Source: Kutzneria kofuensis (GTDB lineage Bacteria > Actinomycetota > Actinomycetes > Mycobacteriales > Pseudonocardiaceae). Taken from it: a stretch of 64,000 nucleotides of DNA. The notes under the pieces are model-generated. The model was not told the origin of the DNA, ran no database searches, and saw nothing but the letters and a program-made list of their open reading frames with translations. Location: positions 3,164,038 to 3,228,037 of the forward strand of contig NZ_JACHIR010000001.1 of the NCBI RefSeq assembly GCF_014203355.1, given 5' to 3'. The translations under genes were made by a program, and so were the position numbers. Of this stretch, positions 1 through 64,000 are shown piece after piece; position 1 is the stretch's first letter, and each line of letters starts with the position of its first letter.

Positions 1-387
1 GTCATCGCCGAGCTGCACGGCGCCGGCACCACCGTGCTCGTCAGCTCCCACCTGCTGGCCGAGATCGAGGCCACCTGCACGCACGTCGCCGTGCTGCACA
101 AGGGTTCCGTCGTCGCCCAGGGCGAGCTGGCCGAGCTGCTCGAGGCCGGCGCTCCCGCGCTGATCGTGTCCACTCCGGACGTCGAGCTGTCGCTGGACTC
201 GCTCCGTGACAACGGGATCGCCGCACGGTCCACAGAGGACGGACTGTTCGTCGAGCTGATCGGCACCACCGCGCCGCAGGTGGTTCGGGTGCTGGTCGAG
301 GCCGGTGCCGGCGTGCACGAGGTGCGTCGGCGGCGGACCGGGCTGGAGGAGCTGTTCGCCCAGCTCACCGAGGGGGAGACGCAATGA
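1..387 (+). CDS. ABC transporter ATP-binding protein, C-terminal part (cut by window start)
   Basis: Only the last 128 residues are present; the frame is open from base 1. The visible part begins just before the H-loop (SSHLLAEIE), so Walker A, signature and Walker B lie outside the window. What follows resembles the C-terminal accessory domain of ABC-2 type drug or lantibiotic exporters. The stop overlaps the ATG of the permease gene by 4 bp (ATGA), so both proteins are translationally coupled and probably form one exporter. The substrate cannot be told from this fragment. Confidence 0.9.
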   Translation, partial: VIAELHGAGTTVLVSSHLLAEIEATCTHVAVLHKGSVVAQGELAELLEAGAPALIVSTPDVELSLDSLRDNGIAARSTEDGLFVELIGTTAPQVVRVLVEAGAGVHEVRRRRTGLEELFAQLTEGETQ

Positions 388-1253
388 CCGCCGCCGTTGT
401 GGACCGGCCCGCGCTGGACCGCCCGGTCCGGGCGCCGCTGGGTCGGCTGCTCGCGTCCGAGCTGCGCTGGGTGCTTCGCCGGCCTCGGACCATCATCGCC
501 ATCGTGCTGCTGTCCCTGGTGCCCGTGCTCATCGGCGTCGGCACCGTCATCGCCGGCAACGCCGGGGCCGGTCCCGGCGGGAACGGGCCCGGCTCGTTGT
601 TCACCATCTTGATCGGCAACGGCTTCGTGCTGCCGGTGCTGTCGTTGACGCTGCTGCTGGCCATGCTGCTTCCGCTGCTCGGCGCCATGTCCGCCGCCGA
701 CGCCCTCGCCGGCGAGTCCGCCCACGGCACCCTTCGGGGACTGCTCATCGCCCCCGTCAGCCGGGCCCGGCTGCTCGGCGTCAAGGCCTTCGGCGTCGGC
801 GCCGTCGTGTTCATCGCCGCCCTGTCCATCGCCCTCGTCGGCCTCGTCACCGGCGTCGTGCTCGTCGGCACCGACGGGCTGATCACCCTGACCGGCAACA
901 CCCTCAGCTTCGGCGACGCCCTCGCCCGCATCGGGCTCGCCGTCGGATGGGTCACCTTCCAGGTCTGGGCCGTCGCCGCCATCGCCCTGGCCGTGTCCGC
1001 CTTCACCGAGCACCCCCTGGTGGTCATGGCCGCCACCCTCGCCGGGGCCCTGGTGTTCGCCATCCTCACCGTCATCCCCCAGCTCGACTGGATCCAGCCG
1101 TACCTGCTCACCAGCAGCTGGGGCACCATGACCGACGTCCTCCGCGACCCCATGCCGTGGGACGGCCTGCTCGACAGCACCCTCAAGGCCGCCTGTTACC
1201 TCCTCATCGGCCTCTCCGTCGCCTACGCCCGCCTGTCAAGCAAGGACGGCTAG
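384..1253 (+). CDS. ABC-2 type transporter permease
   Basis: A 289-residue integral membrane protein with a short hydrophilic N-terminus and about six hydrophobic segments, the usual make-up of ABC-2 permeases. A Gly/Asn-rich loop follows the first membrane segment. The ATG overlaps the stop of the upstream ATPase, and a strong hairpin follows the stop, so this is the last gene of an ABC exporter operon that enters the window from the left. Assignment rests on topology and on its partner ATPase; no substrate is indicated. Confidence 0.9.
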   Translation: MTAAVVDRPALDRPVRAPLGRLLASELRWVLRRPRTIIAIVLLSLVPVLIGVGTVIAGNAGAGPGGNGPGSLFTILIGNGFVLPVLSLTLLLAMLLPLLGAMSAADALAGESAHGTLRGLLIAPVSRARLLGVKAFGVGAVVFIAALSIALVGLVTGVVLVGTDGLITLTGNTLSFGDALARIGLAVGWVTFQVWAVAAIALAVSAFTEHPLVVMAATLAGALVFAILTVIPQLDWIQPYLLTSSWGTMTDVLRDPMPWDGLLDSTLKAACYLLIGLSVAYARLSSKDG

Positions 1254-1258
1254 TTGTC

Positions 1259-1294
1259 CACAGGGTGGCTGGGCTGGTCCACAGCCACCCTGTG
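1259..1294. terminator. Bidirectional hairpin terminator
   Basis: Perfect 13-bp stem (CACAGGGTGGCTG with its complement) around a 10-nt loop, placed exactly between the convergent ABC permease and phosphotransferase genes. No long T-run follows, which is common for actinomycete terminators. Confidence 0.75.
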
Positions 1295-1300
1295 CGGAGA

Positions 1301-2038
1301 TCACAGCCGGGCTCTCAGCACGTCGACCTCGCAGCCCGGCGCGGCCGGGTCGAAGCCGTGCTCGACCAGCCAGCGGACCGCCACCAGGCTTCGCAGCGAC
1401 CACCAAGCGCGGATCACGTCGAGGTCGACGTCGGTGCCGTAGCCGGCGACGACGTCGCCAAGGCGCTCCTCGTGCCCGAGCGTCAAGATGGCGAGGTCGA
1501 ACAGGGCATCGCCCTGGGCCGCCTCGGACCAGTCGATCACGCCGGTGATCTCGTCGCCGTCGACGAACACGTGGGTGAGCTGGAGGTCGCCGTGCGTGAA
1601 CACCGGTGTCCACGGGCGGAGCGCGGCCTCGGCGACCTGGCGGTTGCGCGTGACCAGGTCGGCGGGGAGGACACCATTGGTGACGAGCCACGCGCATTCG
1701 CCGTCGAGCCGCGCCGCGATCTCGTCGAGGCTCCGACCGGGCCACGGCGGCAGCGGCGCGTCGTGCAGCATCCGTGCGGCGGCACCCGCCGCGGCCCACG
1801 CCGCCGACGACGCGGTCGACGGCTCGCCGAGGCGGCCGAGTGCCGTGCCTGAGAGGGCGGCGAGTGCGAGCACGGGCGGCTTGCGCCAGAGGACCTCCGG
1901 AGTCGGGATCGGCGCCATGGCCATCGCCTCGACCTCGACGTCGATGCGCGTCTGATCAGGGTCGATCTTCAGGAACACGTCGCCGACACGCAGGGTCGCA
2001 CGCTCGTTGTGGGCGACGACGACCTCGACCTCTTCCAT
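1301..2038 (-). CDS. APH/choline-kinase-fold phosphotransferase, possibly thiamine kinase
   Basis: A 245-residue protein with the C-terminal motifs of the aminoglycoside/choline kinase fold: HGDLQLTHVF as catalytic loop and GVIDWSEAAQGDALFDLA as metal-binding segment. The Asn normally found at the end of the HGDxxxxN loop is His here. It lies 41 bp downstream of the thiamine-type ABC transporter genes on the same strand, with no clear terminator between them. E. coli thiamine kinase ThiK belongs to this fold, so salvage phosphorylation of imported thiamine is a reasonable inference. Antibiotic or other small-molecule kinase activity remains possible. The start is an ATG with a weak ribosome site. 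Confidence 0.82.
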   Translation of the reverse strand: MEEVEVVVAHNERATLRVGDVFLKIDPDQTRIDVEVEAMAMAPIPTPEVLWRKPPVLALAALSGTALGRLGEPSTASSAAWAAAGAAARMLHDAPLPPWPGRSLDEIAARLDGECAWLVTNGVLPADLVTRNRQVAEAALRPWTPVFTHGDLQLTHVFVDGDEITGVIDWSEAAQGDALFDLAILTLGHEERLGDVVAGYGTDVDLDVIRAWWSLRSLVAVRWLVEHGFDPAAPGCEVDVLRARL

Positions 2039-2079
2039 ATCGGCGAGTATCGCGGGGACGATCAGCGGTGTCGCCGGGT

Positions 2080-3125
<1,046 letters not shown>

Positions 3126-3126
<1 letters not shown>

Positions 3127-4715
3127 CAGAACTCCCCAACCGCCGGCGTCAACCGCTCGATCAGCACGACGGCGAGCACGGTGACCAGCATCAACACCAC
3201 GCACGCCGCGTACGCCATCTCGTTGTTCAGCTCGCCCGGCCGGGCGATGAGCCGCGCGATCGCCACCGGCAGCGTCGGCGCGTCCGGCCGCGCCAGGAAA
3301 CTCGTCGCGCCGAACTCACCCAGCGCGACCACGTATCCGAAGCCGGCCGCGGCGATCAGCGACCGCCAGGCCAACGCCAGGTCGACCTCGCGCCACACGC
3401 GGAACGGCCCGGCGCCGAGCGTGCCGGCGGCCTGCCGCAGCCGCTCGTCGATCGCCCGCAGCACCGGCAACACCGTCCGCACGATCAGCGGCGTGATCAC
3501 CAGGGCCTGCGCGAACGGCACGAGCAGCGGCGATGTGCGCAGGTCGAAGGGCAGATCGCCGAGCGTGACGAGGTAGCCGAAGCCGACCGTCACCGCCGAC
3601 ACGCCCAGCGGCAGCATCAGCGCCAGGTCCAGCGTCTCGCCCAGCACCGCACGTCCTCGACGGAGCTGCGACAGCACGACGGCCGCCGTCACGCCCAGCA
3701 GCATCGCAAGGATGGTGGCGTCGGTCGCCGCACGGATCGAGTTCCACGCCGCGTCCCAGGCCGAAACCTCCAGCGTGCCGGAATCGCCGGTGCCCGCCAA
3801 CGCCCGCCAACCGTCCATTGTGGTCAGTGACCGGGCGACAAGGCCGACGATCGGCACCAGCAGCGCGATCACCACGACCAGCGCCGCGCCGACCACGATC
3901 CATTCGCCGCCGACCGGCCGCCGTGCCGTCTCCAGGCGACCCCGCAGCTTCAACGCCGTCTCACGGCGTCGACGCGCGAACGCGCCGATCAGCAGCACCG
4001 CGATCACCGCGACCACCTGCAGGATCGACAACGCCGCCGCGCCGGGCAGGTCGAACAGGTCGACCGTGCGGAGGTAGATCTCCGTCTCCAACGTCCGGTA
4101 GCGCGCCCCGCCGAGCATCAGAACAACGCCGAAACTGGTGGCACAGAACAGAAACACGACCGCGGCAGCCGACCCGATCGCGGGCGCGATCGCCGGCAGC
4201 ACCACCGACGTGAACGCCCGCCACCGTGACGCGCCCAGCGCCCGAGCCGCCTCCTCGGCCCGCCGATCCGTGTGCGCCCACAGCCCGCCGACCGTCCGCG
4301 CGACGACCGCGACGTTGAAGAACGCGTTGGCCAGCACGATCGACAGGACGCCACCGTCCGGCAGCAGGGCCCGAAACGCCAGGCCCACCACCACCGTGGG
4401 CAGCACGAACGGCACCAGGATCAGCGTGCGCACCAGGCCCACACCCGGCAGTTCGCAGCGCGCCATGACGTACGCGAGCGGCATGCCCGCGAGCACCGCC
4501 ACCAGCGTCGCCGCGGCCGCCTGGCCGAGCGTGAACGCGACGAGCCGCCAGGTCTCGCCGCTGGCCAGCACGTCCGCCGCGCCGCTGCCGCCGAGCCCGA
4601 TACCCACGATCGACACCACCGGCCAGGCGAAGAACAGGCCAAGGAAACCGATCGGGACCAGCGCCAGCAGCGGCAGAACTAGCCTTGCAGCAGCGTTCGG
4701 CACTGCTGAACCCAC
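3126..4715 (-). CDS. thiP: Thiamine-type ABC transporter permease (fused double permease)
   Basis: A 529-residue membrane protein made of two tandem permease halves, each with about six hydrophobic spans, as in ThiP and the iron permease FbpB. Each half has an EAA-like cytoplasmic loop (EEAARALGASRWRAF near residue 150; LRQAAGTLGAGPFRVW near residue 430). The chosen ATG lies inside the end of the binding-protein gene (37 bp overlap); GTG 12 bp downstream is an alternative. It is the middle gene of the binding protein, permease, ATPase operon under the TPP riboswitch. Permease sequence alone would not separate thiamine from ferric iron. Confidence 0.9.
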
Positions 4716-5725
4716 TTCTCCCGGTTGGCGTCCACCTGGTCCGCCGGCAGCTGCGCCGGCGCGTCCGGCAGCGGCGCCGCCGTCTTCCAGGCAGCCGGCA
4801 GCGACACGCCGGACCGGGACGGGTAGACGTACATGCTGCCCGGCACCTGCTCCTGGAACTTCTGCGAGATCAGGAAGTCCAGGACCTTCTTGGCGTCATC
4901 CGGGTTCTTCGCGCCGGCCAGCACGCCCGCGTACTCGACCTGGCGGTAGCAGGTGTTCAGCAGGGCCTTGGTGCGCGGCTTGCCGTCGTCACCGATCTCG
5001 TCGGCGGGCGAGGAGGCGTAGGACACCACGATCGGGCGCGGCCCCTTGCCCGAGGAGCCGGAGAAGTCCTGGCTGTACGCCTCGTCCCAGCCCGAGTCGA
5101 CCTTGACGTCGTTCGCCTTGAGCTTAGACCAGTAGTCCGGCCAGTTGTCCGCGCCGAACTGCTTGATCGTGCCCAGCAGGAACGCCAGGCCCGGCGAGGA
5201 GGTGGACGGGTCCTCCACCACGGTCTGGCCCTTGTACTTCGGGTCGGTGAGATCGGCATAACCGGACGGCGCCGGCCGGTTGTGCGCCGCGTACCAGCCC
5301 GTGTCCACGTTCAGGCAGACGTCGCCGACGTCGATCGCCGTCAGCCGGTGCGAGTCGTCGAACTGGTACCGCTGCGGGCCCTGGCTCGCGTCAGGGCTGG
5401 TGTACGGGGCGAAGACGCCCGCCGACACCGCCCGGGAGGCGAACGTGCTGTCCACTCCGTACGCGATGTCGCCGATCGGGTTGGCCTTCGTCAGCACCAG
5501 CTTGTTGGTCAGCGCGCCCGCGTCGCCGTTCATGCTGACCTTGACCGTGATGCCGGAGGTCTTCTGGAAGTCCGCCCACAGGGTCTTGTCGACCGCCCAC
5601 GAGTCGTGGGTCACCAGCGTGACCGTGTGCTGGCTCGGGGCCTGTTCACCGCCGCCGACCAGCGAACAACCCGCCACCATCGTGGCCGTCAGCGCCAGCG
5701 CGGCCAGCCGTGCCGTCCGGGTCAA
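4679..5725 (-). CDS. thiB: Thiamine ABC transporter substrate-binding lipoprotein
   Basis: A solute-binding protein of 348 residues in the ThiB/TbpA family; VTLVTHDSWAV after the signal peptide resembles the start of mature ThiB. I place the start at a TTG preceded by GGAGGAG. It gives a short signal peptide (RTARLAALALTATMVAGC) with lipobox VAGC, lipidated at Cys20. The upstream in-frame ATG at 5785 falls inside the riboswitch aptamer and is rejected. As a lipoprotein it should capture thiamine or its phosphates at the outer face of the membrane and deliver them to the permease. Confidence 0.92.
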   Translation of the reverse strand: MTRTARLAALALTATMVAGCSLVGGGEQAPSQHTVTLVTHDSWAVDKTLWADFQKTSGITVKVSMNGDAGALTNKLVLTKANPIGDIAYGVDSTFASRAVSAGVFAPYTSPDASQGPQRYQFDDSHRLTAIDVGDVCLNVDTGWYAAHNRPAPSGYADLTDPKYKGQTVVEDPSTSSPGLAFLLGTIKQFGADNWPDYWSKLKANDVKVDSGWDEAYSQDFSGSSGKGPRPIVVSYASSPADEIGDDGKPRTKALLNTCYRQVEYAGVLAGAKNPDDAKKVLDFLISQKFQEQVPGSMYVYPSRSGVSLPAAWKTAAPLPDAPAQLPADQVDANREKWVQQCRTLLQG

Positions 5726-5739
5726 GTTCTCCTCCAGGT

Positions 5740-5758
5740 GACCTCGTCGCGCGAGGTC
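5740..5758 (-). promoter_or_regulatory. Hairpin between riboswitch and thiB ribosome site
   Basis: GACCTCG, a five-base loop and CGAGGTC form a perfect 7-bp stem that ends 4 nt before the GGAGGAG ribosome site. It is a likely part of the riboswitch expression platform, acting on translation start. No U-run follows it, so a terminator role is less likely. Confidence 0.5.
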
Positions 5759-5762
5759 GCCC

Positions 5763-5864
5763 GTAGTGCCTCCCTCCACCGGCATGATCCGGATCAGGTG
5801 CTTACGGTCGAGAGCTCGCCCGCTCTCCTCTCAGCCCGGCGACACCGGACTCCCGTGGCTCACC
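5763..5864 (-). promoter_or_regulatory. TPP riboswitch (THI element)
   Basis: The minus strand carries the TPP aptamer hallmarks in order: GCTGAGA (complement of 5829-5835), an extra stem-loop, then CCTGATCCGGATCATGCCGG (complement of 5779-5798) and the closing GGAGGGAGGC. Spacing fits known THI elements. It lies directly upstream of the thiamine-type ABC operon, so high TPP should shut down the transporter and any co-transcribed kinase. The ends are approximate because the P1 stem is imperfect. Confidence 0.93.
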
Positions 5865-5911
5865 CGGAGCTTACGCTGCGTTCCGGCGTGGTCGGGACCA
5901 CCATGGACGGC

Positions 5912-6217
5912 ATGGCGGAATTGCTCACGGACGATCAGGTGACCGAGGCGCTGGGGCGGCTGGCCCAGTGGCGGCAGGACGGCGATGCGATCATCCGCAT
6001 CGTGGAACTGGGCAGCTTCCCGGAGGCGATCCAGGCGGTGAACCGGATCGCCGAGATCGCGGAGAACGACAACCACCACCCCGACATCGACATCCGGTGG
6101 CGGACCCTGACGTTCCGGTGCAGCACGCACAGCGCCGGCGGCATCACGGCGTTGGACGTGACGCTCGCCGGCGAGATCGACGGGGTGCTGGAGCTGCTCG
6201 GTCAGCCGAGCGAGTAG
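5912..6217 (+). CDS. Pterin-4a-carbinolamine dehydratase (PCD/DCoH family)
   Basis: A 101-residue protein matching the PCD family in size and motif: the NDNHHPDIDIRW segment supplies the catalytic histidine cluster. The enzyme dehydrates 4a-hydroxytetrahydropterin, which recycles the cofactor of aromatic amino-acid hydroxylases. In actinomycetes these proteins are often annotated without a hydroxylase partner, and none is seen nearby. An ATG three codons earlier (5903) is an alternative start. The 3' end overlaps the convergent stress-protein gene by 16 bp. Confidence 0.9.
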   Translation: MAELLTDDQVTEALGRLAQWRQDGDAIIRIVELGSFPEAIQAVNRIAEIAENDNHHPDIDIRWRTLTFRCSTHSAGGITALDVTLAGEIDGVLELLGQPSE

Positions 6218-6687
6218 AGCAGGTTGCGGCCCGCCTCCGCGTTGCGCGGCTGGCACAGCACGTCGTAGCGGCGGGCCACCAGCTGGCTCTGCGACACGAA
6301 GTCGCGCTTGCCCCGGGTCGAGGCGTAGCTGATCGCCGCGAAGATCATGCTGGAGCCCACGCCGCCGACCAGGCCGATGACGATCGGCAGCCAACCGCCG
6401 CCGATCGTGAACAGCGACAGCAGGATGCCGACGAACAGTCCGAACCAGGCGCCCGAGGCCGCCGCCGCGCCGAGCACGCGGCCCCAGCTCAGCCTGCCCG
6501 CGACGCGTTCGACCAGCATCGGCTCCACGCCGACGATGGTGATGTCCTGCACCGGGAAGTCCCGGTCGGCGAGGAAGTCGACCGCCCGCTGCGCCTGCTC
6601 GTAGGTGTCGTAGGAGCCGATCGGCCAGCCGGTGGGCGGGGTGGGCAGCGCGGACGCCGCCGGGTTGTTGGCGAATGCAGTGGTCAT
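6202..6687 (-). CDS. General stress protein 17M-like membrane protein
   Basis: A 161-residue protein with an N-terminal domain like the B. subtilis GSP17M/YflT family (PIGSYDTYEQAQRAVDFLAD, then DITIVGVEPMLVERV). Two closely spaced hydrophobic segments follow (about residues 75-120, Gly-rich) and a short cytoplasmic tail. The ATG is preceded by AAGGAGGG. Family members are induced by general stress, but their biochemical role is unknown. It converges on and overlaps the pterin dehydratase gene. Confidence 0.85.
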   Translation of the reverse strand: MTTAFANNPAASALPTPPTGWPIGSYDTYEQAQRAVDFLADRDFPVQDITIVGVEPMLVERVAGRLSWGRVLGAAAASGAWFGLFVGILLSLFTIGGGWLPIVIGLVGGVGSSMIFAAISYASTRGKRDFVSQSQLVARRYDVLCQPRNAEAGRNLLYSLG

Positions 6688-6778
6688 GATGGCCCTCCTT
6701 GTCGGCCTTACACCCCCTTTAACGTCGAGCCCACCTCGGTTCGTGCCGGCCGGCGGAAGTCCACAGGGGAATCTCAGG

Positions 6779-6914
6779 TTGTGACCTGGGCTACCCGGCG
6801 ACGATCACCGATGCCCACCCGCGCCATCCACCTGTCCGCGCCCACGCGCCATCCAGCGGTCCCCACCCGCGGCATCGGTTTGTTGTGACGTCGGCTACCC
6901 GGGCAACGATCACC
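6779..6914. repeat. Direct repeat pair upstream of small membrane protein gene
   Basis: Two near-identical 31-32 bp copies lie at 6779-6809 and 6883-6914, sharing TTGTGAC, GGCTACCCGG and ACGATCACC. Between them CGCGCCATCCA-like and CCACCCGCG-like words also recur. The second copy ends about 46 bp before the GTG of the downstream small gene, so the pair may be tandem control elements. Confidence 0.6.
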
Positions 6915-6960
6915 CCTTCCCGTGCGTCGTTCGTAGTGAAGCCGTACAAGGGGATTCGAA

Positions 6961-7185
6961 GTGATCAAGTTCTGTCGCACCGCGGCCGCCAGCGCCGCCG
7001 CCGTCGTTCTCGCCGTGCTGTTCGCCGTGCAGGCCCAGGCCGCGTCGCCCAGCCCCCAGGTCGCCGCCCAGTCCCAGCAGGGCGACGGCGACCTGATCTT
7101 CGCCGGCGCCGCCGGCCTGCTCATCCTCGCCGCCGCCTTCGGCGTGATCATCTACGCCGCGCGGCACCGCAACACCGAGAACTGA
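6961..7185 (+). CDS. Small membrane protein with signal peptide
   Basis: A 74-residue protein not recognised as a named family. Its first 26 residues look like a cleavable signal (charged start, long hydrophobic run, AQAASP site). A polar Gln/Ser-rich stretch follows, then one hydrophobic span (about residues 44-67) and a short basic tail RHRNTEN. It is therefore probably exported and anchored by its C-terminus. GTG start with AAGGGGA upstream. A repeat pair precedes it and a perfect terminator follows, so it is a single-gene transcript. Confidence 0.75.
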   Translation: MIKFCRTAAASAAAVVLAVLFAVQAQAASPSPQVAAQSQQGDGDLIFAGAAGLLILAAAFGVIIYAARHRNTEN

Positions 7186-7200
7186 CGCCGTACCAACACG

Positions 7201-7230
7201 AAGGGGCCGCTGCATCCGCAGCGGCCCCTT
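7201..7230. terminator. Bidirectional terminator hairpin
   Basis: AAGGGGCCGCTGC and its exact complement flank a 4-nt loop; A and T runs at the base serve both strands. It separates the convergent small membrane protein and acetyltransferase genes. Confidence 0.88.
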
Positions 7231-7232
7231 TG

Positions 7233-7760
7233 TCATGCCGACAGGTCCAGCCACATCACATGCAGGCCGACCAGTCCGTGGTCGGGATGGTCGAAGGCCT
7301 CGGGGACAGTGCCGATGGTCCGGAAGCCGAGCGAGTGCCAGAGACCGACCGCGGTGCTGTTGGTCTCCACGACCGCGTTGAACTGGATGCTGCGGTAGCC
7401 GGCCGAGCGCACCCACTCGATCACGTGAAGGCCGAGGTTGCGTCCAACACCCCGGCCACGGTGACGGGGATCGACCATGAAGCTGGCGGTCGCGACGTGA
7501 GACCCACGGCCCGGACGGTTGGGCCCCATCTTGGCGCTGCCGAGGATGTCGTCGCCGTCGACGGCGACGACCGTGCGCCCCGGCGGCGTCTCCATCCACC
7601 AGCCACGCGCCTCGTCGAGGCTGAGGCCGTCGGGAAAGGCATAGGTCTTGTCCTCGGCGACGATCTCGGCGAAGAACGGATAGATCAGCGGCCAGTCGCC
7701 GTCCCCGGCGTCACGGATGAGCACCCGCGAACCGTAAACGCGACCGCCGGGACCTTCCAC
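7233..7760 (-). CDS. GNAT family N-acetyltransferase
   Basis: A 175-residue acetyltransferase resembling the phosphinothricin-acetyltransferase branch. The core acetyl-CoA loop is visible as VDPRHRGRGVGRNLGLHVIEW, followed by NAVVETNSTAVGLWHSLGF and an IGTVPEAF strand typical of the family. It should transfer acetyl from acetyl-CoA to an amino group of a small molecule; the substrate is not indicated. The GTG at 7760 gives a 12-residue extension; another GTG at 7724 (VLIRDAGDG) may be the true start. Confidence 0.88.
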   Translation of the reverse strand: MEGPGGRVYGSRVLIRDAGDGDWPLIYPFFAEIVAEDKTYAFPDGLSLDEARGWWMETPPGRTVVAVDGDDILGSAKMGPNRPGRGSHVATASFMVDPRHRGRGVGRNLGLHVIEWVRSAGYRSIQFNAVVETNSTAVGLWHSLGFRTIGTVPEAFDHPDHGLVGLHVMWLDLSA

Positions 7761-7805
7761 CCATATACGCCCCGGTGAACGCGACCCGCTGGCCGCCGAC
7801 GACGG

Positions 7806-8885
<1,080 letters not shown>

Positions 8886-8893
8886 GACGGAGC

Positions 8894-8899
8894 AGTCTA
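8894..8899 (-). promoter_or_regulatory. Predicted -10 box of ychF (leaderless start)
   Basis: TAGACT on the minus strand ends 8 nt before the GTG of ychF. A TTCGGA -35-like hexamer sits 18 nt further upstream. The expected transcription start would coincide with the start codon. Confidence 0.5.
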
Positions 8900-8965
8900 C
8901 GCGGCTCGATGCTGGTGTCCGAAAACCGCCAGCCATCGCCCGTGGACGCTGGCAGCATTCATACC

Positions 8966-10444
8966 GTGCTCATCGATCCGGAACGCGCCTACCGCGCCGT
9001 CGCCTCCCGCGACGCGCGGTTCGACGGCCACTTCATCACCGCGGTGCGCACGACCGGCATCTACTGCCGGCCGTCCTGCCCCGCGGTGCGCCCGAAGCGG
9101 GAGAACGTCGAGTTCTACCTGACGGCGGCGGCCGCCCAGGCCGGCGGCTACCGGGCGTGCCGGCGCTGCCTGCCGGACGCGGTCCCGGGCTCGCCGGACT
9201 GGAACGTGCGCGCCGACCTGGCGGCCCGCTCGATGCGGCTGATCGCGGACGGCGTCGTCGAGCGCGACGGCGTGCCGGGACTGGCCCGCCGCCTCGGCTA
9301 CTCGGAGCGCCACCTGACCAGGGTCCTGACGGCCGAGCTCGGCGCCCCGCCGCTGGCGCTGGCCCGGGCCCACCGGGCGCACTCGGCCCGGCTGCTGATC
9401 GAGAGCACCGACCTCCCGTTCTCGGACGTGGCGTTCGCGGCCGGCTTCGCCAGCATCCGCCAGTTCAACGACACCGTACGGGCGGTGTTCGCCGTCACCC
9501 CGTCGCAGCTGCGGGAGGGCGCGGCCAGGCGCAAGCACCACGAGTCGGTGCCGGGCACCATCTCGCTGCGCCTGCCGTTCCGGCCGCCGATGGACGCGAC
9601 CGGCATGCTCGCGTTCCTCGCCTCCCGGGCCATCCCGGGCGTCGAGGAGGCGACCGAGGACAGCTACGCCCGCACGCTCCGGCTGTCGCACGGCAGCGCG
9701 ACCGTCCGACTGACGCCGACACCGCAGCACATCGACTGCACGCTGCGGCTGACCGACCTCCGCGACCTGGGCAGCGCGGTGACCCGCGTGCGCCGCCTGT
9801 TCGACCTCGACGCGGACCCGGTGGCCTGCGACGAGCTGCTCGCGGCGGACCCGAACCTGGCGCCGTCGGTGTCGAAGACGCCGGGCATCCGTCTGCCGGG
9901 TGCGGTCGACGGCCCCGAGATCGTGCTGCGGGCACTGCTCGGCCAGCAGGTGACGGTGGCGGCGGCACGCACCGCCGTCGCCCGGCTCACCGAGCAGCTC
10001 GGCGAGCCGCTGGAAACCCCGGACGGCACGCTGACCAGGCTGTTCCCCACCCCCGAGGCGATCGCCAAGGAGGGCGCCGCGGTGCTCACCGGCCCACGCC
10101 GTCGCATCGACACGGTGCTGTCCACCTGCGCGGCGCTGGCCGACGGCACGCTGACCGTCGACGTCGGCCGCGACCCGGAGGAACTGCGCGCCGAACTCGA
10201 AGCCCTGCCCGGCATCGGGCCGTGGACCGCCGGCTACGTGCTGATGCGCGTGCTCGGCGCGCCCGATGTCCTGCTCACCACGGACGTTGCCCTGCTCAAG
10301 GGCGCGGCCAACCTCGGCCTGCCCGCAGACCCGGACGGTCTGGCGGCACGCGGCCGGGCCTGGCGGCCCTGGCGCTCGTACGCCGGCATGCACCTGTGGC
10401 GGGCCGCCCAGTCGACGACACCGATTCCCAGGAGTTCGAAGTGA
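8966..10444 (+). CDS. Ada-AlkA fusion: methyl-sensing regulator and 3-methyladenine DNA glycosylase
   Basis: Three domains in 492 residues. The N-terminal Ada zinc domain has four cysteines (Cys34, Cys38, Cys65, Cys68 in CRPSC and CRRC), one of which accepts methyl groups from DNA phosphotriesters. An AraC-type HTH follows (GLARRLGYSERHLTRVL, then FASIRQFNDTVRAVF). Last comes an AlkA-type glycosylase with helix-hairpin-helix LPGIGPWTAGYV and catalytic Asp in LLTTDVALL. It both senses alkylation and excises alkylated bases. GTG 8966 starts right at the conserved region; ATG 8909 would add 19 unconserved residues. It is coupled to ogt by a 4-bp overlap. Confidence 0.95.
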   Translation: MLIDPERAYRAVASRDARFDGHFITAVRTTGIYCRPSCPAVRPKRENVEFYLTAAAAQAGGYRACRRCLPDAVPGSPDWNVRADLAARSMRLIADGVVERDGVPGLARRLGYSERHLTRVLTAELGAPPLALARAHRAHSARLLIESTDLPFSDVAFAAGFASIRQFNDTVRAVFAVTPSQLREGAARRKHHESVPGTISLRLPFRPPMDATGMLAFLASRAIPGVEEATEDSYARTLRLSHGSATVRLTPTPQHIDCTLRLTDLRDLGSAVTRVRRLFDLDADPVACDELLAADPNLAPSVSKTPGIRLPGAVDGPEIVLRALLGQQVTVAAARTAVARLTEQLGEPLETPDGTLTRLFPTPEAIAKEGAAVLTGPRRRIDTVLSTCAALADGTLTVDVGRDPEELRAELEALPGIGPWTAGYVLMRVLGAPDVLLTTDVALLKGAANLGLPADPDGLAARGRAWRPWRSYAGMHLWRAAQSTTPIPRSSK

Positions 10445-10947
10445 CCACCGCGTACTCGTCCACCGTGGACACCCCGATCGGACCGTTCACCACAGTCGTC
10501 AACGACCAGGACGTCGTGCTGGCCTCGGGCTGGACCGCCGACCTCGGCGACCTGCTGCCGCAGGTCCAGCCGTCGCTGCGGCCGACCGAGGTCGAGCAGC
10601 GGGCCGAGCTGGGCCACATCACCAAGGCCGTCCGCGACTACCACGCGGGCGAGCTGCTGGTGATCGACGACATCGAGGTGCTGCAGCGGTCCGGCGAGTT
10701 CCGCGAGCACGCCTGGCGCGTGCTGCGCACCGTCCCGGCCGGCAAGCCGGTCACCTATCGGCAGTACGCCGAGCTGGCCGGTCGCCCGGCCGCGGTCCGG
10801 GCTGCCGCGGGAGCCTGCGCGTACAACGCCGCGACACTGTTCGTGCCCTGCCACCGCGTCCTGCGCACCGACGGTTCGATCGGCGGGTTCCGCTGGGGCG
10901 CCGAGGTCAAGCGCTGGCTGCTCGACCACGAGGAGAAGGCTGCCTAA
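10441..10947 (+). CDS. ogt: Methylated-DNA--protein-cysteine methyltransferase
   Basis: A 168-residue suicide methyltransferase that transfers the methyl group of O6-methylguanine to its own cysteine. The active-site motif PCHRVL and the winged-helix helix (KPVTYRQYAELAGRPAAVRA) are intact; the N-terminal domain is short. GTG start overlapping the ada-alkA stop (GTGA), so sensor, glycosylase and methyltransferase form one adaptive-response operon. Its stop codon interlocks with the convergent sbcC stop. Confidence 0.96.
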   Translation: MTTAYSSTVDTPIGPFTTVVNDQDVVLASGWTADLGDLLPQVQPSLRPTEVEQRAELGHITKAVRDYHAGELLVIDDIEVLQRSGEFREHAWRVLRTVPAGKPVTYRQYAELAGRPAAVRAAAGACAYNAATLFVPCHRVLRTDGSIGGFRWGAEVKRWLLDHEEKAA

Positions 10948-13865
10948 GCGACCACCTCCAATCGCGAGCCGGCGCGGGCCTTGCGCACCCGCAGCCGGGT
11001 CGGGATCCGCTGTCGCAACTCCTCGACGTGCGAGACCAGCCCCACGACGCGGCCACCGGCACGCAGCTCGTCGAGGGTGTCCATGACCATGTCGAGGCTC
11101 TCCGGGTCGAGGGTGCCGAAGCCCTCATCGACGAAGAGCGTGTCCAGCAGCGCCCCGCCGGTCTCGGCGGCGACGACGTCGGCCAGGCCCAGCGCGAGCG
11201 CGAGCGACGCGAGGAAGGACTCGCCGCCGGACAGCGTCTTCGCCGGCCGGATCCGGCCGGTGTAGTCGTCGAGCACGTCCAGCCCGAGGCCGCCCCGGGT
11301 GCCGCGCGGGCCGGCGGCGTCGGAGTGCACGAACTCGTAGCGGCCCTGGCTCATCCGGCGCAGCCGGCGCGAAGCGGCGATGGCGACCTCCTCCAGCCGG
11401 GCGGCCAGCACGTACGACCGCAGCGACATGCCACGGGCGTTCTGGCCACGCCCGATGACGACGTCGGTCAGGGCGTCCAACTCGTCGTACTTGGCCAGCA
11501 CCGGGGCGAGCGAGGCCCACACCGAGCGCAGCCGGGCGCCCTGCTCGGCCAGCTCGGTTCGCCGCTGCTGGGCCGAACGCAGCGCCGCGACGGCGACCTC
11601 CAGGGCCTCACGCGCCTGCGCCGCCTCGGCTTCGACCGTTGCGACGTCGACCTCGGTGGTCGGGTCCACACCGGCCAGCTCGGGCTCGGCGAGCACTCCC
11701 CGCGCCGAGTCCTCGACCGCTTGCACCTGCTCAAGCTGCCGCTCCAGGGCGGCGATGGCCTGGTCGGACCGCGCGGCGTCGATCGCCGCCGGCACGTCGT
11801 CGAACCCGGCCGCCGTGGCCGCCCGGGCGACGGCTTCCCGTTGTGCGGCAAGCCTTTTCTCCACTCCGACGGCCTCGTCCCTCGCGTTGGCGACGAACTC
11901 GACGATGTCGGCGACGGTGAGCAGGTGCTCGCGCCGGGCGGCGACGTCCGGGAACTCGCCGCGAGCGAGCCGCACGCGTTCGGTGCGCTCGTCGACGTTC
12001 TCCCGCAGCGAGGCCAGCTCGGCGACGACGACCGCGAACTCCCGCTCGGCCTCGGCGTGCCGCTCGGTCTGCCGCCGCGTCTCGTCCTCCAGCCGGCTCA
12101 CCTCGGCGACCAGCCGGTCGACCCACGCGGCGACCGTGCGCAGCTCGTCCCGCTCGTCGGTGAGCATCTTCAGGTCGGCCTTCAGCGACTCGGGGTCCTT
12201 GCCGGCCAACCGATCCCGGAGCGTCAGGCACTCCTGTTCGGCGGTCCGCAGCCGCGCGGCGGCCTGTTCCCGGCGCTGCTTCGCCTCCTGCTCGGCCCGC
12301 TGCGCGGCGGCGTCCTGCTCCCGGGTGACCGAGCCGTCGGCGGCACGGGCCGGCACGGGGTGCTCGGTCGAGCCGCATACCGGGCAGTGCTGGCCGGGAA
12401 CGAGCCCGGCGGCCAGTTCGGACGCCATGCCGTCCAGGCGGCGCTGCCTGATGTCCAGGAACCGGTCGTAGGCCGCCTGATGCTCGTCGACGGCCTTGCG
12501 GTCGCCGGCGATGGCCCGCTCCAGCGCGCGTTCCAACGCCGGCAGCCGGTCCGCGTCGACGGCGATCTCGGACAGCTGCCGCCACTGCTCCTCGACGGCG
12601 TCCAGCCGCGTCCGGGCGTCCCGGGCCTTGTCGAGGCGTTGCCGAGCGATGCTCAGCTGGTCCGGCAGCTGGGTGAGAACGCCGCCGAGCTGCCGGATGC
12701 CGACGGCGAGCTCCTCGCGGCGCTTCTCCTGCTGCCGGATCCGTCGCTGATCGGCCGCCAACTGCTCGGCCTCGGCGACGAACTGCCGGAGCGTTCCCGC
12801 TTCCTCACGAAGACGGCCCGCCTGACCACGGGGATCGTCCTCCAACACGACCGGGCCGAGCCGTCGGACACCGGCACGCTCCCGGTCCCGCACCTGAGTC
12901 AGTTCCTGCTCGATCTGCCGCTCGGTCTGGTGCGCGGCCTTGACGCCGACGGCCCGTCGGGCGGCCGCCAGCTCGGCTCGCCAGGCGGCGCGTTCCTCGG
13001 TCGGCAGGCCCGCGAGCTGCTCGGTCGCCCGGCGCACGCGGCGCACCCGATCGGCCAGCGCACGTCGCTGCGCCAGCTCGGCGTCCGCCTGCCGGGCGCG
13101 TTCCCGGCTCGCGGACTCGGTTGCCTCTGCCACGGACACCATCGTGGCGACCCGGTCCGACAATTCCGCGAGCCACTGCTCGTCGGCCTCGTCGGGCATC
13201 TGCTCGCCGGCCGCCTGCGCGGTGCGGGCGACCTGTTCGCGTACCTGCTGGCGATGCTGCTCGACCTTGCGGCCGGCCAGCTGGCGGCGGTCGCGGAACC
13301 ACTGCTCGACGTCGTGGAAGCGCTGCGTGCCGAACAGCTTCTCCAGCAGCTTCTCCCGTTCGGACGTGTCCGAACGCAGGAAGCGGGCGAATTCTCCCTG
13401 TGGCAGCAGCACAACCTGGAAGAACTGCTCCGCGGTCATGCCGAGCAGCCGCTCCACGGTGCGAGCGACCTCGTCATTGCGGGTAATGCCTTCGGCGTCG
13501 GAACTCAGCCACGTCAGCGAGACCATCGCCTTCTGGGTGGTGAAGCCGCCGCCGCGGCGCTTGGGCCGGTCGTACTCCGGGCTGCGGACCAGTCGAAACC
13601 GTTGACCCTGAACGGAAAGCTCCAGTAAGACCTCGGTCGGCAGGTCCGGGTCGGCGTTGTCGTACCGCAGCCGCTTGACGTCACCGCGCGCGCCGGGAAC
13701 CCGACCGAACAGGGCGAACGCCACGGCGTCGAGCAGCGTCGTCTTGCCGGCGCCGGTCTCCCCGTGCAGCAGGAAAAGGCCGTCGGCGCCGAGCTGGTCG
13801 AAGTCCACCGCCTCGCGGCCCGCGTAGGGGCCGAAGGCGCACAACTCCAAGCGGTGCAACCTCAT
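10944..13865 (-). CDS. sbcC: Exonuclease SbcCD subunit C (Rad50-like SMC ATPase)
   Basis: A 973-residue SMC-type ATPase: Walker A GETGAGKTT near residue 36, long coiled coils, a zinc hook CPVCG near residue 495, then signature LSGGESFLASLALALGLAD and Walker B LDTLFVDEGFGTLDP near the C-terminus. With SbcD it forms the Mre11-Rad50-like nuclease that opens hairpins and processes blocked DNA ends. The ATG overlaps the sbcD stop by 4 bp. Length and motif order are normal for the family. A long open frame on the opposite strand (10266-13628) is a GC-rich shadow of this gene. Confidence 0.97.
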   Translation of the reverse strand: MRLHRLELCAFGPYAGREAVDFDQLGADGLFLLHGETGAGKTTLLDAVAFALFGRVPGARGDVKRLRYDNADPDLPTEVLLELSVQGQRFRLVRSPEYDRPKRRGGGFTTQKAMVSLTWLSSDAEGITRNDEVARTVERLLGMTAEQFFQVVLLPQGEFARFLRSDTSEREKLLEKLFGTQRFHDVEQWFRDRRQLAGRKVEQHRQQVREQVARTAQAAGEQMPDEADEQWLAELSDRVATMVSVAEATESASRERARQADAELAQRRALADRVRRVRRATEQLAGLPTEERAAWRAELAAARRAVGVKAAHQTERQIEQELTQVRDRERAGVRRLGPVVLEDDPRGQAGRLREEAGTLRQFVAEAEQLAADQRRIRQQEKRREELAVGIRQLGGVLTQLPDQLSIARQRLDKARDARTRLDAVEEQWRQLSEIAVDADRLPALERALERAIAGDRKAVDEHQAAYDRFLDIRQRRLDGMASELAAGLVPGQHCPVCGSTEHPVPARAADGSVTREQDAAAQRAEQEAKQRREQAAARLRTAEQECLTLRDRLAGKDPESLKADLKMLTDERDELRTVAAWVDRLVAEVSRLEDETRRQTERHAEAEREFAVVVAELASLRENVDERTERVRLARGEFPDVAARREHLLTVADIVEFVANARDEAVGVEKRLAAQREAVARAATAAGFDDVPAAIDAARSDQAIAALERQLEQVQAVEDSARGVLAEPELAGVDPTTEVDVATVEAEAAQAREALEVAVAALRSAQQRRTELAEQGARLRSVWASLAPVLAKYDELDALTDVVIGRGQNARGMSLRSYVLAARLEEVAIAASRRLRRMSQGRYEFVHSDAAGPRGTRGGLGLDVLDDYTGRIRPAKTLSGGESFLASLALALGLADVVAAETGGALLDTLFVDEGFGTLDPESLDMVMDTLDELRAGGRVVGLVSHVEELRQRIPTRLRVRKARAGSRLEVVA

Positions 13866-14986
13866 TCCGTCTCCACCTCCCGGAAAGCCTGCTCCAGCAA
13901 CGACGATTCCGACGCGGTCGGCGCGCTGCCCCGGACGTCGTGCACGAAGCCGGCGGCGATCTGGTGATCGCTGCGGCCGCGCACGGCGTCGGCGTAGCGC
14001 AGTTCGGCCGCGGCCCGGCCGCCGTCGGGACGCCACTCGGCGTGCACGGCGTACGGGAACCGCTCCTGCAACTTGCGTTGCAGGTCAAGGGGTCGAACCT
14101 CGTCGGTCACCGCGACCGACAGGAAGCACTCTTCCAGATCGGCGTGCCGAGGGTCGGAGAGAAGATCGTCGAGACGGCCGCTGAGGGTGGCCAGCCGGCG
14201 CGGAACAGGCAGCTCGACCTGCGTGACAGCATGCAGTCCGTAGCTGTCAATGTCGACCAGCAGGACCTGCTTGCGGTGTCGCGCCTCGGAGAAGGAGTAG
14301 GCCAGCGGGCTGCCCGAGTAGCGCAGGTTCTCGGCCAGCTTCTGCGCACCGTGCAGGTGGCCGAGGGCGACGTAGTCGACGCCGTCGAAGACCGCGCCGG
14401 GCACGTGGTCGATGCCGCCGACGCGAATGGAGCGTTCGGACTCGCAGGATTCGCCGCCCGTCACGAAGGCGTGGGCGAGAACCATGGTGCCAAGGCCGCT
14501 TCTGTTGCGTAAATCGGCACGAACTCGGCGCATCGCTTCACCCAGCACGGCCGCGTGACCGCGGCCGTCGACGCCGAGCGCGTGACGCGAGGGTTCCGGG
14601 TCCAGATAGGGCAGCCCGTAGAACGCGACGTCGTCGAGCACAACCGGCGTGTCCAGCGCGGACAGCTTCGTCCTGAGGTGCAGGCCACCCGCGGCGGCGA
14701 ACGCGCCGAACACGCCGATGCGTTGGGCGGAGTCGTGGTTCCCGGGTGTGATCACGATGCGGGCCCCGGCCTCCCGGATCGCCGACAGCACACGCGCGCA
14801 GGTGTCGATGGACTCGGCGGACGGAACCGCGCGGTCGTACAGATCGCCGGCCACCACGACGACGTCCACCCGCTCGCGCTCGACCAGGGATGCCAGCCCG
14901 GTGAGGACCGTTTCCTGGTCGGCGAGCAGGTCGCGGCCGTGGAAGGTACGGCCCACGTGCCAGTCGGAGGTGTGCAGGACCCGCAT
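13862..14986 (-). CDS. sbcD: Exonuclease SbcCD subunit D (Mre11-like nuclease)
   Basis: Calcineurin-like phosphoesterase of 374 residues with the metal-binding motifs in order: SDWHVGRTFHG, GDLYDRA, GNHDS and GHLHGAQ. It supplies the Mn-dependent nuclease of the SbcCD complex. First gene of the sbcD-sbcC pair. TAGCTT, a good -10 box, ends 8 nt before the ATG, so the operon may be transcribed as leaderless mRNA. Confidence 0.97.
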   Translation of the reverse strand: MRVLHTSDWHVGRTFHGRDLLADQETVLTGLASLVERERVDVVVVAGDLYDRAVPSAESIDTCARVLSAIREAGARIVITPGNHDSAQRIGVFGAFAAAGGLHLRTKLSALDTPVVLDDVAFYGLPYLDPEPSRHALGVDGRGHAAVLGEAMRRVRADLRNRSGLGTMVLAHAFVTGGESCESERSIRVGGIDHVPGAVFDGVDYVALGHLHGAQKLAENLRYSGSPLAYSFSEARHRKQVLLVDIDSYGLHAVTQVELPVPRRLATLSGRLDDLLSDPRHADLEECFLSVAVTDEVRPLDLQRKLQERFPYAVHAEWRPDGGRAAAELRYADAVRGRSDHQIAAGFVHDVRGSAPTASESSLLEQAFREVETE

Positions 14987-14994
14987 GGCACCTC

Positions 14995-15000
14995 AAGCTA
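14995..15000 (-). promoter_or_regulatory. Predicted -10 box of sbcDC operon
   Basis: TAGCTT on the minus strand lies 8 nt before the sbcD ATG, the distance expected for leaderless transcription. No convincing -35 hexamer is seen. Confidence 0.4.
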
Positions 15001-15108
15001 AGCCCCGGCACCGACAACCTCCGGTAGGCCGCTCGGCGAGTCTCGAAGGTGTGACCGAAGTCCTCGGGCGGCGACAACTCTGTCGGAGGGCAGTGGCACT
15101 GTGGGGTC

Positions 15109-16080
15109 GTGAGTTCCGAAGTGATCAGCACCGCGGCGATCGTGCTGGCCCTGCTGCTGGCCGGCGGCCTGGTGCTGCTGTGGCGGATGTACCAGGACAG
15201 CGTGCGTCGGACCGACGCCGCGTTCGCCGCGGTGGAGGCCGAACGCGCCCGGTTCGACCGGCAGCAGGCGACGCTGCGCCGGTACGAGGTGGCGTTCTCC
15301 TCGATCACCGGAAGGGGTGAACTCGGCGAACAGGTGCTCGTCGAGACGGCCCGCACCCTCGGGCTCCGGGAGGGCCTGCACTTCACGTTGCAGACGGATC
15401 TGGCCGGCGGCGGCACGATCCGCCCGGACCTGGTGCTCGCGGTCGGCGGCGGCCGGCAGGTGCCGGTGGACGCGAAGATGAGCATGGTCGTCTGGGCCGA
15501 GGCGATGGAGACCGACGACGCCGACGAGCGGGCCGACGCCCTGCGGGTGCACGTGCGCAACATCCGGTCCCGGGCGGCGGAGCTGGCGGGCAAGGGCTAT
15601 GCCCGCTGGGCGGACGCCATCTACGGCACGGTGATGTTCGTGCCCTCGGACGCGGCGGTGGTCGCGGCCCTGGACACCGACCCCGACCTGCTGCGATGGC
15701 TGCTGGACCGGCGGGTGTTCCTGTGCGGCCCGACCGGGTTCGCGGTGCTGGCGTCGGCGGCGCTGTTCGCGGCGACGGAGCGTGCCATCGCCGCGGACGT
15801 GGAGCAGGTACGCAGCCAGGCCGCGGTGGCACACCGGGCGGCGAACACGGCGATCGACTCCGTCAACCTGTCCAGCACGCATCTGCAGCGCTTCCTGTCC
15901 GCTCGGCGGCGCGAGCTGGACGCGCTGGAGGGGTTCCGGGGTGCGGTGCAGCCGCTGACCGACGCGGCCGGCAGCCCGACGCCGCTGGCGACCGTGCGCC
16001 GTGCGGATGAGGTCACGGCCGGTCCGTTTACCCCGATGGCCGAGCCGCTTCACAGTGAGCAAACAGCGGACGGAGGGTGA
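15109..16080 (+). CDS. rmuC: RmuC-family DNA recombination protein
   Basis: A 323-residue protein with an N-terminal membrane anchor (about residues 7-26), a short coiled coil, and the RmuC core: GRGELGEQVLVETARTLGL, then IRPDLVLAVGGGRQVPVDAK, a nuclease-like PD...DxK arrangement. RmuC proteins limit inversions at repeats, probably by cutting DNA intermediates. It is shorter than the E. coli protein but usual for actinomycetes. GTG start, divergent from sbcDC, and part of the local DNA-repair block. Confidence 0.88.
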   Translation: MSSEVISTAAIVLALLLAGGLVLLWRMYQDSVRRTDAAFAAVEAERARFDRQQATLRRYEVAFSSITGRGELGEQVLVETARTLGLREGLHFTLQTDLAGGGTIRPDLVLAVGGGRQVPVDAKMSMVVWAEAMETDDADERADALRVHVRNIRSRAAELAGKGYARWADAIYGTVMFVPSDAAVVAALDTDPDLLRWLLDRRVFLCGPTGFAVLASAALFAATERAIAADVEQVRSQAAVAHRAANTAIDSVNLSSTHLQRFLSARRRELDALEGFRGAVQPLTDAAGSPTPLATVRRADEVTAGPFTPMAEPLHSEQTADGG

Positions 16081-16185
16081 TCAACTGACGGTTTTGCCCG
16101 CTCAACGGGGCACTCCCCGCAGCCCGTAGGGGTGACTGCCGGGCGTTCTCACGGAGCGTTCACAAGCTTCGCGACACAAACGGGC

Positions 16186-16191
16186 TACCGT
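16186..16191 (+). promoter_or_regulatory. Predicted -10 box of the DUF6542 gene
   Basis: TACCGT lies 8 nt before the GTG start. It fits the TANNNT rule for actinobacterial promoters and a leaderless or near-leaderless mRNA. No good -35 is seen at 17-18 nt. Confidence 0.35.
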
Positions 16192-16199
16192 GTCGTCTC

Positions 16200-17060
16200 G
16201 TGACCGCCACGCGCGATCGCCGAAGCGATCTTGACACCGAGCCGCGGACCTCCTCGTGGGGGGACTCACCCGCCTTCGGCTCACGGGCCATGCCCTGGTG
16301 GGGCGCGGTGCTGACGGCGCTCGCCCTCACCGTGGTCGGCGCGCTGTTCGACGAGCTGACGAACAAGACCCTGGGGCTGCCGTTCCAGGTCCTGTACACG
16401 CTCGGCTGCGTGTTGGCCGTGACCTTCGTGCGGCGGCGCAGCCTGTTCGGGCCGATGGTGCAGCCGCCGCTGATCATGATCATCGTGGCCGGCCTCGTGC
16501 TCACGCTGTTCGCCGGCGGCGCGAGCGGCGGTGTCACGGCCAAGGCCATCGCGATCGCCCCGCCGTTGATCGGCAACTTCCCGGTGATGGCCATCGCCAC
16601 CGTGCTGACCGTGGTGATCGGCGCGATCCGGCTGATCCTGCAGCGCAAGCCGCGGCTCGACGAGGACGAGGACTTCCCGCCCGCGGTCAGGTCCGTGCGC
16701 CGGGAGCCGCAGGGCCGTGAGGACCGCGAACCGGTCGGGCGTGACCGCGAGCCGCCGCGTCGCGAGCCGGCCCCGCGGCCGGCCGGTGGACGCTCGCGGC
16801 CGGCACCGCCGCCGCCCGCGCGTGACCGGGAGAGGGTGGATCGCGACCGGCAGCAGCCTCCGCCTCCGCCGCGGCAGGTGCCGCCGGGCCGGGGTGGCAA
16901 TCCCGGGCGTCCCGCTCCTGGTGCCGGCGGCCAGCGCGGCGTGCCGCCTCGTCCGGCCGCACCGGGCCGTGGCGGCGGTGGCCGTCCCGGCGGTGGCGGG
17001 CAGGGCCGCCCGCCGCAGCCCCCGCCGCGCCGGCCTCGTCGTCCCGACGACGAATACTGA
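16200..17060 (+). CDS. DUF6542 membrane protein with Pro/Arg/Gly-rich tail
   Basis: A 286-residue protein. The N-terminal 135 residues hold about four membrane spans separated by short loops, matching the DUF6542 domain found next to lytB/ispH and ychF in actinobacteria (Rv1111c equivalent). The C-terminal half is a disordered tail, first rich in Arg/Glu/Asp, then in Pro and Gly, ending PRRPRRPDDEY. Tails of this kind often bind RNA, DNA or partners at the membrane, but no function is established. GTG start close to a TACCGT box; a perfect terminator follows. Confidence 0.86.
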   Translation: MTATRDRRSDLDTEPRTSSWGDSPAFGSRAMPWWGAVLTALALTVVGALFDELTNKTLGLPFQVLYTLGCVLAVTFVRRRSLFGPMVQPPLIMIIVAGLVLTLFAGGASGGVTAKAIAIAPPLIGNFPVMAIATVLTVVIGAIRLILQRKPRLDEDEDFPPAVRSVRREPQGREDREPVGRDREPPRREPAPRPAGGRSRPAPPPPARDRERVDRDRQQPPPPPRQVPPGRGGNPGRPAPGAGGQRGVPPRPAAPGRGGGGRPGGGGQGRPPQPPPRRPRRPDDEY

Positions 17061-17064
17061 GACA

Positions 17065-17119
17065 TGACACGAAGGGGCCCTTCGTCGCACCAACTGCGAC
17101 GAAGGGCCCCTTCGTGTCA
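17065..17119. terminator. Perfect 25-bp bidirectional terminator
   Basis: TGACACGAAGGGGCCCTTCG plus five more bases pair perfectly with the downstream arm around a 5-nt loop CCAAC. It lies between the convergent DUF6542 and ispH genes. The stem contains the near-palindrome GAAGGGGCCCTTC. Confidence 0.88.
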
Positions 17120-17127
17120 GCTGAGGA

Positions 17128-18099
17128 TCAGCGCACGAGGTCCTTGCGGAGCTCGCGGGGCAGCTGGAAGGCAATCTTCTCGTTGGCGGTGGTGACCTCT
17201 TCCACGTCGCCCCAACCGCGCTCGGCGAGGTAGGCCAGCACCTCGTGGACGAGGATGTCCGGCACGGAAGCGCCGCTGGTCACACCGACCGTGCGGACGC
17301 CGTCCAGCCACTCCTCCTGGATCTCCTTGGCGTAGTCGATCAGGTACGAGGCCTGCGCGCCGTGCTGCAGCGCGACCTCGACCAGCCGCTTGGAGTTGGA
17401 CGAGTTCTGCGACCCGACGACGATCACCAGGTCGCACTCCGGGGCCATCGCCTTCACCGCGACCTGGCGGTTCTGGGTGGCGTAGCAGATGTCGTCGCTC
17501 GGCGGCGCCTGCAGATCCGGGAAGCGCTGCTTGAGCTGCTCGACGCGGACCATGGTCTCGTCGACCGACAGCGTCGTCTGGGACAGCCAGATGACCTTGG
17601 ACGGGTCGCGGACCTCGACCTTGGCCACGTCCTCGGCGGTGTCCACCAGCTGCACGTGCTCGGGGGCCTCGCCGGCGGTGCCCTCGACCTCCTCGTGCCC
17701 CTCGTGGCCGATCAGCAGGATGTCGTAATCCTCGCGGGCGAACCGCTTGGCCTCCTGGTGCACCTTGGTCACCAGCGGGCACGTGGCGTCGATGGTGCGC
17801 AGGTTGCGGGCGGCGGCCTCGTCGTGCACCGCCGGTGACACGCCGTGCGCGGAGAACACCACGAGCGCCCCCTCGGGCACCTCGTCGGTCTCGTCCACGA
17901 AGATCGCGCCGCGGTCCTGGAGGGTCTCCACGACGTACTTGTTGTGCACGATCTCCTTGCGCACGTAGACGGGGGCGCCGTAGGTCTCCAGCGCCTTCTC
18001 CACCGTCACGACGGCACGGTCCACGCCCGCGCAGTAGCCGCGTGGCTTGGCGAGGAAGACGCGCTTGGGCCGGTCAGCAGCTGGGCTCGACGTGGTCAT
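17128..18099 (-). CDS. ispH: 4-hydroxy-3-methylbut-2-enyl diphosphate reductase
   Basis: IspH/LytB of 323 residues, the last enzyme of the MEP pathway, reducing HMBPP to IPP and DMAPP on a 4Fe-4S cluster. The three cluster cysteines are visible in [25 protein letters not shown] and [12 protein letters not shown], with the [11 protein letters not shown] motif near the end. The ATG giving [20 protein letters not shown] is preferred; longer frames lack conservation. TACCCT lies 6 nt before this ATG. It corresponds to Rv1110 in the conserved segment. Confidence 0.97.
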
Positions 18100-18105
18100 G
18101 GCCCA

Positions 18106-18111
18106 AGGGTA
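18106..18111 (-). promoter_or_regulatory. Predicted -10 box of ispH (leaderless)
   Basis: TACCCT on the minus strand with 6 nt to the ATG. This spacing is typical of leaderless actinobacterial mRNAs. A -35 hexamer is not evident. Confidence 0.45.
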
Positions 18112-18212
18112 GCGGCGGCGGGCCGGCCGCTCCGCGTGAGCGGCGTTGGTTTCGTCACCCGTTCGCCATGCAGAACTGTGCAGGACGGGCCGACTGGGGC
18201 AGGCTAGACGCC

Positions 18213-18758
18213 ATGAAGTCGTCACTGCCGCTGCCGGTGCGCATCGCAGCCGGACTCGCGGTCACCGCGGTCGAGCAGGCACGCAAGCTCCCCGAGCAGC
18301 TGACCGGGCTGCCGGTGACGGTGGTGAGCCAGGCGCTGCAGCTGTCCATGCGCGTGCAGCAGCGGGTCACCGAGCTGGCGATCAAGGGTGACGACGCGCT
18401 GGCCTCGCTGCGGCCGGTCGAGGAAACCCCCGATTGGGCGACCTTCGACGAGGACGAGGACGTCGCCGCCGACGGCCAGGTGCAGGACCTCGACCCGTGG
18501 CTGGCCGAGGAGCGGGCGGTGTCCGAGCACGAGGACACCGCCGACGAGGACGAGTTCGCCGCGGGCGGCCCGGCCGCGCTGCCGGAGTACGACGAGCTGT
18601 CGGTGCCGCAGCTGCGGGCCCGGCTGCGCCGGCTCAGCCTCGACGACCTGGAGCAGCTGCTCGGCTACGAGCGCGAGCACGCCGCCCGCCCCGCCTACCT
18701 GGGCATGCTGACCAGGCGCATCGCCACCGTACGGGCCCAGGAGAACACCGACTCGTGA
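18213..18758 (+). CDS. Rv1109c-like protein (lipid-droplet-associated type)
   Basis: A 181-residue protein conserved between ispH and xseA in actinobacteria. Residues 5-60 form a long amphipathic or hydrophobic region ([20 protein letters not shown], then [12 protein letters not shown]). An acidic linker rich in Asp and Glu follows, and a C-terminal helical domain ([20 protein letters not shown]). The amphipathic start suits binding to a membrane or lipid-droplet surface, the label used for this family; direct function is unproven. It is coupled to xseA by GTGA. Confidence 0.85.
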
Positions 18759-20002
18759 CCGCACCCGGTCCGACCACCGCCGAGCAGCCCTGGCCGGTGC
18801 GCACGGTCACCCGCAAGATCGCCGATTGGATCAACCGGCTCGGCGCCGTCTGGGTCGAGGGGCAGGTCACCCAGATCTCGGCCCGTCCGGGCACCGCCAC
18901 CGCGTTCCTCACGCTGCGTGACACCAGCGCGGACGTGTCGATCTCGGTGACGTGCTCGACGCAGCTGGTCCGAGGCATGGAGCCGCCGCTGACCGACGGC
19001 AGCCGGGTGGTGGTGCACGGCAAGCCCAGCTACTACACCGGCCGCGGCACGCTGAGCCTGCGGGTGGACGAGATCCGCGCGGTCGGCATCGGCGAGCTGC
19101 TAGCCCGGATCGAACGGCTGCGCCGGCTGCTGGCCGCCGAGGGCCTGTTCGACCCGCGCCGCAAGCGGCCGCTGCCGTTCCTGCCGCGCACCATCGGCCT
19201 GATCACCGGCCGCGCGTCGGCGGCCGAGCGGGACGTGCTGACCAACGCCCGCGGCCGCTGGCCGGCGGCACACTTTCGGGTGATCAACGTGGCCGTGCAG
19301 GGCACGACGGCCGTGCCGCAGGTGATGACCGCCCTGAAGACCTTGGACGCCGACCCGGACGTGGACGTCATCGTGATCGCACGCGGCGGCGGCAGCGTCG
19401 AGGACCTGCTGCCGTTCTCCGACGAGACGCTCTGTCGTGCGGTGTCCGCCTGCGGCACGCCGGTGATCAGCGCCATCGGCCACGAGCCGGACACCCCGCT
19501 GCTGGATCACGTCGCCGACCTGCGGTGTTCCACGCCGACCGACGCCGGCAAGCGGGTCGTGCCGGACGTCGCCGAGGAGACCCAGCGGATCCGCCAACTG
19601 CGCGACCGCACCCGGCGGGCGCTGCACGGCTGGGTGGACCGGGAGCGGCGGCTGCTGGACGCGCTGCGCAGCCGGCCGGTGCTGGCCGACCCGTTCACGC
19701 CGCTGCAACGGCGCGCCGACGACGTGACCACGCTGCGTGACCGAGGCCGTCGGGAGATCAAGTCCCTGCTCGGCAGCGAGGAAAGTGCACTATCGGCCAT
19801 CCGTTCACGCTTGACGACCCTCGGACCAGCCGCCACGCTGGCCCGTGGATACGCCGTGGTGCAGAGCGTGGCCGAGGACGGGGCCACCTCGGTGCTCCGG
19901 TCCGTGGACGACGCCCCACCGGGAACGCATCTGCGGGTGCGGCTCGTTGACGGGGCGATCCGTGCCGTCGTGCCCGACGACGACACCCGTGAGCGGAGGT
20001 AG
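18755..20002 (+). CDS. xseA: Exodeoxyribonuclease VII large subunit
   Basis: A 415-residue protein with an N-terminal OB-fold ([20 protein letters not shown]) and the catalytic core ([41 protein letters not shown]), then a coiled-coil arm. It degrades single-stranded DNA from either end once joined to the small subunit. GTG start overlapping the upstream stop. The small subunit gene follows after one inserted gene. Confidence 0.97.
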
Positions 20003-20004
20003 GG

Positions 20005-20439
20005 GTGCCATACCCGGCGCGTGAACCCACGTTCCTCCCGTTGACGGTGGCCACGGCCAGAGCGGCGGCCGACAACACCGACCAGTCCGAACTGACCCGC
20101 GGCGCGCGGGTGGTGCAGTACTGCGCCGAGGCGGCGAACGCGGCCGCCGTCGACACGTGGACCGCCATGCTGGCCGGCTGCGACTACCCCGGTCGCCGGG
20201 CGTTACCCTCGCGTCTCCATGAGCTGACCGAGGCCACCTCGGTCTACGTGGGGACGCAGTGGTGGTACGGCGACGGCTCCGTGCACCGGCGCCGCGTGGC
20301 CGATGCCGAGGACCGCATCGGCGAGGCGGTGCAGGACGGCGACGGCGCCGAGTTCGCCGAGGCGTTCGTCGGGTACGACCAGGCCGTCGCGGCGGTTGTG
20401 GTCCGGGTGCAGAGCCAGATGGGAACCAGCGCGTCATGA
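20005..20439 (+). CDS. Hypothetical protein between xseA and xseB
   Basis: A 144-residue soluble protein of no family I recognise. It is rich in Ala and acidic residues and has a [20 protein letters not shown] segment with two adjacent Trp. No signal peptide or membrane span. GTG start with GGAGGT inside the end of xseA, and its stop overlaps the xseB ATG (ATGA). It is thus translated within the exonuclease VII operon. The M. tuberculosis operon, as I recall it, has no such gene, so this is a lineage-specific insertion. Confidence 0.8.
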
Positions 20440-20651
20440 CGGAACCGACGCTCGGCTACGAGGCCGCGCGCGACGAGTTGGCCGATGTCGTCCGCAAGCT
20501 GGAGGCCGGCGGCCTGTCCCTGGAGGACTCGCTGGCGCTGTGGGAGCGTGGCGAGGCCCTGGCCAAGATCTGCGAGGGGCACCTGGCCGGCGCCCGCCAG
20601 CGGGTGGAGACGGCGCTGGCGGTCGTCGAGGAGGACGTCGCCGAGGGCTAG
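20436..20651 (+). CDS. xseB: Exodeoxyribonuclease VII small subunit
   Basis: A 71-residue, mostly helical protein with the XseB pattern [20 protein letters not shown] and [20 protein letters not shown]. Several copies wrap the coiled-coil arms of XseA to make active exonuclease VII. The ATG overlaps the upstream stop; its own TAG shares the palindrome CTAG with the stop of the opposite gene. Confidence 0.96.
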
Positions 20652-21262
20652 GACTTCTTCGGCAGCGGCGCGGCGGTCTGCACGGCCTGCGCCAGCGTCC
20701 GGAACTCGGCGTCCTTGCCGCTGCCGGAGATCAACAGCCGTACCCCGCCGACATTGGCCAGCCACGACGTCTCGCTGCGCCGGGCCGGATAGATGGTCCA
20801 GTTCACGCCGGCCACGTCGACGGTGCCGGTGGCGGCCGGCTCCGACTTCGGGTCGTCCGTCTCGGAGGCGATGAGGTCCCGAGCCGCGCCCTGGGTCTGG
20901 GACAGCCGCAGGTAGCCGCCGCCGGGCGTGAGCCAGCCGACGCGGACGACCGGCCGGGCCTGGTCGCCGGTACCGATGGAGATCGTGTCCGTCGAATTGG
21001 CGTGCCAGTCGGCGGGCACCTTCGGCTCCCGCACCGGAACGTCCGTGCCGGCCGCGATGCCCTTCAGCGCGCTGTCCACGTCCACGGTCGGCACCGCGCT
21101 GGTGTCGATGGTCGGCCCGCCCGGGCTGAACGAGCAGCCGCGGCTGAAGCCCAGCACCGCGAGCAGGATCAGCAGCAGCGCGGCCAGCGACAGCACCATG
21201 TCGCGGGCGGTCTGCGAGCCGCGTCCGGACCGCGGTGGGGTGGGCGTCTGGGTGTCGGGCAC
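20648..21262 (-). CDS. DUF4245 membrane-anchored protein
   Basis: A 204-residue protein with a short cytoplasmic tail, one membrane span (about residues 22-40, [20 protein letters not shown]) and an extracytoplasmic domain of about 155 residues. This matches the DUF4245 family, one copy of which (Rv1100) sits next to glpX in mycobacteria. Pattern [16 protein letters not shown] is typical. Function unknown; the anchored domain suggests a cell-envelope role. GTG start; convergent with xseB. Confidence 0.9.
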
Positions 21263-21403
21263 CCGGCCATCGTCTCAAGCTGGCCCGACGTGGGCGCACG
21301 GGGTGCTGTTTCTCACCGCGGAATCGATCACGGGCCGGGCCCGAGCGGGTGATCTGCGAGGATTTCCGGGTAGTCCTGCCACGAGCAGAACAGGGAGGCC
21401 GCC

Positions 21404-22459
21404 ATGACCACCACCGAGCCCCGGCGCACGCCGGAGGCGCCCGACCGCAACCTCGCGATGGAGCTGGTCCGCGTGACCGAGGCCGCCGCGATGGCCGCCG
21501 GCCGCTGGGTGGGCAGGGGCGACAAGAACGGCGGCGACGGCGCCGCGGTGGATGCCATGCGCAAGCTCATCGGCACGGTGTCGATGCGTGGCGTGGTCGT
21601 GATCGGCGAGGGCGAGAAGGACGAGGCGCCCATGCTGTTCAACGGCGAGGAGGTCGGCAACGGCGACGGCCCGGACTGCGACGTGGCCGTCGACCCGGTG
21701 GACGGCACCACGTTGATGAGCAAGGGAATGCCGAACGCCGTCGCGGTGCTCGCGGTGGCCGAACGCGGCGCGATGTACGACCCGTCGGCCGTGTTCTACA
21801 TGGAGAAGATCGCCGCCGGCCCGGAGGCGGCGGACGTGATCGACCTGACCGCGCCGGTGGCGGAGAACATCCGCCGGGTGGCGCGGGCCAAGCACAGCGA
21901 CGTCGAGGACGTCACGGTGTGCATCCTGGACCGGCCCCGCCACGAGCAGCTGGTCAAGGAGGTCCGTGAGGCCGGCGCCCGGATCCACTTCATCGCCGAC
22001 GGCGACGTGGCCGGCGCGATCTCGGCGGCGCGCCCGGGCACCGGCGTGGACCTGTTGCTGGGTATTGGTGGCACGCCCGAGGGCATCATCACGGCGTGCG
22101 CCATGAAGTGCATGGGCGGCGCGATCCAAGGCCGGTTGTGGCCGCGTGACGACGCCGAGCGGCGGAAGGCGCTGGACGCTGGGCACGACCTGACCCGAGT
22201 CCTCACCACCGACGACCTGGTGCGCGGCGACAACGTGTTCTTCTGCGCCACCGGCGTCACCGACGGCAGCCTGGTGCGCGGCGTGCAGTACCGCGCGGGC
22301 GGCTGCACCACGCAGTCGATCGTGATGCGCTCCAAGTCCGGCACCGTGCGCGTGATCGACGGCTTCCACCGGCTGACGAAGCTGCGCCAGTACTCCTCCG
22401 TGGACTTCGACCGGCTGGCCGAGTCGGACGTCGAGGACGTGCTTCCGCCGCTCCCGTAG
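21404..22459 (+). CDS. glpX: Fructose-1,6-bisphosphatase, class II
   Basis: GlpX-type phosphatase of 351 residues. It hydrolyses fructose 1,6-bisphosphate in gluconeogenesis. Metal and substrate motifs are intact: [61 protein letters not shown]. GlpX is the main FBPase in actinobacteria. ATG start with GGGAGGCC upstream. It is followed, as in mycobacteria, by fumarase, here after two inserted genes. Confidence 0.97.
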
Positions 22460-22574
22460 CCAACCGGAGTCCCAACCGTTACGAAGTAACGGAAATCCCG
22501 TGGCAACCCCCGCATACAGTGTCGCGTCGTTGCTGGTGATCGGCGTTGTACCGGGGATTGCAGGGGAGAATTCC

Positions 22575-23192
22575 GTGCGGGTGAACAGAATTGTGCTGGC
22601 GCTGGCCGCGGTGGGGGCCGCGGGGCTGATGGCGGCGTGTTCGACCGGGGTGGATCTGGCGTCGAACGCCTCGCCGGCGAGCACGTCGGCCAGCGCGACA
22701 ACGACGACCACCACCACAACCACGACGACGACCACGGTCGCGCCGACGACCACCACCACGACTCCCCCGCCGACCACGACCACCACCACGGTGAGGCCGA
22801 CCACCACGACGAAGCCCAAGCCGGTCGGCAAGGCGCCGGGCACGCCGTGCCTGGCGACCATGGCGGCGTGTGTGGACAAGAGCAGCGGGCAGGCGTGGCT
22901 GATCATCGACGGCAAGGTCAGCTACGGGCCGGTGCCGATGATGCCGGGCAAGGCGTCCGAGCCGACCCCCGTCGGCTTCTTCCACGTGGAGTGGAAGGAC
23001 AAGCACCACAAGAGCAGCGAGTTCAACAACGCGCCGATGGAGAACTCGGTGTTCTTCGCGCCCGGCGGCATCGCCTTCCACGAGGGCAGCCTGACCCGGC
23101 CCTCGGCCGGCTGCGTGCACCTGACGATGGCGGCGTCCGCGAAGTTCTACGCGGTGCTGGAGGTCGGCGACCCGGTCCAGGTCGTCGCCTGA
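22575..23192 (+). CDS. L,D-transpeptidase lipoprotein with Thr-rich linker
   Basis: A lipoprotein of 205 residues: signal peptide with lipobox LMAAC (Cys22), a Thr/Pro-rich linker (about residues 40-80) and a C-terminal YkuD domain with the catalytic pattern FHEG followed by PSAGCVHL. L,D-transpeptidases make 3-3 cross-links in peptidoglycan or link proteins to it. The Thr tract is a likely O-mannosylation site and spacer from membrane to wall. GTG start with GGGGAGA; an earlier in-frame ATG is poorly placed. Its TGA abuts the stop of the convergent reductase gene. Confidence 0.9.
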   Translation: MRVNRIVLALAAVGAAGLMAACSTGVDLASNASPASTSASATTTTTTTTTTTTTVAPTTTTTTPPPTTTTTTVRPTTTTKPKPVGKAPGTPCLATMAACVDKSSGQAWLIIDGKVSYGPVPMMPGKASEPTPVGFFHVEWKDKHHKSSEFNNAPMENSVFFAPGGIAFHEGSLTRPSAGCVHLTMAASAKFYAVLEVGDPVQVVA

Positions 23193-24182
23193 TCAGCCGT
23201 CGTTGCTGGAGTGCCCCGGGAACAGGTGCGCCTCGGGGTTCAGCTCCACGGCGAGGTTGTTGACCGCGGTCGCGGCCTCGCCGAAGCCGGTGGCGATCAG
23301 CTTGACCTTGCCCGGGTACGTGGCGACGTCGCCGGCGGCGTAGACCCGGGGCCGCGCGGTGCGCATGGTCGTGTCGACGGCCACCGCGCGGTGGTCCAAC
23401 TCCAGGCCCCAGGACTCGATCGGGCCCAGGTCGGCGGTGAAGCCCAGCGCGGCGACCGCCGTCTGGGCCGGCAGCACCTTGCGGCCACCGCCCTTGATCT
23501 CGATCTCCACCTCGGCGAGCAGCCCGTCATCGCCGCCGCGCAGCTCCGTGACCTGGGCGTCGGTGATGATCGGCACGCCCAGTTCGCGCACCTTGGTGAC
23601 GGTGGCGGGATGGGCCCGGAAGGCCGCGCGGCGGTGCACGAGGGTGACGCTGTTGGCGATGGGGTGCAGCGCCAAGGCCCAGTCGAACGCGGAGTCGCCG
23701 CCGCCGACGATCACCACGTCCTGGCCGAGGTGCGCCTCCAGCGACGGCACGAAGTACACGACGCCCTTGCCGACCCAGCCGTCGCCGGCGGGCAGCGGGC
23801 GGGGGTTGAACTCCCCCATGCCGGCGGTGATCAGCACTGCGCCCGCGCGCACGGTCGTGCCGTCGGCGAGGCCGACGACGAGCCCGTTCTCCCCGTCCTC
23901 GACCGTGCGGGCCTGGCGGCCCAGCAGGTAGCGGGGCTTCCACTGGGCGGCCTGCTCGACCAGCGCGTTGATCAGGTCGCGGCCGCGCACCGCCGGGAAG
24001 CCGGCGACGTCGAAGATCATCTTCTCCGGGTACATCGCGGTGACCTGGCCGCCGGGTTCGGGCAGTGCGTCCACCAGCGCGGTGGACAGCTCCCGGAAAC
24101 CCGCGTAGTAGGCGGCGAACAGCCCGACCGGGCCGGCGCCGACCACCAGGAGATCGACCTCGATGTCGTCCGGAGAACTCAT
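23193..24182 (-). CDS. Ferredoxin--NADP+ reductase, thioredoxin-reductase type
   Basis: Flavoprotein of 329 residues with an FAD loop GAGPVGLFAAYYAGFR, an NADPH loop VVIVGGGDSAFDWAL and a C-terminal YAAGDVATYPGKVKLIATGF segment. The CxxC of thioredoxin reductase is absent, which is the hallmark of the Bacillus YumC-type FNR family. It should pass electrons between NADPH and ferredoxin or flavodoxin. A TAGAGT -10 box lies about 55 nt upstream of the ATG. The redox partner is not in this window. Confidence 0.92.
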   Translation of the reverse strand: MSSPDDIEVDLLVVGAGPVGLFAAYYAGFRELSTALVDALPEPGGQVTAMYPEKMIFDVAGFPAVRGRDLINALVEQAAQWKPRYLLGRQARTVEDGENGLVVGLADGTTVRAGAVLITAGMGEFNPRPLPAGDGWVGKGVVYFVPSLEAHLGQDVVIVGGGDSAFDWALALHPIANSVTLVHRRAAFRAHPATVTKVRELGVPIITDAQVTELRGGDDGLLAEVEIEIKGGGRKVLPAQTAVAALGFTADLGPIESWGLELDHRAVAVDTTMRTARPRVYAAGDVATYPGKVKLIATGFGEAATAVNNLAVELNPEAHLFPGHSSNDG

Positions 24183-24350
24183 CGCTTGGGCCCCGCTTTC
24201 CGCCTGTGGTGGGAGGCAGTGATCGCGAACACGTCCGACTCTAGTGCGGTTCGCGCCGGGCGCGTCAGGACATCGCAGGATTCAGGGGGTGATCTCGGGG
24301 GTGCCGCACGCCACGCTGCCGGCGGTCGCTTGTAGGTCCAGACTCGAACT

Positions 24351-25748
24351 ATGGGTGAGCAGCAGTACCGGATCGAGCACGACACGATGGGCGAGGTCAA
24401 GGTCCCCGCCGAGGCGCTGTGGCGCGCGCAGACGCAGCGCGCCGTGGAGAACTTCCCGATCTCGGGGCGGGGCCTGGAACGATCACAGATCCGGGCGTTG
24501 GGCCTGCTCAAGGCGGCCGCCGCGACCGTGAACAAGCAGCTCGGCGTGCTGCCCGACGACATGGCGGACGCGATCGTCGCCGCGGCCAAGGAGGTCGCCG
24601 ACGGGGCGCACGACGAGCACTTCCCGATCGACGTCTTCCAGACCGGATCGGGCACCTCGTCGAACATGAACGCCAACGAGGTGATCGCCACCCTCGCCAC
24701 CCGTGCCCTCGGCCGTGACGTTCATCCCAACGACCACGTGAACGCCTCCCAGTCGTCCAACGACACGTTCCCGACGACCATCCACGTCGCGGCCACCGAG
24801 GCCGTCGTGCGGGACGTCGTGCCGGCGCTGGAACACCTGGTTGCCGTGCTGCGCAAGCGGGCCGCGGAGTGGGGCGATCTCGTGAAGTCGGGTCGCACGC
24901 ACCTGATGGACGCGGTGCCGGTCACGCTCGGGCAGGAGGCCGGCGGCTGGGCGTCGCAGGTCGCCTATGGCGTCGAGCGGCTGCAGGCGAGCCTGCCGCG
25001 GCTGGGTGAGCTGCCCATCGGCGGCACCGCCGTCGGCACCGGGCTGAACGCGCCGGAGGGCTTCGGGGCCGCGGTCGCGGCGGAACTGGCCTCGCTGACC
25101 GGACTTCCGCTGACCGAGGCCCGCGACCACATCGAGGCGCAGGCCAGCCGGGACGGCGTCGTGGAGATCTCCGGCCAGCTGCGCACCGTCGCGGTGTCCC
25201 TGTTCAAGATCGCCAACGACCTGCGCTGGCTGGGCTCCGGGCCGCGCACCGGCCTCGCCGAGCTGGCGCTGCCGGACCTGCAACCGGGCTCGTCGATCAT
25301 GCCCGGCAAGGTCAACCCGGTGATCTCGGAGGCGACCATGATGGTCGTCGCCCAGGTGATCGGCAACGACGCGGCGGTCGCGTTCGCCGGCACCCAGGGC
25401 AATTTCGAGCTCAACGTGATGCTGCCGGTGATCGCCCGCAACGTGCTGGAGTCGGCCCGCCTGCTCGCCGCCGTGGCGCGACTGCTGGCGGACAAGGTGA
25501 TCGCGGGTGCGGTGCCGGACGCCGACCGGATGCGGGAGTACGCCGAGTCCTCGCCGTCGGTGGTGACACCGCTGAACCGCTACCTCGGCTACGAGGAGGC
25601 GGCCGCGATCGCCAAGCAGGCGCTCAAGGAGCGGCGCACGATCCGCGAGGTCGTGCTGGCCCGTGGGCATGTGGACGCCGGGCGGATCACCGTCGAGCAG
25701 CTGGATGAGGCATTGGACGTGCTTCGGATGGCTCGCGGCGGGCGCTGA
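24351..25748 (+). CDS. fumC: Fumarate hydratase, class II
   Basis: FumC of 465 residues, interconverting fumarate and malate in the TCA cycle. Motifs: [38 protein letters not shown] and the superfamily signature [12 protein letters not shown] with the catalytic serine. Full length. The ATG lies 6 nt beyond the end of a TAGGTC-like box. Matches Rv1098c in order after glpX. Its last 62 bp overlap the convergent transporter gene. Confidence 0.97.
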
Positions 25749-26616
25749 CCCGGCGGCGGTACAGACCGAGGGTGCAGCCGGCGGCGACGGCGGATGCACC
25801 CACCGCTGCCGTGACGGTCAAGGCCTGGGCGTGCAGCAGCACGGAGACGACGAGGCCCGACACCGGCATCAGCCCGACGAGCACGCCGGCGCGGTCGGCG
25901 CCGATCCTCGCCACGCACGTGTACCAGCCGGTGAACGCGACGGCGGTGACGAAGACTCCCAGCACCACCAACGCCGTTCCCTCGGTCGGCGTCGGCAGCC
26001 GCCACGCGGCACCACCATCCACAATGGACGCGATGCCGGCGCCGCCGATGGCCGCGATGAAGCTGGCCCACGTGGACGCTTCCATGGCTCCTAACCGCTG
26101 CACCGGCCCGATGCCGCACAACGTGAACAGCACCTCGCCCGCCATGCACGCCAGGGCCAGCAGCAGCCCGGGCCCGTGCCACGAACCGCCGCCGGTGAGC
26201 ACGGCGACGCCGCCGACCACGATCCCCGCGCCGAGGACAGCCGCCATCGCCGGACGTCGCCTTCCCAGCAGCGGCACCGCGATCGCGAGCACCAGCGGCG
26301 TGCAGCCGACGACGGCCGTGACGAATCCCGGCGTGGCATAGCGTTCGGCGACCAGGATGGCCGCGTTGAAGCCGAGCATGCCGGCCACGACCATGCCGAG
26401 GATGCCGGCCAGGTCGCGCAGGCCCGGCAGCGGCAGCCGGCGGCCACGCGCCAGCAGCACGCCGAGCAGGATCAGGCCGCCGATCGCGTACCGGACCGCC
26501 TGCCCGGCCAGCACCGGGTAGCCCTGCAGCAGCCCGGTCACCGGGAAGGACGCGCCGACCAGCAGGATGCTCCCCCCGCCGAACGCGACCGCCCTGATGT
26601 CCCCCGTCTTCGCCAT
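25687..26616 (-). CDS. EamA/DMT-family transporter
   Basis: A 309-residue membrane protein with about ten hydrophobic spans in two EamA-like halves ([20 protein letters not shown] in the first, [20 protein letters not shown] in the second). Such proteins export amino acids or other small metabolites. The ATG with GGAGGG just upstream is chosen; upstream in-frame codons are not conserved-looking. A basic, hydrophilic tail of about 20 residues overlaps the end of fumC. Substrate unknown. Confidence 0.87.
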
Positions 26617-26687
26617 GCCCTCCAGTCTGCGGGCAACTGGTCCGCGTACCTGCTCCACTTGATGCTCCGGTTGCCGGACCACTTGAG

Positions 26688-26724
26688 GAGTTTCCGCAGT
26701 CCCTCCGATGAGTTTCCGCAGTCC
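26688..26724. repeat. Tandem GAGTTTCCGCAGTCC repeat upstream of the EamA gene
   Basis: GAGTTTCCGCAGTCC occurs at 26688-26702 and again at 26710-26724, a 22-bp period or about two helical turns. Just beside it CCACTTGA also occurs twice. The location, 70-110 bp upstream of the transporter ATG, suits an operator; the regulator is unknown. Confidence 0.5.
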
Positions 26725-26856
26725 GTGCATTTGAGCGTTTGGCCAACTCGCGATGACTGACCATGGGAACAGGGCATCTCGGCGACCGGTTCGCGCTCTT
26801 GCTTGATGGGGGTGTGGCTGCCGTCACACGGCGGCCACCGCACTGGGAGGACTGAC

Positions 26857-27135
26857 ATGACCACACCGCTCGCGACCTCACAACCGCCCGCGGTCAACCA
26901 CCGCGTGCTGGCCATGCTGCGTGCCGTCGCCGCCGGCCGAGCCCAGCTGGCCTGCAGCGCCGAGCCCGACCTGTTCGTGGACGGCGTCCCGTGCTGCGAC
27001 CAGTTCACCGCGCACGTGCTCGCGCACGAGGGCCTGGTCCGCCCGGGCCAGCCGGGCACACCCGGCCAGCGCGTGCCGGCCGTGCTGACCAGAGCCGGCC
27101 GCGCGCTCGTGACCGGCGCCCAGGCGGCCGCGTGA
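26857..27135 (+). CDS. Small hypothetical protein
   Basis: A 92-residue soluble protein of unknown function. It has three Cys (CSAEPD, then CC in VPCCDQ), is rich in Ala, Val and Arg, and ends in a region like a winged-helix wing (VPAVLTRAGRALV). Its layout recalls small HTH-like proteins, but I do not recognise a family. The ATG has an excellent GGGAGGA ribosome site, which rejects the longer frame from 26803. It precedes the MocR regulator by 95 bp on the same strand. Confidence 0.65.
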   Translation: MTTPLATSQPPAVNHRVLAMLRAVAAGRAQLACSAEPDLFVDGVPCCDQFTAHVLAHEGLVRPGQPGTPGQRVPAVLTRAGRALVTGAQAAA

Positions 27136-27230
27136 ACACGTGCGGGACCTAGCCGGCGGGTGGTTCTCGGGCATGCTCGACTGGTGACCCCAGTCGACCG
27201 ACCACCGCCCGGCGGCGGACCGCCGTATTC

Positions 27231-28634
27231 ATGACCTCGAACACGACAGCGTCCACACGTGAACTGCTGCTCCCCGCCGTCTCGGCCGAACCCGTACGCA
27301 CCCGCGGTCGAGCCCTCGAGTCGGCACTGCGTGAGGCGATCCGAACCGGCCGACTGCGGCCAGGCACCCGGCTGCCGTCCAGCCGCGACCTCGCCGGCCA
27401 GCTCGGGCTGGCCCGAGGCACCGTCACCGCCGGATACGCCCAACTGATCGCGGAGGGCTACCTGGTCGCACGGCACGGCTCCGGCACCATGGTGGCCGAC
27501 ACCGAGTGCGGCGCCGCGCCCGTCACGACCAGCCCGAGCCGACCGGTCCGCTGGCGCTACAACCTGCGGCCCGGCATCCCGGCGCTGGGCGCGTTCCCCC
27601 GCGCCGAGTGGATCGCGGCGACCAAGGCGGGCCTGGCCGAGCTGCCCGACGAGGCGCTGGGCTACCCCGACTACGCGGGGCTGCCCGAGCTCCGGACCGA
27701 ACTGGCCGGCTACCTGGGCCGGGTCCGAGCCGTCGCGGCCGGTCCCGAGGACGTCGTGGTCACCCACGGCGTCGCCGAGGGCATGGGCCTGGTGGCCCGC
27801 GTCCTGCGGGCCGCCGGCCACACCAGCATCGCCCTCGAGTGCCCCGGCCACCTCGGCCAGGCCGACCTGTTCGCGGCACACGGGCTGCGTCCGGTCCCGG
27901 TCACCGCCGACGATCGCGGCATCCGCGTCGACGAACTGGCCGCGACCGGCTGCCGCGCCGTGCAGGTCACCTCGGCGCACCAGTTCCCGCTCGGCGTCGT
28001 GCTGCACCCCCAGCGCCGACGGGCGCTGATCGCGTGGGCACGCGAGCGTGATGGCCTTGTGCTGGAGGACGACTACGACGCCGAACACCGGTACGACCGG
28101 CACGCCATGGGCGCGGTGCAGGCGCTGGACCCGACGCGGGTGGCCTACCTCGGCAGCGTCAGCAAGGTGCTGTCGCCGGCGCTGCGGATCGGCTGGCTCA
28201 TCCCGCCGCCCGCGCTGCGCTCGGCCGTCATCGACGCCAAGCACTACAACGACCTCGGCGGCAGCCCGATCCCCCAGGCCGCCCTCACCCACCTGCTGCG
28301 GACGGGCGGGTACGAACGACACCTGCGGCGGACCAGGGCGCTGTACCGCCGTCGTCGGGACGCGTTGCTCGCAGCAGTCGCGGAACGGCTGCCCTCGTGG
28401 CAGGCCGTCGGTGTGGCGGCGGGTCTGCACGTGGTGCTGCGGTTGCCGGACGGCACCGATGATCTCGCGCTCCAGCGGGCACTCGCCGCGAGCGGGGTCA
28501 ACGCGCTGGCACTGTCCGGGTACGTCCCGAGTGGACGGATCGCGCCCTACCCAGGTCTGGTCGTCGGCTATGCGTCGCTCGGGCCGGATCGTCTCCGGTC
28601 AGCGGTGGACGTCATCGCCTCCGTTGCGTCATAG
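27231..28634 (+). CDS. MocR/PdxR-family transcriptional regulator
   Basis: A 467-residue fusion of a GntR winged helix (LESALREAIRTGRLRPGTRL, then SRDLAGQLGLARGTVTAGYA) and a fold-type I aminotransferase domain. The PLP lysine is visible in YLGSVSKVLSPALR, and the cofactor pocket in VLEDDYDAEHRYD. MocR regulators sense PLP or a PLP-amino acid adduct and control vitamin B6, GABA or taurine genes. No B6 gene lies beside it; the EamA exporter and small gene upstream are possible targets. Confidence 0.93.
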   Translation: MTSNTTASTRELLLPAVSAEPVRTRGRALESALREAIRTGRLRPGTRLPSSRDLAGQLGLARGTVTAGYAQLIAEGYLVARHGSGTMVADTECGAAPVTTSPSRPVRWRYNLRPGIPALGAFPRAEWIAATKAGLAELPDEALGYPDYAGLPELRTELAGYLGRVRAVAAGPEDVVVTHGVAEGMGLVARVLRAAGHTSIALECPGHLGQADLFAAHGLRPVPVTADDRGIRVDELAATGCRAVQVTSAHQFPLGVVLHPQRRRALIAWARERDGLVLEDDYDAEHRYDRHAMGAVQALDPTRVAYLGSVSKVLSPALRIGWLIPPPALRSAVIDAKHYNDLGGSPIPQAALTHLLRTGGYERHLRRTRALYRRRRDALLAAVAERLPSWQAVGVAAGLHVVLRLPDGTDDLALQRALAASGVNALALSGYVPSGRIAPYPGLVVGYASLGPDRLRSAVDVIASVAS

Positions 28635-28730
28635 ATCGCCTCCCCTCCGTGTCGGGCATGGGCCTCACTATGCACCACGTTCCTGGCAGTCCGAGGCCGC
28701 TCGGGACGCGCTCCACTCTGCCTTGCACCA

Positions 28731-28826
28731 CTGACAATTTCGTGCTCCCGCAGGTCGAGGCGCACTTTTCCGTCGAACCGAGTGGTGCTCACCCGGCCCC
28801 GAAATCGCACGCGAAGAAATTGTCAG
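28731..28826. repeat. Spaced inverted repeat CTGACAATTTC / GAAATTGTCAG upstream of ligase
   Basis: Two exact 11-bp arms (28731-28741 and 28816-28826) face each other across 74 bp. The right arm ends 22 bp before the ligase ATG. The arms are AT-rich against the GC-rich background and contain a TTGTCA/TGACAA core, so they look like paired binding sites rather than an RNA stem. Confidence 0.5.
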
Positions 28827-28848
28827 GGCGCGGGCGCAAGATGGCCCC

Positions 28849-31825
<2,977 letters not shown>

Positions 31826-32168
31826 GCCGCGGCTGAGGGCCACGGCTGGGCGGCTGCGCGGCCGGCTGGTGCATAGGGGCCACACGGGTCGGGAATGCGG
31901 ACCGGGCGATTCAGGCTGCTGGCGATTCGGCCGGCGGTCCGATGGTCGGTGACGTGATGCGCGCCGCGCACCCGGAGGGCCGCGCGGCGGCGATCAGGGC
32001 CGCTCGCGACCCGGCCGCCCGCGACCCGACATCCGCCGCCCGCCGTCCGGGCCAACCACGACCCGGGTCACCCGCGGCCTGGGCGCGCGTGGCCGCGCGT
32101 GGCGGGTGAGCTGTGCGGCGGCTCGCGCTGCCACGCTGGGTCGCGGCCTCATCGGGCAGAGATCGGCC
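31826..32168. other. Intergenic region without a recognisable gene
   Basis: About 340 bp of extremely GC-rich sequence between guaB1 and the ABC exporter operon. Short frames exist on the minus strand but have low-complexity Arg/Pro/Ala composition and no ribosome site. Repeated CGCGACCCG and GGCGATTC-like words occur. I see no convincing hairpin terminator or RNA gene here. Confidence 0.6.
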
Positions 32169-32193
32169 GGGAGCAAAGAAATGGGTTGCTCCC
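32169..32193. promoter_or_regulatory. Operator-like inverted repeat overlapping the exporter -35 box
   Basis: GGGAGCAA (32169-32176) and TTGCTCCC (32186-32193) form a perfect 8-bp inverted repeat with a 9-bp centre. The right arm contains the predicted -35 hexamer TTGCTC, so a bound dimer would block the exporter promoter, as TetR- or MarR-type repressors do for efflux genes. No such regulator gene is adjacent. Confidence 0.55.
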
Positions 32194-32214
32194 ATTAACT
32201 AGCGGTCCTAGGGT
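32186..32214 (+). promoter_or_regulatory. Sigma-A-type promoter of the DrrAB-like exporter
   Basis: TTGCTC, a 17-bp spacer and TAGGGT, with 6 nt to the GTG start. The spacing is ideal and implies transcription starts at or next to the GTG, giving a leaderless mRNA. There is no ribosome-binding site before this GTG, which agrees. Confidence 0.7.
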
Positions 32215-32220
32215 TGCGCC

Positions 32221-33399
32221 GTGACTGACGCGGTCGTGGTCGAGGAGCTGGTCAAGCGGTACGGCAAGAACCCGAGACCGGCAGTGGACGGCCTGGGCTT
32301 CACGGTCCATGGCGGCGAGGTGTTCGGCCTGCTCGGCCCGAACGGGGCGGGCAAGACAACGACGGTCGGAGTGCTGACGACGCGGGTGCTGCCGACGAGC
32401 GGTCGGGCTTTGGTGCACGACGTGGACGTGGTGGCGGACCCGCAGCGGGCCCGGCAGGTGCTGGCGGTGGTGCCGCAGCGGAACAACCTGGACCGGTCGC
32501 TGAACGTGCGGCAGAACCTGCTGTTCCACGCCGCCTACCACGGGGTGGCGCGGGCGGAGCGGACGAAGCTGGCGGACGAGATCCTGGAGCGGATGGGGCT
32601 CACCGGCCACGCGAAGGCGGCGATCGACACGCTGTCGGGCGGCCAGGCCCAGCGGGTGATGATCGCCCGGGCGCTGATGCACCGGCCGAAGGTGATGTTC
32701 CTGGACGAGCCGTCGACGGGGCTGGACCCCCAGGCCCGGTTGTTCGTGCACGACCGGGTGGCGCAGCTGCGGGCCGAGGGCGTGACGGTCGTGCTGACCA
32801 CGCACGACATGGACGAGGCGGCGAAGCTGTGCGATCGGGTCGGCATCGTCGACCACGGCAAGCTGCTGGCGCTGGACACGCCGGCCGAGCTGACGAAGTC
32901 GTTGCCGGGCAGCTCGACGATCACCTTCACGGTCGATCTCGCCGGGGTGGCCGGCAGCGAGATCGCGGCGAAACTGTCCGCTGTGGACGGTGTGGAGCGG
33001 GTGGAGCAGATCGCCGCGGCCAACAGCGGGTTCCCGGGCGGGGGTGCGCCGTGGGCCGGCATGGCGATGGGCGGCGGCGCGCCAGGCGGCGGGGCAACAG
33101 GGGGCGGCGCGGCACGCGGCGGGGTGACAGGCGGCGCGACAGGGGGTGGCGCGGCAGGCGGCGGGATGCCGGGTGCCGGGGCGAAGGGCGGCGGGATTCC
33201 GGGCGCCGGAGCGGCGGTCGGGGCGCCGCAGACCGAGGGCAACCAGTTCCGGCTCTACTCCGACTTCGACGCCGCCGTGGTGCTGCCGCCGGCGTTGAGC
33301 GCGCTGGGCGCGCTCGGCTGCGAGGTCAGCGACCTGGCGCTGGGCAAGCCCAGCCTCGAGGACGTGTTCATCCACCTGACGGGAAGGGAACTCCGGTGA
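32221..33399 (+). CDS. DrrA-like ABC exporter ATPase with Gly-rich insertion
   Basis: A 392-residue ATPase of the daunorubicin-resistance class: Walker A GPNGAGKTT, signature LSGGQAQRVMIARAL, Walker B VMFLDEPSTGLDP, H-loop TTHDMDEA, and the DrrA C-terminal domain ending SLEDVFIHLTGREL. Between about residues 267 and 338 sits a 70-residue stretch almost entirely of Gly, Ala, Pro and Thr that interrupts the C-terminal domain; usual family members are about 310-330 residues. With the coupled permease it probably exports a hydrophobic drug or lipid. Confidence 0.93.
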   Translation: MTDAVVVEELVKRYGKNPRPAVDGLGFTVHGGEVFGLLGPNGAGKTTTVGVLTTRVLPTSGRALVHDVDVVADPQRARQVLAVVPQRNNLDRSLNVRQNLLFHAAYHGVARAERTKLADEILERMGLTGHAKAAIDTLSGGQAQRVMIARALMHRPKVMFLDEPSTGLDPQARLFVHDRVAQLRAEGVTVVLTTHDMDEAAKLCDRVGIVDHGKLLALDTPAELTKSLPGSSTITFTVDLAGVAGSEIAAKLSAVDGVERVEQIAAANSGFPGGGAPWAGMAMGGGAPGGGATGGGAARGGVTGGATGGGAAGGGMPGAGAKGGGIPGAGAAVGAPQTEGNQFRLYSDFDAAVVLPPALSALGALGCEVSDLALGKPSLEDVFIHLTGRELR

Positions 33400-34166
33400 C
33401 GGCCCTGCGCACCTTCAACGCGGTACTCGGGCGGGACGTGTTCGTCACCGGCCGGGAGCTGCCCAGCTTCCTGGCGCAGGTGATCATCCAGCCGTTCTTC
33501 ACGCTGTTCATCTTCGGCAAGGTGCTGGCCCAGATCGGCTTCGTGCAGGGCAACTTCGCCGAGGTGCTGCTGCCGGGTGTGGTGGCGCTCAACGGCTTCC
33601 TCGGCGCGCTGCAGAACACGACGCTGCCGCTGGTGCTGGACTTCTCGTGGACGCGGGAGATCGAGGACCGGCTGCTGGCGCCGATGCCGATCGCCTTGGT
33701 GGCGGTGGAGAAGATGGTGTTCGGGGCGCTGCGCGGACTGCTCGCGGCGGTGCTGATGATCCCGATCGGGTTCATCATCCTGGGCCTGACCTGGCCGGTG
33801 TCCAGCCTGCCGCTGGTGCTGGTCGTGCTGATCCTCGGCTCGCTGGCCGGGGCGGCGATCGGCATGGTGGTCGGCACCTCGGTGCCGCCCCGGCGGATCA
33901 ACATCATGTTCGCGGTCATCCTGACCCCGCTGATGTTCACCGGCTCCACCCAGTTCCCGTGGTCCTCGTTGAACGACGACCTGCTCTGGTTCAAGGTGGT
34001 CTGCGCGCTCAACCCGCTGACCTACGCCAGCGAGGCGATGCGCGCGGTCCTGCTCCCGAACGGCCAGAACATCGCGCTGTGGATCTCGCTGCTGGTGATG
34101 GTCGGCGCGATCGCGCTGTTCGGGGCGATCGGGATCCGGGGCTTCATGCGCCGCGCCCTGGACTGA
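33396..34166 (+). CDS. ABC-2 type exporter permease (DrrB-like)
   Basis: A 256-residue membrane protein with six predicted spans and the DrrB/NodJ-type ABC-2 pattern (IEDRLLAPMPIALVAVEKMV; PPRRINIMFAVILTPLMFTG; NPLTYASEAMRAVLLP). GTG start overlapping the ATPase stop (GTGA), so the two are made in balance. A strong hairpin follows. The pair resembles self-resistance or efflux exporters, but no biosynthetic cluster is beside it. Confidence 0.93.
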   Translation: MTALRTFNAVLGRDVFVTGRELPSFLAQVIIQPFFTLFIFGKVLAQIGFVQGNFAEVLLPGVVALNGFLGALQNTTLPLVLDFSWTREIEDRLLAPMPIALVAVEKMVFGALRGLLAAVLMIPIGFIILGLTWPVSSLPLVLVVLILGSLAGAAIGMVVGTSVPPRRINIMFAVILTPLMFTGSTQFPWSSLNDDLLWFKVVCALNPLTYASEAMRAVLLPNGQNIALWISLLVMVGAIALFGAIGIRGFMRRALD

Positions 34167-34212
34167 CCCGCGGCGCAGGCCGTGGCCGATGCGGCGCCAG
34201 GGCGGAAACACA

Positions 34213-34252
34213 ACCGGAGGCCCGGGACGCGAGAGCGTCCCGGGCCTCCGGT
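34213..34252. terminator. Bidirectional terminator hairpin
   Basis: Perfect 18-bp stem beginning ACCGGAGGCCCGGGACGC around a GAGA tetraloop, between the convergent exporter permease and phoH2 genes. Confidence 0.87.
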
Positions 34253-34261
34253 GTCAGCGCC

Positions 34262-35629
34262 TCAGCTGGCGTAGTCCTCCAGCATCTCGGTGACCAGGGC
34301 CGCGATCGGGGAGCGCTCCGACCTGGTCAGGGTGACGTGGGCGAACAGGGGGTGGCCCTTCAACTTCTCGATCACGGCGGCGACGCCGTCGTGGCGGCCG
34401 ACGCGGAGGTTGTCGCGCTGCGCCACGTCGTGGGTGAGCACGACGCGGGAGTTGGCGCCGAGGCGCGACAGGACCGTGAGCAGGACGTTGCGCTCCAGGG
34501 ACTGGGCCTCGTCGACGATGACGTAGGAGTCGTGCAGGGAGCGGCCGCGGATGTGGGTCAGGGGCAGCACCTCGAGCATGCCGCGGTCGAGCACCTCATC
34601 CAACACGTCCTGGCTGGCCAGGGCGCCGAGGGTGTCGAAGACGGCCTGGGCCCAAGGCGCCATCTTCTCGCTCTCGGAACCGGGGAGGTAGCCGAGTTCC
34701 TGGCCGCCGACGGCGTAGACGGGGCGGAAGACGACGACCTTCCGGTGCTGACGCCGCTCCATGACGGCCTCGAGACCGGCGCACAGGGCCAGGGCCGACT
34801 TGCCGGTGCCGGCCCGACCGCCCAGCGACACGATGCCGACCTCGGGGTCGAGCAGCAGGTCGAGGGCGATGCGCTGCTCGGCGGACCGGCCGTGCAGGCC
34901 GAAGGCCTCCCGGTCGCCCCGGACGAGCCGGATCTGCTTGTCGGGGGTCACGCGGCCCAGGGCTGAGGCGGAGCCGGAGAGCAGGCGCAGGCCGGTGTGG
35001 CACGGGAGCTCGGCGGCGTCGCCGAGGTCGAACAGCGCCGGCTCGATGCTGCCTTCCTTGTACAGGGTGTCGATGACCTCCTGCGCGACGTCCAGATCGG
35101 CCATGCCGGTCCACCCGGACGGGGTGACGTCCTGGGCCCGGTACTCGTCGGCGTCCAGGCCGCACGCACCGGCTTTGACCCGCAGCGGCATGTCCTTGGT
35201 CACGAGGGTGACCGCCAGCCCGTCGGCCTTCAGGTTCAGGGCGCAGGCGAGGATGCGGGCGTCGTTGGAGTCGGTGCGGAAGCCGGCGGGCAGCACCTCC
35301 GGGTCGGTGTGGTTGAGCTCGACGTGCAGGGTGCCGCCCTGGTCGCCGATCGGGACCGGGGAGTCCAGCCTTCCGTGCCGCAGGCGGAGCTCGTCCAGCA
35401 GGCGGAGCGCCTCCCGGGCGAACCAGCCCAGCTCGGGGTGGTTACGCTTGCCCTCCAGTTCACTGATCACCACGAGCGGCAGCACGACCGAGTGCTCGGC
35501 GAACCTGGTCAGCGCCCACGGATCGGACAGCAGAACCGAGGTGTCGAGCACGAAGGTGGGGGTTGTGCGCCTTTTCGCGGCACTACGGGCAGAGCCTGAG
35601 GAACGGCTGGCGGGACGTCGTGCAGTCAC
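34262..35629 (-). CDS. phoH2: PhoH2: PIN ribonuclease-PhoH helicase fusion
   Basis: A 455-residue two-domain protein. The N-terminal PIN domain ([15 protein letters not shown]; acidic [12 protein letters not shown]) is a metal-dependent RNase; the C-terminal PhoH ATPase has Walker [13 protein letters not shown] and Walker [13 protein letters not shown]. Mycobacterial PhoH2 is a sequence-specific RNA unwinding and cleaving enzyme related to VapBC toxins. I start at the GTG preceded by GAGGGAG; longer in-frame extensions look non-coding. Corresponds to Rv1095. Confidence 0.94.
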
Positions 35630-35978
35630 GGCAACTCCCTCGCGAGTGCGGCACCCGCACCCGCTTCCCTCGATGGGCCAGGCACACCACCCAGCTGGAA
35701 CGTTCGTCCGACGCCGATCCGGCGTCAGCTTCCCGCCCCAAGAGGGCCGGGTGCCGGCCCCCTCGCGCTCACCGTCACGACCAGGGCCTCCCGGGACGGT
35801 TCGCATTGGACACGACCCGTCACTTCGCAAGCTACCTGCGGGGTGCCCCTGTTTGCAGGCTGCCACACAGGTGATTCACGCACTCGTCATCTAAGTGCCA
35901 CGGACGGTCAAGATCGCCGGCACCGCGCCGAGCACCGGTGCACCCCATCTGACCTGCGGCGATGCTGGATCCGGGTGA
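35630..35978. other. Intergenic leader/promoter region of phoH2
   Basis: About 350 bp with no convincing gene. On the minus strand, which leads into phoH2, it contains several hairpin-forming segments, for example GACGCCG(GAT)CGGCGTC and GGGCCGGC(A)CCCGGCCC-like stems, so a structured 5' leader is possible. I could not match it to a known riboswitch class. The far end also holds the 3' flank of the DUF885 gene. Confidence 0.45.
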
Positions 35979-37199
35979 TCACCGGAAACTACTGGGCGTA
36001 GTTGTCAGCTCTGCGCGAAGCCCGGCCGGCACAAGGGGCTCGTCCAACAGCCGGGAGTACCGGGTGGCCAGGTCGACCGGGCCACGAGCGGCCAACCATC
36101 GCCGCACCAGCCGCGAACCCTCCACATAGGTCGTGGTGTACGCCCGCCAGAGCGGGTCGGTCAGGAACGGCAGCAGCCGGTACGCCCGGAACTCGGGCAC
36201 GAGCAGCCAGCGGGACAGGAAGCCGACCACGTCGTCCTCGTCGGCGCCGCGGTCGTGCAGCATCAGCATCGCGTCCTGGCGGACGGCCTGCAGCGTGGTC
36301 GTGGCCAGGTCGACGGCCTCCAGCAGCTCCCCGTCGACGTGCACGCCGGCCTCGGCGAACAACGCGGTGGCCCAGGCGCCCCAGTGCGGCCCGACGGCGG
36401 CGTACACGCCCAGCTCGGCGAGCCCCTCGGCGACCACGCACTGCGGCGTGTTGAGCACGAACATGCTCTGCTCCCACTGCCCGTCGACGCGGATCGCGCC
36501 GGCTTCCTTGCGGCAGTGCTCGGTGTGGTGCCCTGGGTACGCCTCGTGCGCGATGAGATGGGCCAACGTGGACACTCGGTGCCCCTGCGCCACGTTCAGC
36601 GACACCCGCGACCGGTAGCCGCCGAGGTAGCTGTTGAACCCGCTCCACGCGCGGTTGTCGACGATCTCGTACTGCACGGACTCACCGGCCGGCAACCCGA
36701 ACCGCTCCGCCGCGCGGGCGCGGAGGTCGGCGGAGAGCACCTGAACGCAGTCGCCGATGCGCTCCTTCGGGATCTCCTCACCCGATCGATACCGCGCGAC
36801 CCGGCGGCGCAGTGAGCCGAGGCCCGGCAGCAGCCGGCGCAGCTGCCGGTGCGCCTGTGCGTAGACGTCCGGGTCGCCGAGCCCGATCGTGGTCTGGAAA
36901 CACGTCTCGACCTCGGCGACGAAGCCGATGGGCCGGCCGGCCAGCCGCGCGCACGTGGTCTCCATGGCGACCAGCTGGGCGGTGAGGAACTCGCGTCGCT
37001 GGGGACTCAGGTCGGCGTCGGCGACGGCGCGCCGCAACTCGGCGGCCCCCAAACGCAATTCGCCCGGATCGGGGACGGGCTCCCCGGCGACCTGGGCGCG
37101 CAGCGCGGCGGGCCCGGTGTACGCGTCCACCGCGCCCGGCAGCAGCCGGTCCATTCGCAGACCAAGCGTCAGATATTCGCGCACGACCTGGAGTTCCAT
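35979..37199 (-). CDS. DUF885 family metallohydrolase-like protein
   Basis: A 406-residue soluble protein with the zinc-binding signature HEAYPGHHTEH (about residue 245) and a downstream EGLAELGVYAA helix offering a glutamate ligand, as in DUF885 proteins and distant gluzincin peptidases. No signal peptide is visible from the ATG chosen (MELQVVREYL). The family is assumed to be a carboxypeptidase- or aminopeptidase-like hydrolase, but the substrate is not known. The start lies 256 bp from the secreted-protein gene on the other strand. Confidence 0.86.
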   Translation of the reverse strand: MELQVVREYLTLGLRMDRLLPGAVDAYTGPAALRAQVAGEPVPDPGELRLGAAELRRAVADADLSPQRREFLTAQLVAMETTCARLAGRPIGFVAEVETCFQTTIGLGDPDVYAQAHRQLRRLLPGLGSLRRRVARYRSGEEIPKERIGDCVQVLSADLRARAAERFGLPAGESVQYEIVDNRAWSGFNSYLGGYRSRVSLNVAQGHRVSTLAHLIAHEAYPGHHTEHCRKEAGAIRVDGQWEQSMFVLNTPQCVVAEGLAELGVYAAVGPHWGAWATALFAEAGVHVDGELLEAVDLATTTLQAVRQDAMLMLHDRGADEDDVVGFLSRWLLVPEFRAYRLLPFLTDPLWRAYTTTYVEGSRLVRRWLAARGPVDLATRYSRLLDEPLVPAGLRAELTTTPSSFR

Positions 37200-37320
37200 G
37201 AGAACTGCGAGCCTAGGCGGCGGCGCGCGGTCGCACCTACCACCGTCCGGAGCAAACTGCGAACCGAGAAATGCAGTCACCCGAAAGAGCGCCGGAACGT
37301 GCCACGCGGCCGAGCGAACC

Positions 37321-37374
37321 GATCACACAATGGTGTTAGCGCGGTGGGCAACACCTCCGCGATCCGAGTAGGTT
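37321..37374 (+). promoter_or_regulatory. Promoter unit of secreted protein gene 1 (duplicated element)
   Basis: GATCACACAATGGTGTTAG at 37321-37339 is an ACAC-N4-GTGT dyad. It is followed 45 nt later by GAGTAGGTTTTCGCT containing the -10 box TAGGTT. The same two blocks, with 44 nt between their starts, recur before gene 2. No conserved -35 exists, which suggests activation by a protein at the dyad or an alternative sigma factor. Confidence 0.65.
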
Positions 37375-37454
37375 TTCGCTGCGAAGGGCCCCGAGCCCGG
37401 AGCCGAAGTTTCGGAGTTCCGGGTATTTCCCCGGTACGAAGGAGAGTGTTGGAA

Positions 37455-37784
37455 GTGCTGAAGAAGGCTGGCGTAGTCGCCGCTGCCGCTGCGGCGGGCG
37501 TGATGGTCCTCAGCGCGCCCGCGTTCGCCGGGACCCCCGGCGAGGGCCACTGGATGGAGGGCCACCACCACCCGCACCAGGTCGGTGTCGTGAACGTCGA
37601 CGACGTGCACGCGCTGAACGACGTGCACGTTCTGGAGAACGTGAACGTCCCGGTGTGCGCCACGAACAACACCATCGCCGGCGGTCTGGTCGCGGTCGCG
37701 GTCAACGCGCTCAACCCGACCTTCGTCAAGGACTGCGTGGACGGCGCCGCGATCTCGCACAGCGGCGACCACCACGGCGGCTGA
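37455..37784 (+). CDS. Small secreted two-cysteine, His-rich protein, copy 1 (chaplin/rodlin-like layout)
   Basis: A 109-residue precursor: signal peptide MLKKAGVVAAAAAAGVMVLS with cleavage near APAFA, then a mature part of about 80 residues. That part has a His-rich start (HWMEGHHHPHQ), a Val/Asn-rich repeat-like stretch (VNVDDVHALNDVHVLENVNV), two Cys flanking a hydrophobic core (CATNNTIAGG to VKDC) and a GDHHGG end. The two-Cys hydrophobic core and the MLKKA signal recall rodlins and chaplins of streptomycetes, but similarity is weak. It may be a surface-active coat protein; function is not proven. GTG start by analogy with copy 2. Confidence 0.8.
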   Translation: MLKKAGVVAAAAAAGVMVLSAPAFAGTPGEGHWMEGHHHPHQVGVVNVDDVHALNDVHVLENVNVPVCATNNTIAGGLVAVAVNALNPTFVKDCVDGAAISHSGDHHGG

Positions 37785-37801
37785 TCTCGGCCGAGCCCTG
37801 A

Positions 37802-37851
37802 CCGAAAGCACCGGAGCGCAATTGACGCGCGCCGGTGCTTTCGGCTGTTTT
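37802..37851 (+). terminator. Rho-independent terminator after secreted protein gene 1
   Basis: CCGAAAGCACCGG pairs with CCGGTGCTTTCGG around a 17-nt loop and is followed by CTGTTTT. It isolates copy 1 from copy 2. Confidence 0.8.
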
Positions 37852-37883
37852 AAAGCGTCCGAACGGTCGCGACACGCCGAGAT

Positions 37884-37936
37884 GATCACACAATGGTGTT
37901 AGTCGCCCGGTGTCGACCGGAATCGGCGAGTAGGTT
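37884..37936 (+). promoter_or_regulatory. Promoter unit of secreted protein gene 2 (duplicated element)
   Basis: GATCACACAATGGTGTTAG at 37884-37902 is identical over 19 bp to the box before copy 1; TAGGTT at 37931-37936 is the -10 box in GAGTAGGTTTCGCT. Sequence between the boxes has diverged, so both boxes are under selection. Confidence 0.65.
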
Positions 37937-38002
37937 TCGCTACCGAGCAGGACCGGTGGCTGCACAGTTCGCCGGAAATTCCCCGAGAAGGAGTGAGCAG
38001 AC

Positions 38003-38305
38003 GTGCTGAAGAAGGCTGCCGTCGTCGCCATCGCCGCCGCCGGCATCACGCTGGCCGGCTCCCCGGCGTTCGCGTCCCCGATGCACGACGGCCCGGACCA
38101 GGCCGGCACCGTCAACGTCAACGACGTGCACGTGCTGAACGACGACCACGTGGCGGAGAACGTCGACATCCCGGTGTGCGCCACCAACAACACCATCGCC
38201 GGCGGCCTCGTCGCCGTCGCGGTGAACGCGCTGAACCCGACGTTCGTCAAGGACTGCGTCGACGGTGTGGCCGCCTCCACGAGCGGTGACCACCACGGCG
38301 GCTGA
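38003..38305 (+). CDS. Small secreted two-cysteine, His-rich protein, copy 2
   Basis: A 100-residue paralogue of the upstream gene. It has a signal peptide (MLKKAAVVAIAAAGITLAGS, cut near APAFA-like SPAFA) and a mature part sharing VNVNDVHVLNDDHV, the core CATNNTIAGG to NPTFVKDC, and GDHHGG with copy 1. Third-codon changes in the shared core show that the protein sequence is kept by selection. It lacks the first His cluster of copy 1. GTG start with AAGGAG at good distance. The pair may work as a heteromer at the cell surface; this is inference. Confidence 0.8.
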   Translation: MLKKAAVVAIAAAGITLAGSPAFASPMHDGPDQAGTVNVNDVHVLNDDHVAENVDIPVCATNNTIAGGLVAVAVNALNPTFVKDCVDGVAASTSGDHHGG

Positions 38306-38318
38306 GCCAGCCCGCCAA

Positions 38319-38357
38319 GCCGAGGGCGCCGGGACCGATGGTCCCGGCGCCCTCGGC
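38319..38357. terminator. Bidirectional terminator hairpin
   Basis: GCCGAGGGCGCCGGGACC and its exact complement surround a 3-nt loop, between secreted protein gene 2 and the convergent uppS-like gene. Confidence 0.87.
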
Positions 38358-38371
38358 GTCTCCTACGGGGT

Positions 38372-39157
38372 CTACGAGCCGTAGCGGCGGTGCCGCCAGG
38401 CGAAGTCACGCAGTGCGCGCAGGAAGTCGACGTGCCGGAACTCGGGCCAGTACGCCTCGGTGAACCAGAACTCCGAGTGCGCGGACTGCCAGAGCAGGAA
38501 GCCGGACAGCCGCTGCTCGCCGGAGGTGCGGATCAGCAGGTCCGGGTCGGGCTGCCCGGAGGTGTAGAGGTGCTCGGCGATGTGGTCCACGTCCAGGACC
38601 TCGGCCAGCTCCTCGATCGGCGTGCCGGCCTCAGCGTGCTGCAGCAGCAGCTTGCGCACCGCGTCGGCGATCTCCTGGCGGCCGCCGTAGCCGACGGCGA
38701 CGTTGACCTCCATGCCGTTGCGGTTGGCGGTGCGCTGCCCGGCCGCAGTGAGCCGGTTGGCAATGTCGGCGGGCAGCAGGTCGAGCGCGCCGACGATGCG
38801 CAGCCGCCACGGGTTGCCGGGCTCGGCGAGCTCGTCGACCACATCGGCGATGATCAGCAGCAGCGCCGACAGCTCGTCGCTGGAGCGCTTCTTCAGGTTG
38901 TCGGTGGCCAGCAGCCACAGGGTGACGACCTCGACCTCGGCCTCGCGGCACCACTCCAGCAGGTCGGCGATCTTGCGGGCGCCCGCGCGGTGACCGTCGG
39001 CGACGTCCTCGAAGCCGGCTTCCTTGGCCCATCTGCGGTTGCCGTCCAGGATCACGCCCACGTGCCGCGGTCGCCGCCTGGCCGCGGTGATCTGTTGGTT
39101 GAGGCGCATCTCGTACAGGCCGTAGACGATCCTGCTCAGGCGCTTGCGAAGACCCAC
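38372..39157 (-). CDS. uppS: Cis-prenyltransferase (isoprenyl diphosphate synthase)
   Basis: A 261-residue UPP-synthase-family enzyme with GVILDGNRRWAKEAG (catalytic Asp), LWLLATDNLKKRS and the C-terminal RTSGEQRLSGFLLWQSAHSE motif. It condenses IPP with allylic diphosphates in cis. Its position matches Rv1086, whose product is the short-chain Z,E-farnesyl diphosphate synthase feeding decaprenyl phosphate synthesis. So a short-chain role is likely, though full-length UPP synthase cannot be excluded. GTG start. Confidence 0.93.
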   Translation of the reverse strand: MGLRKRLSRIVYGLYEMRLNQQITAARRRPRHVGVILDGNRRWAKEAGFEDVADGHRAGARKIADLLEWCREAEVEVVTLWLLATDNLKKRSSDELSALLLIIADVVDELAEPGNPWRLRIVGALDLLPADIANRLTAAGQRTANRNGMEVNVAVGYGGRQEIADAVRKLLLQHAEAGTPIEELAEVLDVDHIAEHLYTSGQPDPDLLIRTSGEQRLSGFLLWQSAHSEFWFTEAYWPEFRHVDFLRALRDFAWRHRRYGS

Positions 39158-39201
39158 GCCACCGGAGGGTACGCCGGGACAAGGGATCGGGTCACATCAC
39201 G

Positions 39202-39231
39202 GTGACCGCGCAACCTACGGTGCCGTAACCT
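39202..39231 (+). promoter_or_regulatory. Predicted promoter of trhA (leaderless)
   Basis: GTGACC, 18-bp spacer, TAACCT, then 7 nt to the GTG start. Matches the leaderless pattern seen repeatedly in this window. Confidence 0.5.
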
Positions 39232-39238
39232 CGGTCGC

Positions 39239-39916
39239 GTGACCGCTGCGACCCTCGACCACACCCCGCCCGCACCGCCGAAGCCGCGGCTGCGGGGCTG
39301 GCTGCACTTCTGGTCGTTCTTCGCCTCGCTGGCCACCGGCGTGACCCTGGTGTCGGTCGCCGCGGCCACCGTGTCGGCGACGGCCGCGCTCGCGACTTCC
39401 GTGTACGGCTTGACGATTCTCGGCCTGTTCGGGGTCAGCGCGCTCTATCACCGGCGGAACTGGCTGAGCGTGCGGGCCAGGACGGTGATGAAGCGGCTCG
39501 ACCACTCGATGATCTTCGTGTTCATCGCCGGCACCTACACGCCGTTCGCCGTGCTGGCCCTGCCGGGGACGACCGGGACCATCGTGCTGTCGGTGGTGTG
39601 GGGCGGCGCGCTGCTCGGCGTGGCCCTGAAGATGGCCTGGCCGCACGCGCCCCGTTGGCTTGGCGTGCCGATCTACATCGCGCTCGGCTGGGTCGCGGTC
39701 TTCGTGCTGCCCGATCTGTTGCACCACGCGGGAATCACGTCGTTCGTGCTGCTGCTCGCCGGCGGCGCGCTGTACACCGCCGGCGCCGTCTTCTACGCCA
39801 CGAAGTGGCCCGACCCGTGGCCGAAGGTGTTCGGGTACCACGAGTTCTTCCACGCGGCGACGGTGCTGGCCGCGCTCTGCCACTACATCGCCATCTGGTT
39901 CGCGCTCTACCCGTGA
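39239..39916 (+). CDS. trhA: Hemolysin III/TrhA-family membrane protein
   Basis: A 225-residue protein with seven predicted spans and the PAQR-like motifs of the hemolysin III family: SALYHRRNW, RLDHSMIFVFIAGTYTPF and the final GYHEFFHAATVLAALCHY. The conserved His residues probably bind zinc. The family is linked to membrane fluidity control, while true hemolysis is doubtful. Matches Rv1085c in position and strand. GTG start, no ribosome site. Confidence 0.93.
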   Translation: MTAATLDHTPPAPPKPRLRGWLHFWSFFASLATGVTLVSVAAATVSATAALATSVYGLTILGLFGVSALYHRRNWLSVRARTVMKRLDHSMIFVFIAGTYTPFAVLALPGTTGTIVLSVVWGGALLGVALKMAWPHAPRWLGVPIYIALGWVAVFVLPDLLHHAGITSFVLLLAGGALYTAGAVFYATKWPDPWPKVFGYHEFFHAATVLAALCHYIAIWFALYP

Positions 39917-39943
39917 GCGGGCCCTGCCCACGGGTAGCAACGC

Positions 39944-40504
39944 TCAGCCCAAGTCCGGACCCTGGTTGCGGACGTCGTTGACCTTCTGCATCGCCTGGCG
40001 CAGCTCGGTGAGCCAGGCGTCGGCGTGCTCGCCGACCAGTCGCACCGCCCAGGCCAGAGCCTCGGAGCGGGATCGGGCCACGCCGGCGTCGACGAGCGTG
40101 TCCAGCACCAGCCGCTCGGACTGGCGCAGCCTCGTCATCACCGGCGCGGACAGCGTGGTGAACAGTTCGGTGGTGCCGCCGAGCTTCGCGCCCCAGGCGA
40201 CCTTGCGGCCGTAGCGGTGCTCGGCCTGGCGGGCGATCTCGATCCGCTCGTCGCGGGTCTGCTCGCGGAACCGGCTGATCCGGCCCGACTCGGCGGCGGC
40301 GCGCGCCGCGTCGTCGGCGAACTCGCCCTCCAGCGCCGGCAGCTCGCCGACGATGACGATCTCCTCGCGGTCCACGGTGATCTGCGGCGCGCCGGTGAAC
40401 CAGCCGTCGGGCAGCCGCCCGGCGAACCAGCCCGGCGCGTCGTCGGCGGACGGCACCTCGGCCTGCTGCCAGCCGCCCCGGCCCCGTGCGAAGCGTCCGT
40501 GCAT
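39944..40504 (-). CDS. Conserved hypothetical protein, ribbon-helix-helix-like C-terminus
   Basis: A 186-residue soluble protein without signal or membrane span. The N-terminal half has WFAGRLPDGWFTGAPQITVD and EIVIVGELP, followed by Arg/Glu-rich helices. The C-terminal part (RLVLDTLVDAGVARSRSEAL, AWAVRLVGEHADAWLTELR) resembles the SRSEAL segment of ribbon-helix-helix proteins. Function unknown. The ATG has a strong AAGGAGG site, and GATTACAT/GATTACAC direct repeats lie just upstream, so it may bind its own promoter; this is a guess. Confidence 0.78.
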   Translation of the reverse strand: MHGRFARGRGGWQQAEVPSADDAPGWFAGRLPDGWFTGAPQITVDREEIVIVGELPALEGEFADDAARAAAESGRISRFREQTRDERIEIARQAEHRYGRKVAWGAKLGGTTELFTTLSAPVMTRLRQSERLVLDTLVDAGVARSRSEALAWAVRLVGEHADAWLTELRQAMQKVNDVRNQGPDLG

Positions 40505-40592
40505 GACGACCTCCTTGATTACATGATTACACCGCTACACGGTACGCGCGGCAACGCCACTTACAAGGGTCGTTCGCCGGCGGCGGAAGCTC

Positions 40593-40640
40593 CACGTGAG
40601 TGGCTTATTTGCGCTCAGGGCGCACCTGAGCCACTCAGGT
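40593..40640. repeat. Intergenic palindromic element, single copy (terminator-like)
   Basis: TGAGTGGCT (40597-40605) pairs with AGCCACTCA (40629-40637), with an inner TGCGC/GCGCA stem and a short loop. The same element, slightly changed, is the last unit of the array at 53472-53520. It lies just past the stop of the DUF255 gene, so it probably acts as its terminator. Confidence 0.7.
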
Positions 40641-40673
40641 AGGGCAAAAATTGAAGGGTGTTAAGGAAAGGGC

Positions 40674-42686
<2,013 letters not shown>

Positions 42687-42753
42687 GCGCCCCAGCCTGC
42701 CACTCCGAGAATCCACATGCGCGTCCCCGTGACCATCCGGGACACTGGCGCGT

Positions 42754-44103
42754 GTGCTCCTGACCCTGACCACCACCATGCCGCAGGCCACTGACCTGGG
42801 CTTCCTCCTGCACAAGCACCCGGACAAGGCGCAGACGTTCCCCGTGTCCGCGGGTTCCGCGCACGTGTTCTACCCACGCGCCACCGACGCCGAGTGCACC
42901 GCGGCGCTGCTGCTGGAGGTCGACCCGATCGCGCTGGTTCGTGGCGACCGAGGTCAGGGGCTGTTCCAGTACGTCAACGACCGGCCGTACGCCGCCAGTT
43001 CGATGCTGGCGGTGGCGCTGGGGTCGGTATTCCGGACGGCCATGAACGGCCGCTGCGACGTGAAGCCGGAGCTGCCGGGGCGGGAGATCCCGCTCAGCGT
43101 GCACCTGCCGGTGGTACCGGCGCGCGGCGGCGCGGATCTCGTGCGGCGGCTGTTCGAGCCGCTGGGCTGGGCCGTGGGCGTTGAGCAGATCGAAAGCTCC
43201 CGCTACGTCGACCTGAGGCTGGCCGGCACGCTGCGGCTGGCCGACGCGCTGAACCACCTGTACGTGCTGCTGCCCGTGCTCGACGACGCAAAACACTACT
43301 GGGTGTCCCACGACGAGGTCGACAAGCTGCTGCGGGCCGGCGAGGGCTGGCTGGCCGCGCACCCGGAGCGGGAGCTGATCAGCCGCCGATACCTTGCGCA
43401 CCAGCGGGGTTACGTCCGATCGGCGCTGGAGCGGCTGGGCGAGGTGGACGAGTTCGACCCGGAGGACGCCGAACCCGGTCCGGAAAAATCGACACTGCGC
43501 CGAGAGTCCCTCGCGGAGCTGCGGCGCGCTGCCGTGCTGGCGGCGCTGCGGCAGTCCGGGGCCCGGCGCGTGGTCGACCTCGGCTGTGGGCCCGGGGCGC
43601 TGCTGCGTCTGCTGGTCAAGGACCCGCAGTTCGAGGAGATCCTCGGTGTGGACGTGTCGACGGCGGCGCTGCGCACGGCTGCCGACCGGCTCAACGACCG
43701 GGAGCTGCGGCGCGTCACCCTGCGGCAGTCGGCGTTGACGTACAAGGACGCGGAGCTGGCCGGTTACGACGCGGCGGTGCTGATGGAGGTCGTCGAGCAC
43801 CTCGACCCGCCGCGGCTGCCGGCGCTGGAGCGGTCGGTGTTCGGCGCGGCGAAACCGCGGACAGTGATCGTCACTACCCCGAACGTCGAGTACAACGTGC
43901 GGTACGAGGGCCTGGCGGCGGGCGCTTTCCGCCATCCGGACCACCGGTTCGAGTGGACCCGGGCGCAGTTCGCGGCGTGGGCGGAAGCCGTTGCCGCCCA
44001 GCATGGTTACCGCGTCCAGTACCTTCCCGTCGGAGAGCCGGACCCGGAGCTGGGTCCGCCGACGCAGATGGCCGTCTTCAGCCGGGAGGAGGAGGCGTCA
44101 TGA
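42754..44103 (+). CDS. hen1: Hen1 RNA 3'-terminal ribose 2'-O-methyltransferase
   Basis: A 449-residue bacterial Hen1. The N-terminal half ([20 protein letters not shown]) is the Hen1-specific domain that partners Pnkp. The C-terminal methyltransferase has the SAM loop [15 protein letters not shown] (about residue 273), metal-binding EVVEH (about 345-349) and HRFEW. It adds a 2'-O-methyl group at the 3' end of cleaved RNA before Pnkp ligates it, which makes the repaired junction resistant to a second ribotoxin cut. Known partners are encoded next door. Its stop overlaps the pnkp ATG. Confidence 0.95.
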
Positions 44104-46580
44104 CCGAGCTCGTCATCCCGCAGCTGTCGCTGGTCGCGCTGGTCGGCGCCTCCGGCTCGGGCAAGTCCACCTTCGCCCGCAAGCACTTCCGGCCGACCGA
44201 GGTGATCTCCAGTGATCACTGCCGCGGCCTGGTGTCCGACGACGACAACGACCAGTCGGCCACCGGCGACGCGTTCGACGTGCTGCACTACATCGCCGGC
44301 AAGCGGCTGCACAACGGCCGGCTGACCGTCGTGGACGCGACCAACGTGCAGCGCGAGGGGCGGGCGTCGCTGGTGCGGCTGGCCCGCGAACACGACGTGC
44401 TGCCGGTCGCCGTCGTGCTGGACCTGCCGGAGTCCGTGTGCTTCCAGCGCAACGAGGCCCGGCCGGACCGAGACTTCGGTGTGCACGTGATCCGGCGGCA
44501 GCGCAACGACCTGCGCCGGTCGCTGCGCTTCCTGGAGAAGGAGGGCTTCCGCCGCGTGCACGTGCTGCGCACGGTCGAGGAGGTCGAGGCCGTGACGATC
44601 CGCCGCGAGCCGCTGGTCAACGACCGGCGCGGCGAGACCGGGCCGTTCGACATCATCGGCGACGTGCACGGCTGCCGCGCCGAGCTGACGGAACTGCTGG
44701 CACGGCTGGGATATCACGTCGAAGGCGACTTCGCGTCGCACCCGGCGGGGCGCCGCGCGGTGTTCGTCGGCGACCTCGTGGATCGTGGACCGGACACGCC
44801 GGGCGTGCTGCGGCTGGTGATGAACATGGTCGCCGCCGGCACGGCGCTGTGCGTGGCCGGAAACCACGAGAACAAGCTGGTCCGGGCCCTGCGCGGGCGC
44901 AACGTGCAGGTGACGCACGGGCTGGCGGAGTCGCTGGCGCAGCTGTCCGAGCAGCCGGAGGAGTTCCGCAAGCAGGCCGAGCAGTTCTGCTACGACCTCG
45001 TGTCGCACTACGTGCTGGACGGCGGCAAGCTGGTCGTGGCGCACGCCGGGCTGCCGGAGCGGTACCAGGGGCGGGCGTCCGGCCGGGTGCGCAGTTTCGC
45101 GCTGTACGGGGAGACGACCGGGGAGACCGACGAGTACGGACTGCCGGTTCGGTATCCGTGGGCCAACGACTACCGCGGCAGCGCGACCGTGGTGTACGGG
45201 CACACGCCGGTGCCGTCCGCCGAGTGGGTGAACAACACCATCTGTCTGGACACCGGGTGTGTGTTCGGCGGCCGGCTGACGGCGCTGCGGTATCCGGAGC
45301 GGGAGCTCGTTTCCGTTGCGGCGGAAAAGGTCTGGTACGAGCCGGTGCGGCCGTTGGCGCCGGTGGAAGCGGTGCGGCCGCCGGACGAGCTGGACCTCAC
45401 CGACGTGATCGGCAAGCGGACCGTGCAGACGGCCAACCACGGCCGGCTGACCGTGCGCGCGGAGAACGCGGCGGCGGCGATCGAGGTGATGAGCCGGTTC
45501 GCGATCGAGCCGGCGAAGCTGCTGTACCTGCCGCCGACGATGGCTCCGGTGGCGACGTCGCAGCGCCCGGAGGTGTTGGAGCATCCGGAGGAGGCGTTCG
45601 CCGGGTACCGGCACGACGGCGTGGATCGGGTCGTGTGCGAGGAGAAGCACATGGGCTCACGGGCCGTTGTGTTGGTGTCGCGCGACGGCGGTGCCGTGCA
45701 CACACGGACCGGTCGGTCGTTCTTCGACGAGGAACTGACCGGGCAGCTGCTGGAGCGAATCCGTTCTGCCATCGCGAAGGCCGCGCTTTGGTCTACTTTG
45801 GACACTGACTGGCTGCTGCTCGACTGCGAGCTGCTGCCGTGGAACGCCAAGGCGGGCGCGTTGATCCGGGAGCAGTACGCGGCGGTCGGCGCGGCGGCCC
45901 AGGGTGCTCTGCCGGCAGCCGTCGACGTCCTGCGCGAGGCGTCCCACCGGGGCGTTGACGTGACGGAACTGTTGGCGCGCACGGAGTCCCGGGCCTCGAA
46001 CGCCGCCGCCTACCGCGAGGCGTACGAGCGGTACTGCTGGCCGACCGAGGGCCTGAACGGCGTGCGGATCGCCCCGTTCCAGCTGCTCGCGTCGGAGAAG
46101 GCCACGTACCACGACCGCCCGCACTCCTGGCACCTCGCACTGGCCGACCAGCTCTCCGCCGCCGACCCGGAGTTGTTCGCCAGCACGGCAAACCTGACCG
46201 TGGACACGACCGACCCCGAGTCGGTCAGGGCCGGCGTGCGCTGGTGGGAGGAGCTGACCGCGGCCGGCGGCGAGGGCATGGTCGTCAAGCCGATGGCCAA
46301 CCTGACGCGCGGCCGGCGCGGGCTGGTGCAGCCGGGGCTGAAGGTGCGCGGGCGGGAGTACCTGCGGATCATCTACGGGCCCGACTACACCGAGCCGGGC
46401 AACATCGACCGGCTGCGGCAGCGTGGCCTCGCGGCCAAGCGGTCGCTGGCGGCACGGGAGTACGCGCTGGGCATCGAGGGACTGGAGCGGCTGGCCCGCG
46501 GCGAGCCGCTGTGGCGCGTGCACGAATGCGTGTTCGCCGTGCTGGCGCTGGAGTCCGAACCCGTGGATCCGAGGCTGTAG
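44100..46580 (+). CDS. pnkp: Polynucleotide kinase-phosphatase-ligase Pnkp
   Basis: A three-domain RNA-repair enzyme of 826 residues. The 5' kinase has P-loop GASGSGKST (residue about 16-24). The 2',3' phosphatase has IIGDVHGCR, GDLVDRGPDT, GNHENK and YGHTPV. The C-terminal ligase-like adenylyltransferase has the nucleotidyl Lys in CEEKHMGSRA (about residue 518). It heals both ends of cut RNA, and with Hen1 seals them. All catalytic motifs are intact and length is normal. Start fixed by the ATGA overlap with hen1; the next gene starts right after the stop. Confidence 0.96.
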   Translation: MTELVIPQLSLVALVGASGSGKSTFARKHFRPTEVISSDHCRGLVSDDDNDQSATGDAFDVLHYIAGKRLHNGRLTVVDATNVQREGRASLVRLAREHDVLPVAVVLDLPESVCFQRNEARPDRDFGVHVIRRQRNDLRRSLRFLEKEGFRRVHVLRTVEEVEAVTIRREPLVNDRRGETGPFDIIGDVHGCRAELTELLARLGYHVEGDFASHPAGRRAVFVGDLVDRGPDTPGVLRLVMNMVAAGTALCVAGNHENKLVRALRGRNVQVTHGLAESLAQLSEQPEEFRKQAEQFCYDLVSHYVLDGGKLVVAHAGLPERYQGRASGRVRSFALYGETTGETDEYGLPVRYPWANDYRGSATVVYGHTPVPSAEWVNNTICLDTGCVFGGRLTALRYPERELVSVAAEKVWYEPVRPLAPVEAVRPPDELDLTDVIGKRTVQTANHGRLTVRAENAAAAIEVMSRFAIEPAKLLYLPPTMAPVATSQRPEVLEHPEEAFAGYRHDGVDRVVCEEKHMGSRAVVLVSRDGGAVHTRTGRSFFDEELTGQLLERIRSAIAKAALWSTLDTDWLLLDCELLPWNAKAGALIREQYAAVGAAAQGALPAAVDVLREASHRGVDVTELLARTESRASNAAAYREAYERYCWPTEGLNGVRIAPFQLLASEKATYHDRPHSWHLALADQLSAADPELFASTANLTVDTTDPESVRAGVRWWEELTAAGGEGMVVKPMANLTRGRRGLVQPGLKVRGREYLRIIYGPDYTEPGNIDRLRQRGLAAKRSLAAREYALGIEGLERLARGEPLWRVHECVFAVLALESEPVDPRL

Positions 46581-47252
46581 ATGATCGAGCACACCGTGTT
46601 GTCCGTGATCGTCGGCTCGCACGCGTACGGGCTGGACACCGACGAGTCCGATGTGGACCGCCGGGGCGTGTACGTGCCGCCGACGCGGCTGTTCTGGACC
46701 TTCGAGAAGCCGCCGACCTCGGTGGACGGGCCGGAGCAGGAACGGGTGAGCTGGGAGGTCGAGCACTTCCTCGCGTTGGGGCTGAAGGCCAACCCCACCG
46801 TGCTGGAGGTGCTCGCTTCCGACCTCGTCGAGACGTGCACTCCACTGGGCGAGGAGCTGCGGGCCCTGCTTCCGGCGCTGCTGTCCCAGCGGGCCGCCGA
46901 CAGCTTCCGTCGGGCCACCGCGCAGCAGTTCGCACGGGCCGCCGCCGCCATGGCCAGCGGCGGCACGCCTCGGTGGAAGCAGGTCATGCACGTGATCCGA
47001 CTGTTGACCCTGTGCGACCGGCTACTGACCACCGGAGAACTGGTGATCAAGGTCGGCGAGCACCGGTCGCAGCTGCTGGCCGTGCGCGAAGGCGACGTGC
47101 CGTGGAAGGACGTCGTGAAGTGGGTGGAGGATCTGCGCGACCGCACCGCGCGGGCCGTGCTCCGCTCCCCGCTGCCCGCGGTGCCCGACACCGCCGCCGT
47201 CGAGGACTGGCTGGTGTCGGTGCGCCGGAGATCCGCTTTGGAGGAACTGTGA
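46581..47252 (+). CDS. Nucleotidyltransferase (COG3541-like), RNA-repair operon
   Basis: A 223-residue Pol-beta-superfamily nucleotidyltransferase: VGSHAYGLDTDESDVDRRGV (about residues 11-30) is the GS...DxD active site. Helical regions follow. Its ATG directly abuts the pnkp stop, and its own stop overlaps the next start, so it belongs to the hen1-pnkp operon. By family it could add nucleotides to RNA ends, for example rebuilding a damaged tRNA 3' end, or modify a protein. This is inference; no third catalytic Asp was placed with certainty. Confidence 0.88.
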   Translation: MIEHTVLSVIVGSHAYGLDTDESDVDRRGVYVPPTRLFWTFEKPPTSVDGPEQERVSWEVEHFLALGLKANPTVLEVLASDLVETCTPLGEELRALLPALLSQRAADSFRRATAQQFARAAAAMASGGTPRWKQVMHVIRLLTLCDRLLTTGELVIKVGEHRSQLLAVREGDVPWKDVVKWVEDLRDRTARAVLRSPLPAVPDTAAVEDWLVSVRRRSALEEL

Positions 47253-48004
47253 CCGCCGTGGACGTTCCCGGGCTGCGTGAGGTCGTCGCCGAACAGCCGT
47301 ACCGGCTGCTGTTCGCCACCGTGTCCGGCGCGCACCTGTACGGCTTCCCGTCCGCCGACTCCGACGTGGACCTGCGGGGCGTGCACCTGCTGCCCGCCGA
47401 CGAGGTGATCGGGCTGCGGCACGGACCGGAGACGCTGGAGCGGATGTGGCTGCGGGACGGGGTCGAACTCGACCTCGTCACCCACGACCTGCTCAAGTTC
47501 GTCCGACTTCTGTTGCGCCCCAACGGTTATGTTCTCGAGCAGCTGCTGTCCCCGCTGGTCGTCCAGACCTCCGACGCCCACGCCGAGCTCGCCGGCCACG
47601 CCGCCGGGTGCATCACCCGGCGGCACGCCCACCACTACCGGGGCTTCGCCCACACCCAGTGGCAGCTGTTCGGCCGTAACAACGAGCTCAAGCCCCTGCT
47701 CTACACGTTCCGGGCCCTGCTCACCGGCATCAACCTCATGCGCACCGGCGTGATCGAGGCGGATCTGTCCGTGCTGGTCGAAAGCCTCGACGGGCCGTCG
47801 TTCCTGCCCGAGCTCATCGCCGCCAAGGCCGCTGGCGAACACCTCACCCTGACCGGCGGCCCGTCACCGGAGCAGCTGTGGCAGACCTACGAGCAGTGGC
47901 TGGCGGAGTTGGTCGCCGCGCAGGAGAAGTCCACGCTCCCCGAGCAGCCCTCGGCCGAACCCCAGCTGCACGACTTCGTGGTCCGACTCCGACTCACAGC
48001 CTGA
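47249..48004 (+). CDS. Second nucleotidyltransferase (COG3541-like), RNA-repair operon
   Basis: A 251-residue relative of the preceding protein. Its active-site motif reads SGAHLYGFPSADSDVDLRGV, with Ala in place of the usual Ser of the GS motif but both Asp kept. A possible third acidic site is VELDLVTHDLLKFV. The C-terminal half (HHYRGFAHTQWQLFGRNNEL, then FRALLTGINLM) is helical like minimal nucleotidyltransferase partners. GTG start coupled by GTGA. Two unequal copies suggest a heterodimer or different substrates. Confidence 0.88.
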   Translation: MTAVDVPGLREVVAEQPYRLLFATVSGAHLYGFPSADSDVDLRGVHLLPADEVIGLRHGPETLERMWLRDGVELDLVTHDLLKFVRLLLRPNGYVLEQLLSPLVVQTSDAHAELAGHAAGCITRRHAHHYRGFAHTQWQLFGRNNELKPLLYTFRALLTGINLMRTGVIEADLSVLVESLDGPSFLPELIAAKAAGEHLTLTGGPSPEQLWQTYEQWLAELVAAQEKSTLPEQPSAEPQLHDFVVRLRLTA

Positions 48005-48006
48005 AC

Positions 48007-48091
48007 CCCCGGCGAGTCCCGCTCACCGTCACACCGAAAGCGCGAAACCGATTCACGCATTCGGTGTGACGCTCGGCGGGACTCGCCGGGG
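48007..48091. terminator. Long two-part inverted repeat after the RNA-repair operon
   Basis: CCCCGGCGAGTCCCGC pairs with GCGGGACTCGCCGGGG (48076-48091), and GTCACACCGAA pairs with TTCGGTGTGAC (48060-48070); a 5-nt internal bulge and a 21-nt loop remain. It starts 3 bp after the operon stop. The left arm of the opposite gene's end lies inside it, so it may stop transcription from both sides. Confidence 0.75.
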
Positions 48092-48418
48092 TCGGGTGCG
48101 GGCCATCAGGACGATGCTGACGATCAACGTGGTCAGGATCAGCCCGTGGTAGGTGAGGTCGGGCACCGACTTGGGGCCGGGGCCGCTGCTGATGGCGGTG
48201 ATGCCGACGACGGTGCCGAAGGCGGCGAAACCGCTGGTCCACAACGCCACCGCGCGGCGGCCGCGCAGCGCGAAGAAGGCGCCGACGGCCATGACCACGC
48301 CGATCAGGGCCTCGGGCCCGGCGGCGCCCGGCTCCCACTCGACGGTGAGGTGCAGCAAGGACGCGACCAGGAAGGTGGCGGCCTCGACGATCATCAGGTA
48401 ACCGAATCCCCGTGGCAT
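48053..48418 (-). CDS. Small four-span membrane protein
   Basis: A 121-residue protein with four hydrophobic segments (beginning LMIVEAATFLVASLLHLTVE) joined by short loops such as LRGRRAVALW. It is not a named family to me. The last dozen residues (RTRPRRVPPSVTPNA) are encoded inside the long inverted repeat, so the true C-terminus may be a by-product of that element. ATG start without a strong ribosome site. Confidence 0.62.
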   Translation of the reverse strand: MPRGFGYLMIVEAATFLVASLLHLTVEWEPGAAGPEALIGVVMAVGAFFALRGRRAVALWTSGFAAFGTVVGITAISSGPGPKSVPDLTYHGLILTTLIVSIVLMARTRPRRVPPSVTPNA

Positions 48419-48494
48419 GCGGCCAAGCCTCCCCGCAACGCCCGCGAACCGCGTCGGCCCGGAGGCGACACCCGTACGTACGCCCGAGCGCGTA

Positions 48495-49103
48495 TCAGCC
48501 GAGCAGCTTGAGCCACGGGTGGTCGGGGTGCTGGCGGCTGATCAAGTCGGCGCAGCGGTGCCGCCCGGCGGCGTCCAGCCACGGCAGGGTGGCGACCAGG
48601 TCGGCCTCGTCACGGGCGAGGGCGTCCCGGGCCTTGAACAGGATCACCAGCTCGGGCCGCAGGTAGCGGATGCCGCGCCCTTCCCAGGTCGCCTCGGCCA
48701 GCGGCAATGCCAGCGACGGATCCCGCTGGTAGACCCACTTGCCGTCGCGGTCGTCGGTGAGCTTGATGTCCAGCAGCCACGGCGCGGACGCGTGCTCGCG
48801 GATCCACAGCTGGCCGGCCCACGACGGCAGGTCCTCGCCCCAGGTGACCGGCTTCAGGGCCCCGTCACCGAAGGCCCATACGTGGAACCGGGCGGAGAAG
48901 TGCTCGATCACGGCCGGCAGGTCGCGGCGGAAGACGCCGAGGTCGATGTCGCGGTGCTCCCGGCGCACGGCCGCGTACGCCTCGATCGCCCACCCGCCGC
49001 AGATCCACCACGGCACGTCGAGGCCGGCACACAGCGCCGCCGCGTCGTCGGGCTTGACCATCCCCCAAGGCCCGTACCACGCGGCGACGTCCGACCCGCC
49101 CAC
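48495..49103 (-). CDS. Nucleotidyltransferase of the aminoglycoside-adenylyltransferase-like type
   Basis: A 202-residue protein with WWICGGWAIEAYAAVRREHR followed by DIDLGVFRRD, the GGW...DxD pattern of the aminoglycoside nucleotidyltransferase-like family (related to AadA/LinB types), and a DGKWVYQRDPSLALPL segment. Such proteins can adenylate drugs, but many are of unknown role. GTG start immediately after the stop of the upstream small gene (TAGGTG); ATG at 49061 is an alternative. Likely co-transcribed from mca. Confidence 0.82.
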   Translation of the reverse strand: MGGSDVAAWYGPWGMVKPDDAAALCAGLDVPWWICGGWAIEAYAAVRREHRDIDLGVFRRDLPAVIEHFSARFHVWAFGDGALKPVTWGEDLPSWAGQLWIREHASAPWLLDIKLTDDRDGKWVYQRDPSLALPLAEATWEGRGIRYLRPELVILFKARDALARDEADLVATLPWLDAAGRHRCADLISRQHPDHPWLKLLG

Positions 49104-49349
49104 CTACTCCCCGGTCTTCGGCGTCGGCTCGTCCGGCGGGTCGAAACTGGCCGGCACCCGCTTGAGGTGCTTGGTCATCGACCGGATCAGGAACGCGACG
49201 GCGACGAAGAAGAGGATGAGCACGACAAAACCGACGGGCGTGGACTTGCCGAAGTCCTCCCCCTGACCGCCCTGGTCGGTGTTGGCGGGTGTGGTGGTGG
49301 CGGTGGTCGTCTCGGCCAGCGCCACCCCCGGGACCGGAAGACCGGTCAC
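49104..49349 (-). CDS. Small membrane protein linked to mca (Rv1083-like)
   Basis: An 81-residue protein with a Thr-rich N-terminus ([16 protein letters not shown]), one membrane span (about residues 37-56, [20 protein letters not shown]) and a basic/acidic tail [20 protein letters not shown]. It overlaps the mca stop by 4 bp (GTGA). A small membrane protein lies in the same place in mycobacteria (Rv1083). The role in mycothiol metabolism is unknown. Confidence 0.83.
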
Positions 49350-50227
49350 ACGTGCACCTTCTCTCGAACTCCGGCGAACAGGTCGTCCTCGGGCAGCGTG
49401 GTGTCCACCAGCGACCGGACGAGCTCGTACTCCTCGGTCGGCCACACCTCGCGCTGCAGGTCCAAGGGTACGGCGAACCACCGGGAGGTGGGATCGATCT
49501 GGGTGGCGTGCGCCCGCAGCGCGGCCAGGCCCTGCTCGAAGTAGTCGGCGCAGTCGACCTGGGTGGTGACCCGCTCCATGTTGTCCTTGCGGTTCGGGTC
49601 CCAGTTGGCCAGCCACTCCTCGTACGGCGACTCCAGGCCCCGGGCCAGCAGCGCCTCGTGGAACGCGACCAGCTTGGCCCGGGAGAAGCCGTGCGAGTAG
49701 TACAGCTTGGACGTCTGCCAGGGCTCGCCGGCCTCGGGGAACTGGTCGGGGTCGGCGGCGGCGTCGAAGGCCGCGACGGAGACCTCGTGGCAGCGGATGT
49801 GGTCGGGGTGCGGGTAGCCGCCGTTCTCGTCGTAGGTGACGATGACGTGCGGCCGGAACTCGCGGACCACCCGGACCAGCGCCTCGGTGGACTCCTCCAG
49901 CGGCACCAGCGCGAAGCAGCCCTCGGGCAGCGGCGGCTTGGGGTCGCCCTCGGGCAGGCCGGAGTCGACGTAGCCGAGCCAGCGGTGCTGGATGCCGAGG
50001 ATCTTGGCGGCGGTGGCCATCTCCTCGCGCCGGATCTCGGCCATGTTCTCCAGCACGTCCGGCCGGTCCATGGCCGGGTTCAGGATGCTGCCCCGCTCGC
50101 CGCCTGTGCAGGTCACGACCATCACGTCGTGGCCCTCGGCGACGTAGCGCGCCATTGTGGCGGCGCCCTTGCTGGACTCGTCGTCGGGGTGTGCGTGCAC
50201 TGCCATCAGGCGCAGCTTCTCGGCCAT
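49346..50227 (-). CDS. mca: Mycothiol S-conjugate amidase
   Basis: A 293-residue zinc amidase of the MshB/LmbE fold: [13 protein letters not shown] and [12 protein letters not shown] carry the metal ligands, with [15 protein letters not shown] typical of Mca. It cleaves mycothiol-toxin conjugates to a mercapturic acid and GlcN-Ins. This is one of the clearest markers that the host makes mycothiol, so it is an actinobacterium. Full length; matches Rv1082. Confidence 0.97.
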
Positions 50228-50347
50228 GGTCCCCTCATCGTCGTATCCACCCTGCCCGCCGGCCTCACCGGGGGCCCAGGGATACTCAACCGGGCGGTCA
50301 GAGCCATTGTTCCAAAGGGGTCCGACAGTCCCGAGCGAGGAGGCGAC

Positions 50348-50773
50348 ATGGTCACACAGCGTGAGCTCCCGGCCGGCCGCTACGGCTCCCGGGACAAGCG
50401 TCGTGGCCCGCGCTGGGCGTACTGGGCATTACTCGGCGTGTTCGTCGTGGCCGGCCTGGTGGTGGCCTACGTGGCGTACGTCAACCTGGGCGACGGCCCG
50501 ATCACGACCGAGGCCGCCCGGTACACCGTCGTCGACGACGGCTCGGTCAGGTTCGGCTTCACCGTCACCCGCGACGACCCGTCCAAACCGGCCGACTGCA
50601 TCGTCCGGGCCCGCGCCGGCGACGGCGACGAGGCCGGCGTCCGTGAGGTCTACGTGCCCGCGGGCGGCGCCCAACGCACGGTCGACACGGTGGTGCACAC
50701 CTCGAAACGAGCAGTGATCGTGGAGGTGTACGGCTGCTCGTACCAGGTGCCCCCTTACCTGAAGAACAACTAG
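50348..50773 (+). CDS. DUF4307 membrane protein
   Basis: A 141-residue protein with a basic cytoplasmic start ([14 protein letters not shown]), one membrane span (about residues 25-46) and an extracytoplasmic beta-rich domain with two Cys (ADCIVRA; VYGCSYQ). This is the DUF4307 pattern; Rv1081c holds the same place between mca and greA. Function unknown. ATG with GAGGAGG upstream. Divergent from mca. Confidence 0.9.
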
Positions 50774-50845
50774 CCGCCAAGCGGGTGAACCGGCCCGCAA
50801 GCAGTCGTGGACCTGCGAAAATTCCGACGCCGGGCACTGGCGGCG

Positions 50846-50854
50846 TGCTAGAAT
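50846..50854 (+). promoter_or_regulatory. Extended -10 promoter of greA
   Basis: TGCTAGAAT is a near-perfect extended -10 box (TGN-TANAAT). The start of transcription would fall near 50861, only a few bases before the leader terminator and about 135 nt before the greA GTG. Confidence 0.65.
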
Positions 50855-50864
50855 CGTTCGACAG

Positions 50865-50893
50865 CACGGCCCCTTTCCACGGGCCGTGTTTTT
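50865..50893 (+). terminator. Terminator hairpin inside the greA leader
   Basis: CACGGCCC pairs with GGGCCGTG around an 8-nt loop and is followed at once by TTTTT, a textbook intrinsic terminator and a rare T-run in this GC-rich DNA. It lies between the greA promoter and the gene. Most transcripts should end here as a short RNA of about 30 nt unless antitermination occurs. Confidence 0.75.
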
Positions 50894-50896
50894 CCG

Positions 50897-50941
50897 TTCC
50901 GGGCCTCACGGCCCGGAAGTTCCCGGCATGCCATTGGCATG
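50897..50941 (+). promoter_or_regulatory. Two further hairpins in the greA leader
   Basis: TTCCGGGCC/GGCCCGGAA with a TCAC tetraloop (50897-50918), then CATGCC/GGCATG with a 3-nt loop (50927-50941). They directly follow the leader terminator. They could form alternative structures or guide antitermination or RNA processing. Confidence 0.55.
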
Positions 50942-50994
50942 TCGGTGCCCGCGTGTCCGACATGGGCCCGGAGTACGACGAGGAGTTGGTGACC

Positions 50995-51483
50995 GTGAGC
51001 GAGACCCAGGTGACCTGGCTGACCCAGGAATCCTACGACCGGCTCAAGCACGAGCTTGACGAGCTGATCGCGAACCGCCCGGTCATTGCCGCCGAGATCA
51101 ACGCTCGGCGTGAGGAAGGCGACCTCAGGGAGAACGGCGGGTACCACGCCGCCCGCGAGGAGCAGGGCAAGCAGGAGGGCCGGATCCGTCAGCTGCAGGA
51201 GCTGCTGCGCGCCGCCAAGGTGGGCGAGGCGCCCGCCAACGACGGCACCGCCGAGCCCGGCAAGGTGCTCACCGTCCGTTACGAGGACGACGAGGACACC
51301 GAGCAGTTCCTGCTGGCCACCCGCGAGGAGGGCGCGGAGGGTCCCCTGGAGGTGTTCTCGCCTGCGTCCCCGATCGGCCGCGCGCTGCTGGGCGCCAAGG
51401 AGGGCGAGACCCGGGAGTACGAGCTGCCCAACGGCAAGAACATGAAGGTCACGCTGGTCAAGGCGGTGCCCTACACCGGCTGA
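50995..51483 (+). CDS. greA: Transcription elongation factor GreA
   Basis: GreA of 162 residues: N-terminal coiled coil ([20 protein letters not shown]; acidic tip around [20 protein letters not shown]) and C-terminal FKBP-like domain ([17 protein letters not shown]). It reaches into the RNA polymerase secondary channel and stimulates cleavage of backtracked RNA. The GTG giving [18 protein letters not shown] matches mycobacterial GreA; the open frame upstream is the structured leader, not protein. GAGGAG lies upstream. Confidence 0.96.
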
Positions 51484-51497
51484 GCCACGGCCTTGCC

Positions 51498-51531
51498 GCC
51501 CTGGTCGCCGCTCACGGTGACCAGGGCTTTT
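51498..51531 (+). terminator. Terminator after greA
   Basis: GCCCTGGTCGCCG pairs with CGGTGACCAGGGC (one mismatch) around CTCA, followed by TTTT. The hairpin reaches into the last codons of the convergent Lrp-family gene. Confidence 0.8.
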
Positions 51532-52006
51532 GCTCGTTCGCGACCCGCTGCAGCAGCGGCCGGACCCGCGGCTCGATCGGCGTGGACAGCGCGATCGCCG
51601 TCGACGTCCGCTGCACGCCCGGCACCGCGACCACCTCGTCCACGACCCGCTGCAGGTCGTCGTTGGACCGCGCGACCATGCGCACGTGCAGGTCGCCCTG
51701 CCCCGTGGTGGCGTGCACCTCGCAGACCTCGTCGATGGCGGCCAGCTGCGCCGCCACCTCGGAGCGGCGCCCCTGGGCGATCTCCAGCACCGCGAACGCC
51801 GTCAGCCCGTAGCCCATCGCGGCCAGGTCGACCGCGGGCGGGAAGCCGCGCAGGATGCCCCGCTCGGCCAGCCGATCCAGCCGGGCCTGCACGGTGCCGC
51901 GGGCCACGCCCAGTCGGCGCGAACATTCCAGCACCCCCAGCCGGGGCTCGTCGGTGAGCAGCAGCAACAGCCTCGCGTCGAGCGCGTCCATCGGTTCCCG
52001 GTCCAT
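51512..52006 (-). CDS. Lrp/AsnC-family transcriptional regulator
   Basis: A 164-residue regulator: HTH (VLECSRRLGVARGTVQARLD) and RAM ligand-binding domain (VMTTGQGDLHV-like ATTGQGDLHVRMVARSNDDL, then VPGVQRTSTAIALSTPI). Lrp-type proteins bind amino acids and form octamers on DNA. It diverges from hpd, with a perfect palindrome between them, so it most likely controls tyrosine breakdown in response to an aromatic or branched amino acid. ATG at 52006; ATG five codons later is an alternative. Confidence 0.92.
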   Translation of the reverse strand: MDREPMDALDARLLLLLTDEPRLGVLECSRRLGVARGTVQARLDRLAERGILRGFPPAVDLAAMGYGLTAFAVLEIAQGRRSEVAAQLAAIDEVCEVHATTGQGDLHVRMVARSNDDLQRVVDEVVAVPGVQRTSTAIALSTPIEPRVRPLLQRVANEQKPWSP

Positions 52007-52047
52007 CTGGTCAGTCTGCCCAGTTCTGCCGGCGATATCCACGGTTG

Positions 52048-52066
52048 ACTGGACATCATGTCCAGT
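52048..52066. promoter_or_regulatory. Palindromic operator between lrp-type gene and hpd
   Basis: ACTGGACAT-C-ATGTCCAGT is a perfect 9+1+9 palindrome. It overlaps a TTGACT -35-like box facing hpd and lies 42 bp from the regulator start. It is the likely binding site of the Lrp-type protein. Confidence 0.65.
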
Positions 52067-52117
52067 GAAATCACCGGCTGTTGCGCACGATGTCGTCGCG
52101 AAGGATCCTTCGGCTAG

Positions 52118-53332
<1,215 letters not shown>

Positions 53333-53340
53333 CGCCGCTT

Positions 53341-53520
53341 CGGAGCCCACGTGAGCCACTCACGTGGGCTCCGAAACGCACGCGAGCCACTCACGTGGGC
53401 TCCGAAACACACGCGAGCCACTCACGTGGGCTCCGAAACACACGCGAGCCACTCACGTGGGCTCCGAAACACACGTGAGTGGCTCATGTGCGCTTCGAAA
53501 CGCACGTGAACCACTCACGT
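53341..53520. repeat. 31-bp tandem repeat array with palindromic core
   Basis: Units start at 53353, 53384, 53415, 53446, 53477 and 53508 (last partial). Four begin GAGCCACTCACGTGGGCTCC followed by GAAACRCACGY. The fifth begins GAGTGGCTCATGTGCGCTTC, so its core is inverted. The left edge forms a perfect hairpin CGGAGCCCACGTGAG-CCA-CTCACGTGGGCTCCG 9 bp past the hpd stop. Lies between convergent hpd and ilvA, so it probably acts as terminator and as a variable-number repeat. No unique spacers, hence not CRISPR. Confidence 0.88.
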
Positions 53521-53539
53521 AGAGGAAAGAGGGGCGCCG

Positions 53540-54745
53540 TCAGCGAAGGACGGTGAAACCCGCACTGCGCAGGGCGGTGACGAGTTCGGCGCAGTGGTCG
53601 ACGCCGCGGGTCTCCAGGTTGAGGGAGACCTCGGCCTCGCCCAGCCGGAGCTCGTCGGACATCCGGGTGTGCTCCACGTCCAGCACGTTCACGCCGAGGT
53701 CGCCGAGCATGGTGAGCAGGCCGGCCAGGCTGCCGGGCTTGTCGTCGATGCGCAGGCGCAGCGCGAGGTAGCGGCCGGCGGCGCGCATGCCGTGCTGGAT
53801 GATTTGCAGTAGCAGCAGCGGATCCACGTTGCCGCCGGACAGGACGGCGACGACCGGCCCCTCGAACCGGCCGGGATGCTGCATGAGCGCGGCGACGGTG
53901 GCCGCGCCGGCCGGCTCGACGACCTGCTTGGCCCGTTCCATGCACAGCAGCACCGCCCGGGCCAGCGAGTCCTCGGTGACGGTGACGACGTCGTCGACCA
54001 GGTCGCGGACGTGCCGGTAGGTCAGCGCGCCGGGCTTGGCGACGGCGATGCCGTCGGCCATCGTGCGCACGCCCGGAAGCTTCACCGGCGAGCCGGTGCT
54101 CAGTGACTCCGGCAGCGCGGCGGCGTTCTCCGCCTGCACGGCGACGACCTTCACGTCCGGCCGGGTGGCCTTGATCGCCGCGGCGACGCCGCCGACCAGC
54201 CCGCCGCCGCCCGCGGCCAGCAGTACCGTGCCGACGTTGGGCAGCTGGTCCAGGATCTCCAGGCCGATCGTGCCCTGGCCGGCGATCACGTCAGGGTGGT
54301 CGAACGGGTGGATGAACACCGCCCCGGTGCGCTGCGCGAAGACGATCGAGGCGGCCAGCGTCTCGTCGAAGGACTCGCCGGTCAGCTTCACGTCGGCGCC
54401 GTAGCCGCGGGTCGCCGCCAGCTTCGGCAGCGGGGCCCGGCGCGGCATGAACACCGTCGCGGGAATGCCGAGCAGCGAGGCGCCGAGGGCGACGCCCTGG
54501 GCGTGGTTGCCGGCGCTGGCCGCGACCACGCCGCGCGAGCGTTCCTCGGCATCGAGGCCGTGCATGCGCACGTAGGCGCCACGAATCTTGAACGATCCAG
54601 TGCGCTGGAGGTTCTCCAGCTTGAGGTACACCTCGCCGCCGTGGATGTCGCCGAGCACCCGGGAATGCTCCATCGGCGTCTGCCGCACCACGGTCGAGAG
54701 CAGCTTCCGGGCCGCGTGCACCCGCTCGACGCTGACCAGCTCCAT
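53540..54745 (-). CDS. ilvA: Threonine ammonia-lyase with C-terminal ACT domain
   Basis: A 401-residue PLP enzyme deaminating threonine to 2-oxobutyrate. PLP Lys in GSFKIRGAYVRM, substrate loop SAGNHAQGVAL, phosphate loop AGGGGLVGG. A single ACT domain (LRLRIDDKPGSLAGLLTMLG) replaces the two of the E. coli biosynthetic enzyme, as usual in actinobacteria. The C-terminus CAELVTALRSAGF is typical. Start at the ATG of MELVSVERVHAARKLL. It could feed isoleucine synthesis or threonine catabolism. Confidence 0.94.
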   Translation of the reverse strand: MELVSVERVHAARKLLSTVVRQTPMEHSRVLGDIHGGEVYLKLENLQRTGSFKIRGAYVRMHGLDAEERSRGVVAASAGNHAQGVALGASLLGIPATVFMPRRAPLPKLAATRGYGADVKLTGESFDETLAASIVFAQRTGAVFIHPFDHPDVIAGQGTIGLEILDQLPNVGTVLLAAGGGGLVGGVAAAIKATRPDVKVVAVQAENAAALPESLSTGSPVKLPGVRTMADGIAVAKPGALTYRHVRDLVDDVVTVTEDSLARAVLLCMERAKQVVEPAGAATVAALMQHPGRFEGPVVAVLSGGNVDPLLLLQIIQHGMRAAGRYLALRLRIDDKPGSLAGLLTMLGDLGVNVLDVEHTRMSDELRLGEAEVSLNLETRGVDHCAELVTALRSAGFTVLR

Positions 54746-54904
54746 GGCACCCGATCCTGCCAGTGTGCTGTCGGCTGCCACACCGGCGGCCCGTTACGGG
54801 TACGCTTGACGCATTCTCACCCGGCGACGGTGACCACTGAACCACGCGCGGTCATCGGCACGTAGAGGACAACTACGCCGGGACGTGGACATCGTGGAGG
54901 TGGC

Positions 54905-55126
54905 ATGGCACGCGTGGCCCGCATCGCCGGGGTGCTGCCGCTGATCGGGGCGGTGGCGTCCGCCGCGGCACTGGCTGGGGCAGCCGTGTTCACCGTGTCG
55001 CAGGCCGGCTGCGCCGACGCCGGGCACTACGTGGTCAACGGCAACGTGGTGGAACTCGTCGGCAGCTGCGTCGACAAGCAGGACTTCCCCGGCGCCAAAG
55101 ACGCCGCGACCGGCCTCCGTCCCTGA
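54905..55126 (+). CDS. Small exported protein with two cysteines
   Basis: A 73-residue protein of no family known to me. Hydrophobic N-terminus (ARVARIAGVLPLIGAVASAA, continuing to ALAGAAVF) acts as signal peptide or anchor. The short mature part has two Cys (QAGCADAGHYV and VGSCVDKQD) that may form one disulfide. ATG with GGAGGT ribosome site. A perfect terminator follows. Expression is plausible; function unknown. Confidence 0.68.
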   Translation: MARVARIAGVLPLIGAVASAAALAGAAVFTVSQAGCADAGHYVVNGNVVELVGSCVDKQDFPGAKDAATGLRP

Positions 55127-55137
55127 CGGCAAGCTCT

Positions 55138-55190
55138 GTTCGGAAGGGGGCATTCCTGGCGTTGGGCGCCAGGAATGCCCCCTTCCGAAC
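55138..55190. terminator. Perfect 24-bp bidirectional terminator
   Basis: GTTCGGAAGGGGGCATTCCT plus four bases pair exactly with the downstream arm around TTGGG. Located between the small exported protein gene and the end of metB. Confidence 0.88.
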
Positions 55191-55192
55191 GT

Positions 55193-56350
55193 CTAGGCCA
55201 GGGCGGCCAGCAGGTCCTCGACCAGGTCGTCGGCGGACTCGATGCCGACCGACAGGCGGACGAGGTCGTCCGGCACCTGCAGGGCCGAGCCCGCGGTGCT
55301 GGCGTGGGTCATCTTGCCGGGGTGCTCGATCAGCGACTCGATGCCGCCGAGCGACTCGGCCAGCGTGAACAGCTTGGTGCGGGCGCACACGTCCAGCGCG
55401 GCCTGCTCGCCGCCGGCGACGGTGAACGACACCATGCCGCCGAACCGGCGCATCTGCTTGGCGGCGACCTCGTGACCGGCGTGCTCGACCAGGCCCGGGT
55501 AGTACACCCTGGTCACCTTCGGGTGGTTGACCAGCGCCTCCACCACGCGCTCGGCGTTGTCGCTGTGCCGGTCCATGCGCACCGCCAGCGTCTTGAGGCC
55601 GCGCAGCGTCAGCCACGAGTCGAACGGGCCGGGCACCGAGCCGGCGGCGTTGCGCAGGAAGGCGAACTTCTCGTGCAGCTCGTCGTCGGAGGTGACCAGC
55701 GCGCCACCGACCACATCGGAGTGCCCGCCGAGGTACTTCGTGGTGGAGTGCAGCACGATGTCGGCGCCGAGGCCCAGCGGCGACTGCAGGTACGGGGTGG
55801 CGAAGGTGTTGTCCACCACCAGCCGAGCCTCGGCGTCGTGCGCGATGCCGGCCAGCGCGGCGATGTCGGCGATGCCCAGCAGCGGGTTGGTGGGCGTCTC
55901 CACCCAGATCGCCTTGGTCTCCGGGCGAACCGCGGCCCGGACGGCGTCCACATCGGACAGATGCACCGGCGTGTGCTCGACGCCCCACTGGCTGAGCACC
56001 TTGTCCACGAGGCGGAAGGTGCCGCCGTACGCGTCGTCCGGGATGATCACGTGGTCGCCGGGGCGGACCAGCGCGCGCAGCGTGATGTCGGACGCGGCCA
56101 TGCCGGACGCGAAGGCCAGCCCGTGCCGGCCGCCCTCCAGTGACGCGAGGCACTCCTCGAGCGCGCTGCGGGTGGGGTTGGCGGTACGCGAGTACTCGTA
56201 GCCGCCGGCCCGCAGCCCGCCGACGCCGTCCTGGGCGAACGTGGAGGTCTGGTAGATGGGCACGATGACCGAGCCGGTGTGCGGGTCAGGCTCCTGCCCG
56301 GCGTGAATCGCCCTGGTCTCGAAACCGTGTCGGGCGGTGCTGTCCGTCAT
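55193..56350 (-). CDS. metB: Cystathionine gamma-synthase
   Basis: A 385-residue Cys/Met-metabolism PLP enzyme: substrate region GGYEYSRTANPTRSALEECL, PLP lysine in HSTTKYLGGHSDVVGG, SLGGIESLIEHPGKMTHAST near the end. It joins an activated homoserine and cysteine to cystathionine, or runs in the reverse sense as gamma-lyase. With cbs two genes upstream it completes a transsulfuration module, as in Rv1077-Rv1079. TAGGCT lies 6 nt before the ATG. Confidence 0.95.
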   Translation of the reverse strand: MTDSTARHGFETRAIHAGQEPDPHTGSVIVPIYQTSTFAQDGVGGLRAGGYEYSRTANPTRSALEECLASLEGGRHGLAFASGMAASDITLRALVRPGDHVIIPDDAYGGTFRLVDKVLSQWGVEHTPVHLSDVDAVRAAVRPETKAIWVETPTNPLLGIADIAALAGIAHDAEARLVVDNTFATPYLQSPLGLGADIVLHSTTKYLGGHSDVVGGALVTSDDELHEKFAFLRNAAGSVPGPFDSWLTLRGLKTLAVRMDRHSDNAERVVEALVNHPKVTRVYYPGLVEHAGHEVAAKQMRRFGGMVSFTVAGGEQAALDVCARTKLFTLAESLGGIESLIEHPGKMTHASTAGSALQVPDDLVRLSVGIESADDLVEDLLAALA

Positions 56351-56356
56351 GTACAG

Positions 56357-56362
56357 AGCCTA
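56357..56362 (-). promoter_or_regulatory. Predicted -10 box of metB (leaderless)
   Basis: TAGGCT on the minus strand with 6 nt to the metB ATG and no ribosome site in between. Confidence 0.45.
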
Positions 56363-56527
56363 CGTTGCGAAACCGGCCGGCCCGAGAGGCCGGTGACGAC
56401 CGCCACCGGGCCCCTTCGCACGTAGGTAGCCGCCGGTCACGGGGGCCGAGGCCAGCACGATCAAGACGATCGCCAGCACCCGTCCGGCGCGAACCCGAGT
56501 GAGTATCGGATTGCCGAGTCCTCTCAC
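56360..56527 (-). CDS. Possible 55-residue single-span membrane protein
   Basis: An open frame from GTG with one hydrophobic segment (RVLAIVLIVLASAPVTGGYL) after a basic start (LTRVRAGR) and a Gly/Arg-rich tail. It sits between the pra terminator and metB on the same strand, and its TAG stop lies in the predicted metB -10 box. The ribosome site is poor. It could be a real small protein or chance; composition and topology are the only support. Confidence 0.35.
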   Translation of the reverse strand: MRGLGNPILTRVRAGRVLAIVLIVLASAPVTGGYLRAKGPGGGRHRPLGPAGFAT

Positions 56528-56534
56528 AACAGAA

Positions 56535-56572
56535 CGCCGCCGGGAGGTTCACAGTGGAACCTCCCGGCGGCG
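56535..56572 (-). terminator. Terminator after the Pra-like gene
   Basis: CGCCGCCGGGAGGTTC and its exact complement form a 16-bp stem with a 6-nt loop, 17 bp past the gene's stop. Confidence 0.82.
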
Positions 56573-56588
56573 TCCGGAACGGGTGACC

Positions 56589-57785
56589 TCAGGGGCCGTA
56601 CGGGCCGGGCTGCTGGCCCGGCTGCGGCGGCTGCCCGAAGCCGGGCTGCTGCGGCGGCTGGCCGTAGGGCGAGGGCTGGCCGAACTGCTGCTGCGGGGGC
56701 TGGCCGAAACCACCGGTCGGCGGCTGCTGCGGCTGACCGTAGGGCTGGCCCGGCTGCGGCTGGCCGAACTGGGGCTGGCCGAACTGCTGCTGCGGCTGAC
56801 CGAACTGCTGCTGGGGCTGCTGACCGAAGGGCGGCTGGCCGAACGGCTGCCCGTACTGGCCGTAACCGCCGGCGGCCTGCGGGGCCGCGCCACGCTTGGC
56901 GGCCATGTTGGCGCTGGTCGACGGCATCCACCACAGCACGAGCAGGCCGATGAACAGCACGATCTCGATCAGCGAGACCACCGGGCTGCGCCCGACCTGC
57001 AGCAGAGCGCTGATGACGCCCAGCCCGAAGAACACGCTGAGCACGATCCGGCCCCAGTTGGCGCCCTGGCCGGCGAACCACGCACACGCGCCCGCGCCCA
57101 GCGCGATCACCAGTCCGATGATCGGGCCGATGAACAGGATGCCGGCGCTGTACCGCAGGCTCAGCAAACCGATCAGCGAGATGATGCCGGAGATCAGGCC
57201 GATGGCCATCAGGCCGATCGTCACCCACATCGCGATCGGCAGCGTGTTCGCGCTGCCGCCCGCGGCGCCGCCGCCCATCGGCTGGGCGCCGAAGCCGCCC
57301 GGGGCCTGCTGGGTCGCCCACGCCGGCTGCTGCGGCGCGCCGAACGGCTGCTGGCCGAACTGCCCCGGGGCCCCGGGCTGGCCCGGCATCGGCGGCTGGC
57401 CCGGCTGCTGCGGGAAGCCACCGCTGCCGGGGGCGCCGAAGGGCTGCGGCTGCTGGCCGAACGGGCTCGGCGTCGGCTGCTGCCCGAACGACGGCGTGGC
57501 CGGCTGCACCGGCATCGGGCCGCTGGGCGGGTTGGCGTAGCCGGGCGGGCTGTAGACCGGCCCGGCCGGCGGCTGCTGGCCGGGCGGCACCACCTGGGTG
57601 GAGTCGGCGGGCGGCGGCGGTGGCGTTGTCGCGCTCGGTGACGACAGGTCGCCGGGACGCACCACCTGGGTGGCGTTGGCGTCCGCCGGGCTGCCGGCAG
57701 GGGGCTGGGATCCCGCCCCGACCACCTGCGTGGCCTCCGGGTTCACCGCGGAGTCACCGGTCTCCGGCGGCTGTGGATCACTCAT
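56589..57785 (-). CDS. pra: Proline/glutamine-rich membrane protein (Pra-like antigen)
   Basis: A 398-residue protein in three parts: a disordered Pro/Gln-rich N-terminus (1-175) holding three TQVV motifs (EATQVVGAG, NATQVVRPG, STQVVPPG); about four membrane spans (residues 185-290) with an MPSTSANMAAKRG exit; and a disordered C-terminus of QQFGQPQ-like repeats. Position between cbs and metB equals Rv1078 (proline-rich antigen Pra). The middle part resembles DUF4190/RDD-like small membrane domains. Likely envelope protein; the TQVV sites may be kinase targets. Confidence 0.85.
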   Translation of the reverse strand: MSDPQPPETGDSAVNPEATQVVGAGSQPPAGSPADANATQVVRPGDLSSPSATTPPPPPADSTQVVPPGQQPPAGPVYSPPGYANPPSGPMPVQPATPSFGQQPTPSPFGQQPQPFGAPGSGGFPQQPGQPPMPGQPGAPGQFGQQPFGAPQQPAWATQQAPGGFGAQPMGGGAAGGSANTLPIAMWVTIGLMAIGLISGIISLIGLLSLRYSAGILFIGPIIGLVIALGAGACAWFAGQGANWGRIVLSVFFGLGVISALLQVGRSPVVSLIEIVLFIGLLVLWWMPSTSANMAAKRGAAPQAAGGYGQYGQPFGQPPFGQQPQQQFGQPQQQFGQPQFGQPQPGQPYGQPQQPPTGGFGQPPQQQFGQPSPYGQPPQQPGFGQPPQPGQQPGPYGP

Positions 57786-57873
57786 CGGGTTTCCAACCCC
57801 CTTGGGCCCTTGACGTCACGTCGCGGGTAACGCTAGCCCATACGCCGCAGCGCCGCCGCACACCTGGCGAGAC

Positions 57874-59244
57874 TCATCGACCAGCGAGAAATCCGAGGAT
57901 GTCGTGCCGGGTGACCACGCCCGCCGGCTTGCCGTCGACGAGGACCATCGCGCCGTCCGCGGCGGACAGCGCCTCCATCGCGACGCCGACCGGCTCACCA
58001 GCGCCGATGGTCGGCAGCGGCGGCGACATGTGCTGCTCGACGCGGTCGGCGAGCTGCGCCTTCCCGGTGAACAGCGCGTCGAGCAGGTCCCGCTCGTTGA
58101 CCGCCCCGGCCACCTCGGCGGCCATCACCGGCGGCTCGGCGTTGACGACCGGCATCTGGGACACCTCGAACTCGCGCAGGATGGCGACGGCCTCCGCCAC
58201 GGTCTCGTTCGGATGCACGTGCACGAGCTCGGGCATGGTGCCGTCCTTGCGGCGCAGCACGTCGCCCGCGGTCGCGCCGGAGTGGTCCGGCGACAGGAAG
58301 CCGTAGGAGGACATCCAGGTGTCGTTGAAGACCTTGGACAGGTAGCCGCGGCCGCCGTCGGGCAGCAGCACCACGATCACGTCGTCCGGGCCGCAGCGGC
58401 GGGCCAGTTCGATCGCGGCGGCGGCCGCCATGCCGCAGGAGCCACCGACCAGCAGGCCCTCCTCGCGGGCCAGCCGCCGGGTCACGTCGAACGAGTCGGC
58501 GTCGGAGATCGGGATGATCTCGTCGCAGATGTCGCGGTCGTAGGTGGTCGGCCAGAAGTCCTCGCCGACGCCCTCGACCAGGTACGGCCGGCCGGTGCCG
58601 CCGGAGTAGACCGAGCCCTCCGGGTCGGCGCCGATGATCTTGACCCGGCCGCCGGAGACCTCCTTGAGGTACTTGCCGGTGCCGGAGATGGTGCCGCCGG
58701 TGCCCACGCCCGCGACGAAGTGGGTGATCTTGCCCTCGGTCTGCCGCCACAGCTCGGGACCCGTGGAGTGGTAGTGGCTCTCCGGGTTCTGCGGGTTGGC
58801 GTACTGGTTCGGCTTCCAGGCGCCCGGGATCTCGCGGACCAGCCGGTCGGAGACGTTGTAATAGGAGTCCGGGTGCTCGGGGGCGACCGCGGTCGGGCAC
58901 ACCACGACCTCGGCGCCGTAGGCCTTGAGCACGTTGCGCTTGTCCTCGCTGACCTTGTCCGGGCAGACGAAGACGCACTTGTAGCCCTTGCGCTGGGCGA
59001 CAAGGGCCAGCCCGACGCCCGTGTTGCCCGAGGTCGGCTCCACGATCGTGCCGCCCGGCTTCAGCTCGCCCGACTTCTCGGCCGCCTCCACCATGCGCAG
59101 CGCGATGCGGTCCTTGACGCTGCCGCCGGGGTTGAAGTACTCGACCTTGGCCAGCACCAGCGGCGCCAGGCCATCGACGAGCGCGTTCAACCGCACCAGC
59201 GGGGTGTTGCCGACGAGGTCGACTACGTGATCGACGTACTCCAC
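57874..59244 (-). CDS. cbs: Cystathionine beta-synthase with CBS-domain pair
   Basis: A 456-residue enzyme: catalytic PLP domain with Lys in NPGGSVKDRIALRM, SGNTGVGLALVAQRKGYKC, GTGGTISGTGKYLKE, and a C-terminal pair of CBS domains (about residues 340-456, VAILREFEVSQMPVVNAEPP). It condenses serine (or O-acetylserine) and homocysteine to cystathionine. The GTG beginning VEYVDHVVDLVGNTPLVRL is chosen, with GGAGG-like context. Matches Rv1077. The extra 62 codons upstream are not conserved-looking. Confidence 0.95.
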   Translation of the reverse strand: MEYVDHVVDLVGNTPLVRLNALVDGLAPLVLAKVEYFNPGGSVKDRIALRMVEAAEKSGELKPGGTIVEPTSGNTGVGLALVAQRKGYKCVFVCPDKVSEDKRNVLKAYGAEVVVCPTAVAPEHPDSYYNVSDRLVREIPGAWKPNQYANPQNPESHYHSTGPELWRQTEGKITHFVAGVGTGGTISGTGKYLKEVSGGRVKIIGADPEGSVYSGGTGRPYLVEGVGEDFWPTTYDRDICDEIIPISDADSFDVTRRLAREEGLLVGGSCGMAAAAAIELARRCGPDDVIVVLLPDGGRGYLSKVFNDTWMSSYGFLSPDHSGATAGDVLRRKDGTMPELVHVHPNETVAEAVAILREFEVSQMPVVNAEPPVMAAEVAGAVNERDLLDALFTGKAQLADRVEQHMSPPLPTIGAGEPVGVAMEALSAADGAMVLVDGKPAGVVTRHDILGFLAGR

Positions 59245-59383
59245 CGGAGGCCCTCTCGATTCCGTCTTGTGAACTGGCCGCAGCCTAACTCGTTCCGGGG
59301 AACCATCGTGGCTGCGTGGTGTTAATCCCAATGAACCAGCCGACGATCTAACCGGTGGGACAATGGATCGGGGGAGGTTGACC

Positions 59384-60310
59384 ATGGGTGTGATGCGGGG
59401 ACTTCGGTTCGTCGCGCTGGCCGCCGGCACGCTCGGCGGCGTCTACGGCGCGGCATACGGCCTGCTCACGGGGCAGGCGCGGCGCGCGGAGCGGATCATC
59501 GGCCCGCCGGTCGCGCCCCCGCACCTGGCCGACGGCCTCTACCTGCCCGACGGTTCCGGTCCGCTGCCGCCCGTCGAGGAGGGCGACCCGCTGCGGTTCG
59601 CCATGTTCGGCGACTCCATGGCCGCCGGCCTGGGCGTGGACACACCCGACCAGCTGCCCGCCGTGGTGCTGGCCCGTGGGCTGGCCGAGGAGGCCGAGCG
59701 GCCGGTGCGCCTCGACACCTACGCCGTCGTCGGCGCCGCCACCCGGGACCTGCCCGCGCAGGTGGAACAGGCGTTGGTGACTCCCCCTCATGTTGCCGTG
59801 ATCATCATCGGCGCCAACGACGTCACCACGCTGACCACCGTTCCCGACGCCGTCGAGGGCCTCGAACGGGTGATTCGCACGCTCCAGGACGCCGGCTGCG
59901 GCGTGGTCGTCGGGACCTGTCCCGACCTCGGCGTGATCCGCCCCATCGCACAGCCGTTGAAGTCCATCGCGCGGGTGTGGAGCCTGCTGCTGGCCCGGGC
60001 GCAGCGCAAGGCCGTGCTCCAGCTCGGGGCCATCCCCGTGCCGCTGGCCGACCTGCTCGCCCCCGAGTTCCTGGCCCGGCCTCGGGAGTTCTTCAGCTCC
60101 GACCAGTTCCATCCCAGCGCCGTCGGCTACGAGGCCGCGTGCTCGGTGCTGCTGCCGGCGCTGTGCACCGTGGCCGGCGTGTGGACGGGCGGGCCGCTGC
60201 CCCGGTTGCCGTTCCGCTCCCCGCTCTCGGTCACCCGGCGGCCCACAGCGAAGTTCATCGCCCGCCTCAACCTCCGCTTCGGCCGCCCGGTGCGCCAACT
60301 GGCCCAATAG
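59384..60310 (+). CDS. SGNH/GDSL-type hydrolase, exported
   Basis: A 308-residue esterase-like enzyme with the four SGNH blocks: FGDSMAAGLG (Ser), an internal Gly block, IIIGANDVTT (Asn) and SSDQFHPSAVGY (Asp and His of the triad). The first 25 residues form a signal anchor (GLRFVALAAGTLGGVYGAAY). Likely acts on lipid or acyl esters at the outer face of the membrane. ATG with GGGGAGG; ATG 59363 is an alternative. Matches Rv1075c. Confidence 0.92.
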   Translation: MGVMRGLRFVALAAGTLGGVYGAAYGLLTGQARRAERIIGPPVAPPHLADGLYLPDGSGPLPPVEEGDPLRFAMFGDSMAAGLGVDTPDQLPAVVLARGLAEEAERPVRLDTYAVVGAATRDLPAQVEQALVTPPHVAVIIIGANDVTTLTTVPDAVEGLERVIRTLQDAGCGVVVGTCPDLGVIRPIAQPLKSIARVWSLLLARAQRKAVLQLGAIPVPLADLLAPEFLARPREFFSSDQFHPSAVGYEAACSVLLPALCTVAGVWTGGPLPRLPFRSPLSVTRRPTAKFIARLNLRFGRPVRQLAQ

Positions 60311-60424
60311 CCCCCCAGTAGCCGCTGCCGGCGGTTCGAGGAGAGCTGGACCACAGTCACGGGGTGGGTCCGGTCGCTAGACTCCGCAGGTTACCAATCA
60401 GTAGCGAACCGAAGGAGTTTCGCG

Positions 60425-61645
60425 ATGCCCGAGGCCGTGATCGTCTCCGCAGCCCGCTCGCCGATCGGTCGGGCCGGCAAGGGATCGCTCGTGTCCATCC
60501 GCCCCGACGACCTGGCCGTGCAGGTGGTGCGGGCCGCGCTGGACAAGGTGCCGGCGCTGGACCCGACCCAGATCGACGACCTGATCATGGGCTGCGGCCT
60601 GCCCGGCGGCGAGCAGGGCTACAACATCGGCCGCGTGGTGTCCGTGCTGATGGGCTTCGACCACCTGCCCGGCTGCACGGTGACCCGCTACTGCGCCTCC
60701 AGCCTGCAGTCGACCCGGATGGCCTTCCACGCCATCAAGGCGGGCGAGGGCGACGTGTTCATCTCCGCCGGCGTGGAGACCGTCTCCCGGTTCGCCAAGG
60801 GCAGCTCGGACGGCCTGCCCGACACCAAGAACCCGCTGTTCGCCGACGCCGAGGCGCGCACCGTCGCCACCGCCGAGAACAGCGGCGGCGAGTGGCACGA
60901 CCCGCGCCAGGACGGCAACGTCCCGGACATCTACATCGCGATGGGCCAGACCGCCGAGAACCTGGCGCTGGCCAAGGACGTCAGCCGCGAGGAGATGGAC
61001 GAGTTCGGCGTCCGCTCCCAGAACCTGGCCGAGAAGGCCATCGCGGACGGCTTCTGGCAGCGGGAGATCACCCCGGTGACGCTGCCGGACGGCTCCGTGG
61101 TCTCCGCCGACGACGGCCCGCGGCCGGGCGTGACGCTGGAGAAGACCGCCACGCTCAAGCCGGTGTTCCGCCCCGACGGCCGGGTCACCGCCGGCAACTG
61201 CTGCCCGCTCAACGACGGCGCGGCGGCGCTGGTGGTCATGAGCGACACCAAGGCCAAGGAGCTCGGCCTCACGCCGCTGGCCCGCATCGTCGCCACCGGC
61301 GTCTCCGGCCTGTCGCCGGAGATCATGGGCCTCGGCCCGGTGGAGGCCTCCCGCAGGGCGTTGGCCAAGGCCGGCATGTCCATTTCGGACGTCGACCTGG
61401 TCGAGATCAACGAGGCGTTCGCCGCGCAGGTCATCCCGTCCTACAAGGACCTGGGCATCCCGCTGGAGAAGCTGAACGTCAACGGCGGCGCGATCGCCGT
61501 CGGCCACCCGTTCGGCATGACCGGCGCCCGCATCGCCACCACGCTGATCAACTCGCTGCAGTTCCACGACAAGCAGTTCGGCCTTGAGACGATGTGCGTC
61601 GGCGGCGGCCAGGGCATGGCGATGATCCTGGAGCGCCTGAGCTGA
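60425..61645 (+). CDS. fadA: Acetyl-CoA C-acetyltransferase (thiolase)
   Basis: A 406-residue thiolase: acyl-accepting Cys in [20 protein letters not shown] (about residue 89), [19 protein letters not shown], the His block [20 protein letters not shown] and final Cys in [13 protein letters not shown]. It cleaves 3-ketoacyl-CoA in beta-oxidation or condenses acetyl-CoA. ATG with AAGGAG. No partner dehydrogenase is adjacent. Matches fadA3 (Rv1074c) in position. Confidence 0.95.
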
Positions 61646-61668
61646 CACCGGTCCCCCAGCGGTGACGA

Positions 61669-62982
61669 TCACAGGCCGGCGTCGACCACGACGCCGGCCT
61701 TGTTCGTCACCACGTGCACCGGGTTGCGCATGTGCAGCAGCTTGCCGCAGCCGAGGTTGTCGAACGTCCCCTGCAACCGCTGGGCCAGGAACGTGAACAG
61801 GTTGCTGGCGGCGGCCGGATCCGGTGACGGGCCGGCCTTGGTGAAGCGCGCGTCCAGCTTCGTGCGCTGGACGCCGGTGGTCACCAGCGATCGGCAGTAG
61901 GCCTGCGGCGTCTCCGTCCGGGTGTTGATCTGCGGCATGTCGACGCCGACCCGGTACAGGTTGGTCTTGGTGACGCTGGTCCTCGTGCCGTCCATGGTCA
62001 TCGGGTCGCTGCTGGGCACGAGGGCGATCGGCGCCGCCTGCCGGGTCGCGGCCTGCAGTTCGTCGAGGGCGAGCGAGGTGACCGGCCGGCCGCTGGCCAG
62101 GTCCGGCGCGGTGAACGGCGTGCAGCCCAGCGCGGGGTCGACGAAGGCGTCCAGCAGCACGTTGTCGCTGCCGTTGGTCAGCTTGGCCCTGGTCTTGCCG
62201 CGCAGCTTGGTGAAGCCCAGCTTCGCCTCGGCCGCCGGGGTGTCCTGGGCGACCCGACCGTCCCGGGCCTGGAGGTAGGTCGTCGTCACGTTGTCGCTCT
62301 GGTCCTGGTCGACCAGGCCGAAGTCACGGGTGGTCATGCACGGCCTGCCGTCCTTGCCGGTGCCCAGCGGCGGGACGACCAGCTTCCTGGCGGCGATCGC
62401 GTTGTTCGCGGCGGCGAAGAACGGCTGGGCGTTGCAGTAGGCGTACTGCCCGAACACGGAGTTGTGGTCGCCGTTGACGCACGTGCCGGTGTCGCCCCGC
62501 AGCGTCAGGTTGCTGCCGTTGAAGCCGAACCAGATGCCGACGACGGCGCCGCGGGGCAGCGCGGGCGGCGTCGGGGCGATCGCCGGCCGGCTGCCCTTGT
62601 CGATCACCAGCGGGTCGTACACGGACAGCTTGCCGGTCGCCGGGTCCAGGATCGTCGCCTGCACGAACGCCGACTGGTCGGCGTTGGTCTCGTGGCAGTG
62701 GCCCTTGGCCGCGCTCAGCAGGTACGGCGTGGCCAGTCCCTTGGCGGACAACGGATTGGCCGGCACCTCGAGCGTGCAGTCCGGGTTGACGATGTCGGCC
62801 TGGTTCGCCGCCAGCTGCGGATCCCCTTGCACGGCAACGGATGCCACCACGGCCACCGCCGCGGCGAACACCGCCAGCGCCGGCACGCCCAGCGCCAGCC
62901 GGCTGCGCACGGTCAGTTTCTTCAGCTGGGGCAGCACGAACGTCGGTCTGATCGTCTTCCAGCGCATCGGCCTGTCGGTCAC
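61669..62982 (-). CDS. Membrane-anchored extracytoplasmic protein with eight cysteines
   Basis: A 437-residue protein I cannot name. A basic cytoplasmic start (DRPMRWKTIRP) and one membrane span (about residues 30-52, LALGVPALAVFAAAVAVVAS) are followed by an outer domain of about 385 residues with eight Cys (DCTLE, GHCHET, GTCVNG, YCNAQ, PCMTT, GCTPF, YCRSL, GCGK), enough for four disulfides. GTG start with GAGGAGGC. The end of the gene contains a 12-bp inverted repeat (61673-61700) that may terminate fadA transcription. Confidence 0.82.
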   Translation of the reverse strand: MTDRPMRWKTIRPTFVLPQLKKLTVRSRLALGVPALAVFAAAVAVVASVAVQGDPQLAANQADIVNPDCTLEVPANPLSAKGLATPYLLSAAKGHCHETNADQSAFVQATILDPATGKLSVYDPLVIDKGSRPAIAPTPPALPRGAVVGIWFGFNGSNLTLRGDTGTCVNGDHNSVFGQYAYCNAQPFFAAANNAIAARKLVVPPLGTGKDGRPCMTTRDFGLVDQDQSDNVTTTYLQARDGRVAQDTPAAEAKLGFTKLRGKTRAKLTNGSDNVLLDAFVDPALGCTPFTAPDLASGRPVTSLALDELQAATRQAAPIALVPSSDPMTMDGTRTSVTKTNLYRVGVDMPQINTRTETPQAYCRSLVTTGVQRTKLDARFTKAGPSPDPAAASNLFTFLAQRLQGTFDNLGCGKLLHMRNPVHVVTNKAGVVVDAGL

Positions 62983-63077
62983 GGGTGCCTCCTCGATGAG
63001 CCCACTCCACCGGTCCGCACTACGCGCCCCGGTCGGTTCGGGTTCACCTGGATGAGAAAGCCACCCGTTACAGGGGA

Positions 63078-63109
63078 AAGCGCCGACATCCTCACGGATG
63101 CCGGCGCTT
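63078..63109 (-). terminator. Terminator after the Bax-inhibitor-like gene
   Basis: On the minus strand a 14-bp stem (one mismatch) with a 4-nt loop is followed by TCCCC after GCTTT; it lies 29 bp past the stop of the upstream gene. Confidence 0.72.
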
Positions 63110-63137
63110 CTGGCAAGACGGTGTCCGCCTTGGTTGA

Positions 63138-63923
63138 CTAGTTGCGCTGCAACTGGGCCAGCAGGTTCAGGATCTCGATGTACAGCCAGACCAGCGTGAC
63201 CATCAGACCGAACGCGATGTACCAGGCGAACCTGGCCGGCGCGCCGGCGCGGATGGCCCGGTCGGCCTGGTCGAAGTCCAGCAGCAGGTTGAACGCGGCG
63301 ATGCCGATGAACAGCAGGCTCACGACGATCGCCAGCGGGGTGTTGCCGCGGACGCCGAGGTCGAGATGGAAGAACGACAGCAGCAGGTTGAGCACCAGCA
63401 GGGCGGCCGCGCCCATGGTGGCGCCGATGATCCACTTGGTCAGTCGCGGCGTCACCTTGACCGCGCCGGTCCGGTACAGGACCAGCATGGTGGCGAACAC
63501 CACGACGGTGCCGACGACGGCCTGCACGGCCACGCCCGGCACGAGGAAGTCGATGAGCCTGGTGATGGTGCCGAGGAACACACCCTCGGCGGCGGCGTAC
63601 GCCAGCACCAGCGCCGGGTTGGTCGACTGCTTGAAGGTGATGACCATCGCCAGCGCGAACCCGACGATCGCCGCGAGCAGCGCGAAGCCGGGCGCCAGCC
63701 CGACGTAGGCGGTCAGCCCGCCCACCACGACGGTGGTGCCCAGCGCGGCCGCGGTCTTGGTGACCACGTCGTCGATCGTCATCGGCCGGTCGGCGGCGGT
63801 GGGCGGCGCGGCCGGGTAGCCGTACCCGGTCTGCTGCGCCTGCCCCTGGTACCCGAAGCCCGCGTAGCCGCCCTGGCCCTTGCCGGACAGCGCGCGGAAC
63901 GCCGGGTTGCTCGATGTGCGCAC
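63138..63923 (-). CDS. Bax inhibitor-1/YccA-family membrane protein
   Basis: A 261-residue protein: a Gly/Tyr/Gln-rich cytoplasmic N-terminus (GGYAGFGYQGQAQQTGYGYP), then seven hydrophobic spans with the family pattern YAAAEGVFLGTITRL and a final LYIEILNLLAQL. Homologues form pH-sensitive calcium leak channels or buffer membrane stress. GTG with AGGAGG upstream is preferred to the ATG at 63998. The last complete gene in the window; the remaining 77 bp show no feature. Confidence 0.93.
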   Translation of the reverse strand: MRTSSNPAFRALSGKGQGGYAGFGYQGQAQQTGYGYPAAPPTAADRPMTIDDVVTKTAAALGTTVVVGGLTAYVGLAPGFALLAAIVGFALAMVITFKQSTNPALVLAYAAAEGVFLGTITRLIDFLVPGVAVQAVVGTVVVFATMLVLYRTGAVKVTPRLTKWIIGATMGAAALLVLNLLLSFFHLDLGVRGNTPLAIVVSLLFIGIAAFNLLLDFDQADRAIRAGAPARFAWYIAFGLMVTLVWLYIEILNLLAQLQRN

Positions 63924-64000
63924 CTGGTCCTCCTGGAACGTGTGGCGCCTACAGCCCGTACAACGGTAACCGTGGTCGATCAGTTCCCATTGGGGCAAAG

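Follow-up and report, generated by a model that had tools for sequence, protein, structure and literature searches.

What do two nucleotidyltransferases do behind the genes of a bacterial RNA-repair system, and do they take part in the repair itself? This question is raised by a group of genes at 42754-48004 of the window, by which we mean the whole 64-kb stretch of DNA that was analysed, from a soil actinobacterium with a genome of 10.4 Mb. The group consists of four plus-strand open reading frames, hen1, pnkp, NT1 and NT2, which abut or overlap, and it is framed by two minus-strand genes that mark the borders of the site:

40674..42686, minus strand: DUF255/thioredoxin-domain protein (PF03190, E 2e-75), left border of the site, divergent from hen1; same neighbour in related genomes
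42754..44103, plus strand: hen1, 3'-terminal RNA ribose 2'-O-methyltransferase with N-terminal Pnkp-associating region (TIGR04074, 648 bits, cut-off 340; Hen1_L PF12623, E 2e-100; GTG start)
44100..46580, plus strand: pnkp, polynucleotide kinase, phosphatase and ligase in a single chain (TIGR04075, 1390 bits, cut-off 750; PNKP_ligase PF16542, E 2e-175; Metallophos; AAA_33)
46581..47252, plus strand: NT1 (RlaP-A), Pol-beta-type nucleotidyltransferase of 223 aa with GSHAYGL...SDVD (PF10127, E 5e-26, 92.4 bits, cut-off 23; alignment; tree)
47249..48004, plus strand: NT2 (RlaP-B), Pol-beta-type nucleotidyltransferase of 251 aa with SGAHLYGF...SDVD (PF10127, E 5e-46, 158 bits, cut-off 23; alignment; tree)
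49346..50227, minus strand: mca, mycothiol conjugate amidase (TIGR03446, 520 bits, cut-off 277), right border of the site; same neighbour in related genomes

The junctions are an ATGA between hen1 and pnkp, a TAG followed directly by the ATG of NT1, and a GTGA between NT1 and NT2, which confirms the coupling by ATGA, direct abutment and GTGA that had been read from this DNA in the original prediction. The GTG start of hen1 at 42754 gives an encoded N-terminus in agreement with the start annotated for Deinococcus ficus Hen1 (MLLTISTTHHPATDLG). Hen1 and Pnkp are encoded by adjacent genes and both score far above the curated equivalog cut-offs, and inspection by eye finds all of their motifs present, that is the P-loop, GDVHG/GNHE, the ligase lysine and EVVEH of Hen1, which we take to be the catalytic ones. 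Among the PADLOC models, mad2 is matched by the Hen1 methyltransferase region (E 3e-13) and mad3 by Pnkp over 17 residues (E 0.003), and none is matched by NT1 or NT2. No known RNA family was found within 38000-52000 and no tRNA within the 64-kb window, and a scan for promoters and terminators gave nothing above chance. Between NT2 and mca lies a further gene (48495-49103, minus strand) for a nucleotidyltransferase-like protein of PF10706 (aminoglycoside 2''-adenylyltransferase type; 28 bits, cut-off 21), which occupies the same place in the remaining six of six genomes of the genus and has a 37% relative beside the nucleotidyltransferase pair of genome G612.

Two branches of RlaP and their joint recurrence

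Both nucleotidyltransferases exceed the gathering cut-off of Pfam PF10127, RlaP, the 'RNA repair pathway DNA polymerase beta family', which is the sole Pfam family that either of them matches at E 0.01. Burroughs and Aravind are said to have described RlaP in 2016 as RNA ligase-associated Pol-beta nucleotidyltransferases with a predicted role in repair. In passages of two further papers, the prediction for RlaP is that it replaces lost nucleotides ahead of ligation (PMC7824862), and the family is reported to be spread over several counter-RNase repair systems (PMC6514570); an experimental test of RlaP was not found among the matches listed in the literature searched. The original prediction had placed the two proteins outside the described Hen1-Pnkp complex, which may hold for biochemistry but does not stand for comparative genomics, where both are RlaP proteins and the family has already been given a predicted function.

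The two proteins are far apart within this family. In a tree of 149 actinobacterial RlaP sequences, whose rows were first sorted by motif, which carries a midpoint root only and from which three fragments of broken genes had been excluded, the 25 NT2 rows form one clade (SH-aLRT 99), and the branch that parts NT2 from NT1 rows has a support of 96. Further clades are NT1b (22 rows), T3 (57 rows, with GSxxHG) and T4 (3 rows); these clade names, as well as the labels A for the NT1 side and B for the NT2 side, were coined in this analysis. The NT1 and NT2 profiles align with each other over near full length (E 4e-22, 24% identity). A recent tandem duplication was considered as the origin of the pair and rejected, since the two lie on opposite sides of a supported branch and share 24% identity in the full-length profile match. 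As judged from tree and alignment, NT1 and NT2 are two old branches of RlaP.

Pol-beta-type active sites are marked by hG[GS], then DxD, plus a third acidic residue. In the 26-row alignment of NT1, G12 S13, D24 and D26 are invariant; the candidates for the third acid, the putative third metal ligand, are E54, which is nearly invariant and stands opposite D75 of NT2 by column reading of the profile alignment, and E59, which is invariant. In the 23-row alignment of NT2, D39, D41 and D75 are invariant and G27 A28 replaces GS, a replacement found in 25 of 25 NT2 sequences, the GA/GS motif being itself part of the row sorting. Sequence searches with the two profiles identified no protein of solved structure as a relative (best E 0.67 and 0.86).

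The tree also holds some members of separate interest. Four RlaP-A relatives (L295, L296, L298 and L299 in genomes G290, G357, G404 and G348) form a clade that resembles a conserved pseudo-enzyme, because GS and DxD are gone and the remainder is kept. NT1b (loci L250-L267 and L269, except L268) is the sister group of NT1; it was found in 13 genomes of a sample of the class, and no NT1 was found in the eight Streptomyces among these. The Deinococcus NT-A proteins (L311:8075-8989, L312:8018-8974, L310:8090-9004) and the NT-A protein of genome G054 (L017) have about 80 additional aa at the N-terminus (LPxGTQVV...), which are absent from NT1 of the window.

Pairs made of one A and one B protein also occur beside hen1 and pnkp outside Actinomycetota. 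Eighteen non-Actinomycetota plasmid records have a Pnkp match, and 17 of these stretches were viewed, the Erythrobacter record being left out; RlaP adjoins Pnkp in four of the 17, and the RlaP profile has no match in the other 13. The gene order is hen1-A-B-pnkp on the plasmids of Deinococcus gobiensis and D. ficus, in which hen1-A and A-B overlap by four bases, hen1-pnkp-A-B on a plasmid of Asticcacaulis sp. DW145, and hen1-pnkp-B-A on a plasmid of Hymenobacter sp. DG25B, in which hen1 and part of pnkp match in several pieces and frames. The Deinococcus, Asticcacaulis and Hymenobacter sets thus contain Hen1, Pnkp and two nucleotidyltransferases in three gene orders in total. In an extended tree the two nucleotidyltransferases of each plasmid operon fall on opposite sides of the branch (support 97), the Asticcacaulis and Hymenobacter rows being long branches that drew a warning from the tool. 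By this placement, the pairing of one RlaP per branch beside hen1-pnkp recurs over four phyla. This bears on the conservation check proposed along with the original prediction, namely whether such nucleotidyltransferases stand beside hen1/pnkp in this genome only, and the notion that they are a peculiarity of one genome was rejected, as the set recurs in the genus, in other genera and in other phyla.

Several of the plasmid stretches hold further genes of note. D. taeanensis has a hen1-A-B set in a record without Pnkp at E 1e-30, and a Thg1-family gene (L310:5012-5791) lies about 0.9 kb upstream of its hen1. On plasmid pAMS5b of Methylobacterium sp. AMS5 (L318), hen1-pnkp lies in the vicinity of a gene with a ribonuclease domain and an immunity gene of the Imm8 family, and on plasmid pSR-1 of Skermanella rosea (L317) in that of rtcB-prfH.

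Linkage to hen1-pnkp and history of the site

Within Actinomycetota, NT1 and NT2 form a separate module, because they occur together much more often than they are seen next to pnkp. Among named actinobacterial NT2 loci with fetched flanks, the best 80 of at least 579 relatives, NT1 lies in the flank of 75, and Pnkp lies in the flank of only 16 (Kutzneria 2, Lentzea 11, Microtetraspora 2, Actinomadura 1), with Pnkp reduced to a fragment and Hen1 missing at one Lentzea locus. Pnkp is thus absent from the fetched flanks of 64 of the 80, including all 43 Streptomyces loci. The two genes are convergent in all 42 of the 43 Streptomyces loci that have NT1, as well as in Actinacidiphila and Kitasatospora, and they are in tandem in other genera. 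In the class sample of 296 genomes, NT1 is present in 17 of 18 NT2 genomes, and in two of these (G300 and G329) NT2 is in broken pieces. A search with a crude gene caller, which misses genes, found no conserved extra partner of the stand-alone pair beyond lineage synteny. Where linkage is seen, its form varies: hen1, pnkp, NT1 and NT2 stand in a row in G035 and G162, G425 has NT2, NT1, pnkp and hen1 inside about 10 kb with gaps between the genes, a T3-type RlaP adjoins hen1-pnkp in G066 and G422, and in G030 an RlaP match of no assigned type, interrupted by an internal stop, is found on the far side of hen1, about 1.6 kb away from pnkp.

The association with Pnkp was also followed at the level of whole genomes. 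All co-occurrence values are Fisher tests on related genomes, so that their significance is overstated, with phylogeny and genome size as confounders: in the class sample (n=296), RlaP and the Pnkp ligase domain are found together in 66 genomes, RlaP alone in 12, Pnkp alone in 21 and neither in 197 (odds ratio 52, p 1e-34), in a sample of the order (n=200) the corresponding numbers for RlaP and full Pnkp over the cut-off are 34, 17, 23 and 126 (odds ratio 11, p 2e-11), and in Streptomyces (n=121), a sample to which the genus name was given by four loci identical to named Streptomyces loci, those for RlaP and the ligase domain over the cut-off are 100, 1, 11 and 9 (odds ratio 82, p 1e-7). When Streptomyces is split by size, the association is not significant in genomes of up to 7.0 Mb (p 0.18) and has a p of 0.003 in larger ones. 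By RlaP type, Pnkp is present in 22 of 23 class-sample genomes with NT1, 17 of 18 with NT2, 13 of 13 with NT1b and 28 of 34 with T3, compared to a base rate of 87/296; eight of the 78 RlaP genomes of this sample fall in none of these four lists. Pnkp occurs without RlaP in 21 of 87 Pnkp genomes in the class and in 23 of 57 in the order. These results bear out the original claim of a tie between the nucleotidyltransferases and hen1-pnkp, since the set is found again in other genomes and phyla, RlaP and Pnkp co-occur, and both nucleotidyltransferases keep DxD.

An alternative is that NT1-NT2 is an independent module that modifies RNA ends, by tailing or by repair with other ligases such as RtcB, and stands beside hen1-pnkp only sometimes. 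We consider this rather unlikely. It draws on the same 75 and 16 of 80 loci (of the best 80 of at least 579), on four genomes that have a pair and no Pnkp over the cut-off (G038, G126, G354 and G175, the last with NT2 broken over two frames), and on hen1-pnkp genes without the pair at the DUF255-mca site. Against it stand the repeated linkage to hen1-pnkp over four phyla in differing gene orders and the presence of Pnkp in 22/23 NT1 and 17/18 NT2 class genomes. Where no Pnkp passes the cut-off, six of six genomes with NT1 or the pair and five of six with a T3-type RlaP encode RtcB, but this is uninformative, because RtcB also occurs in nine of 12 genomes that lack both RlaP and Pnkp; matches of the Rnl type were mixed.

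The history of the site itself was followed at 35 family loci of 40 genomes, three of the remainder being already known and two left out. DUF255 and mca are neighbours without any of the four genes at 18 loci, hen1-pnkp alone is present at six and all four genes at two, and the rest comprise five loci at which the Pnkp match does not include the ligase part, one fusion and three uninformative loci. Four genomes of another genus have DUF255-hen1-pnkp-mca without NT1 or NT2. The genus of the window includes Kutzneria, as loci of two of its genomes, G200 and G203, agree letter for letter over 600 bases with named loci of K. buriramensis and Kutzneria sp. CA-103260. In this genus, five of seven genomes keep the four-gene order; NT2 is missing behind hen1-pnkp-NT1 in a sixth, and the seventh has NT1 there but no hen1-pnkp. 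As originally described, the island does interrupt a conserved DUF255-mca order, which the 18 of 35 loci document; its insertion as a unit finds no support, since hen1-pnkp is also present without the nucleotidyltransferases at the same site. Because the site holds none of the genes, hen1-pnkp alone or all four, hen1-pnkp and the pair come and go separately. This suggests a modular history, in which the pair may have been gained later or may have been lost in some lines, both being possible. Four loci of this site from four genera (L340, L351, L358 and L359) carry Pnkp matches of about 420 residues with kinase and phosphatase, without ligase and without a hen1 match, and the match at L344 is shorter.

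A putative role in restoring RNA ends

Two further observations place RlaP next to enzymes of RNA ends. A relative of the nucleotidyltransferases adjoins an RNA ligase gene in Gordonia phage Daredevil and a polynucleotide kinase gene in Streptomyces phage pSt2308, so that linkage of RlaP to RNA ligase or end-healing genes is found in the window, in four phyla and in two phages. In G612, a single genome and the sole one of its genus in the set, one open frame of 641 codons (L338:2795-4717, minus strand) joins a Pnkp-like part to an intact NT1, with NT2 next to it; the kinase P-loop is lost and the phosphatase motifs GDVHG, GDLVDRG and GNHE are kept, and neither a ligase domain nor Hen1 was found in the 14.5-kb stretch. 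Of all observations, the fusion points most directly to a possible action of the A enzyme on the end made by the 3'-phosphatase.

We favour, with a probability of roughly 55%, the reading that two complementary RlaP enzymes restore nucleotides at the healed 3' end as part of Hen1-Pnkp repair. In ribotoxin-cut RNA, Pnkp would remove the 2',3'-cyclic phosphate or 3'-phosphate and phosphorylate the 5'-OH, the A/B pair would return one or a few nucleotides lost from the freed 3' end, Hen1 would methylate the terminal 2'-OH after the nucleotides are returned, and the ligase domain of Pnkp would seal the RNA last. The functions of Hen1 and Pnkp are taken as known, in part from passages of the cited papers; gene content, family membership and the presence of motifs are observed directly, and the reaction of the pair, the order of the steps, the action of A and B on the same RNA end and their partnership are what we infer. 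Membership of both proteins in RlaP, the published prediction for RlaP, the sets in four phyla, the co-occurrence, the linkage in phages and the G612 fusion all speak for this restoring role. Against it count the absence of Pnkp from the flanks of 64 of 80 NT2 loci, the four pair genomes with no Pnkp over the cut-off and the many Pnkp genomes without RlaP, as well as the 13 of 17 plasmid Pnkp stretches without RlaP, the p of 0.18 in small Streptomyces genomes, GA in place of GS in NT2, the single genome with the fusion and the long branches of plasmid nucleotidyltransferases.

The same evidence bears on two other roles for the pair. Modification of a protein, by AMPylation or UMPylation of Hen1, Pnkp or the ribotoxin, would make the pair a regulator of repair; operon coupling fits regulation equally, and other small Pol-beta-type proteins do modify proteins, but the neighbours of the phage relatives are RNA ligase or kinase genes, Hen1 being absent from the stretches shown, two DxD-bearing nucleotidyltransferases per operon exceed the need for one regulator, and a phosphatase-NT1 fusion without ligase or Hen1 leaves fewer protein targets, so that we regard this as improbable. 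Very improbable is a nucleotidyltransferase toxin with its antitoxin, of the tRNA-blocking type and parked beside repair genes, for which one can cite that other nucleotidyltransferases act as toxins or antitoxins, that there are two genes, which are translationally coupled in the window and have counterparts on some plasmids, and that AbiE-type genes lie near the D. gobiensis copy, but orientation varies, being convergent in Streptomyces, no PADLOC model matches either protein, and neither resembles a HEPN or DNA-binding antitoxin, because both have DxD and match RlaP alone in Pfam at E 0.01.

Within the restoring role, a more specific form can be put forward tentatively, as possible but doubtful: RlaP-A and RlaP-B might be an obligate two-enzyme unit, a heterodimer or a relay, that writes a defined short sequence at the healed 3' end, the two enzymes differing in their nucleotide or position preferences. 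If this were true, cells with Hen1-Pnkp could repair not just cut RNA but also RNA from which nucleotides are missing, and the rule of one RlaP per branch over four phyla would be the signature of a division of labour. An example of a lesion that would need the return of a nucleotide is provided by RloC, which, according to a passage of the paper describing it, excises the wobble nucleotide (PMC2610378). The one-per-branch rule and the phosphatase-NT1 fusion give a small and concrete set of proteins with which the function of RlaP can be tested.

Relation to known systems

The operon of the window belongs to a kind of RNA-repair operon that has already been predicted, and we do not claim that the A/B pairing is unpublished; what the comparison adds is the paired-branch rule, co-occurrence without close linkage, the fusion of phosphatase and NT1 and the modular history of the DUF255-mca site. 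Among phage genes for RNA repair, those that include an RlaP-like nucleotidyltransferase resemble the operon in that the nucleotidyltransferase lies beside an RNA ligase (Daredevil) or a polynucleotide kinase (pSt2308), and differ in having a single nucleotidyltransferase and no Hen1 in the stretch shown. In the Capnocytophaga Pnkp1-Rnl-Hen1 complex, as described in part of PMC4411300, kinase-phosphatase, ligase and Hen1 likewise act jointly on ribotoxin-cut RNA, whereas the ligase is a separate protein, and the word polymerase is absent from the main text of that paper. The bacterial Pnkp-Hen1 operon defined by TIGR04074 and TIGR04075 has the same two proteins with all domains and overlapping genes, but in the window it is followed by two RlaP genes, while no NT1 or NT2 match appears within flanks of 1.5 kb at 28 of 30 Pnkp loci from this order. 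Finally, NT1 and NT2 are members of the RlaP family by the Pfam cut-off, and the role predicted for this family, in the passages cited above, is the one named first in the original prediction, the rebuilding of lost 3' nucleotides; the operon of the window stands out from the family by having two members at once, one from each deep branch.
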